Part shown: in pieces, positions 1-37,004 of the stretch
Layout: every line of letters starts with the position of its first letter
Numbering within the stretch: position 1 is the stretch's first letter
NCBI RefSeq assembly: GCF_000177675.1
Contig: NZ_ADGX01000084.1
Location: 1-37,004 of the forward strand
DNA: 37,004 bases
Direction of reading: 5' to 3'
From: Parafrankia sp. EUN1f
Lineage (GTDB): Bacteria > Actinomycetota > Actinomycetes > Frankiales > Frankiaceae
Made by a program: the position numbers and the translations under genes
Notes under the pieces: generated by a model
Databases searched by the model: none
Seen by the model: only the letters and a program-made list of their open reading frames with translations
What the model was told of the DNA's origin: nothing

Positions 1-1
1 T

Positions 2-529
2 GACGGCCGGGTCGACCTGACCGGGATCATCGGCCGGGCCGTGCTCGGCCCACCCCCTCCCGGCCCGGCGAGCCCGTTACAGCACCCGCAAGGTCCAACG
101 TCCCCCCTCTCCCGCTACCACGCCCGGCCCGCCGGAGACGACCGGCCACTGGTCACCACCAGCATCGCGACCGTGACCACCGAGATCCACCCCCAGCCAC
201 CCCGCCACACCCGCGGCCAGCCACCGCAACCGGACACCACCCCGGCGCTCACCCGGCCCGCCGTGCCACCACCGGACACCGACCCGACAGCACCGGACCA
301 GCCATCCCACCGCCCGGCACCCACCGCGACCGACGTCCTGGACCTCCTGCGCGGCGATCCTCACCGCGCCTGGCACAGCAGGGACATCGCCCGGATCCTC
401 CACGTCACGAACATCAACAGCTTCCGCACCCGGATGTCGCAGTGGGCCCGCCAGGGGCTCCTCCACAAGACCGACCGAGCGACCTACACCCTGACCTCAA
501 CACCCTTGACAGCAACCGAGATCACTTAA
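2..529 (+). CDS. Hypothetical protein, 3' part only (cut by left edge), C-terminal winged-helix-like segment
   Basis: The frame is open from the first bases of the window to a TAA at 527-529, so the true start is probably outside. A GTG at 41 could serve as a start, but the upstream codons (DGRVDLTGII) look protein-like. The first two thirds are Pro/Thr-rich and probably disordered. The last 60 or so residues (DVLDLLRGDPHRAW, then RDIARILHV, then RMSQWARQGLLHK) have the pattern of a winged helix: a helix after a 'replication/transcription unit' style LL-R-x-P segment, a recognition-like helix, and a basic wing ending in a T-Y-T-L strand. I do not recognise the full-length family. A role as a DNA-binding protein is inference from this C-terminal segment only. 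Confidence 0.5.
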   Translation, partial: DGRVDLTGIIGRAVLGPPPPGPASPLQHPQGPTSPLSRYHARPAGDDRPLVTTSIATVTTEIHPQPPRHTRGQPPQPDTTPALTRPAVPPPDTDPTAPDQPSHRPAPTATDVLDLLRGDPHRAWHSRDIARILHVTNINSFRTRMSQWARQGLLHKTDRATYTLTSTPLTATEIT

Positions 530-567
530 CTACGCGGCCTTGGATCTTGCCCCGGCAGCAGCGGCGG

Positions 568-613
568 CCTGAGGCGCCAGAGGCCACGGCCCTGAGACGC
601 CAGAGGCCACGGC
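568..613. repeat. 23-bp tandem direct repeat, two copies
   Basis: Two adjacent 23-bp copies (568-590 and 591-613) differ at one position. They begin CCTGAG and end GCCACGGC, and a shorter related GGCCAGCGGCCA segment follows. The repeat fills most of the gap between the two converging genes. No function can be read from it and I see no clear terminator hairpin here. Confidence 0.7.
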
Positions 614-647
614 GGGGCCAGCGGCCACAGCGGGGCCAGGAGCCGCG

Positions 648-2141
648 CTAGTCGGCGATCTCGTCGAGCTGCGCCCGGAACCACGCGCGCGGCGGCAGCT
701 GCGCGGCGATCGCGGCGAGCCGCCCGGTCCGGGCGCACCGTTGCGCCGGGTCCATGGTCAGCGCGGTGTGCATCGCCTCCGCGGTGGCGGTGACGTCGAA
801 CGGGTTCACCACCAGGGCGTCGGCGGACATCTGCGAACAGGCGCCGGCCTCCCGGGAGAGGATGAGAACGGCGTTCTCTGTGGAGACCACCATCCCCTCC
901 TTCGCGACGAGGTTCATCCCGTCCCGGATGGGGTTGACCACCAGGACGTCCGCCAGGCTCATCGCGGCCAGCGAGCGCGGGAAGTCATCGCTGATCTCCA
1001 GGTGCACGGGCAGCCAGCTCTCGGTGCCGAACTCGGCCTCGATCTCCGCCGCGATGCGCTGCACGGCCGCGGTGTACTCGCGGTACTCGGGCAGATCGTG
1101 CCGCGACGGGTACGCGCAGACCAGATGCATCACCCGCCCATGCCATTCCGGATGTGTGCGCAGCAGCTCGCGGTAGGCGTCCAGCCCGCGGACGATGTTC
1201 TTCGACAGCTCGGTGCGGTCGACCCGCACCACCAGCCGGCAGCCACCGGCCAGCTCACGCAGCTCAGCCACCCGGGCCTGCACATCCGGCCGGGTGGCGC
1301 GGTCCCGCAGCTCGGCGGCGTCCACGCCGAGCGGGTAGAGGCTCGTCCGCACCGTGCGCCCGCCGGCCGAGACCGCATCGCCCTCGACCGTGGCGCCCAG
1401 GATCTCGGCGCAGCACTCCCGGAAGGCCTCCGCCCAGGCGGGGGCGAGGAAACCGAGCCGGTCTGCTCCGAGCATGCCCTTCAGGATGGCCGCCGCCACC
1501 GAGTCGGGCAGCATCCGGAAGTACTGCGGCGGCGACCAGGGTGTGTGGCTGAAGTGGGCGATGCGCACATCCGGCCGGATCGCGCGCAGCAGCGCCGGCA
1601 CCAGCGTCAGGTGATAGTCCTGGACCAGGACGCACGCCCCCGGCGCGGCCTGCTCGGCGAGCGCCTCGGCAAAGGCGGCGTTGTAGTCCTCATAGGCTGC
1701 CCAGTCCTGCCGGAACGACGCCCCGAAGCTCGGTTCCGTCGACGGCGAGTGCAACAGGTGCAGGACGAACCAGAGCGTCCGGTTGGCGACCGCGTTGTAG
1801 GCGCGGTCGAACAGCACCCGGTCCAGGTCGAGCATGCGGACCGAGGCACCGCCGGTGTCGTAGCCGGCCTGGTCGATGCGGCCGCCCGGCGCCGAGCGGG
1901 CGGCCCGGCGGTCGGCCTCGCTGAGCGCGGTGCAGACCCACAGCAGCTCGCCGCCGTCCTCGGGCGCGTCCTGCACGACCTGGGCGAGGCCGCTGACCAG
2001 GCCGCCGCCACCGCGCCGAGGGACCAGCAGGCCGTCATCCCCAACCGCGAAGGAGACCGGACCCCGGTTCGACGCGACCAGCAGGTCGGCCTGGAACGAG
2101 CCGGCACCGGCCTGCGCCGCGAGCTCCCCGATGCCCGGCAT
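648..2141 (-). CDS. otsA: GT20-family glycosyltransferase, trehalose-6-phosphate synthase-like (divergent OtsA)
   Basis: A 497-residue cytosolic enzyme of the GT20 family, which joins a nucleotide-activated sugar to a sugar phosphate, classically UDP-glucose plus glucose-6-phosphate to trehalose-6-phosphate. Visible family marks are SNRGPVSF at 24-31 (phosphate-binding N-terminal loop), QDYHL at 174-178 and DGMNLVAKE in the C-terminal nucleotide-sugar site. The usual OtsA signature VDRLDYSKG is replaced by VDRTELSKN at 307-315, and the HIPFP motif by SHTPWSPP. These features resemble the divergent actinobacterial OtsA branch that also contains the pseudoglycosyltransferase VldE. The ATG at 2141 was chosen because the homologous N-terminus starts just before SNRGP; an ATG at 2192 would add 17 residues running into the upstream hairpins. 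A HAD phosphatase lies immediately upstream. The exact product is not certain. Confidence 0.8.
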   Translation of the reverse strand: MPGIGELAAQAGAGSFQADLLVASNRGPVSFAVGDDGLLVPRRGGGGLVSGLAQVVQDAPEDGGELLWVCTALSEADRRAARSAPGGRIDQAGYDTGGASVRMLDLDRVLFDRAYNAVANRTLWFVLHLLHSPSTEPSFGASFRQDWAAYEDYNAAFAEALAEQAAPGACVLVQDYHLTLVPALLRAIRPDVRIAHFSHTPWSPPQYFRMLPDSVAAAILKGMLGADRLGFLAPAWAEAFRECCAEILGATVEGDAVSAGGRTVRTSLYPLGVDAAELRDRATRPDVQARVAELRELAGGCRLVVRVDRTELSKNIVRGLDAYRELLRTHPEWHGRVMHLVCAYPSRHDLPEYREYTAAVQRIAAEIEAEFGTESWLPVHLEISDDFPRSLAAMSLADVLVVNPIRDGMNLVAKEGMVVSTENAVLILSREAGACSQMSADALVVNPFDVTATAEAMHTALTMDPAQRCARTGRLAAIAAQLPPRAWFRAQLDEIAD

Positions 2142-2219
2142 GTGACGCACACAGCGGAGCGTAGGACATCGAGCGCCCCGTCGGGGTGTCATCCCCGCAC
2201 GGCGGGGCTATCGGGCTGC

Positions 2220-2247
2220 CCTGACACCCCCGCACGGGGGTGTCAGG
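2220..2247 (-). terminator. Perfect 12-bp hairpin between the HAD and GT20 genes
   Basis: The arms CCTGACACCCCC and its exact complement are separated by a 4-nt loop. The hairpin lies just after the stop of the HAD phosphatase gene (2262) and before the GT20 gene. There is no T-tract, as is common for actinobacterial hairpin terminators. Two smaller C/G hairpins (near 2173 and 2191) follow toward the GT20 start. It could terminate the HAD transcript or attenuate transcription into the GT20 gene. Confidence 0.6.
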
Positions 2248-2261
2248 TTCGTCACCGGCCG

Positions 2262-3068
2262 TTACCGGCCGTCGATGGCGCTGCGGACGGCGCTCGCCCA
2301 GCCCAGCCCGACCGCGTCCGACTCGACCACCACGTTGTCGTGCGTGGTGAGCAGCTCGGCGATGTCGGGATGGCGCACCGCGTTGGCCACCAGGTGCATC
2401 CGGCCCACCGAACGAGCCATCTCCAGATCACTGGCCGAGTCACCGATGGCGATGGCGTCGGCCGGGTCGATCCCGCGCCGCTTCAGGTCGTAGGCCACCG
2501 CCTCGCCCTTGCTGACACCGTCCGGCACCAGGTGATAGACGTGAGGTACCTCACCGAGGTCGGGCATGTTCGCCGGCGAGACCAGCCCGTTGTCACGCAT
2601 GCTCAGCCAGCCGAAACCGGTTTCGGCGAGCCATTCGTCCACCTCGGTGACGTTGATCTTGCCGCGCAGCATGACGTCGATCTCCCGGCCCGCGTGCCAG
2701 GGCGAATGCAGCTCGAGGCGACCGGGGTGGAGCCGGATCAGCTCGTCGAGCAGGCTCTCCGGCACCTGCGCGTAGGAATCCGGCATGGCCCCGCGCAGGA
2801 TCTCGCTGTCGAGCCAGGTTCCGCTGGTCCACCCGACGATGGCGCCGAGCTCCCCGATGAACCCGTCCGCGCCGAAGATCCCGGCGGCCTCCACGAGCTG
2901 CGGCCGCGTCCGCCCCGAGACCAGGACCAGCGCGACGCCGGCCTCATGCAGGTCCACCAGCGCGCGGGCCGGCTCCAGGGTGCTGGCCCCGTCTTCGGAA
3001 CGGAAGAAGCATCCACGCGGGCCGACCATCGTTCCGTCAAGATCGGTATAGACGATCCGTACAGGCAC
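2262..3068 (-). CDS. HAD-superfamily (subclass IIB) sugar phosphatase
   Basis: A 268-residue cytosolic phosphatase. Near the N-terminus YTDLDGT supplies the nucleophile Asp9 and acid/base Asp11. VLVSGRTR is motif II, the Lys of VSKGEAV is motif III, and GDSASDLEM is the Mg-binding motif IV; the central part fits the IIB cap of Cof-type and mannosyl-3-phosphoglycerate phosphatases. GTG at 3068 is preferred because GAGGGAG lies 8 nt upstream, whereas an earlier ATG at 3125 adds 19 unconserved residues. It precedes the GT20 glycosyltransferase on the same strand, so it may dephosphorylate that enzyme's product. This is inferred from neighbourhood; the trehalose-6-phosphate phosphatase OtsB is a related HAD-IIB enzyme, but this protein is not a close OtsB by motif. 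Confidence 0.8.
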   Translation of the reverse strand: MPVRIVYTDLDGTMVGPRGCFFRSEDGASTLEPARALVDLHEAGVALVLVSGRTRPQLVEAAGIFGADGFIGELGAIVGWTSGTWLDSEILRGAMPDSYAQVPESLLDELIRLHPGRLELHSPWHAGREIDVMLRGKINVTEVDEWLAETGFGWLSMRDNGLVSPANMPDLGEVPHVYHLVPDGVSKGEAVAYDLKRRGIDPADAIAIGDSASDLEMARSVGRMHLVANAVRHPDIAELLTTHDNVVVESDAVGLGWASAVRSAIDGR

Positions 3069-3141
3069 GCTTACGTCTCCCTCGGTTCGTGACGCCCGTC
3101 CGACCCCACAAACTACGGTGCACACCCGCCCACACGCGGAC

Positions 3142-3147
3142 TACAGT
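3142..3147 (+). promoter_or_regulatory. Possible -10 element (TACAGT) for the riboswitch-thrC transcript
   Basis: TACAGT fits the TAnnnT pattern and would place the transcript start near 3154, about ten bases before the riboswitch begins. No convincing -35 box is seen. The 96-bp interval also has to hold the promoter of the divergent HAD gene. Confidence 0.3.
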
Positions 3148-3164
3148 ACGGACAGACAACTTCA

Positions 3165-3288
3165 TCTGGCTCATCCAGAGGGGCAGAGGGAACGGCCCAG
3201 CGAAGCCCCGGCAACCACCGACGCGATCCTGCGCGGCAGGTGCTAATTCCGACCCGGGACGCAGCCGGCGCCCGGGAAAGATGAGGAG
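3165..3288 (+). promoter_or_regulatory. SAM riboswitch (S-box, SAM-I type) in the thrC leader
   Basis: The conserved SAM-I core is present in order. P1 5' strand CTCATC is at 3170-3175. P2 GGGGC 3180-3184 pairs with GCCCC 3205-3209, enclosing the AGAGGGAACGGCCC kink-turn side. The core CCCCGGCAACC is followed by a P3 hairpin and GGTGCTAATTCC ending at 3250. P4 has arms CCCGGG at 3253-3258 and 3271-3276. AAAGATGAG ends with the P1 3' strand GATGAG at 3280-3285. Presence of P4 argues for SAM-I rather than SAM-IV. The P1 3' strand overlaps the Shine-Dalgarno GAGGAG (3283-3288), which suggests SAM binding hides the ribosome site and lowers thrC translation. A rival hairpin, TCTGG 3165-3169 with CCAGA 3175-3179, would hold the P1 5' strand in its loop and may be the alternative state. 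Confidence 0.88.
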
Positions 3289-3295
3289 TTCACGC

Positions 3296-4573
3296 ATGAC
3301 TCTCGCGCCCGAGCGCGCCACTCTCCCGAGCCCGGATACCGCGAACCCCGCTGTTTCGCTGTCCTGTCGCCACTGCGGAGCCACCTATCCGCTGGGCCCG
3401 ACGCACGTCTGTGTCGAGTGTTTTGCGCCACTCGAGATCTCCTACGACGAGGACCGGCTGCGCCGGGTCACCCGCGAGTCGATCGAGGCCGGCCCGCAGA
3501 ACCTGTGGCGCTACGTGGGGCTGCTGCCCGCCGGGCACGTCGCCGAGCGGCGGGTCTCGCTGGGGGCCGGCTGGACGCCGCTGCGGCCCGCGCCGCGGCT
3601 GGCCGCCGAGCTGGGCATGCGCACCCTGTGGGTGAAGGACGACAGCGCCAACCCGACTCACTCGTTCAAGGACCGGGTCGTCTCGGTCGCCCTCACCGCC
3701 GCCCGTGACCTCGGTTTCACCACCGTGGCCTGCGCGTCCACCGGCAACCTCGCCCAGTCGGTGGCCGCCCACGCGGCATCCGCCGGGCTGCGCTCGATCG
3801 TGCTCGTCCCGCACGACCTGGAGGCCGGCAAGACCGTGTCGACCGCGGTCTACGGCGGCACGCTCGTCGCCATCCAGGGCAACTACGACGATGTGAACCG
3901 GCTGTGCAGCGAGCTCGCCGGCGAGTACGAGTGGGCGTTCGTCAACGTCAACGTGCGGCCGTTCTACGCCGAGGGCTCGAAGACCCTCGGGTACGAGGTC
4001 GCCGAGCAGCTCGGCTGGCGGCTCCCCGGCCAGGTCGTCGTCCCGATCGCGTCCGGGTCGCTGCTCACCAAGGTCGACAAGGCCTTCGGTGAGCTGGGCA
4101 AGCTCGGCCTGGTCGAGCCCACCCCGTACAAGGTCTTCGGCGCCCAGGCCGCCGGCTGCAACCCGGTCGCCTCCGCGTTCGCCCGCGGCGTCGACACGGT
4201 GTCCCCGGTGAAGCCGTCCACCATCGCCAAGTCACTGTCGATCGGCAACCCGGCGGATGGCCCGTACGCCCTCGACGTCGCCCGCCGCACCGGCGGCGCG
4301 ATCACGGACGTCACCGACGAGCAGATCGTCGACGGCATCCGCCTGCTCGCCCGCACCGAGGGCATCTTCGGCGAGACCGCCGGCGGCGTCACCGTCGCCT
4401 GCCTGCGCCGCCTGCTGGACGAAGGCCGCCTCGACCCGGACGTCGAGACCGTCATCTACAACACCGGCGACGGCCTCAAGACCCTCGACCCGCTGGTGCC
4501 CACCGGCGGCCCGACCGCGACGATCCGGCCCTCGCTGTCCGCCTTCGAGGCCGCCGGCCTCGGCGACGACTAG
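3296..4573 (+). CDS. thrC: Threonine synthase (PLP-dependent, zinc-ribbon type)
   Basis: A 425-residue fold-type II PLP enzyme that converts O-phosphohomoserine to threonine. The N-terminus has a zinc-ribbon-like C24-x2-C27 and C39-x2-C42 pair. The PLP lysine is K125 in HSFKDR; the ASTGN loop and the phosphate-cradling IASGSLLTK and NTGDGLK segments follow. ATG 3296 is set by GAGGAG 7 nt upstream; the frame is open further left, but that stretch is the riboswitch. The gene is alone between the SAM riboswitch and a terminator. SAM control is expected for methionine genes, so its use here links threonine synthesis to methionine/SAM status. Related zinc-ribbon enzymes include cysteate synthases, so a side activity or different phosphorylated substrate cannot be excluded from sequence. 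Confidence 0.9.
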   Translation: MTLAPERATLPSPDTANPAVSLSCRHCGATYPLGPTHVCVECFAPLEISYDEDRLRRVTRESIEAGPQNLWRYVGLLPAGHVAERRVSLGAGWTPLRPAPRLAAELGMRTLWVKDDSANPTHSFKDRVVSVALTAARDLGFTTVACASTGNLAQSVAAHAASAGLRSIVLVPHDLEAGKTVSTAVYGGTLVAIQGNYDDVNRLCSELAGEYEWAFVNVNVRPFYAEGSKTLGYEVAEQLGWRLPGQVVVPIASGSLLTKVDKAFGELGKLGLVEPTPYKVFGAQAAGCNPVASAFARGVDTVSPVKPSTIAKSLSIGNPADGPYALDVARRTGGAITDVTDEQIVDGIRLLARTEGIFGETAGGVTVACLRRLLDEGRLDPDVETVIYNTGDGLKTLDPLVPTGGPTATIRPSLSAFEAAGLGDD

Positions 4574-4592
4574 TGGTCCCCTTCGTCGCACG

Positions 4593-4636
4593 CCGGATCG
4601 CCGCAACTATCGCCTGCCAGGACTGCGGCGATCCGG
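4593..4636 (+). terminator. Terminator-like hairpin after thrC
   Basis: Perfect 13-bp arms CCGGATCGCCGCA (4593-4605) and its complement (4624-4636) enclose an 18-nt loop. It begins 20 bp after the thrC stop and lies between convergent genes, so it could serve both directions. No T-tract follows. Confidence 0.65.
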
Positions 4637-4722
4637 ACACACCCGGGCCACGCCCTCGCGCGACGGCCCGCGAGCATCCGGGACTCATCCGCTCGCGGCG
4701 TTTTCGGCGCGATCTCCAGTTT

Positions 4723-6399
4723 TTACTGGGATAGATCACCTGGTGTGGCCGGCGGCAGGGAACCATCCCGCGGCAGTGGGATCCAGGCGCGGACACACGT
4801 GCCGCCGCCGACGGGGCTGATTATTTCCAGCCGCCCGTCAAACATCACCAGCCGGTCGGCGAGCCCGCGCAGGCCCGTGCCACGAGCCGGATCCGCGCCT
4901 CCCACACCGTCATCGGCGATCGCGACCGCAAGGGCGCGGTGCGTGCCAGTTTCCGCAAGATAGTCCTCGACGGCCACGTCGACCCGGGCCATTTGTGTAC
5001 CCGCGTAGCGGGCGACGTTCGTCAGACACTCGCTGACCACGAAATAGACGGTGGACTCGACGACGGCTGGAAACCGAACCACGGGCACCATGCCCAACCG
5101 CAGATCCACTGGGGAGTGCCGCGCGAGGTCCGCCAAGGCCGCGGCGAGGCCGTGGTGGGTCAGGTTGCGCGGGTGGATACCTCGGGCCAGGTTGCGCAGA
5201 TCGAGCGCTGCTTCGTCGAGGTTCCGGATCGCCTGGTCCAACATCGTGGCGGCATGCGAGGGATCGCCAGGCAGTGCGGTCCGCGCCCGGGCCAGAGTCA
5301 TGCCCAGCGCGACCAGTCGCTGCTGCGCCCCGTCGTGGAGGTCCCGTTCGAGCCGCTGCCGTTCGGCCACCGCAGCCTCGACAACCCTTCGCCGGGTGGC
5401 CCGCAGCTCCTCGTCGGCACGGTGCCGCTCGCTGAGATCCCGCAGGTAACCGGCGAACAGCGGGCGACCGTCGCGTCCGACGCGCGTGATCGTCAGCTCG
5501 ACGGGGAAGACGCTGCCACCCGCACGCATGCCGATGATCTCGACTCGCTGGTCCAGCACACGAGCCTGCTCGGTGCGCAGGTACCGCCGCAGCCCCGCCC
5601 GGTGCCGCGCGCGCATGTCGACCGGAACGATGAGTTCCGCGAGTTCTCGCCCGATCGCCTCCTCCCGCGTGTACCCGAACGTACGACACGCCGCGGGATT
5701 GAACTCCAGCACCTGCCCGTCCACGTCCGCAATGACAACGCAGTCCAGCGCAGCGTCCAGCACCGCCCGTAGCCGGGCCTCACTGCGGCGAACCTCCTCG
5801 TCGACACGCTGCCGACGCAGGGCGTCACCCATCCGGCGTCCGACGCTCGACAGGGTCGCGAGTAGTTCGGGCGCAGGTTCGGGTACCTCATTGGCGAGGA
5901 ACTCCACCAGCCCCTCGATTCCGTCCCGGCTGACGAGAGGAAAGCAGAAACCGGAGGTCAGTCCGGCCTGGGCGGCCACTTCCGCCTGCGGACACGCGGG
6001 TTCCTCCCGCAGGTCACTCGCCCATTCCGGGCGCCCGGATCGCCATACCCGGCCAGGCAGTCCGACATCCGGCTCGAGGACAGGTCCGCGGATTGCCGCG
6101 CCGAACCCCGCCAGATTTTCCCGCCCGGGGAGATACCAGGTCGACGCACAGCGCAGAACGGGCCCGGCATTGGTGGATGTCGGGTGCCCTGCCGCCGTCC
6201 AGACCGAACCAACCGGCAAGCCCAGAGCCCCGCCGACCTGTTCAAGCAGGAGCCTGAACATGTCGTCGGCGGGACGGGGCTCGGCGACGATCCCGGCCGC
6301 AGCGTGCTCCAGCCTGAGCAAAAGCGCACTATCTATCTGAAAGTCCGCTGGTCCGGCGGCCGGTTCCGGCCGTATCGGCAGGTTCACGCCCGGCCCCAC
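4723..6399 (-). CDS. Sensor histidine kinase, GAF-PAS-HisKA_3-HATPase
   Basis: A 558-residue kinase with no clear transmembrane segment, so probably cytosolic. Domains in order: GAF about 45-195 (GLPVGSVW through GFCFPLVSRDGIEGLVEF), PAS about 206-325 (LDCVVIADVDGQVLEFNPAACRTFGYTREEAIG), a coiled linker, HisKA_3 dimerisation domain with phospho-accepting H355 in ERDLHDGAQQ, then a HATPase_c domain with N-box SECLTNVARYA, D-x-G-x-G-type IADDGVGG and a GTGLRGLADR lid. This is the NarL/DesK-type kinase architecture that partners LuxR-type regulators. Its start, GTG at 6399, lies 76 bp from the divergent regulator gene, its evident partner. The ribosome site is weak. What the GAF and PAS domains sense is unknown; neither shows a haem-binding motif I can name. 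Confidence 0.88.
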   Translation of the reverse strand: MGPGVNLPIRPEPAAGPADFQIDSALLLRLEHAAAGIVAEPRPADDMFRLLLEQVGGALGLPVGSVWTAAGHPTSTNAGPVLRCASTWYLPGRENLAGFGAAIRGPVLEPDVGLPGRVWRSGRPEWASDLREEPACPQAEVAAQAGLTSGFCFPLVSRDGIEGLVEFLANEVPEPAPELLATLSSVGRRMGDALRRQRVDEEVRRSEARLRAVLDAALDCVVIADVDGQVLEFNPAACRTFGYTREEAIGRELAELIVPVDMRARHRAGLRRYLRTEQARVLDQRVEIIGMRAGGSVFPVELTITRVGRDGRPLFAGYLRDLSERHRADEELRATRRRVVEAAVAERQRLERDLHDGAQQRLVALGMTLARARTALPGDPSHAATMLDQAIRNLDEAALDLRNLARGIHPRNLTHHGLAAALADLARHSPVDLRLGMVPVVRFPAVVESTVYFVVSECLTNVARYAGTQMARVDVAVEDYLAETGTHRALAVAIADDGVGGADPARGTGLRGLADRLVMFDGRLEIISPVGGGTCVRAWIPLPRDGSLPPATPGDLSQ

Positions 6400-6440
6400 G
6401 GACTCGCCCGACCGCGGGCACGTCTCATGCGCGAATCCCC

Positions 6441-6454
6441 CAGCTGATCAGCTG
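6441..6454. promoter_or_regulatory. 14-bp perfect palindrome in the kinase/regulator intergenic region
   Basis: CAGCTGATCAGCTG is its own reverse complement. It sits in the 76-bp gap between the divergent histidine kinase and response regulator, just upstream of the regulator's likely promoter. This is a good place for an autoregulatory site of a dimeric LuxR/NarL-type regulator, although no binding is shown. Confidence 0.45.
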
Positions 6455-6461
6455 CTCGGCG

Positions 6462-6467
6462 TACGTT
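6462..6467 (+). promoter_or_regulatory. Probable -10 element; leaderless start of the response regulator gene
   Basis: TACGTT matches TAnnnT and its last base is 9 nt before the GTG at 6476. Transcription would then start at or within two bases of the GTG, giving a leaderless mRNA. No Shine-Dalgarno sequence is visible before this GTG, which agrees. Confidence 0.45.
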
Positions 6468-6475
6468 ATGGATCT

Positions 6476-7141
6476 GTGAGTATACGAATCGTGATCGCAG
6501 ACGACAGTCTGCTGATCCGTGAAGGTGCGCGCACGCTTCTCGAGGAACAAGCCGACCTCACTGTCGTCGGTCTTGCCGATGATCACGACGGGCTGCTCCT
6601 CGCCGCGGCGGAACTCGCGCCGGACGTGGTCGTCACCGACATCTGCATGCCCCCGACGAACACCGACGAGGGGATCCGGGCCGCATTGACACTGCGGCAC
6701 CGGTCGCCGGGCATCGGCGTGGTGGTACTGAGCCAGTACGACGACCCGAGGCACGCCACCGCGCTGCTTTCCGACGGTGTCGCGGGGCTTTCTTATCTGC
6801 TCAAGGAACGAGTCGCCCAGCCCGGGCAGCTGGCGGACGCGGTCCGTGCCGTCGCGGGCGGGGGCTCGGTGATTGATCCACGCGTCGTCGAAGCGATGAT
6901 CGTCGCGCGGACCCGTCAGGCCAACGGGGCGATACACGCGCTCACACCTCGCGAGCGCGAGGTGCTCGCCGAAATGGCCACCGGCGCAAGCAATACCGCG
7001 ATCGCCGCGCGGCTCGTCGTGACCGTCCGAGCCGTCGAACGGCACATCAACTCGATCTTCGCCAAGCTCGCCCTCACCGAGGTTGGCGAGGTGCACCGAC
7101 GCGTCAGGGCGGTTCTGCTCTACCTCTCCGACCAGGGCTGA
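6476..7141 (+). CDS. Response regulator, receiver domain plus LuxR/NarL helix-turn-helix
   Basis: A 221-residue cytosolic DNA-binding regulator. The receiver domain covers about 1-120: acidic pair D9/D10, phosphorylation site D55 in VVTDICMP, S86 in VVLSQYDD, and switch lysine K110 in YLLKERV. The C-terminal LuxR domain is about 150-215: LTPREREVLAEMATGASNTAIAARL followed by TVRAVERHINSIFAKL. It is divergent from the GAF-PAS histidine kinase and almost certainly receives phosphate from it. GTG 6476 fits the receiver start (MSIRIVIADDS) and a leaderless promoter. Likely targets are its own promoter region and perhaps the exported proteins downstream; the latter is only a neighbourhood guess. 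Confidence 0.92.
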   Translation: MSIRIVIADDSLLIREGARTLLEEQADLTVVGLADDHDGLLLAAAELAPDVVVTDICMPPTNTDEGIRAALTLRHRSPGIGVVVLSQYDDPRHATALLSDGVAGLSYLLKERVAQPGQLADAVRAVAGGGSVIDPRVVEAMIVARTRQANGAIHALTPREREVLAEMATGASNTAIAARLVVTVRAVERHINSIFAKLALTEVGEVHRRVRAVLLYLSDQG

Positions 7142-7634
7142 AAGAAGAGGCGCCGACGGGCTGGCGGCGGTCACGCCGCGAGGCGTTCCGCCGGAAATGG
7201 CCGCCTCCTACGCGGTCTTCTTCGGCGGAAATCGGTCCTGGAACGACCGGCGGTCGAATTGATTTCGCCCACCGATGGATAGTGCGGAACCCGGAAGCGA
7301 CCCCTGTCAGGTACCCGACCCGGGGTTCGACGGCAAACGGATTGACAAGCGGCCGGATCGCCTCGACGAGAATCCGGAACCGTGCCACACTGGCCTGACT
7401 GACCGGCTTTGACCCGGCACCCGGGCCATGTCATGCGCACACCACCGATGATTGTGGTGTGGACACGATCCCGCAGACACATGCCGGCACGATCGCCGTT
7501 CCACTCTCCGCCAGGCAGACTTTCTAATGCGCACTGGAAACGGGCGCTACCACTGGAAGCAGCGGCTCGACCGTGAAGCGTGCCGCATTGCCGACGACCG
7601 CGACAGCGGTCGGAACAAGAAGGAGTGGAACATC
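7142..7634. other. 493-bp intergenic region upstream of the exported I36-like gene
   Basis: No convincing gene is present. A TTGACA at 7342-7347 lacks a matching -10 at normal spacing. The one clear structure is the inverted repeat at 7438-7461. AAGGAG at 7620-7625 is the ribosome site for the following gene. Confidence 0.5.
7438..7461. promoter_or_regulatory. Inverted repeat CACACCAC-N8-GTGGTGTG
   Basis: Two perfect 8-nt arms are separated by 8 nt, 174 nt before the start of the exported I36-like protein. Arm size and centre-to-centre distance (16 bp) suit a dimeric regulator operator better than a terminator. No regulator is assigned. Confidence 0.4.
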
Positions 7635-8105
7635 ATGAACCGATCGAGGATCAGCCTTGGCGCACTCGTCCTGAGCGGGGCGGTCGCGGTGCTTGCCGGG
7701 GCCGGACCGGCTTCGGCCAGCACCGGAAGCACGAGTCCCGCGCACAAGGGCGGCACCACGCAGTCTGTCGTCGCGCCCCGGCCCAACGGCATTTGCCAGA
7801 CGTTTTCCGACGGCACCGGCGAGCTCTGCATGTGGTATTTCGTCAACAGCACCGGAAGCATGCTCGACCTCTGGGACCAGGATTCCAACCTCAACGACAA
7901 CGTCTTCCTCACCGACGACGTGGGCAAGGGCCAGACGGTCGGGAACAACTTCGAGTCGACCCGGAACACCGACAGCATCTACTCGGCCGTCCTCTGCGAC
8001 AACCCTGGTTTCACCGGGCCTACCACGACCATTGCCCCGAACAGCGGAACCGGTGACCTCGGCACCCTCAGGAACCGGGTCGAGTCGGAGTACTGGATCT
8101 CCTGA
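7635..8105 (+). CDS. Exported peptidase-inhibitor-like protein (I36 / beta-gamma crystallin fold)
   Basis: A 156-residue secreted protein. ATG 7635 has AAGGAG 9 nt upstream. A signal peptide is clear: basic MNRSR, hydrophobic core LGALVLSGAVAVLAGAG, and a cleavage site near PASAS about residue 29. The mature part has the pattern of Streptomyces metalloproteinase-inhibitor-like I36 proteins: CMWYFVNSTGSMLDLWDQDSNL, DNVF, then VGNNFESTRNTD, AVLCDNPGFTG and LRNRVESEYW at the end. Three or four cysteines probably form disulfides outside the cell. Family knowledge suggests inhibition of extracellular peptidases, but many I36-annotated proteins are untested. The two-component system lies upstream and a lipoprotein downstream in the same direction. 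Confidence 0.78.
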   Translation: MNRSRISLGALVLSGAVAVLAGAGPASASTGSTSPAHKGGTTQSVVAPRPNGICQTFSDGTGELCMWYFVNSTGSMLDLWDQDSNLNDNVFLTDDVGKGQTVGNNFESTRNTDSIYSAVLCDNPGFTGPTTTIAPNSGTGDLGTLRNRVESEYWIS

Positions 8106-8251
8106 GCCGTTGTCAGCTCCGCCGGTTGGTCCTCCGTTCGAATGCGGTGAGTGGAGTCGAAGGGTGCGCGGCCACGCCTTCCGCGGGCCCCGCGGCTCCA
8201 CGCCCGCCCAGGTCGGAGGACCACCCGCGCAGTGATCTTGGAGTAAACGAG

Positions 8252-9166
8252 ATGGAAATGTCGCCGTCTGACGGTCGTCGTGGCAGGAACCGATCTCGGT
8301 TTGCGGGAGCCCTGACCGCTCTGCTCGTCCTCACCGCCGCTGCCTGCACCGGGCAGGCGGCCGACACGCACGACCCGCAGCACCCTTCGTCATCTCCAGC
8401 GGCGGAGTCGAGCGCGAATCTGACTCTCCCGCTGGACTCCTACCTGCTGTCTTTCGATCAGCTTGCCCAGATCGGTCGGGCGCGCGCCCTGCTGATCGGC
8501 CAGTGCATGAGACGCTTCGGTCTCGACTATCAGCCGCCCTCAGCCAGCTCGGTGGGACTGCGGACGTTGAACGAACGTCGCTACGGCGTCACTGACCCGG
8601 AAGCAGTCGCAGTCGACGGCTACCGGCTGGGAGACCGCGACCCGAGAACCCATCCGGTCAGACCCACTGATACGCCAACCGGCGCCGATCGTCCGGAACA
8701 GGCTGTGCTGAGCGGCCGCGGTGCGACGACGGTGAGCGGAATCCCGGTTCCCGTCGGCGGATGCGCGGGCGAGGCTCAACGCGCCCTCGATGCCCGGACA
8801 CCCGCCGTGACCGATGCCTACCTACCGCAGCGCCTGTCCAGAGAAGGCTTCTGGCGCTCGCGGGACGACGCGCGAGTTCAGGCTGTGACCAGGCGATGGT
8901 CGGAGTGCATGAGGATCGCGGGATTCAACTACGCCGACCCGTTCGGTCCCCCCGCCGACCCCCGCTTCGCGGGTGCGCTCTCCCCTACCGAGATCACGGT
9001 GGCAAAGAGCGACGTCGCATGCAAGAAACAGGCGAACCTGGTCGGTGCCTGGTCCGGGGTGGAGTCAGAGATTCAGCGGGGGCTCATCTCTGAACACAGC
9101 GCCGATCTGGAGAAGATCCGGCAGGCGAACGAAGCACAGCTGCGGTTCGTGGTAACCCTCGGCTGA
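8252..9166 (+). CDS. Putative lipoprotein with duplicated Cys-Met-x3-G motif, unknown function
   Basis: A 304-residue exported protein. ATG 8252 has GGAG 8 nt upstream. The N-terminus is basic (GRRGRNRSR), followed by hydrophobic FAGALTALLVLTAAAC; C32 is a plausible lipidation site although the lipobox is loose. The mature protein has two similar segments, IGQCMRRFGLDY about 90 and WSECMRIAGFNYADPF about 230, each C-M-x3-G-[LF]-x-Y. A third conserved-looking piece, VACKKQANLVGAW, follows. This layout recurs in unnamed actinobacterial lipoproteins. The paired cysteines may form a disulfide outside the membrane. It lies 146 bp after the I36-like gene, close enough for shared regulation but not evident overlap. 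No enzymatic motif is seen. Confidence 0.65.
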   Translation: MEMSPSDGRRGRNRSRFAGALTALLVLTAAACTGQAADTHDPQHPSSSPAAESSANLTLPLDSYLLSFDQLAQIGRARALLIGQCMRRFGLDYQPPSASSVGLRTLNERRYGVTDPEAVAVDGYRLGDRDPRTHPVRPTDTPTGADRPEQAVLSGRGATTVSGIPVPVGGCAGEAQRALDARTPAVTDAYLPQRLSREGFWRSRDDARVQAVTRRWSECMRIAGFNYADPFGPPADPRFAGALSPTEITVAKSDVACKKQANLVGAWSGVESEIQRGLISEHSADLEKIRQANEAQLRFVVTLG

Positions 9167-9802
9167 GTCCGGACCAGTTCTGTACCGAGAGCCGGAGTGG
9201 CGCGGGTTCGGCACAGCCACGGGTACGGCGACAGCGGGGGTCGTACGACCTACCCGGCCCGCGACCTCACGCCCGGGTCCACACCCGTGGGCGGGGGGTC
9301 GTCCTCATGCACATGGGCGCGAACCCGCAGGACCGCTCGACCCTGGACGCGGACGCGCCAGCGGGACCATCCGGAAACCGCGCCGCCCGCGGCTACGGCT
9401 TGCCGACCACCTACGCCGTGTCGGCGACGCCGGCCGGCACCCGCGATCCGGCGAGAACGAACCGAAGGTGTCGGTTCGCGTCGTCCTGCCGGGACGGACG
9501 GCCTGCGGCTGACCGCGCCGGATACCTCCCACTGGTTAGCGCCCGGAAGACACCGCCCACCGGACGCCGCCCACCGGACGCCGCCCACCCGGCGGATGAC
9601 GTCTCAAGGGTGGGTTGCGGCGTCGCACTCGAGGGTCGGCGCGCCCGAGCCGCAAAGATCGCCCCGATGTCGGCGGATCTCCGTTGATCAGTAGTGTTCA
9701 TCCCGGGTTCCACCTTGAGCCACACCGGGTTCCCGCCCGGATCCCAGCGCACGGAAGGCCCGCGCTCCTGGTGCGCCACGCCGGTCCGCGGACGGGCACG
9801 CG
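9167..9802. other. 636-bp region without a convincing gene, upstream of groEL
   Basis: Several overlapping open frames exist on both strands here, but none shows consistent codon bias, a ribosome site or recognisable motifs. There is a short imperfect 14-bp direct repeat at about 9552-9591 (GCCCACCGGACGCC-like units). The groEL promoter is presumably near the CIRCE elements at the right end; I cannot point to a reliable -35/-10 pair. Confidence 0.5.
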
Positions 9803-9829
9803 CTTGCACTCTCCCATGGCGAGTGCTAA
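9803..9829. promoter_or_regulatory. CIRCE operator 1 (HrcA site)
   Basis: CTTGCACTC-N9-GAGTGCTAA matches the CIRCE consensus TTAGCACTC-N9-GAGTGCTAA with only the left arm altered. HrcA repressor binding here would keep groEL low until heat stress. Confidence 0.93.
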
Positions 9830-9836
9830 ACAGGAC

Positions 9837-9863
9837 CTGGCACTCTCCCCACGGGAGTGCCAA
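9837..9863. promoter_or_regulatory. CIRCE operator 2 (HrcA site)
   Basis: CTGGCACTC-N9-GAGTGCCAA is a second CIRCE-like element, starting 34 bp after the first. Its arms are more self-complementary than those of site 1 but further from consensus. The tandem arrangement suggests tight or graded HrcA repression of groEL. Confidence 0.88.
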
Positions 9864-9870
9864 AGGCTGA

Positions 9871-11613
<1,743 letters not shown>

Positions 11614-11638
11614 GTCCAGTTCCCGCGCTCTGACGAGC

Positions 11639-11676
11639 AAAGGGGGCGGTTCCGGCTTCGGCCGGGCCGCCCCTTT
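11639..11676 (+). terminator. Terminator hairpin after groEL
   Basis: The arms AAAGGGGGCGG and CCGCCCCTTT flank an inner CCGGC-TTCG-GCCGG stem. It lies 26 bp after the groEL stop and is followed by a T-containing CGCATTCCTTT. This is the most typical intrinsic terminator in the window. Confidence 0.85.
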
Positions 11677-11706
11677 CGCATTCCTTTGAACAGCCTGTCA
11701 TCAAGT

Positions 11707-11718
11707 TACCGAACGGTA
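11707..11718. promoter_or_regulatory. Palindrome TACCGAACGGTA with possible -10 TAAGAT, upstream of the Uma2 gene
   Basis: TACCG-AA-CGGTA is a perfect palindrome of the size and style bound by TetR-type repressors. TAAGAT at 11720-11725, directly after it, could be a -10 element, so a bound repressor would cover the promoter. No regulator gene adjoins. The -35 box is not clear. Confidence 0.35.
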
Positions 11719-11781
11719 GTAAGATCGGCGTCCGCGGGTCGCGACCGTAAGACTTCGACAGTGGACGGAGCAACAGGCACG

Positions 11782-12375
11782 ATGAAAAGCGTGGTACAAG
11801 CTCCCGCTCCGCTACGAGCCCATCGCCCAGGTCTCGTGCTGCCGTCGCCGCCGGTCACCGTCGCCGACCTCGACAAGATCGTCCACGATGCCGCGCGGGT
11901 CGAGATCCTGGACGGGCTCCTGGTTGCACGGCCGTGGCCGACGCCGCTGCGCGCACGGGTGACGGACCGGCTCAGGACCCTTCTCACCGACACGGCGACC
12001 TCCGGCGCGCAGGTGTTCACCAGCGTCCAGGTGGAGCTGTCCCCGCGGTGCCTGCTGGTGCCGGACATCGCCGTCGTCGCGGTCGGCGACCCGGCACGGC
12101 GGCGGATCACCGAGACACCGTTCGCGGTGGTCGAGATCGCCGACGCGAGCACCCGCCGCTACGACCGAACCCTGAAGCTCGACCTCTACCGCGAGTTCCG
12201 GATCCCGGTGTGCTGGCTGGTTGACCCCGACTCGGCGACCATCGAGGCCTTCGAGCTGGTCGGGGCCGACTACGTCCCGGCCGGTGTCGTGCGCGGTGAC
12301 GACAGGCTGGTCGCCACCCGGCCGTTCCCGGTCACGGTCACACCGGCAGCGCTCATCGATCCGCCGGAGGACTGA
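11782..12375 (+). CDS. Uma2-family (DUF820) restriction-endonuclease-like protein
   Basis: A 197-residue cytosolic protein of the Uma2 family, which has a PD-(D/E)xK nuclease fold but largely unknown roles. Family marks are VEILDGLLV (N-terminal strand pair with acidic residue), LVPDIAVVAV, FAVVEIADASTRRYDRTLKLDLYREFRIPVCWLVDP and the terminal beta-rich tail. The PD, E and K positions of the nuclease core appear conserved (PDIAVV, VVEIAD, TLKLDLY). ATG 11782 is taken as start, with GGACGGAG about 12 nt upstream; the frame is open to 11686. These proteins occur in many copies in some actinobacteria and cyanobacteria, often as stand-alone genes. It ends opposite the XPB operon, with a shared hairpin between. 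Confidence 0.82.
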   Translation: MKSVVQAPAPLRAHRPGLVLPSPPVTVADLDKIVHDAARVEILDGLLVARPWPTPLRARVTDRLRTLLTDTATSGAQVFTSVQVELSPRCLLVPDIAVVAVGDPARRRITETPFAVVEIADASTRRYDRTLKLDLYREFRIPVCWLVDPDSATIEAFELVGADYVPAGVVRGDDRLVATRPFPVTVTPAALIDPPED

Positions 12376-12423
12376 GCCACCGGAGACTGGGTCGCCGGAA
12401 GACCGGGCCGTCAAAAGACCGGG

Positions 12424-12463
12424 CCGCCGGGCAGCTGAGTCCACCGGACAGCTGACCCGGCGG
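12424..12463. terminator. Hairpin between the convergent Uma2 and XPB genes
   Basis: CCGCCGGGCAGCTG (12424-12437) pairs with CAGCTG-A-CCCGGCGG (12449-12463), giving 14 bp with a single bulged A and an 11-nt loop. It sits in the 111-bp gap between two converging genes and can act on either strand. Confidence 0.65.
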
Positions 12464-12486
12464 GCGGCGCGGAGACAGCCCGGCCC

Positions 12487-14124
12487 TCAGGCGATGTCGT
12501 CCGCGTCGACGATCGTGTAGGCATAGCCCTGCTCGGCCAGGAAGCGCTGGCGGTGCGCCGCGTACTCCTGGTCGAGGGTGTCCCGTGAGACCACGGTGTA
12601 GAAGTGCGCCGACCGGCCGTCCGACTTCGGGCGGAGCACCCGGCCGAGCCGCTGGGCCTCCTCCTGCCGGGAGCCGAAGGTGCCGCTGACCTGGATCGCC
12701 ACCCCGGCTTCGGGAAGGTCGATCGACACGTTGGCCACTTTGGAGACCACCAGAGTCGTGATCTCGCCGGTGCGGAAGGCCTCGAAGAGACGCTCGCGCT
12801 CCTTGTTGCGGGTGGAGCCCTGGATGACCGGCGCGTCGAGCAGGCGCCCGAGCTCGTCGAGCTGGTCCAGGTAGGCGCCGATGATCAGGACGCGATCGCC
12901 CGCGTGCCGTTCGGCGAGCCGGCGCACCACCGCGCTCTTGCTGTGCGCGGTGGAGCACATTCGGTACCGCTCCTCCGGCTCGGCGACCGCGTAGGTCATC
13001 CGCTCGTCGTCGGTGAGCGTGACCCGGACCTCCGTGCACTCCGCGGGCGCGATCCAGCCCTGGGCCTCGATCTCGCGCCACGGCGCGTCGTAGCGCTTCG
13101 GCCCGATCAGGGAGAACACGTCGCCCTCCCGGCCGTCCTCACGGATGAGGGTCGCGGTGAGCCCCAGCCTGCGGCGCGACTGGATGTCGGCCGTCATCCG
13201 GAACACCGGCGCGGGCAGCAGATGGACCTCGTCGTACACGATGAGACCCCAGTCGCGCGCCCCGAACAGTTCCAGGTGCAGGTACTCGCCCTTCCGGCGG
13301 GCCGTCATCACCTGGTAGGTGGCGATGGTGACCGGCCGGATCTCCTTGCGCTCACCGGAGTACTCGCCGATCTCGTCCTCGGTCAGGGACGTCCGCCGCA
13401 GCAACTCGTTACGCCACTGCCGGCCCGCGACGGTGTTGGTGACCAGGATCAGCGTGGTCGCGCCGACCTGGGCCATCGCGGCGGCGCCGACGACCGTCTT
13501 GCCGGCGCCGCTGGGCAGCACCACGACGCCCGAGCCGCCCTCCCAGAAGCCGGCGACCGCGCCCTTCTGGTATTCGCGCAGCTCCCAGCCGTCCTGGCGC
13601 AGCTCGATGGGGTGCTTCTCGCCGTCGACATACCCGGCGAGGTCCTCGGCGGGCCAGCCGACCTTCAGCAGGGCCTGCTTGAGCCGGCCGCGTTCGGACG
13701 GATGGACCACAACCGTGTCGTCGTCGATGCGCGCGCCGAGCATGGGCGCGACCCGCTTCGCCCTGGTGACCTCGGTCAGGACCGCGCGGTCCAACGCCCG
13801 CAGCACCAGGCCGTGCACCGGGTCCTTCTCCAGGCGGAGCCGGCCGTAGCGGTCCATCGTGTCGGCGATGTCGACAAGCACCGCGTTCGGGACGGCATAG
13901 CGCGAGTAGCGGACGAGGGCGTCCACCACCTGCTCCGCGTCATGGCCGGCCGCGCGGGCGTTCCACAGGGCGAGCGGCGTCACCCGGTAGGTGTGCACGT
14001 GCTCGGGGGAACGTTCCAGCTCGGCGAAAGGCGCGATCGACGCACGGGCCCGCCCGGCGAGCGGGTGATCAACCTCCAGGAGCAGGGTCTTGTCCGACTG
14101 GACGATCAGGGGCCCATCCGGCAA
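12487..14124 (-). CDS. XPB/Ssl2-type DNA helicase (superfamily 2)
   Basis: A 545-residue 3'-5' DNA helicase of the bacterial XPB family, linked to DNA repair. Motifs: Walker A LPSGAGKTVVG, YDEVHLLPA (DEVH box), GLTATLIREDGREGD containing the XPB RED motif, VIQGSTRNKERE, VVSKVANVSIDLPEA and motif VI QEEAQRLGRVLRPK. The N-terminus, LPDGPLIVQSDKTLLLEVDHP, matches the start region of actinobacterial XPB, so a TTG at 14124 is chosen. An uninterrupted frame continues upstream into the preceding gene for a total of 1462 codons, but the joining stretch (about 14125-14440) is repetitive, low-complexity and best explained by a frameshift in that gene. The partner gene upstream and this one form a conserved pair in actinobacteria. 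Confidence 0.9.
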   Translation of the reverse strand: MPDGPLIVQSDKTLLLEVDHPLAGRARASIAPFAELERSPEHVHTYRVTPLALWNARAAGHDAEQVVDALVRYSRYAVPNAVLVDIADTMDRYGRLRLEKDPVHGLVLRALDRAVLTEVTRAKRVAPMLGARIDDDTVVVHPSERGRLKQALLKVGWPAEDLAGYVDGEKHPIELRQDGWELREYQKGAVAGFWEGGSGVVVLPSGAGKTVVGAAAMAQVGATTLILVTNTVAGRQWRNELLRRTSLTEDEIGEYSGERKEIRPVTIATYQVMTARRKGEYLHLELFGARDWGLIVYDEVHLLPAPVFRMTADIQSRRRLGLTATLIREDGREGDVFSLIGPKRYDAPWREIEAQGWIAPAECTEVRVTLTDDERMTYAVAEPEERYRMCSTAHSKSAVVRRLAERHAGDRVLIIGAYLDQLDELGRLLDAPVIQGSTRNKERERLFEAFRTGEITTLVVSKVANVSIDLPEAGVAIQVSGTFGSRQEEAQRLGRVLRPKSDGRSAHFYTVVSRDTLDQEYAAHRQRFLAEQGYAYTIVDADDIA

Positions 14125-14230
14125 AGCCCGCCACCGCCTTCCGCTGTTGTCACATCCGCCGCACTCGACGGTACAACCAGCGGCAACCAACACCCACGCC
14201 CTGCCCGCCCGCGGCGCCAGTTCCGATCCG

Positions 14231-14260
14231 GTCCAGTCCAGTCCAGTCCAGTCCAGTCCG
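14231..14260. repeat. Pentanucleotide repeat (GTCCA)5 plus GTCCG
   Basis: Five exact GTCCA units and one GTCCG unit lie in the 160-bp gap between the helicase-associated gene and the XPB gene. A related GTCCGTCCGGTCCGG stretch follows. Unit length is not a multiple of three. Confidence 0.9.
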
Positions 14261-14284
14261 ATCCGGTCCGTCCGGTCCGGAGGC

Positions 14285-16875
14285 TCAGGCCGGCTCGTCG
14301 CCGTCGGCGGCGGCGGCATCGGCGACCGAAGGAACCACCCAATCGCCGGTCTCCGGCGCCGGTGGCCGCGGAGGTTCTTCGAACGAGCCGTCGAGGTCCG
14401 CGACCCGGGTGATCCGGTGCAGTGCGAAGCGGCGGGGGCGGCGCTGCGTTCGTCCCAGGCGGTCAGCCAGCCGCCGTCGAGCGACGACGGACGTACGATC
14501 CGGTCGCTGGGCGTTCCCTGCTGGTCGACGTACCCGAGCAGGACACGCCGGCCATCGCGCGCCGCACCCTGCAGCGTCACCAGGATGAGCGGAGCGGAGC
14601 GGACCGACGCGAGCTCCTCACCGGCCAGCTCCCGCGCCGCCTGGGCGGCCCGCGCGCTCTCGTCACCGCGCCGCACCAGCCGGACGACGTCGCGCAGCTG
14701 GTTGACCCGGTTCCCGGTCGGCCCGGCGGTGGCGACCCGGATGCGGGCCGGCGTCCGGTGGATTTCGGGGCGGGGCAGCACGATCCGCCCGTCCGGCCCC
14801 TCGGCGACCGGGGCGAAGCCAGCCGCGCGCAGCCCGTCCAGCAGCTCGGCCACCGGCAGGGCGGAGATGACGATCGTCGGTGCCACCCGGCGCATCGCCA
14901 GTGCCTGGGTGTGGCGCGACGCGACCACCTCGGTGAGCAGCGCCGTGTCGTCGCAGCGCAGGTAGGACGCCGCCGGCCCGGAACGCAGCCGCCCATGCCG
15001 GCGGGCCGTGTCGTCGATGAGGTAGGTCAGCGTCTGCGGGACGCCACCGCGGGCGAGCTGGCCGAGCAGGTCGTGCAGGTCCTCCGCGGAGCTTCCGGCA
15101 TCCAGCGCCCGGCGCAGCGAGCTCTCGGTGAAGCGGTAGACGGTCGCCGCGCCCGCCGACTCGATATCGGCCATCCGGGCCAGCTCGGCCGCCACCCGGG
15201 GGACCAGCGGACCGGGCGCGACGGCGGTCAGATCCGCCTGGATGAGCAGCTCCTCCACCGGCTCCGGCAGCAGCGGTGCCATCGCGTCCGCGAGCAGGTG
15301 GCTGAGGTCGTCCTGGGTGGCGTCGCGGGTCGCGACCAGCCGCCCGAGCGTGCTCGGCGCACCGCGGCCGGTGAACCCGAACAGCTCCGCCTCGACGAGT
15401 GTCCCGTCGACCACGCCGTCGAACAGTGCGCCGGTCCGGCGCGGCGAATGCCAGCCGAGCCGTGCGCGCACCGCCTCGGCGGTCGGCGCGATCCCGTCCG
15501 GTGCCGCGAGGATGGCGCGCAGCACCTCGGCGCGCAGCTCGGCGACACCGGGGCGCCGGGTGTCGAACGACATCGCCGCGTACTGGCGGCCGCGGTCGTC
15601 GCGCCCGCCCACCAGCCAGGACGCCGACGGCGAACGCAGCCAGCCGTCGGCCAGGATGGCCCAGCGCATCGCGACCGGCTCGGTGCACCACCGGTCGTAG
15701 GTGTTCGTCGGTACGAACTGGACGTCGGTTCCGGGCGTGGCGTCCACCAGGCCGGCGGCGGCCGCCGTCTCGATGACGACCGCCGCGTGCGGCTCCGGGA
15801 GATCCATCAGCCTCGCGCTGTTGCGCAGGTCGCGGACACTGAGACCACCCGAGCGCAGCGGGGTCACCGGTGTGCTTCCCCAGGCTGTCAGCAGGGTCGT
15901 CACGGCACGCACCAGGGCGTCGGCGGCCAGCGCCGCGGACGGGTCGACGGAGTCCGCGCTCACGGCCCGGCCACCCACCTCGGGCGGAGCCGGATGCAGC
16001 TCCCCCGCGGGCCGGTCCCCGCGCAGCAGCAGGCCGACCTCCCTGGGAAGCTCGACGGTGCCGGGCTCGATACCGACGATCAGCCCGCGGGCCAGCAGCT
16101 CCTCGACCGGGGTGCGGGCGGCGCCGACGTCGAGCACACGCTCGGCGTCGTTCGTGGCGCCGAGCGCAGGGCCGCCCGCCAGCCGCTCGGCGACGTGGCG
16201 GGCCCGCGGGGAGCACTGGTCGAGCAGCGCGGACACCCGAGCGGGATCAGCGAGGACCGCAGAGATCATTTCGATCAGGGCGTCTCGCCTGCTCTGTTCC
16301 ACGGACTGCCCCAGGTTCCGGCCGTTCGCACCGGCCGAGACCGCCTCGGGCAGGCCGACCGCGCTGGCGAGCCGCGCGAGCTGCGGCAGCCGGTAGGCGG
16401 CCAGGCACCTACGCGCCGGGTGGCCCAGCCCGAGCGGCCGCCCGCCGAGCAGGTCCACGGCCACCCCGACCAGCCGGATCGCCTCGTCCGGGCCCCACAC
16501 GACGGCGCGTTCCCGCAGGTTGTCGATCGTCGCCCGCAGGTCGAGGCCGCCGCAGAACTCGGTCAGAGCACGGTAGGACACCGGGCTGGGCAGCACCGTC
16601 AGCGCCTCGACGACCTCGAGCGTGAACGTGTCCATCCGTTCCAGCGCACGGCTCACGCTGCCACGGATCTCCAGCCGGGCAGCGAGAATGTCGAAGTCCG
16701 GCGGCGGGGGCGTGGCAAGATCCGGCCGAAGCCTGAACAGCCAGACCAGGGCCTCGTCCGGCAGTTCGCGTAGCCAGGCGGCCAGCGCTCCGGGCGGGCC
16801 CGAAACCCGGCCTGTCGACGGGGACACCCTGATGACGGTAACCGCAGCCGCTACTGGAGGGTCCCAGCTGGTCAA
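14285..16875 (-). CDS. Helicase-associated DNA-binding protein (XPB partner), frameshifted near its 3' end
   Basis: A large protein of about 863 residues once corrected, of the actinobacterial family that sits directly before XPB (as Rv0862c before Rv0861c in Mycobacterium). The N-terminal part (LAAWLRELPDEALVWLFRLRPDL, then LAARLEIRGSVSRALERMD) is typical. The C-terminal part has the 'XPB-like helicase C_3' region and a small beta domain ending in RRFALHRITRVADLDG. That ending is only readable if one C is added to the five-C run at 14434-14438 (G-run on the plus strand); it then stops at TGA 14285-14287. Without the extra base the frame misreads and runs on into XPB. The start is uncertain: TTG 16875 overlaps the upstream stop as TTGA, and GTG 16827 is an alternative. 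Probably DNA repair; exact role unknown. Confidence 0.75.
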
Positions 16876-17495
16876 CGAAGCTCTTTGACCTGGTCCACCA
16901 CGACGGAGAGATGGTTGTCACGAGCCCAGTCGGCCAGCCGGGAGGGGACGCCCTGGTCCCCGGGCTGAGCCAGCGCCCGACCGATCGAAACACCGACCAC
17001 GAGCACCACACAGACCAGCACGGCCTTGAAAACGGTCAGTGCCCGCCCGGGTCGGACCCGAGCCGCGGGACGAGGCCGGTCCACGGGACGATCGAGGTCC
17101 ATGGGACGTGGCTGGTCCACGACGGGTCGGCGGGGCCGGGGCCGTTCCGGCTCGCCAGGGTGCGGCCACCCCGGATGCCGCTGATCGGCCACACGATCCT
17201 GGTAGCCGGTGGTGCTGACGCTTTCCAGCCCCGCCGCTCGGGCCGGCCCCTGCGCTGGCCCGGCAGGTCCGGGCCGGGGAGCAGGACCGGGCCGCGGAGT
17301 GGGACCAGGTCTCGGAGTGGGACCGGGCCGCGGAGCAGGACCAGGTCTCGGAGTGGGACCGGGCCTCGGAACAGGACCAGGTCTCGGAGTGGGACCGGGC
17401 CTCGGAACAGGACCAGGTCTCGGAGTGGGACCGGGCCTCGGAGCAGGACCAGGTCTCGGAGTGGGACCGGGCCTCGGAGTGGAGCCCGGCCGCAC
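16872..17495 (-). CDS. Single-pass membrane protein with N-terminal Pro-Arg-Pro-Gly repeats
   Basis: A 207-residue protein read from GTG 17495, with AGGACGAG about 10 nt upstream. Residues about 1-75 are eleven or more copies of a six-residue PRPGP[TVA] unit. A charged middle section follows, then one membrane segment (ALTVFKAVLVCVVLVVGVSIGRALA, about 150-175) and a short extracytoplasmic tail, RLADWARDNHLSVVVDQVKELR. Tails of the form SRLAxWxRDxxLG are frequent in actinobacterial small membrane proteins and at the start of phosphodiester-glycosidase-like exoproteins; here nothing follows. The same frame is protein-like further upstream (GFDPAELVTEPAPGAYHPGQ), but has no ATG/GTG/TTG there, so the true start may be upstream through a sequence error. 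Stop and next start overlap, implying coupling with the helicase-associated gene. Confidence 0.55.
   Translation of the reverse strand: MRPGSTPRPGPTPRPGPAPRPGPTPRPGPVPRPGPTPRPGPVPRPGPTPRPGPAPRPGPTPRPGPTPRPGPAPRPGPAGPAQGPARAAGLESVSTTGYQDRVADQRHPGWPHPGEPERPRPRRPVVDQPRPMDLDRPVDRPRPAARVRPGRALTVFKAVLVCVVLVVGVSIGRALAQPGDQGVPSRLADWARDNHLSVVVDQVKELR
17284..17481. repeat. 18-bp tandem repeat, eleven units in alternating pairs
   Basis: Eleven contiguous 18-bp units all begin GGACC, and mostly alternate between GGACCGGGCC- and GGACCAGGTC- forms, giving a 36-bp higher-order period. On the minus strand they encode the PRPGP[TVA] repeats of the membrane protein. Codon-multiple length keeps the frame when copy number changes. 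Confidence 0.95.
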
Positions 17496-17818
17496 GGTGG
17501 GCTCGTCCTCGTCCTGGCCTGGGTGGTAGGCACCCGGCGCCGGTTCGGTGACCAGCTCGGCCGGATCGAAGCCCCCCGCGCCGGGCGCGCGCCGCCCGGG
17601 GGCTCCCTGACCGGAGCTGTCCGGAGGTTGCCGAAGCTGACCAGGCGCGATCCGGCCTGGCGCGGGCGCCCCACACCAACCGGCTGGCCGGCCCCATCGC
17701 CAGGACCGCCGGCGGTGTCGCCGCGCCCGGAGAACGTGTCCTGGCCCTGAGCGACCACGCCCGTCCCCTTCCGTTCAGGGGCGCCGCCCTCGGAGAAGCC
17801 GCATCTCCGGCTACACAC

Positions 17819-17886
17819 CATGACCAACGAGGCACCATGACCAACGAGATGTCATGGTCAACGAGCCATCATGACCAACGAGGGCA
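17819..17886. repeat. Four 17-bp iterons (CATGACCAACGAG core)
   Basis: The 13-bp core CATGACCAACGAG starts at 17819, 17836, 17853 (as CATGGTCAACGAG) and 17870, exactly 17 bp apart, with variable 4-bp linkers. A decayed fifth copy may start at 17887. It lies between the DUF3180 stop (17912) and the upstream region of the minus-strand proline-repeat gene, so it is an untranslated, exactly phased array. Confidence 0.9.
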
Positions 17887-17911
17887 CACCCGACCAAAGG
17901 GTAGCCTGATG

Positions 17912-18349
17912 TCAGCGGTCACGGATCCGGCAGGCACGTTCGAGGACGAGCCCGCCAGCCAGGAGAACGGCCGTGGCCGCCAGGCCGAGCCCCGCGGCGA
18001 GAGCGTCCCCGCCGGCCGTTCCGAAGTCACCCGTGCGCGGGGCGGTGTAGGCGAGCAGTGCCGTCCAGCCGCCGATCAGCGCCGCGGCGACGACCGAGGT
18101 CGCCTTGGCCAGGGCCGCGAGCCGGGCGACGGTCAGCGGCAGGATCGGGCGGGTCCCCGGGCGCCCGGCGAGGCGCCGTTTCGTCAGCGACGCGGTCTGC
18201 AGCTCAATCAACCCGACCAGCAGGACGGACAGCGACGTTGTCGGCGGGATCTGCGGCAGCGACTGGTAGCGCCACCACAACAGCAGGTAGACCGCCGCGC
18301 CGACGACGACCGCGACCGAGAGCAGGTCCCACACCCGGGTCGGCCTCAC
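17912..18349 (-). CDS. DUF3180 family membrane protein
   Basis: A 145-residue integral membrane protein with four hydrophobic segments: LLSVAVVVGAAVYLLLWW, SLSVLLVGLIELQTA, a third around ALAKATSVVAAALIGGWTALLAY, and AAGLGLAATAVLLAGGLVL. DUF3180 genes sit behind folK in actinobacterial folate clusters, as here. The GTG start overlaps the folBK stop (GTGA), so the two are translationally coupled. The function is unknown; folate linkage is by neighbourhood only. The C-terminus is short and basic (ERACRIRDR). Confidence 0.85.
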   Translation of the reverse strand: MRPTRVWDLLSVAVVVGAAVYLLLWWRYQSLPQIPPTTSLSVLLVGLIELQTASLTKRRLAGRPGTRPILPLTVARLAALAKATSVVAAALIGGWTALLAYTAPRTGDFGTAGGDALAAGLGLAATAVLLAGGLVLERACRIRDR

Positions 18350-19377
18350 CGCTCCGGTCCAGGAAGGTCGTGGGGTGTGAGCAGGTCGTGGGGTGTGCGT
18401 CGGGGCGCGACGGCGCCGGGAACCGCGCGCAGCGCCGCCACGAGATCGGCCACCCGGCCGTGCCCGACCAGGGTGGCGCCCGGGTCGACGTCCAGCCAGG
18501 GAACGCAGACGAACAGGCGTTCCTGCGCACGCGGGTGCGGCAGCAGGATGTCGGGGTCGTCGCTGCGGAGGTCGCCGCAGGCGATGATGTCCACGTCGAG
18601 GGTCCGCGGCCCCCAGCGGACGGTGCGCTCCCGGGCGGCGGCCTGTTCGGCGGCCCGCGCCGCCGCGAGCAGCTCCCCGGGCGGTGCGGCCGCGACCAGC
18701 ACGACCGCGTTGAGGTAGTCGTCCTGCTCGGGGCCACCGACCGGGTCGGTCTCGTACACGGGTGACACCGCGAGCACACCGAGCCTGGCGTCGAGCTCCC
18801 GCACCGCGCCGCGCAGGAAGCCGAGCCGGTCACCGACGTTGGAACCGATCGCCACCACCGCGTGCCCGTGTGTGTGCTTCTGGGCCCGCCTGCCCTCCTG
18901 GGCGTGCAGCTCTCGGTCGCGCAGTTCCTGGTCGCGCAGTTCCTGGTCGTTCCGGGAGCGCGCGACGGTCACCGCGACGTCCGCGAAGGGAACCGAGATC
19001 GGTGCCGCGGGCTTGTGCACGGTGACCTCGGCCGCGCTGACCAGCGGCTCGGCCAGGCAGGCCCGGACCAGCCGGTGCGCCAGGGTCTCCAGCAGGTCGA
19101 CCGGCTCACCCGCGACGATGCCGGCCAACGCCTCGGCCAGCTCGCCGTAGTGCACTGTCAGCGAGAGATCGTCGGTTGCCGCCGCCGGCCCGGTGTCCAG
19201 CCAGAGGGTGGCGTCGATGACGAAGAACTGCCCGAGCTCGCGTTCCGCGGGGAGCACCCCGTGGCGGCCGTGCACCCGCAGACCGGTCAGCGTGATCCGG
19301 TCGTGGTGGGCGCCGCCGCCGGAGCGGTCGCGCCCCGGCGGCCCGCCGGCTGCCCCGCCCGGTGGCTGACCCGTCAT
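18346..19377 (-). CDS. folK: Bifunctional FolB-FolK: dihydroneopterin aldolase / HPPK fusion
   Basis: A 343-residue cytosolic enzyme joining two consecutive folate steps. FolB (about 27-139) cleaves 7,8-dihydroneopterin; HDRITLTGLRVHGRHGVLPAERE and the LLETLAHRLV segment are characteristic. FolK (about 173-330) transfers pyrophosphate from ATP to hydroxymethyl-dihydropterin; it shows GSNVGDRLGFL, SPVYETDPVGGPEQDDYLNAVV, WGPRTLDVDII and LLPHPRAQER. A charged 30-residue linker contains repeated QELRD-like units. ATG 19377 has GTGGGGG just upstream and precedes the FolB domain by a Gly/Pro-rich leader. FolP lies 106 bp upstream and supplies the next step (pteroate formation); DUF3180 overlaps downstream. 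In many relatives folB and folK are separate adjacent genes. Confidence 0.93.
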   Translation of the reverse strand: MTGQPPGGAAGGPPGRDRSGGGAHHDRITLTGLRVHGRHGVLPAERELGQFFVIDATLWLDTGPAAATDDLSLTVHYGELAEALAGIVAGEPVDLLETLAHRLVRACLAEPLVSAAEVTVHKPAAPISVPFADVAVTVARSRNDQELRDQELRDRELHAQEGRRAQKHTHGHAVVAIGSNVGDRLGFLRGAVRELDARLGVLAVSPVYETDPVGGPEQDDYLNAVVLVAAAPPGELLAAARAAEQAAARERTVRWGPRTLDVDIIACGDLRSDDPDILLPHPRAQERLFVCVPWLDVDPGATLVGHGRVADLVAALRAVPGAVAPRRTPHDLLTPHDLPGPER

Positions 19378-19483
19378 CGTGACCCCCACAGTCCTCGTTG
19401 AAGACGGAAGGCTCAATGAGCCTTTTCCGTCTCACGTTTGTCGGGCGCTGTTGCCGCGGCTCGGAACCGACGATGGACAAGGC

Positions 19484-20392
19484 TCAATGGAACGGCGCCG
19501 CCGGTCGTCCGACATTCGCTGCCGCCGCCGCAGCGGCAGCGGCAGCGGCAGCGGCGCGACGCCATGCCCGTTCCACCCGAATGCCGTCCACCGCGGGCCG
19601 GACCGCGTGCACCCGCACCGCCCAGACTCCCGCGGCGGCCAGCAGGACGGTCGTGGCCTGGGTGGCGTCGTCACGTTCCACCGGCGGGCGCATCGGTTCA
19701 CCCGGCTCGCCCAGCACCGCGCCGAGGAAGGTCTTGCGGGAGGTGCCGACCAGCAGGGGCCGGCCGAGCGCGGCCAGCGGTCCGAGATCCGCAAGCAGTG
19801 CCCAGTTGTGGGCCGCGGTCTTGGCGAACCCGATGCCGGGATCGATGATCACCTTGTCCTCGGCGATGCCGGCGGCCAGCACGACCTCCAGCCGGGCGGC
19901 GAGCTCGCTCGCCACGTCGGCGACGACATCGTCGTAGACGGCGAGCTCGCCCATCTGCGCGCTGGACCCGCGCGAGTGCATGAGGACGTAGTGCACGCCC
20001 CGGTCCGCGACGATGCGCAGCAGCTCGGCGTTCGTCCCGCAGGAGACGTCGTTCACCAGCACCGCGCCGGAGTCCACGGCGGCGGCCGCCACCGATGCCC
20101 GGCTCGTGTCGATGCTCACCGGAACACCGGCGGCCGCCAGCGTGGCGACCACTGGAAGTACCCGCCGCAGCTCCTCGCTGGCGACCACCCGGGGCGCGCC
20201 CGGGCGGGTCGACTCGCCGCCGACGTCCACGAGATCGGCGCCCTGCTCGACCATGAGCTGGCCGGCACGCACCGCGTCGATGGGGTCCGGGTAGGCCCCA
20301 CCGTCCGAGAAGGAGTCAGGCGTGACGTTGACGATGCCCATCACCCGGGTCGGCGCGCCGGCGGCGAACAGTTCCGTGAGTGGCTCGCTCAT
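19484..20392 (-). CDS. folP: Dihydropteroate synthase
   Basis: A 302-residue TIM-barrel enzyme that condenses hydroxymethyl-dihydropterin pyrophosphate with p-aminobenzoate; the target of sulfonamides. Motifs in order: VMGIVNVTPDSFSDGG, DVGGESTRPGA, SIDTSRASVA, LVNDVSCG, IIDPGIGFAKTAAHN, LVGTSRKTFLG and a final AVRVHAV strand. After the barrel comes a run of 13 alanines coded by a GC-rich GCN repeat and a short tail, NVGRPAAPFH, which is not part of the fold. The ATG at 20392 overlaps the stop of the upstream acetyltransferase gene (ATGA), showing coupling. No folE is present here. Confidence 0.95.
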   Translation of the reverse strand: MSEPLTELFAAGAPTRVMGIVNVTPDSFSDGGAYPDPIDAVRAGQLMVEQGADLVDVGGESTRPGAPRVVASEELRRVLPVVATLAAAGVPVSIDTSRASVAAAAVDSGAVLVNDVSCGTNAELLRIVADRGVHYVLMHSRGSSAQMGELAVYDDVVADVASELAARLEVVLAAGIAEDKVIIDPGIGFAKTAAHNWALLADLGPLAALGRPLLVGTSRKTFLGAVLGEPGEPMRPPVERDDATQATTVLLAAAGVWAVRVHAVRPAVDGIRVERAWRRAAAAAAAAAAAAANVGRPAAPFH

Positions 20393-21312
20393 GCTTCGCC
20401 ACCCGATCCAGCAGCCGAGCCAGCACCTGATCCAGTGCCGGAGCCGACGGCTGATCCGACGCCGTGCCCGGCCGCCGCCGGTACGGGCAGCCGCCGGTAG
20501 CTGTACTCGTAGACCGGGCGGAAGCCGCGCCGGGCGTAGAGCCCCCGGGCATCGGCGCTGTCCCGCTCGACCTGCAGGTAGGCCTGGTCGGCTCCGCCCT
20601 CGCGAGCCCAGAGTGCGAGCTCCGCGAGCACTCGCCCCGCGACGCCGAGGCCCCGCGCGACGGGCAGCGTCGCCATGCTGTAGATGCCCAGCCAGCCGCG
20701 GTCGAGCACGCCGCGCCCGACGCCGACCGGGTTGCCGTCAAGGAGCAGCGTGAGGTAGCGCTGCGGCAGCTTCATCGCCGTCAGCACGGCGAGTGAGCCG
20801 GTGAGCTGCGCGGCGAAGGTCGTGAGCACCTGGCCGGCCACCGCGATCCATCTCGCGTCGGGAAGATCGCCGTAGGTGATCTCGAGGCGGGCACCCGCCG
20901 GCTCGGGCCTGGTCACGAGCAGGCCGGTGAGCGGTGCGACGCAGACATCGGTGGGCCCGGCGTCGTCGTAGCCGGCGTCGTCGAGCGCGTCCAGCAGGCC
21001 GGCGGGGCGAGCGACCGGGGTTACCTGGAACGTCGCCGGCAGGCCCGCAGCCTCATAGAAGGATCGGACCACACGAAGACCATCCGCGAGGTCGGGAACA
21101 TCGCCGCGGGCCCACACCGAGTTTCCCCTGCGCGACGAACCGGCGGACTCGCGCAGAACCCAGCCCGCGAAGTTCCGTTCCCGCAGCGGCGGCCACGCCC
21201 GATGCGCGAGGCCCTCAAGCTCACGCGCCAGCTCGACGTCACTCGTTGGCAGCACACGCCGTGGCGCCACCAGCGCGTCGCCACCAGCGAGACTCGCCGA
21301 ATCAGCGACCAC
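20389..21312 (-). CDS. GNAT-family N-acetyltransferase
   Basis: An acyl-CoA-dependent acetyltransferase of about 307 residues from GTG 21312. The N-terminal half (AHRAWPPLRERNFAGWVLRES, NSVWARGD, VVRSFYEAAGLPATFQV) is the FR47/GNAT-like lobe of a common actinobacterial family. The C-terminal half has the CoA-binding core: MATLPVARGLGVAGRVLAELALWAREGGADQAYLQVERDSADARGLYARRGFRPVYEYSYRR. A Gly/Ser/Ala tail of about 25 residues follows, unrelated to the fold. The substrate is unknown. Upstream ATGs at 21489 and 21480 would add about 59 Arg-rich residues; either start is possible. Its stop overlaps the folP ATG, so it is the first gene of the folP-folBK-DUF3180 operon. Confidence 0.78.
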   Translation of the reverse strand: MVADSASLAGGDALVAPRRVLPTSDVELARELEGLAHRAWPPLRERNFAGWVLRESAGSSRRGNSVWARGDVPDLADGLRVVRSFYEAAGLPATFQVTPVARPAGLLDALDDAGYDDAGPTDVCVAPLTGLLVTRPEPAGARLEITYGDLPDARWIAVAGQVLTTFAAQLTGSLAVLTAMKLPQRYLTLLLDGNPVGVGRGVLDRGWLGIYSMATLPVARGLGVAGRVLAELALWAREGGADQAYLQVERDSADARGLYARRGFRPVYEYSYRRLPVPAAAGHGVGSAVGSGTGSGAGSAAGSGGEA

Positions 21313-21942
21313 GGGGCCCCCGGACGCACCGCGCGGACAGTTCGACGACCACGGGACTGAGGCTACCGACCCGGCTCCCCCGATCGCGGGCAACGGCGCC
21401 ACATGTGCAGCTCGCCTCGCCCGGCCGCCGGACCGGGACCGGGCCCGCCGCGGCGGCATCCCCGGACGACCCACATCCATCCAACCCATCCACCCTCGAA
21501 TCGGGAGTTTTACCTCCCGCAGACCGGCGATATAGAGACCAACGACCTGGTCAAACGTTACATATGCCGCAGAGGGTGAACGGCTCGGAGCGGGTAGGGG
21601 ATCACCAGGAGATCACCCGAAAACTCCGTTTCAACACCATTGACACAACCCCCGACAGGCCACATTGCTGTGACACAAGCCCGTCACTGTCGGACACCTG
21701 CGACCCGTAGCATCGAGCCGTGCACGCGACACTCGCACCCGCCGTCCGGCGATGGCGTCCGCACGGGCGTCAGCAACGGCACGGGAGCGGCCGCCAGCAA
21801 CAGCGCGGCGACGCGAGCAGGCGATCAACGTGGTCTACCCGGTGGCCGTCCATCGGTGAGCCGGCGGGCGGCCGTTTCTGTCACCTAGCTTGACGGAGCA
21901 AGGTCACGAAGGCGCCTCGTGGCACACAGGAAGGACGAGGTC
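21313..21942. other. Divergent promoter region, about 630 bp
   Basis: On the minus strand, TTGACC near 21551 and TATATC near 21530 could form the promoter of the GNAT-fol operon, with slightly short spacing. AGGAAGGA at 21928-21935, 7 nt before ATG 21943, is the ribosome site of the following plus-strand gene. No other supported feature is seen between them; the right half may hold the plus-strand promoter but no clean box was found. Confidence 0.4.
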
Positions 21943-23181
21943 ATGCCGCAGTCGGACGGACCCCCGCCGCCGGCAGCGCCGGCACACGACGAGATCTTCA
22001 TTCCCCCGGCCCGAACTCCCCCCGACGACAGGCCCGAGGACTACCCGGCCCAGCCCCCCGGCCGCCAGGCCCCCAAGGATCTCGCCGCCGGCCTACGTGC
22101 GGGCGACGGCACCAACCCGGACCGCAGACAGCTTCACCTGGGCGCGGGCGCGGCCATCGTGAGCGCGCTCCTGACCCAGAGCCCGATCATGGAGGTGGCG
22201 GACGTGCTCGCGACCAGCCCGGTACAGCTCGCCCTCGAGCGCGCGAACGACGCCCTGGGCGAGCTCATGGACACCCACGAGGTCGTACCGCCCGCCCACG
22301 TTCGGGCCCGGACAGCCCGGCTGCGGCGCGGTCTGGAACGCCTCGGCCGGCGCTCGATGGCGACGGAGGACTCCAACCAGCTGCTCGTGCTCGCCGGCCG
22401 GGTCGCGGTGCTGGGCGCCGACGCCGCCTTCAAACAGGGCGACGTCGCATCCGCTCGCGCCCTCGCCAGCGAGGGCTACCTGGCCGGTGTCGAGGCCGGC
22501 GACGGCCCGCTGTGCGGCTCCTCCCGTGAGGTCGGTGCCGTGAACGAGTTCTACGGGGGGCGTCCGAACGAGGCGCTGCGCCTGGCCCGGGACGGCCTGC
22601 GCCACGTCGGGCCCGGGCCGGTGCGGGCCCGCCTGGTCTGCCAGGAGGCGCGTGCGCTCGCGGCCATGGGCGACCTGCGCGGCGCCGCGGCCAGTCTGGA
22701 GCAGGCCTACGACCTCGCGGACACGATCCCGGCGGAGCGCTGGGGCCGCCCCGGGCCCAGCTTCGACACCTTCCACCCGGTGGAGGTCTCCTACAACGCG
22801 ACGACGGCGCTCTGCCTGCTCGGGCGGCCGCGCGCGGCCCAGGAACACGCCGATATCGCGCTGCCCAGCCTGGACAGCATGGACGCCCCCGGCTTCCGCT
22901 CGGTCATCCGGTTCGACCTGGCGCTGGCGCTGGCCCGCCAGGGCAGGCTGGAGCTCGACGGCGTCTGCGAGCTCGCGACCGAGGCGATCCGGATCTCCTG
23001 GGGTCGCACGGTCGCCTCGGTCTCCAGCCGGGCGGATCAGCTGCTGGCGGCCACCGCCCCACACGGCGAGGTGCGCCAGGTACGGGAGCTGGCCGCCCTG
23101 ATCCGGGACTGGCAGCGTTCGGCGGCCAGGCAACGGGCGGAGCCCGGTGTGGTCCCCGCAGCGCCCACACCGGACGCCTAA
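21943..23181 (+). CDS. TPR-like helical repeat protein, unknown function
   Basis: A 412-residue protein with a Pro-rich N-terminus (about 1-50) and then a continuous alpha-helical body. Helical-hairpin segments such as LLVLAGRVAVLGADAAFKQGDVASARALASEGYLAG, NEALRLARDGL, AAASLEQAYDLADTI and TTALCLLGRPRAAQEHADIAL have the spacing of tetratricopeptide repeats. Similar bodies form the C-terminal part of many actinobacterial XRE-type regulators, but no helix-turn-helix is visible here. The strong ribosome site AGGAAGGA decides for ATG 21943 over an in-frame GTG at 21919. No signal peptide or catalytic motif is seen, so a protein-binding role is likely. The next gene starts 41 bp downstream on the same strand. 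Confidence 0.7.
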   Translation: MPQSDGPPPPAAPAHDEIFIPPARTPPDDRPEDYPAQPPGRQAPKDLAAGLRAGDGTNPDRRQLHLGAGAAIVSALLTQSPIMEVADVLATSPVQLALERANDALGELMDTHEVVPPAHVRARTARLRRGLERLGRRSMATEDSNQLLVLAGRVAVLGADAAFKQGDVASARALASEGYLAGVEAGDGPLCGSSREVGAVNEFYGGRPNEALRLARDGLRHVGPGPVRARLVCQEARALAAMGDLRGAAASLEQAYDLADTIPAERWGRPGPSFDTFHPVEVSYNATTALCLLGRPRAAQEHADIALPSLDSMDAPGFRSVIRFDLALALARQGRLELDGVCELATEAIRISWGRTVASVSSRADQLLAATAPHGEVRQVRELAALIRDWQRSAARQRAEPGVVPAAPTPDA

Positions 23182-23222
23182 CCCCATCGCGGACATCTGA
23201 CCCCACCACGCCCGCGGCACCG

Positions 23223-24251
23223 ATGCAGCGTCCGGAGCGGTCCGATGGTCGCTTCACCGCGGCGCGCTCCCGACAGGCGCTACACCGCGTCTGCGCCAGC
23301 GTCGGGATCGATGACCGTGACGCCGAACCGATCAAGCTGACCGTCAACGCGGTCTACCGGTTGCCGCACGCGGGGGCGATCGTGCGGATCGCCACCTCCA
23401 GGGCGATGCATCACCGGGTCGAGAAGGTCGTCCAGGTCGCGCGCTGGCTGGCCGACCACGGGATGCCCGCCGTGCGGCTGCTGCCCGGCGTGCCCGCACC
23501 GGTCCGGGTGGACGACTACGTGGCCACGATCTGGTGCGACGCCGGCGCGGGCGACGCCGATCCGGGCGATGCCGATCCGGGCGATGCCGATCCGGGCGAC
23601 GCCGATCCGGGCGATGCCGATCCGGGCGATGCCGATCCGGGCGATGCCGATCCGGGCGATGCCGATCCGGGTGCGGTGCGCTCCGCCCACGCGCTGGCCA
23701 CGATCCTGCGCCGCCTGCACGCGCTGGAGCCGCCCGAGCCGCCGCTGCCGGCCTGGGATCCGCTGGACGACGTCCGCCGGCGACTGGACGACGCGGAGGG
23801 TCTCGTACCCCGGGACCGGACGTTCCTCGAAGGCCTCGTCAGCCGGGTCGAGGAGGCGCTCGGTGCCGTCAGGTACGAGTTACCGCGGTCCGTCATCCAC
23901 GGGGACGCGCACCTGGGCAATCTGATCCACTCGGCCGCCGGCGAAATCCTGATCTGCGACTTCGACGCGACCTGCCACGGGCCGGCCGAGTGGGACCTGG
24001 TGCCGGTGGCGCTGGGCCCGCTGCGGTTCGGTCGCCCGCCCGCCGCCTCGGCGGAGCTCGCCCGCGCCTACGGCTTCGACGTGACCGCCTGGGACGGATT
24101 CCCTGCGCTGCGGGCGGTGCGGGAGCTGAAGCTCGTCACGAGCGTGGTCCCGATGCTCGCCAGCCGCCCGAGCGCCGCGGCCCAGTTCGCGGTCCGGCTC
24201 GACAGCCTGCGCTCGGGCGCCGACCACGCGGTATGGACTCTCTACCGCTGA
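23223..24251 (+). CDS. Aminoglycoside-phosphotransferase-fold (APH/choline-kinase-like) kinase with GDADP repeats
   Basis: A 342-residue cytosolic kinase-fold protein. The N-lobe has VNAVYRLPHAGAIVRIA and a helix, VEKVVQVARWLADHGMPAVRLLPG. The C-lobe holds the catalytic VIHGDAHLGNLI (H-x-D-x4-N type; Asp base) and the metal-binding ILICDFDATCHGPAEWDLVPV. Such proteins phosphorylate small hydroxyl substrates; this family includes resistance enzymes, but many chromosomal members act on metabolites, and nothing here identifies the substrate. Between the lobes, right after the hinge strand VATIWCDAGA, eight exact or near-exact GDADP units (about residues 110-149) are inserted. Relatives have a short loop at this spot. 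The ribosome site before ATG 23223 is weak. Confidence 0.8.
   Translation: MQRPERSDGRFTAARSRQALHRVCASVGIDDRDAEPIKLTVNAVYRLPHAGAIVRIATSRAMHHRVEKVVQVARWLADHGMPAVRLLPGVPAPVRVDDYVATIWCDAGAGDADPGDADPGDADPGDADPGDADPGDADPGDADPGDADPGAVRSAHALATILRRLHALEPPEPPLPAWDPLDDVRRRLDDAEGLVPRDRTFLEGLVSRVEEALGAVRYELPRSVIHGDAHLGNLIHSAAGEILICDFDATCHGPAEWDLVPVALGPLRFGRPPAASAELARAYGFDVTAWDGFPALRAVRELKLVTSVVPMLASRPSAAAQFAVRLDSLRSGADHAVWTLYR
23551..23670. repeat. 15-bp minisatellite, eight units, encoding (GDADP)8
   Basis: Eight head-to-tail 15-bp units GCGA[CT]GCCGATCCGG run without interruption from 23551 to 23670; only the fifth base varies (C in units 1 and 4). Each unit encodes Gly-Asp-Ala-Asp-Pro inside the kinase-fold gene. 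Confidence 0.97.
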
Positions 24252-24385
24252 GTCTCGTTCCCTCGTGGACTCGCGCCCGCGGCGCCCCTGACCGCATGGA
24301 CTCGAATGATCACCCACGCTCGGGCTCGAAGGGCTGAGGATGCTCGTCGTCCTGGAGCACGGAGCACGATCCCCGAGCCTCGGAC

Positions 24386-24447
24386 AGCCGCTGCCGCTGC
24401 CGCTGCCGCTGCCGCCGCTGCTGCTGCCGCCGCTGCTGCTGCTGCTG
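24386..24447. repeat. CTG/CCG trinucleotide repeat in a non-coding gap
   Basis: About 20 consecutive CTG and CCG triplets follow the kinase gene, becoming pure (CTG)4-5 toward the right end. Open frames across it on either strand give polyalanine or poly-Gln/Arg without other protein-like sequence, so I treat the 24252-24592 gap as non-coding. Confidence 0.8.
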
Positions 24448-24448
24448 A

Positions 24449-24500
24449 GCAAGAAGTGAGGATTTTGGCTGTTGCAGCAACCCCAATCCTCCCTTCTTGC
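24449..24500. other. Long imperfect inverted repeat in an AT-richer patch upstream of larB
   Basis: The arms 24449-24468 and 24481-24500 pair at 17 of 20 positions around a 12-nt loop. The segment from about 24450 to 24550 is clearly AT-richer than its surroundings and contains TTTT runs (near 24517 and 24525). It may terminate the kinase transcript, be a leader structure of larB, or be a remnant of a small mobile element; the sequence does not decide. Confidence 0.6.
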
Positions 24501-24592
24501 CGATTACCAAGTGACATTTTGCCCCTTTTGTTCCTATTGGCTCACTGATCTTCGGCGGCATCGATCTCGGCGCCGGTGGCAGCATCAGCCGT

Positions 24593-25450
24593 ATGGACCC
24601 CGAAAGTCTGCGGAACCTGCTGAAGGCCGTCTCCACCGGACAGGTCGACCCCGAGGCCGCGGCGGCCGAGCTGGCTGCCGGCCCGCTGGGTGCCGACGGC
24701 TCGGGCTTCCGCGATCTCGGCTACGCCCGCGTCGACACCCACCGAGGGATCCGCACCGGTGATCCTGAAGTGGTCTTCGGGGCCGGCAAGACCGCGGCGG
24801 AGACCGTCGGCATCGTCGAGGCGCTGCGTCGGGCCTCGGGCGTCACCCGGCCCACCCTGGTGACCCGCGCGGATCACGTCACGGTCGCGGCCCTACGCGA
24901 ACGCTGGCCGGATGCCCAGGTCACTTCCGGTGCCGAGCCGCCGACCACGAACCAGCTCACGGGCAACCCGCTCACGGGCGATCGACGTCCGGCGACGGTG
25001 GTCGTCGGTCCGCTGCCCGAGCCTCGTGGACTGGTCGTGGTGGTCGCCGCCGGCACCTCGGACGCCCCCGTCGCCGAGGAGGCCGCGATGACCGCCGCCG
25101 CCGCGGGAGCCGGGGTCGAGATGGTGCGTGATGTCGGGGTGGCCGGGCTGCACCGGGTGCTCGCCGCGCGCCCGGCGCTGGAGCGCGCCGACTGCCTGGT
25201 CGTGGTGGCGGGCATGGAAGGCGCGCTGCCCAGCGTCATCGGCGGCCTGGTCGGCACTCCGCTGGTCGCGGTGCCGACCAGCGTGGGATACGGGGCCAGC
25301 TTCGGTGGGCTCTCCGCCCTGCTCGGCATGCTCACCTCGTGCGCGCCGGGAATTGTCGTCTGCAACATCGACAATGGCTTCGGCGCCGGCCTCTTCGCCG
25401 CCAGGGTCGCCCGCCTGGCGGCGAAGAGGCCCGAGTCCACCCAGCACTGA
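24593..25450 (+). CDS. larB: LarB: nickel-pincer cofactor biosynthesis carboxylase (P2CMN synthase)
   Basis: A 285-residue cytosolic enzyme. LarB carboxylates and hydrolyses nicotinic acid adenine dinucleotide to pyridinium-3,5-biscarboxylic acid mononucleotide, the first step to the nickel-pincer cofactor of lactate racemase-type enzymes. The N-terminal segment LRNLLKAVSTGQVDPEAAAAEL and GYARVDTHRGIRTGDPEVVFGAGKT are typical. The C-terminal half is PurE-like: VVVVAAGTSDAPVAEEAAMTAAAAG, DVGVAGLHRVL, VVVAGMEGALPSVIGGLVGTPLVAVPTSVGYGASFGGLSALLGML and CAPGIVVCNIDNGFGAG. An insert, NQLTGNPLTGD, has a repeated N-x-LTG. ATG 24593 agrees with the family start. No larC, larE or larA is in the window, so partners must be elsewhere. 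Confidence 0.93.
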   Translation: MDPESLRNLLKAVSTGQVDPEAAAAELAAGPLGADGSGFRDLGYARVDTHRGIRTGDPEVVFGAGKTAAETVGIVEALRRASGVTRPTLVTRADHVTVAALRERWPDAQVTSGAEPPTTNQLTGNPLTGDRRPATVVVGPLPEPRGLVVVVAAGTSDAPVAEEAAMTAAAAGAGVEMVRDVGVAGLHRVLAARPALERADCLVVVAGMEGALPSVIGGLVGTPLVAVPTSVGYGASFGGLSALLGMLTSCAPGIVVCNIDNGFGAGLFAARVARLAAKRPESTQH

Positions 25451-25503
25451 GGCAGCACGGTCCGGTACGGCAGCACAGTCCAGTGAGGCGGCACGTTCCA
25501 GTG

Positions 25504-25539
25504 ACATGCACGGTCCGGCAGCCACGGACCGTGCCATGT
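25504..25539 (+). terminator. Terminator-like hairpin after larB
   Basis: CACGGTCCG (25509-25517) and its complement (25525-25533) form a 9-bp stem extended by ACATG/CATGT across a one-base bulge, with a 7-nt loop. It lies 54 bp after the larB stop. Short related pieces (GGTCCGG, CAGTCCAGTGA, TTCCAGTGA) repeat between the stop and the hairpin. Confidence 0.65.
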
Positions 25540-25693
25540 CGGGGCGTGGAGAGTCGTGTCATTCTGGATGAGCGTCCGTTGTTGACCGCCCGAACGGAGG
25601 ATCAAGGCTGGACAGTGTGCCGAGTCAGGCGCAACCGTGTGATTTCGTCACAGGGCGGCCGTACATCTCAGGCAGGATCATGAGCAGGCGACC

Positions 25694-27865
25694 ATGAACA
25701 GGACCGACGACATCGGTGGTGGGGGCCACCCGTCGCCTTCCGGTGGCATGTCCGTGGAGGTGACCGGGGCATACGACACCCGCATGCCTGACCGGCCCAG
25801 GAACGACCGCGATGCGATCGACGTGGGCGGCGTGCAGGTCGGCGGGGTGGACGTCGGCGGGATCGACGTCGGTGGCGTGCATGGTGCCGGCGTGCATGGT
25901 GCCGGCGTGCATGGTGCCGGCCTCGGTGTCGGGTCAACCGCGGCAGCGGCCGCGGGCAGTGGCCGCGGGGGCATCGAGGTAGGCGGAATCGAGGTAGGCG
26001 GCCCGGACCGTCCGAGCGAACCGGGCTGGTCGCAACCGCCCGTCTGGTCACAGCCTCCGAGCTGGTCGCAGTCCGTGGACTGGTCGCAGTCCGTGGAATC
26101 GCCGCAACCAACCGCCCTGGCCGGGCCGGCCGCCCTGCCGAATCCGAACTCGAACGCAGCCCAGCCGAACCCGAGCACGGCCCATCCCGGGGCGACTTCG
26201 GCCCTGCCGGGGCCAACGTCAGCCCTGCCGGGTCCGCCGCAGCCGCTCTACTCGCCACCGGCGCCGCCGCCCGCGCGGCCGGGGGTGGACACCTGGCCGT
26301 CGCTGCGGCCCGGATACAACGACACGGCCCACAACGACACGGCGATCCCGCCTGCGCCGCCGGCAAGACCGGCTCGCCTGATCGACGGCGTGCCGACGCG
26401 GACGTTCGATCCGCTTCTCGATCACGGCCTGCCGCCCGGAGCCACGGGTGAGTACCGGCCGTCCACGCTCTATCCCGCGCCGCCTCCGCCGCTGTCGCCC
26501 CCTCCACCGCTGTCGTCGCCACCGCTGTCGTCGCCCGGCTACGCGGCACCACCACCACCTCCACCACCCCCTCCGCCCCCACCCCCTCCGCTCCCGCCTC
26601 CGGGCTATGCCGCTCCGCCGCCGCCACCCGGGTCCACCGGGGCCTCGACCGCGCCGAGAACCGATCCCTACCGCTCCGGGCGGGTGGCGTCCTGGCTGCG
26701 CGAGCCCCCACAGGCGGAGCCGGCCGGCTCGACGGAGCCGCCCGCTCACCAGGCGGATCGACCCGGCTTCTCGACCTCGACGGGGCAGCCCGGTTACTCG
26801 ACAGAGCCACACGACTACCCCATCGCCGCCGCGGGCCGGCATCCCCGCAGCGATCTGCCTTACGACGAGCCACAGGCGCGGGAGCAGGACTGGGACCAGC
26901 CTTCGCCACATTTCGAGCTGTATGACGAGCCCTATGGCGATCAGCCGGCCGACCCCTACGGCGGGCTACCCGCGGACGCGCTGCTGCCCGCCGGGCCGGA
27001 CACGGCGTCCCGTGGGTGGCGCCGGCTGCTCTACCAGGTGTCCGCCGGCACGCTCAATCCAGGCCCGTCCCCCGAGGAGGCTCGCTACCGGCGGCTGATC
27101 GGTCGGGTCCGCACACCTCTGGACGACTGTCACCGCATCGCGGTGCTGTCCCTCAAGGGCGGCGTCGGCAAGACCACGACCACGGCCGCCGTCGGATCCA
27201 CGCTGGCGAGCCTGCGCGGCGACCGGGTTGTGGCGATCGACGCGAACCCCGACCGCGGAACGCTGGGGACGCGCCTGTCGCGAACGACCCGCCACACCGT
27301 CCGCGACCTGCTCGCGGACGCCGATCGACTACACCGTTACGTGGACGTCCGTCGGTATCTGTCGCAGTCCGAGTCGCGGCTGGAGGTGCTGGCCTCGGCC
27401 AGCGACCCGGAGATCTCCGACGCCTTCTCCGACGAGGACTACCGGGCGATCGACGATCTGCTCCAGCGGCACTACTCGATCCTGCTCACCGACTGCGGCA
27501 CCGGCATGGTCCACAGCGCGATGCGCCCTGTCCTCGAGCTCGCCGACACCCTGGTGATCGTCAGCAACGCGAGCGCGGACGGTGGCGCCAGTGCCAGCGG
27601 CACCCTCGACTGGCTGGACGCGCATGGACACCACGCCCACGTGAGCGAGGCCATCACCGTGATCACCATGTTTCCGCAAGCCGGTGAGGCGGTGGACGTC
27701 GACGCGCTCGAGGAGCACTTCGCGGCGCGGACCCGCCAGGTGGTCCGGGTGCCGTTCGACCCGCATCTCGCCGCCGGCGGTCCCATCGTTCTCGACCTCC
27801 TCCGGCGGGAGACCCGCCGGGCCTACGAGGAGATCGCGGGAGCGGTGGCCGAACGCTTCCATTGA
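25694..27865 (+). CDS. Proline-rich MinD/ParA-like ATPase, EspI-like
   Basis: A 723-residue protein in two parts. Residues 1 to about 440 are low complexity: Gly/Val repeats (VGGVDVGGIDVGGVHGAG), WSQP repeats, long proline runs (about 255-315) and PGY units. The C-terminal 250 residues are a SIMIBI P-loop ATPase: a deviant Walker A LKGGVGKTTTT at about 486-496, AIDANPDRGTLGTRL, ILLTDCGTGMVH (Walker B region) and a final RVPFDPHLAAGGPI. The segment before Walker A (GTLNPGPSPEEARYRRLIGRVRTPL) and overall layout match mycobacterial EspI of type VII secretion loci and related actinobacterial proteins. A cytosolic scaffold or switch role is inferred. No other type VII genes are nearby. ATG 25694 has GCAGG 5 nt upstream. 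Confidence 0.82.
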   Translation: MNRTDDIGGGGHPSPSGGMSVEVTGAYDTRMPDRPRNDRDAIDVGGVQVGGVDVGGIDVGGVHGAGVHGAGVHGAGLGVGSTAAAAAGSGRGGIEVGGIEVGGPDRPSEPGWSQPPVWSQPPSWSQSVDWSQSVESPQPTALAGPAALPNPNSNAAQPNPSTAHPGATSALPGPTSALPGPPQPLYSPPAPPPARPGVDTWPSLRPGYNDTAHNDTAIPPAPPARPARLIDGVPTRTFDPLLDHGLPPGATGEYRPSTLYPAPPPPLSPPPPLSSPPLSSPGYAAPPPPPPPPPPPPPPLPPPGYAAPPPPPGSTGASTAPRTDPYRSGRVASWLREPPQAEPAGSTEPPAHQADRPGFSTSTGQPGYSTEPHDYPIAAAGRHPRSDLPYDEPQAREQDWDQPSPHFELYDEPYGDQPADPYGGLPADALLPAGPDTASRGWRRLLYQVSAGTLNPGPSPEEARYRRLIGRVRTPLDDCHRIAVLSLKGGVGKTTTTAAVGSTLASLRGDRVVAIDANPDRGTLGTRLSRTTRHTVRDLLADADRLHRYVDVRRYLSQSESRLEVLASASDPEISDAFSDEDYRAIDDLLQRHYSILLTDCGTGMVHSAMRPVLELADTLVIVSNASADGGASASGTLDWLDAHGHHAHVSEAITVITMFPQAGEAVDVDALEEHFAARTRQVVRVPFDPHLAAGGPIVLDLLRRETRRAYEEIAGAVAERFH
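25876..25920. repeat. 15-bp tandem repeat, three identical units encoding VHGAG
   Basis: Three exact copies of CGTGCATGGTGCCGG lie within the N-terminal Gly/Val-rich part of the EspI-like gene. Each adds five residues without changing the frame. Confidence 0.95.
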
Positions 27866-27932
27866 CGCGCCCGCACGCATTGACACGCCCGCCCGGCCAT
27901 CCCGACCGTGTCGGCCATCCCGACCATCTCGG

Positions 27933-29126
27933 TCACTTCGCGAGCGCGGCCACCACGGCGGCCACACCGGGACGACGCAGCTGGCGCGCCACGGTGGAAC
28001 GGCCCTCGATGATTCGGCCGAACAGGCCGAAGGTGCCGGGCACGCCGACCATCATCGCGTGCATCACCGCGGGACGCCGGGCGAAGGCAGCCAGCAGCGA
28101 ACGGCCGGCGGTGATCTCGGGGCCGAAGACGTCCCAGATCCGGGCCGGATAGCGTTCGAGCGCGCCCACGTCGCCGGCGGCGCCCGCAGCGGCGCTGGCA
28201 CCGGCGAGCCGACCGGAGCGGAGCGCGAAGGAGATGCCCTCCCGCGTCCACGGATCGAGCAGGCCGGCGGCGTCGCCGGCGACGATCACCCGGCCGCGCC
28301 GGAGCGGGGAGCTCTCGGACCGCACTCGGGTGAGGTGGCCGGAGTCGTGCGCCCTGGGCGCGTCGGTGAGGCCGAGCCGGTCGACGAACGCCTGGTAGTA
28401 GCTGCGCAGCGCCGGGCCTTCGTCGCGGCTGCCGATGACGCCGACCGTGAGCACCCGGCCTTTGGGGAAGACCCAGCCGTACGACCCCGGCACCGGCCCC
28501 CAGTCGAGCAGCATGCGCCCGGACCATTCGGCGGCCACGGCGGTGGACACCTCGAACTCGCCTTCGAGACCGACATCCACCTGGTCGCAGGTGACGCCGA
28601 CGAAGGTGCCGGCCCGGCCGGAGGTGCCGTCCGCCCCGACGACGACCCGCCCGCGGACCGCCGGGCCGGAGCGGACCTGCACCGTCACCGTGGGGCTCCC
28701 CGGCCCGGTGTCGTCCTCGCGCAGGCCGGTGACGTGCGTGCCGGTGCGGACCTCGACACCGGCCGCCTTCGCCGCGTCGAGCAGCGCCGCGTCCAGCTCG
28801 GAACGCATCACCATCGACAGCAGCGGCTGGCCGTCACGGCGGCGCCGGGTGACGGTGCGGCGTCCGTCCAGGGTCATGGTGAGCGCGTCCACCCGTGCAC
28901 GGACCAGCGGGGCGAGGTCGATCCGAGCGTGGTCCGTCGACAGGCCGACGAGCCCACCACCGCACGTCTTGTAACGCGGGACGTCCATGCGTTCGAGCAG
29001 GCAGACGCGGGCGCCCGCCTCCGCCGCCGCCCGTGCGGCGCTCGTGCCCGCCGGTCCGGCGCCCAGCACGACCACGTCGAAGAGGCCTCTCGGCGGTTCC
29101 CCGCCGAGCGGTTCCGAAAAGGCCAC
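27933..29126 (-). CDS. Geranylgeranyl-reductase-family FAD oxidoreductase
   Basis: A 397-residue flavoprotein. The N-terminal dinucleotide-binding VVVLGAGPAGTSAARAAAEAGARVCLLER, the family signature VPRYKTCGGGLVG, VVGADGTSG and the second FAD motif RGRVIVAGDAAGLLDPWTREGISFALRSGRLA define it. Members reduce isoprenoid double bonds in geranylgeranyl lipids or menaquinone side chains (MenJ type in mycobacteria); menaquinone or another polyprenyl compound is the likely substrate but no quinone genes adjoin. GTG 29126 fits the family N-terminus; open frame upstream belongs to the neighbouring gene in another frame. It starts 7 bp after the stop of the DUF5926 gene, so the two are co-transcribed. 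It converges on the EspI-like gene with a 67-bp repeat-rich gap. Confidence 0.88.
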   Translation of the reverse strand: MAFSEPLGGEPPRGLFDVVVLGAGPAGTSAARAAAEAGARVCLLERMDVPRYKTCGGGLVGLSTDHARIDLAPLVRARVDALTMTLDGRRTVTRRRRDGQPLLSMVMRSELDAALLDAAKAAGVEVRTGTHVTGLREDDTGPGSPTVTVQVRSGPAVRGRVVVGADGTSGRAGTFVGVTCDQVDVGLEGEFEVSTAVAAEWSGRMLLDWGPVPGSYGWVFPKGRVLTVGVIGSRDEGPALRSYYQAFVDRLGLTDAPRAHDSGHLTRVRSESSPLRRGRVIVAGDAAGLLDPWTREGISFALRSGRLAGASAAAGAAGDVGALERYPARIWDVFGPEITAGRSLLAAFARRPAVMHAMMVGVPGTFGLFGRIIEGRSTVARQLRRPGVAAVVAALAK

Positions 29127-29133
29127 CGCCGGC

Positions 29134-30159
29134 CTAGCGGAGGGTGAGCGTACGCCCGACCACGCCGGCGCGGACCCGCCGCTCCTGCGGCGTGAGGGCG
29201 CGCGCGTCGGCGACGGTCTCCCGCAGCGCCGCCCAGAGCGCCGCCGCGGGCTTCTCGCAGGATTCGGCGTCCGCGCCGGGGGCCAGGTCCCAGACCGGCA
29301 CGACCAGACCGTCCGCGCGGAAGGACCCCACGAAACGTGAACCTTCACCGACGCTGAGCTGGCCGGCGGCGGACAGCCGGGCCAGTGCGTCGAGCAGCGC
29401 CTCCTCGGTGAGATCACCTGAGGATGACAGCGCCCGCGACGACTCGCCGCCGCCGTCCCCATCCCCGTCGCCACCGCCGCCGAGCGGCAGTGCCCACCGC
29501 AGGTGCAGCCGGTCGCCCGGGTTGCACCAGTAGGCCGCCGGCACGGACTCCAGCCGTGTGGTCGGGACGACGGTCGCGTTGGCCCGGTCCAGGCTCGCGG
29601 CGACCTCCGCGCTGGGCTCCGTGCCCTCCGACGAGGGAATCCACCAGGTGAAACCTGAGTGGACGGTCACCTCCAGCGGGGCCGGGTCGAGCAGGTCGGC
29701 GAGCCGGGGCAGCTCGGCGAGGCCACCGGGCAGCTGTTCCACAGCCGCCAGCGCGGAGGCCGGCGGGCCCTCCACCACCGTTCCGGGCTTTGTGTCGAGG
29801 GCCGCGAGCAGCGCGCCGGCGAGGTCGGCCGCCGGGTCCAGACCACTGACCAGGGTCTGCATCGCGAGCAGGATCTCGCCGTCGTCACGGACCACCGCGG
29901 GCGCGGCCTGCGGGAGCAGCGTGCCGAGGATGATCCGCCGGTCCGCGTGCTCGGGGTGGGCGTTGAGGTGCTCCGCCGACAGCGTCAGCGGGGCGGTCGC
30001 GCTGGGGACGAACTCCCGCAACGCGACCAGGTCGGGCTCGTCCTGACGGCCCTGGAACGGGCGCAGCACCGGCGCCGGACGGGTCCGCTCGCCATGGCAC
30101 GCCTTGTACCGCCGGCCGGAGCCACACGGGCAGGGCTGGCGCGGTCCGACGGCCGGCAC
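29134..30159 (-). CDS. DUF5926 protein with N-terminal SEC-C zinc motif
   Basis: A cytosolic protein of about 341 residues, widespread in actinobacteria. Near its start PRQPCPCGSGRRYKACHG is a SEC-C zinc-binding motif like that at the end of SecA, which binds ribosomes or SecB-type partners. The rest (DLVALREFVPSATAPLTL, RIILGTLLPQAAPAVVRDDGEILLAMQ, VVHSGFTWWIP-like, AAYWCNPGDRLHLRWALPL, GSRFVGSFRADGLVVPVWDL) matches the DUF5926 body. The function is unknown. GTG 30159 is the first standard start before SEC-C; homologues have 25-35 more basic residues, and the frame continues upstream with suitable sequence (ARRPALRGPGRGGSPIARR) but only CTG starts, so the real start may be near 30250. A Gly/Asp repeat (GGGGDGDGDGGG) interrupts the body near residue 245. 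Confidence 0.82.
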   Translation of the reverse strand: MPAVGPRQPCPCGSGRRYKACHGERTRPAPVLRPFQGRQDEPDLVALREFVPSATAPLTLSAEHLNAHPEHADRRIILGTLLPQAAPAVVRDDGEILLAMQTLVSGLDPAADLAGALLAALDTKPGTVVEGPPASALAAVEQLPGGLAELPRLADLLDPAPLEVTVHSGFTWWIPSSEGTEPSAEVAASLDRANATVVPTTRLESVPAAYWCNPGDRLHLRWALPLGGGGDGDGDGGGESSRALSSSGDLTEEALLDALARLSAAGQLSVGEGSRFVGSFRADGLVVPVWDLAPGADAESCEKPAAALWAALRETVADARALTPQERRVRAGVVGRTLTLR

Positions 30160-30595
30160 CTGGTCGGAACGGGATTCGGGACGGCTGGGCGTCGTACGGC
30201 GGGCGATCGGGGAGCCTCCGCGGCCGGGCCCGCGCAGCGCCGGACGCCGCGCGGGCAGATGAGCAAAGATCGGGTTCCGCGAACCGCAAGCGGCTCGGTG
30301 GAACGCGAGTGGGCTAGGCGGTAAGGCTAGGGCATCAGCGCGTCGGGTCACCTCCCGACATGCGCCACCGCCCGCATGCCGATCGCGGGCCGACGGGGCG
30401 CCGGCGGCGTCATCACTACCTCGGCCCGCGGGGTTCCCCCCTTCCGTACGGGAGTTTTCCCTCCGATCTGCGCCCAAGTGCCCGCCGGGGACGTCCCGCA
30501 GCTGCCGGCCGGGGCACGATGACGTCGCGGCCCGCCCGCTCCACACCAGCTTCGGGTCGCTTCGGAGAGGAAGATCTACCCAGGACGGTTGGAAC
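30160..30595. other. Divergent intergenic region, with the probable N-terminal codons of the DUF5926 gene at its left
   Basis: The left ~100 bp may encode the true N-terminus of the minus-strand DUF5926 gene. The remainder lies between divergent genes and should hold both promoters, but I found no confident -35/-10 pair. GGGAGTTTTCCCTCC near 30461-30475 has GGGA/TCCC arms and is the only clear small inverted repeat. Confidence 0.35.
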
Positions 30596-31555
30596 GTGTC
30601 AAAAGTCGTCGTCGCAGGTGGTGGGATCGCGGGGATCGCCTGTGCGCGGGAGCTTCGGGCCCACGGCATCGAGGTCGAGGTACGTGACCGCGGCCGGGTG
30701 GTCGGCGGCCGGATGGCGTCCCGGTGGATCGACGGCCGGATCGTCGACTCCGGCGCGTCGTACTTCACCGCCCGCGGCCCCGATTTCCTGGAGATCGTCG
30801 ACGACTGGCTCACCCGCGGCCTCGTTCGGCCTTGGACGACGAGATTCCCCGTGATCGACGGCCCGTCCCGGACGATCTCCGCCGCGATGCCGGGCCCGCT
30901 GCGGTACGCGGCCCCTCGCGGCATTCGTTCCCTGGTGGCCGACCTGGCCGCCCGCGGTGGGGTCCGAGTGTCGCACTCGTCCCCGGTCACCACGGTGGAG
31001 CCGGGGCCGATGGTGGACGGCGAGCCGGTGGACGCCGTCGTCCTGGCGATGCCCGACCCACAGGCCCTGCGGCACCTCGCTCCCGAGCTCCACGCCGAAC
31101 GCGCCGCCCTGCTCGGACGGGCCTGGACGCCGGTTCTCGCCCTGCTCGCCGGCTGGTCCACCCGGCGGTGGTCACCGATCGACGGCGCCTTCGTCCACCG
31201 GGATCCGACCATCGAGTGGATCGCCGACGACGGACGCCGCCGCGGCGACAACGCGCCCGTGCTGGTCGCGCACTCGACCGCCCAGTTCGCCGCCGGCCGG
31301 CTCACCGATCCACCGGCGGCCGCGCCGGCGCTCACCGAGGCGTTGCGGCGGCTGCTCGGCATCCCGGTCGAACCCGACTGGACCTACGTGCAGCGCTGGA
31401 CGTTCGCCCGCCCGGCCGCGCCCCGGGAGCAGACGTACTTCCTCGGCGCGGCCAGGGTGGGCCTGGCCGGCGACGGCTGGGGCGAACCCCGGGTGGAGTC
31501 GGCCTGGCGCTCGGGGACGGATCTCGCGCGGGCGATCATCAGCACACTGACCTGA
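30596..31555 (+). CDS. Renalase-like NAD(P)/FAD-dependent amine-oxidase-fold oxidoreductase
   Basis: A 319-residue flavoprotein. It begins with the FAD-binding KVVVAGGGIAGIACARELRAHGIEVEVRDRG, then VVGGRMASRW and DSGASYFTARGPDF, which are characteristic of the renalase-like branch of the amine oxidase family. The C-terminal GLAGDGWGEPRVESAWRSGTDLA is the second FAD contact. Bacterial renalase-type enzymes oxidise aberrant dihydronicotinamide isomers; that role here is inferred from family resemblance and is not proven. No membrane segments. The GTG at 30596 starts exactly at the Rossmann strand. It is divergent from the DUF5926 gene and precedes an anti-sigma kinase by 115 bp. Confidence 0.82.
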   Translation: MSKVVVAGGGIAGIACARELRAHGIEVEVRDRGRVVGGRMASRWIDGRIVDSGASYFTARGPDFLEIVDDWLTRGLVRPWTTRFPVIDGPSRTISAAMPGPLRYAAPRGIRSLVADLAARGGVRVSHSSPVTTVEPGPMVDGEPVDAVVLAMPDPQALRHLAPELHAERAALLGRAWTPVLALLAGWSTRRWSPIDGAFVHRDPTIEWIADDGRRRGDNAPVLVAHSTAQFAAGRLTDPPAAAPALTEALRRLLGIPVEPDWTYVQRWTFARPAAPREQTYFLGAARVGLAGDGWGEPRVESAWRSGTDLARAIISTLT

Positions 31556-31670
31556 CATCCTCGTCCCCGAGGCGTTCGTCCCCGACGCGCTCGTCGTCGT
31601 TGACGTCGATGTGGTCGTCGTCGCAGGCGCCGCCGGTTGCTGACGGACCGCCGGGGGTACACCGAGCGAC

Positions 31671-32213
31671 GTGGAGATCAAGCTGGGTCTGTCGCTGCCC
31701 CGGGACGAGATCTCCATTCCGATCGTCCGGCGAATCTGTGCGCAGGCGCTCACCGTGCTCGGTGTCTCGCCGGACTGCACCGCCGACGTCGAGCTCGCGT
31801 TGACCGAAGCCTGCGCGAACGTGCTCGCGCACGCGACCGCGGACGACGACTACGAGGTCCGCGTCGGGGTGGACAACGGGCTCGCCGTGATCGAGGTCGT
31901 CGACCACGGCGGCGGTTTCGATGTGGCCAAGGCCCTCGAAGGCGGCGGCGCGGCAAGCCCCAACGGCGACGGCCCGGCCGGCAGCGACGGCGACGGCGAC
32001 GGCAGCGTTGGCGACGGCGATGGCCCGACCGAGCACCTGTCGGAAGGCGGCCGCGGGATCCTCCTGATGCGCGCGCTCATGGACCGGGTCCGGTTCGATG
32101 CCGTGGAGGGGCCACACCAGGGCACCAGGGTGCATCTGGAGAAGGTTCTGACCTGGAATGACCGCTCCCCCGGCGCGCAGCTCATCCGGGCCCGCGCCGG
32201 CGGGGACCCCTGA
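31671..32213 (+). CDS. RsbW/SpoIIAB-type anti-sigma factor kinase (HATPase_c_2)
   Basis: A 180-residue cytosolic protein of the GHKL ATP-binding fold. N-box ELALTEACANVLAHA (about 42-56), G1 box VIEVVDHGGGFD and G2 box GGRGILLMRALMDRV are clear. Such proteins bind a sigma factor or phosphorylate an anti-anti-sigma factor in partner-switching stress systems. Between G1 and G2, the ATP lid carries an added stretch of about 25 residues rich in Asp and Gly (SDGDGDGSVGDGDG). No sigma factor or STAS partner gene adjoins. GTG 31671 matches the domain start. The C-terminal tail, NDRSPGAQLIRARAGGDP, is beyond the usual fold. Confidence 0.85.
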   Translation: MEIKLGLSLPRDEISIPIVRRICAQALTVLGVSPDCTADVELALTEACANVLAHATADDDYEVRVGVDNGLAVIEVVDHGGGFDVAKALEGGGAASPNGDGPAGSDGDGDGSVGDGDGPTEHLSEGGRGILLMRALMDRVRFDAVEGPHQGTRVHLEKVLTWNDRSPGAQLIRARAGGDP

Positions 32214-32377
32214 TCGGCCCCTTCCGAGGTGGTTTCGCCCCTCCTCCTCGAGGGCGCCGTAGGTCCGAGTCGACGATGGAAAAGGCTCAGATCATGGTTG
32301 ATCCCGTGGCAGGCCGGTAGGTTGAGGCCGGTTACGCCTCGGATCGAGGTCACAGGCGAAGACGGTGGTGGGGACAG

Positions 32378-33097
32378 ATGCCGGAAGTTCCGCTGGGCGA
32401 CGCAGGCACGCCAGGGGCGCCCAGGGTCGGCGTGGTGACCTTTCCCGGTTCGCTGGACGACCGGGACGCCGCAGCGGCCGTCCGGCTCGCAGGTGCCGAC
32501 CCGATCCCGCTCTGGCACGGTGACAGCGACCTGCACGGCGTCGACGCCGTTGTCCTACCCGGTGGCTTCTCCTACGGCGACTATCTGCGCGCGGGGGCGA
32601 TCGCGCGGTTCTCCCCCGTCGTCGGCGCGGTCGTCGCGGCGGCGCGCAACGGTCTGCCGGTGCTCGGGATCTGCAACGGCTTCCAGGTCCTGTGCGAGGC
32701 CGGGCTGTTGCCCGGCGCGCTGACCCGCAACTCGGGGCTGCACTTCATCTGCCGTGACCAGCGGCTTCGCGTCGAGACCAGCAGCACCGCGTGGACCGGC
32801 GCCTACACCGCCGGCGAGGAGATCCTCATACCGGTCAAGCACGGGGAGGGCCGGTACGTGGTCGACGCGTCGACCCTGGCCGAGCTGACCGCGCAGGATC
32901 GGGTGGTCGTCCGCTATGCGGGTGGAAATCCCAACGGGTCGGTCGACGACATCGCCGGGGTGTGCAGCGAGAACCGGCGGGTCGTCGGCCTGATGCCGCA
33001 TCCGGAGCATGCGGTGGAGGAGCTGACCGGGCCCGGCACGGACGGGCTGCGGATGTTCACCTCCGTGCTGGGTGGCCTGCTTCGCGCGGCGCTCTGA
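32378..33097 (+). CDS. purQ: Phosphoribosylformylglycinamidine synthase, glutamine amidotransferase subunit
   Basis: A 239-residue class I glutaminase that supplies ammonia to PurL in purine synthesis. [24 protein letters not shown] begins the fold; [17 protein letters not shown] holds the oxyanion region; the nucleophile Cys is in GICNGFQVL; and the catalytic His and Glu are in [14 protein letters not shown] 32378 has GGTGGGGAC just upstream. In PurL-small organisms purS-purQ-purL usually sit together; here purS is absent upstream (only 164 bp) and a transporter lipoprotein gene separates purQ from purL. All three genes are co-directional with small gaps (20 and 71 bp). Confidence 0.96.
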
Positions 33098-33117
33098 CCT
33101 CGGTGGGACAGGGCTCG

Positions 33118-34059
33118 ATGAGACGGCGCTCGGCGCGACGGAACTCGGTGGCGGCGGCGCTGCTCGCCCTGACGCTGGCGGCGGTCGTCGCCTGCGGTGG
33201 CGGCGAGGAGCCCGAAGGCGGTGGCCTCGGCTCGCTCACGGTCGCGGACGCCGGGTTCACCGAGAGCACGATCCTCGCCGACATGTACGGCGAACTGCTC
33301 CACCAGGCCGGCTACCAGGTCGAACGGACCTCCCTGTCGACCACGGAGGACGGCCAGTCCGCTCTCGAGAGCGGCGAGATCGACGCGATGCCGCAGTATG
33401 TCGCCACCTATGCCAACCTCCTCAGCTCCCAGGGCAACGGCGGCGATCTCCAGCCCGACACCGCGTCCGATCTGGACGCCGCGCTGGCCAGGCTCCGCAC
33501 GCTCGCGGCGGCGCGGGGGCTGAGCGTCCTCGAACCGGCCGACGCCGTCGACCAGAACGCCTTCGCGGTGAGCCGTTCGTTCGCCGAGGAGCACAACCTG
33601 AAGACGCTGTCCGACCTCGGGGCGAGCGGGCTCGCCGTCGAGCTCGCGGCAGGTGCCGAATGCGTGAACCGCCCGTTCTGCGCGCCCGGCCTGGAGAAGG
33701 TGTACGGAATCGAGATCACCGGAATCCTCGAGACCGGGGTCGCGACCAGGCAGACCAAGGCCGCCGTTCGGGACGACGAGGCGCAGCTCGGGCTGGTGCT
33801 CACCACCGACGCGACGGTCACCGACTACGGCCTGGTCGTGCTCACGGATGACAAGAAGCTCCAGAACGCCGACAATCTGGTGCCCATTGTGAACTCGGCC
33901 TCACTCACCCCGCAGATAACGTCCGCACTGAACGCGCTGGCACCGGTGCTCACCACGGCGGATCTGGCTGAGCTCAACAAGAAGGTGGACGCCGAGCAGC
34001 AGAAGACCGAGGACGTCGCCCGCGACTACCTCTCCGACAAGGGCCTGCTCGAGGGCTGA
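33118..34059 (+). CDS. Osmoprotectant (glycine betaine/choline-type) ABC substrate-binding lipoprotein
   Basis: A 313-residue OpuC/ProX-like binding protein. ATG 33118 starts a basic, then hydrophobic signal ([25 protein letters not shown]) with lipobox VVAC, so it is anchored outside the membrane. The mature part shows [55 protein letters not shown], a central [19 protein letters not shown] and [24 protein letters not shown], all typical of the family. A second pair of cysteines (CVNRPFC) may form a disulfide. No permease or ATPase gene is near, so its transporter must be elsewhere or it acts alone. It lies 20 bp after purQ and 71 bp before purL. Confidence 0.88.
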
Positions 34060-34130
34060 CCCCGGTCACCGAAGCGGACGGCACGGGCGTCGCCGACACC
34101 CTGCGCCCGCGGATCCGCCAGGATGGGGCG

Positions 34131-36389
34131 GTGACCGGAACACCCTCCGCCCCCACCACCAGCCAGCCCTACCGCGAGCTCGGCCTCACCGACGACGAGT
34201 ACGAACGGATCGTCGCGACCCTCGGCCGGGTCCCGACCGACGCCGAACTGGCCATGTATTCGGTGATGTGGAGCGAGCACTGCTCCTACAAGTCCTCCAA
34301 GGTGCATCTGCGCCAGTTCCGGGACACCCCGGCCACCGACCGGCTCCTGGTCGGGATGGGCGAGAACGCGGGTGTCGTGGACGTCGGCGAGGGCCTGGCC
34401 GTCACCTTCAAGGTCGAGTCACACAACCATCCCAGCTTCGTGGAGCCCTACCAGGGAGCGGCCACCGGTGTCGGTGGCATCGTCCGCGACATCCTGACCA
34501 TGGGGGCCCGGCCGATCGGCGTCCTCGACCCGCTCCGCTTCGGTGCCGCGGACGCCCCCGACACCTCCCGGGTGCTGCCCGGTGTGGTCGCCGGAATCGG
34601 CGGCTACGGCAACTGCCTGGGCCTGCCGAACATCGGCGGCGAGGTCGTCTTCGATCCGGTCTACGCGGGTAACCCGCTGGTCAATGCGCTGTGCGTGGGC
34701 GTAATGCCGGTCGGCCGGGTGCAGACCTCCGCGGCCACCGGTGTAGGCAACGCCGTGGTCCTGCTCGGCGCGAAGACGGGTCGGGACGGCATCGGCGGGG
34801 TGTCCGTCCTGGCGTCCGCGACGTTCGACGCGGAGGGTGGCCCGGCCCGGCGCCCGTCGGTGCAGGTCGGCGACCCGTTCATCGAGAAGATCCTCATCGA
34901 GTGCTGCCTGGAGCTCTTCGACCGCGGGCTGGTCGTCGGCATCCAGGACCTCGGGGGGGCCGGCCTCACCTGCGCGCTCACCGAGACGACGGCCGCCGGC
35001 ATCGCGACCGGCCAGCCCGGCGGCATGGACGTCGACCTCGACCTCGTCCCGCTGCGCGAGGCGTCGATGGAGGCCCATGAGGTGCTGGCCAGCGAGTCGC
35101 AGGAGCGGATGCTGGCCGTCGTCACCCCCGACGTGCTGCCCGAGGTGCTGGCTCTGGCCGAGCGCTGGGGCGTGCACGCCACCCGGATCGGCACGGTGAC
35201 CGACAGCGGTCGCCTCGTCGTCCGCTGGCACGGCGAGGTCGTGGTGGACGTCCCGCCCGGCTCGCTGGCCGACGACGGGCCCGTCTACGAGCGCCCGCTG
35301 CGCCGCCCGGCCGATCTGGACCTGCTGCACGCGGACGCACCGACTGCCCTGGTACGTCCCGGAACAGGCGCCGAGCTGCGGGAGACGCTGCTGCGCATGG
35401 TCGCCTCGCCGAACCTGTGCTCACGGGCCTGGGTGACCGAGCAGTACGACCGGTATGTACAGGCCAACACGGTGCTGGCCCAGCCCGAGGACGCAGGCGT
35501 GCTGCGGCTGTCAGCCTCCGGGCTCGGCATCGCGCTGGCCACCGACGGCAACGGCCGCTACGCCCGGCTGGACCCGTTCGCCGGCGCCCAGCTCGCCCTC
35601 GCCGAGGCGTGCCGCAACGTCGCCGCCGTCGGCGCCGAGCCGATCGCGGTGACCAACTGCCTGAACTTCGGCTCGCCCGAGGACCCGGAGGTCATGTGGC
35701 AGTTCGCCCAGGCCTGCGCGGGCCTCGCCGAGGCGTGCCGGCGCCTGGGCCTACCGGTCACCGGCGGCAACGTCTCCTTCTACAACCAGACCGGGGCGAC
35801 TCCGATCCATCCGACCCCGGTCGTCGGCGTGCTCGGTCTGCTGCCGGACGTGAGCCGCCGCACCGCCATGGCCTTCACCGGCGCGGGCGACACCGTCGTC
35901 CTGCTGGGTGAGACACGGGACGAGCTCGGCGGCTCCGAGTGGGCCTGGGTCACCCACGGTCACCTCGGCGGTACGCCACCGGCCGTCGACCTGGCCCAGG
36001 AGAAGTCGCTCGCCGAGGTACTCGTCGCCGGCGGGCGCGACGGCCTGTTCACCGCGGCGCACGACCTCTCCGAGGGCGGGTTGGCGCAGGCCCTGGTCGA
36101 GTCCTGCCTGCGCGGCGCGCACGGCGCGCGCCTCGAGCTCCCAGCGGACGCCGACCCGTTTGTCGAGCTGTTCAGCGAGTCGGCCGGGCGCGCGGTCGTG
36201 ACCATCGCCGCCGCCGACCTGGATCGGCTCGCGGCCCTGTGCGCCTCACATGGACTGCCGTGGCGGCCGATCGGCGCCGTGACGGCTGCTGCCGACCTCG
36301 AGGTCGCCGGCCAGTTCACCATTTCGCTGGACGAGCTGCGGACCGCACACGAGGGGACGCTGCCTCGCCTCTTCGGCAGCACCGCCTGA
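34131..36389 (+). CDS. purL: Phosphoribosylformylglycinamidine synthase II (small PurL)
   Basis: A 752-residue cytosolic synthetase that, with PurQ and PurS, converts FGAR to FGAM. It has the small-PurL length. Motifs include [94 protein letters not shown] and [15 protein letters not shown]. The GTG at 34131 is preceded by GGATGGGGC. The 71-bp gap after the lipoprotein gene shows no terminator. A strong hairpin follows the stop. Confidence 0.97.
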
Positions 36390-36441
36390 CGACGCGGACG
36401 CCTGACGCCTGCCGGCCGGTGTGCCTGGCGCGCCCGGCGCT

Positions 36442-36481
36442 GGCCCGGGTCACCCGTGGCCGGCGCCGGGTGACCCGGGCC
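36442..36481 (+). terminator. Terminator hairpin after purL
   Basis: Perfect 14-bp arms, GGCCCGGGTCACCC (36442-36455) and its complement (36468-36481), surround a 12-nt loop. It starts 52 bp after the purL stop and also marks the latest point where chromosomal purL sequence ends before the mobile element. Confidence 0.8.
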
Positions 36482-36504
36482 GGCCGGGCGGTCAGGCGAT
36501 CAGT

Positions 36505-36546
36505 GGTCGGAGGTCAGAGGTCAGACATCCCATGTTTTTGGATGTC
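36505..36546. repeat. Heptad repeats and hairpin at the inner end of the IS110-type element
   Basis: Three adjacent heptads GGTCGGA, GGTCAGA, GGTCAGA (36505-36525) run into an inverted repeat, GACATCC (36524-36530) and GGATGTC (36540-36546), with a 9-nt loop. The right arm overlaps the transposase stop codon. It may serve as terminator for the transposase and/or lie at the element's end; IS110 elements lack classical terminal inverted repeats. Confidence 0.5.
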
Positions 36547-37004
36547 AAGGGGCGGGTGCGAGCGTGACGTTCCGCGGCCAGGCGGTTGCCTCGTCGTAGG
36601 GGGTATGGGTCTTGAGGCAGCCATGGAGGATGCCGACCAGGCGGTTGCCGAGCTGGCGGAGGGCGGCGTGGTGGGACTTGCCGCGTCCGCGGACGGTGTC
36701 GTAGTAGGCACGGGCGCCGGGCGAGGCGTTCAGGGCGCAGAAGGCCTGCTGGTGCAGGGCGTCGGCGAGCCGGTTGTTGCGGGCGTAGCGGGCCATGACC
36801 ACGGTCTTGCGGCCTGAGGCGCGGGTGATCGGGCTGGTGCCGGCGTAGTTGCGGCGGGCTTTGGCGTCGGTGTAGCGCTTCGGGTCGTCCCCGAACTCGG
36901 CGAGCACCCGGGCAGCGAGGACCGTGCCCAGGCCGGGCTGGGACAGCAGGACCTCAGCGTCCGGGTGCTCGCCAAAATGGGCTTCGACCTGCTCCTCGAG
37001 GCGG
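36545..37004 (-). CDS. IS110-family (IS116/IS902-like) transposase, C-terminal part
   Basis: The frame is open from the right edge to a TGA at 36545-36547, giving 152 residues. It contains the Transposase_20 domain: LLSQPGLGTVLAARVLAEFGD, a helix-hairpin-helix-like DNA-binding part, then RYTDAKARRNYAGTSPITRASGRKTVVMARYARNNRLADALHQQA. The Ser in RASGRK is at the position of the catalytic serine of IS110 recombinases, which work with an N-terminal RuvC-like DEDD domain (not in view) and an element-encoded bridge RNA. No premature stop is seen, so the element may be intact outside the window. Confidence 0.92.
   Translation of the reverse strand, partial: RLEEQVEAHFGEHPDAEVLLSQPGLGTVLAARVLAEFGDDPKRYTDAKARRNYAGTSPITRASGRKTVVMARYARNNRLADALHQQAFCALNASPGARAYYDTVRGRGKSHHAALRQLGNRLVGILHGCLKTHTPYDEATAWPRNVTLAPAP

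Follow-up and report, generated by a model that had tools for sequence, protein, structure and literature searches.

Hasebe et al. are said to have found in 2024 that MetM converts O-phosphohomoserine and thiocarboxylated MetO into homocysteine. The available part of PMC12172450 credits that work with recognizing in Streptomyces a new kind of homocysteine synthase, MetM, places a SAM riboswitch upstream of metM in S. albulus, and describes the product of the metO-like neighbour as a putative sulfur carrier. In S. coelicolor, an ARG box has been printed for the "putative threonine synthase" gene SCO4293 (PMC5839063). The accessible portions of PMC3293853 and PMC5839063 describe SCO4293 as an ArgR target and make no mention of a riboswitch, and the first of them assigns it to the same five-gene expression type as the cysteine desulfurase gene SCO2146. 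In the Xanthomonas met operon, a SAM-I riboswitch acts at translation initiation by means of an expression-platform hairpin that hides the Shine-Dalgarno (SD) sequence (PMC7270179, available part). Among other members of the SAM clan, the accessible text of PMC6890682 describes SAM-IV RNAs as having P5, lacking the P4 of SAM-I and forming a new pseudoknot, PK-2, in which a strand next to P3 pairs with the 3' end, and SAM-I/IV RNAs as having P4 and lacking PK-1.

Here we compare with these systems a locus of Parafrankia sp. EUN1f (Frankiaceae), in a stretch of DNA (the window) of 37,004 nucleotides comprising positions 1 to 37,004 of the forward strand of contig NZ_ADGX01000084.1 (assembly GCF_000177675.1). 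The riboswitch of this locus is a genuine SAM-I element; the name given to its gene misleads, and the regulatory logic is ordinary. Very probably, the riboswitch turns off translation of metM, encoding a homocysteine synthase that draws O-phosphohomoserine from the threonine branch. Like S. albulus, EUN1f has a gene of the metM clade (a relationship drawn by way of the family f3 loci) preceded by a SAM riboswitch, but in Frankiaceae metO is not adjacent, P3 of the window leader is short, and in EUN1f the enzyme coexists with MetX and MetY. Control would be exerted at translation initiation, as in Xanthomonas, but in EUN1f P1 itself contains the SD sequence (compare PMC7270179). Many metM leaders have a helix from the P3 loop to the 3' side that is similar to PK-2 of SAM-IV, whereas they keep P4, and the window leader is without this helix (compare PMC6890682). 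A literature search combining Frankia, SAM riboswitch and methionine found no paper. The label "threonine synthase" hides a probable methionine route in these nitrogen-fixing bacteria.

The closing helix of a SAM-I riboswitch contains the Shine-Dalgarno sequence

The sequence-only reading of this DNA had recognized a complete SAM-I core, P4 included, and covariance searching bore this out. The Rfam SAM-I model RF00162 matched window positions 3168 to 3287 on the forward strand with 73.9 bits (E 1.1e-15; cut-off 44.4), and the alignment was full length (positions 1 to 108), with P1 to P4 all aligned. This is the one SAM-I match in the whole EUN1f genome (9.35 Mb, 99% complete). All parts of this S-box aptamer lie on the forward strand: the P1 5' strand CTCATC (3170 to 3175), AGAG (3177 to 3180) and GCAACC (3211 to 3216), a short P3 occupying the 22 nt between GCAACC and GGTGC (3217 to 3238), GGTGC itself (3239 to 3243), the P4 hairpin (3253 to 3276, with CCCGGG at 3253 to 3258 and again at 3271 to 3276) and the P1 3' strand GATGAG (3280 to 3285). 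P4 is thus placed between J3/4 and P1, as SAM-I requires. Candidate letters for PK-1, between the P2 loop and J3/4, were read by eye; they are CGG/CCG in the window, CCGG/CCGG in locus L198 and ACGG/CCGT in L200. SAM-IV (RF00634) was considered for the window leader and rejected, RF00162 being the clan match kept there and P4 being present; across the EUN1f genome, RF00634 found a match on contig C366 only.

The SD sequence GAGGAG (3283 to 3288, forward strand) overlaps the P1 3' strand at exactly the coordinates that had been proposed, and the metM start codon, ATG (3296 to 3298), follows the end of the aptamer by 8 bases. With P1 closed, ribosomes could not start, as the SD sequence would be held within its 3' strand. 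No terminator-like site lies within window positions 3040 to 3400; transcription termination was rejected on that ground, and this result and the short distance from aptamer to ATG together suggest control of translation (or of RNA stability). SAM stabilizes P1 in SAM-I RNAs. Given this known behavior and the overlap of P1 with the SD sequence, the switch is expected, by analogy, to be OFF in the presence of SAM. Judged from the sequence, the leader should bind SAM and switch as follows. When SAM is abundant, the aptamer would bind it and P1 would close, sequestering the SD sequence, blocking ribosomes and lowering homocysteine synthesis, and with metM off, the genuine ThrC would have O-phosphohomoserine to itself. 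A shortage of SAM would let P1 open and metM be translated, restoring homocysteine, methionine and SAM.

In ligand-free folding, the SD sequence was mostly paired, partly via a competing upstream CUUCAUC, so an OFF/ON contrast is not demonstrable by energy models alone. With the P1 3' strand held open, the minimum free energy fold contains a candidate anti-P1 hairpin, TCTGG-CTCAT-CCAGA (3165 to 3179, forward strand), which might conceivably sequester the P1 5' strand when SAM is absent; by eye, the hairpin is present in Frankia and Parafrankia leaders and in none from Protofrankia or other families. Further upstream, a −10-like TACAGT (3142 to 3147, forward strand), which by eye recurs in Frankiaceae leaders, would place the RNA start about 15 nt before P1; a consensus scan found no sigma-70 site.

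The riboswitch-controlled gene belongs to the MetM clade

The gene behind the riboswitch (3296 to 4573, forward strand) encodes a 425-amino-acid protein that matches the PLP fold-II family PALP (232.9 bits) and has a cysteine-rich N-terminal stretch that by eye resembles a zinc ribbon. Its closest named relatives are from Parafrankia (95 and 94% identity) and then from other Frankiaceae (mostly 87 to 90%). Its score against TIGR00260 (thrC) is 264.8 bits, above the equivalog cut-off of 167.1, so that by name transfer it would be called threonine synthase; the nearest solved structures are likewise threonine synthases. EUN1f encodes another threonine synthase, L002, which is 40% identical to the product of the riboswitch gene, scores 309.8 bits against TIGR00260 and lies between the homoserine dehydrogenase and homoserine kinase genes in a hom-thrC-thrB operon. 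We rejected the identification of the riboswitch gene with the operon thrC, since the operon copy is L002, elsewhere in the genome and only this distantly related; SAM-I control of the operon thrC was rejected as well, since the riboswitch gene is separate and the sole SAM-I match of the genome is not at the operon.

Relatives of the riboswitch gene with 52 to 66% identity form a block, here called the MetM block, that is represented in 139 of 396 phylum-sample genomes, EUN1f included; the next listed group stands at 35 to 40%. In a tree of 47 proteins, from which the program excluded L158, the 36 MetM-like rows are set apart from the rest by a branch with support 100/99, at which, the program warns, long branches (L002 and another) join. 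Five rows of family f3 lie inside this clade. The ARG box of SCO4293 is letter-identical to the sequence at the start codon of two f3 loci, L110 and L295, which identifies f3 as Streptomyces and ties the MetM block to SCO4293.

The riboswitch gene thus most likely encodes a homocysteine synthase of the MetM type, with O-phosphohomoserine as substrate, its activity in Frankia being predicted by analogy with the Streptomyces enzyme, and we call it metM. On this assignment, TIGR00260 fails to separate MetM from ThrC, and a SAM-I-controlled "threonine synthase" of the MetM clade should be read as metM in many Actinomycetota. The sequence-only reading had named the gene threonine synthase and had found its repression by SAM counter-intuitive. 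The name is not borne out, as the operon thrC is L002 and the riboswitch gene lies in a separate clade with SAM-I-controlled Streptomyces genes; the puzzle dissolves, since repression by SAM is what a methionine-pathway enzyme would call for.

Other homocysteine routes in Frankiaceae

MetM would share the task of making homocysteine in EUN1f, whose genome has adjacent genes for MetX and MetY, a further MetY and a protein of the cystathionine gamma-synthase type. Across Frankiaceae, MetX is above the cut-off in 29 of 35 genomes and present as fragments only in three (G650, G532 and G703). The other three (G410, G556 and G682, 99 to 100% complete) gave only weak partial matches to MetX, are without MetA/HTS, and contain metM. 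These MetX and MetA/HTS results suggest that MetM can serve as the sole acyl-free route, and the three are natural genomes in which to test it. In the phylum sample of 396 genomes, 37 have both MetM and MetX, 102 MetM only, 110 MetX only and 147 neither (Fisher p 0.0016, a value that is no test of dependence because the genomes are related to each other). A SAM-I match also lies just upstream of metX in G026:C2, G098:C28 and G195:C1 (f19), all without a MetM-block match; judging from f19, the same kind of switch seems to control the entry into homocysteine synthesis, whichever one a genome relies on.

Alternative readings of the switch and of the enzyme

That SAM switches metM translation ON is highly improbable. 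The pairing of the SD sequence in the ligand-free fold would suit such a switch, but it is P1, the helix that SAM stabilizes in SAM-I RNAs, that itself contains the SD sequence. The chance that the enzyme is cysteate-synthase-like and uses O-phosphoserine is close to negligible: the protein does match TIGR03844, but weakly (46.6 bits against a cut-off of 324.9), and it falls in one clade with metM. An ON switch and repression of the whole aspartate branch had both been offered in the sequence-only reading to explain SAM control, and neither is needed once the gene is metM. Its third suggestion, that the zinc-ribbon enzyme does something other than make threonine, is supported, in the form of a probable MetM-type activity; the cysteate-synthase part of it falls.

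The remaining readings keep threonine synthesis in play, one as the sole function and one as a second. On the former, the gene would be a second threonine synthase in a cell that lowers its whole aspartate branch when SAM is high, as the TIGR00260 score and the nearest solved structures would allow; but the genome has a thrC with hom and thrB, its one SAM-I match is not there, and the riboswitch gene forms a separate clade. In addition, the available part of PMC12172450 gives homocysteine synthase as the function of the Streptomyces type, and the three relatives without MetX and MetA retain metM. We regard a plain second ThrC as quite improbable on these grounds. A bifunctional enzyme, a threonine synthase that also makes homocysteine according to the sulfur donor, would draw on O-phosphohomoserine for both activities, and a cyanobacterial ThrC that is 51.6% identical to S. 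albulus MetM is described as having threonine synthase activity (PMC12172450, available part). SAM control and the presence of another ThrC in the EUN1f genome speak against dual function, which we think unlikely while allowing it appreciable weight.

Conservation of the leader across Actinomycetota

The arrangement proposed for EUN1f, a SAM-I riboswitch repressing metM by way of P1, recurs in orthologous leaders. metM was found in 220 of 345 class genomes, and all 100 of the class leaders examined scored above the RF00162 cut-off; these were taken down the list of 220, leaving out loci in other sets, two truncated by contig boundaries and the last part of that list. In the phylum sample, 32 of 40 metM loci (drawn from 139 genomes) had RF00162 above the cut-off, and no match exceeded it at L099, L101, L106, L115, L164, L167, L172 and L173. 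Among 101 leaders (the 100 of the class and the window), 88 have GATGA[GA][GA] where P1 ends; in 100, no more than 27 nt separate the aptamer end from the first ATG or GTG, whether or not it is the true start; and a T5 run before that codon occurs in none. Given the motif, the close start and the lack of a T5 run, the predicted P1-over-SD design is widespread in the class. All 21 Frankiaceae leaders, the window included, have GATGAGGAG at the P1 end (four more with a long P3 are outside the count), a number to be read with the fact that protein-relative loci and class loci overlap in species, so that Frankiaceae counts are not all independent. Terminator-like hairpins were seen by eye at some loci of other classes (L113, L117, L118 and L124).

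A putative covarying P3-loop pseudoknot in many relatives with a long P3

Many leaders with a P3 of at least 30 nt have a P3 loop that could pair with the stretch immediately following the SD sequence on its 3' side. The typical pair is GCGAGGCC with GGCCTCGC; others are GCGAGGCTC/GGGCCTCGC in f3, ACGAGGCC/GGCCTCGT in L248, GCGGAGAC/GTCTCCGC in L245 and L247, GTGCGAGGCG/CGCCTCGCAT in L286 and AGAGGCC/GGCCTCT in L091. The letters on the two sides covary between leaders (L105, L110, L245, L247, L248, L286 and others). In a comparison of loop letters across 110 loci, 12 were off pattern and were skipped. A helix score of at least 20 was reached by 35 of 72 long-P3 leaders, in 13 of 25 families, and by 186 of 3,600 shuffled loops; the other 37 long-P3 leaders, including five of six in f82, all five in f86 and all three in f91, scored below 20. 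None of 10,000 random re-pairings reached the mean pairing score of the long-P3 leaders, and in 300 draws of a single leader from each of the 25 families the permutation p never exceeded 0.006. Among the 29 short-P3 leaders, which include the window, 7,527 of 10,000 re-pairings reached the observed mean, and the pseudoknot was sought and not found in the window leader itself.

A PK-2-like helix on a P4-bearing SAM-I core would add to the combinations of elements in the SAM clan; the covarying extra pseudoknot of these relatives bridges SAM-I and SAM-IV architecture. Our limited search, including the accessible portions of PMC6890682 and PMC2864571, found no description of a P3-loop second pseudoknot on a P4-bearing SAM-I RNA, a weak indication of novelty. 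We tentatively propose that many Actinomycetes metM leaders form a SAM-I subtype with P4 and a P3-loop/post-SD pseudoknot, the SD sequence being held from both sides by P1 and the pseudoknot, and that Frankiaceae such as EUN1f do without both the pseudoknot and an adjacent metO, relying on CysO to carry sulfur for cysteine and homocysteine synthesis alike; our doubts about this combined picture slightly outweigh our confidence in it. In L080, L097 and L103, the first two from Micromonospora, the P3 loop repeats CTCATC, the letters of the P1 5' strand, which would allow it to pair with GATGAG on the 3' side of P1. A match by eye between CGACG in the P4 loop and CGTCG after the SD sequence in Geodermatophilaceae was set aside as uninformative because it looks invariant.

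A possible sulfur carrier for MetM in Frankiaceae

A MetO-like gene lies directly downstream of metM in all 10 f3 loci, in 46 of 59 non-f3 loci of the phylum sample and in one of 53 other protein-relative loci with enough sequence; in Frankiaceae, metO is beside metM in none of 51 loci with enough sequence. An adjacent metO is the usual companion of metM in other families and no proof of identity, and Frankiaceae metM raises the question of which sulfur carrier serves without it. Carriers were searched for at E 1e-6 with the last 95 residues of EUN1f CysO (the first 23 missing, the tail after Gly-Gly included), a query that leaves distant carriers uncounted. By this measure, nine of 12 Frankiaceae genomes have one CysO-like carrier and the other three have a distant second carrier, away from metM, while all 11 f3 genomes have two carriers, one of them beside metM.

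The EUN1f cysO gene (contig C298; locus L016, 1429 to 1785, reverse strand) adjoins a JAB-domain gene and a cysteine synthase gene, and its product is up to 49.5% identical to f3 MetO. CysO has 23 residues beyond Gly-Gly, so it would need trimming before carrying sulfur; the full tail is matched in G442 alone, and most other carrier matches stop near Gly-Gly. The adjacent JAB-domain protein, which we take to be a Mec-like protease, is a candidate for this trimming. Since no metO adjoins metM in Frankiaceae, MetM there probably takes its sulfur from CysO or free sulfide; CysO as a donor shared by cysteine and homocysteine synthesis is a plausible reading, with free sulfide as the alternative.

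The sole SAM-IV match of EUN1f (contig C366, bases 55931 to 56046, locus L128; 103.4 bits) precedes a gene for a SufS-type cysteine desulfurase-like protein (TIGR01979 290.2 bits, below the cut-off of 475.1), plausibly a sulfur supplier. With a SAM-IV RNA ahead of such a gene, SAM may turn off the MetM route at two points, metM and the desulfurase.

Neighborhood of metM

Divergent from metM in the window lies a gene for a HAD-IIB phosphatase (2262 to 3125, reverse strand); the window also has a GT20 trehalose-phosphate-synthase-like gene (648 to 2192, reverse strand). By eye, a HAD-like motif on the reverse strand also stands beside metM in remote f18 loci without the GCAACC core (L099, L101, L106, L115 and L119), and the HAD/metM neighborhood may therefore be old. 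Near the other end of the window, the Rfam small RNA family Ms_AS-4 matches positions 36860 to 36941 on the forward strand with 75.2 bits; the opposite strand of the match carries a transposase frame of the IS110 family (PF02371, 55.2 bits), so this RNA family may simply be transposase coding sequence.
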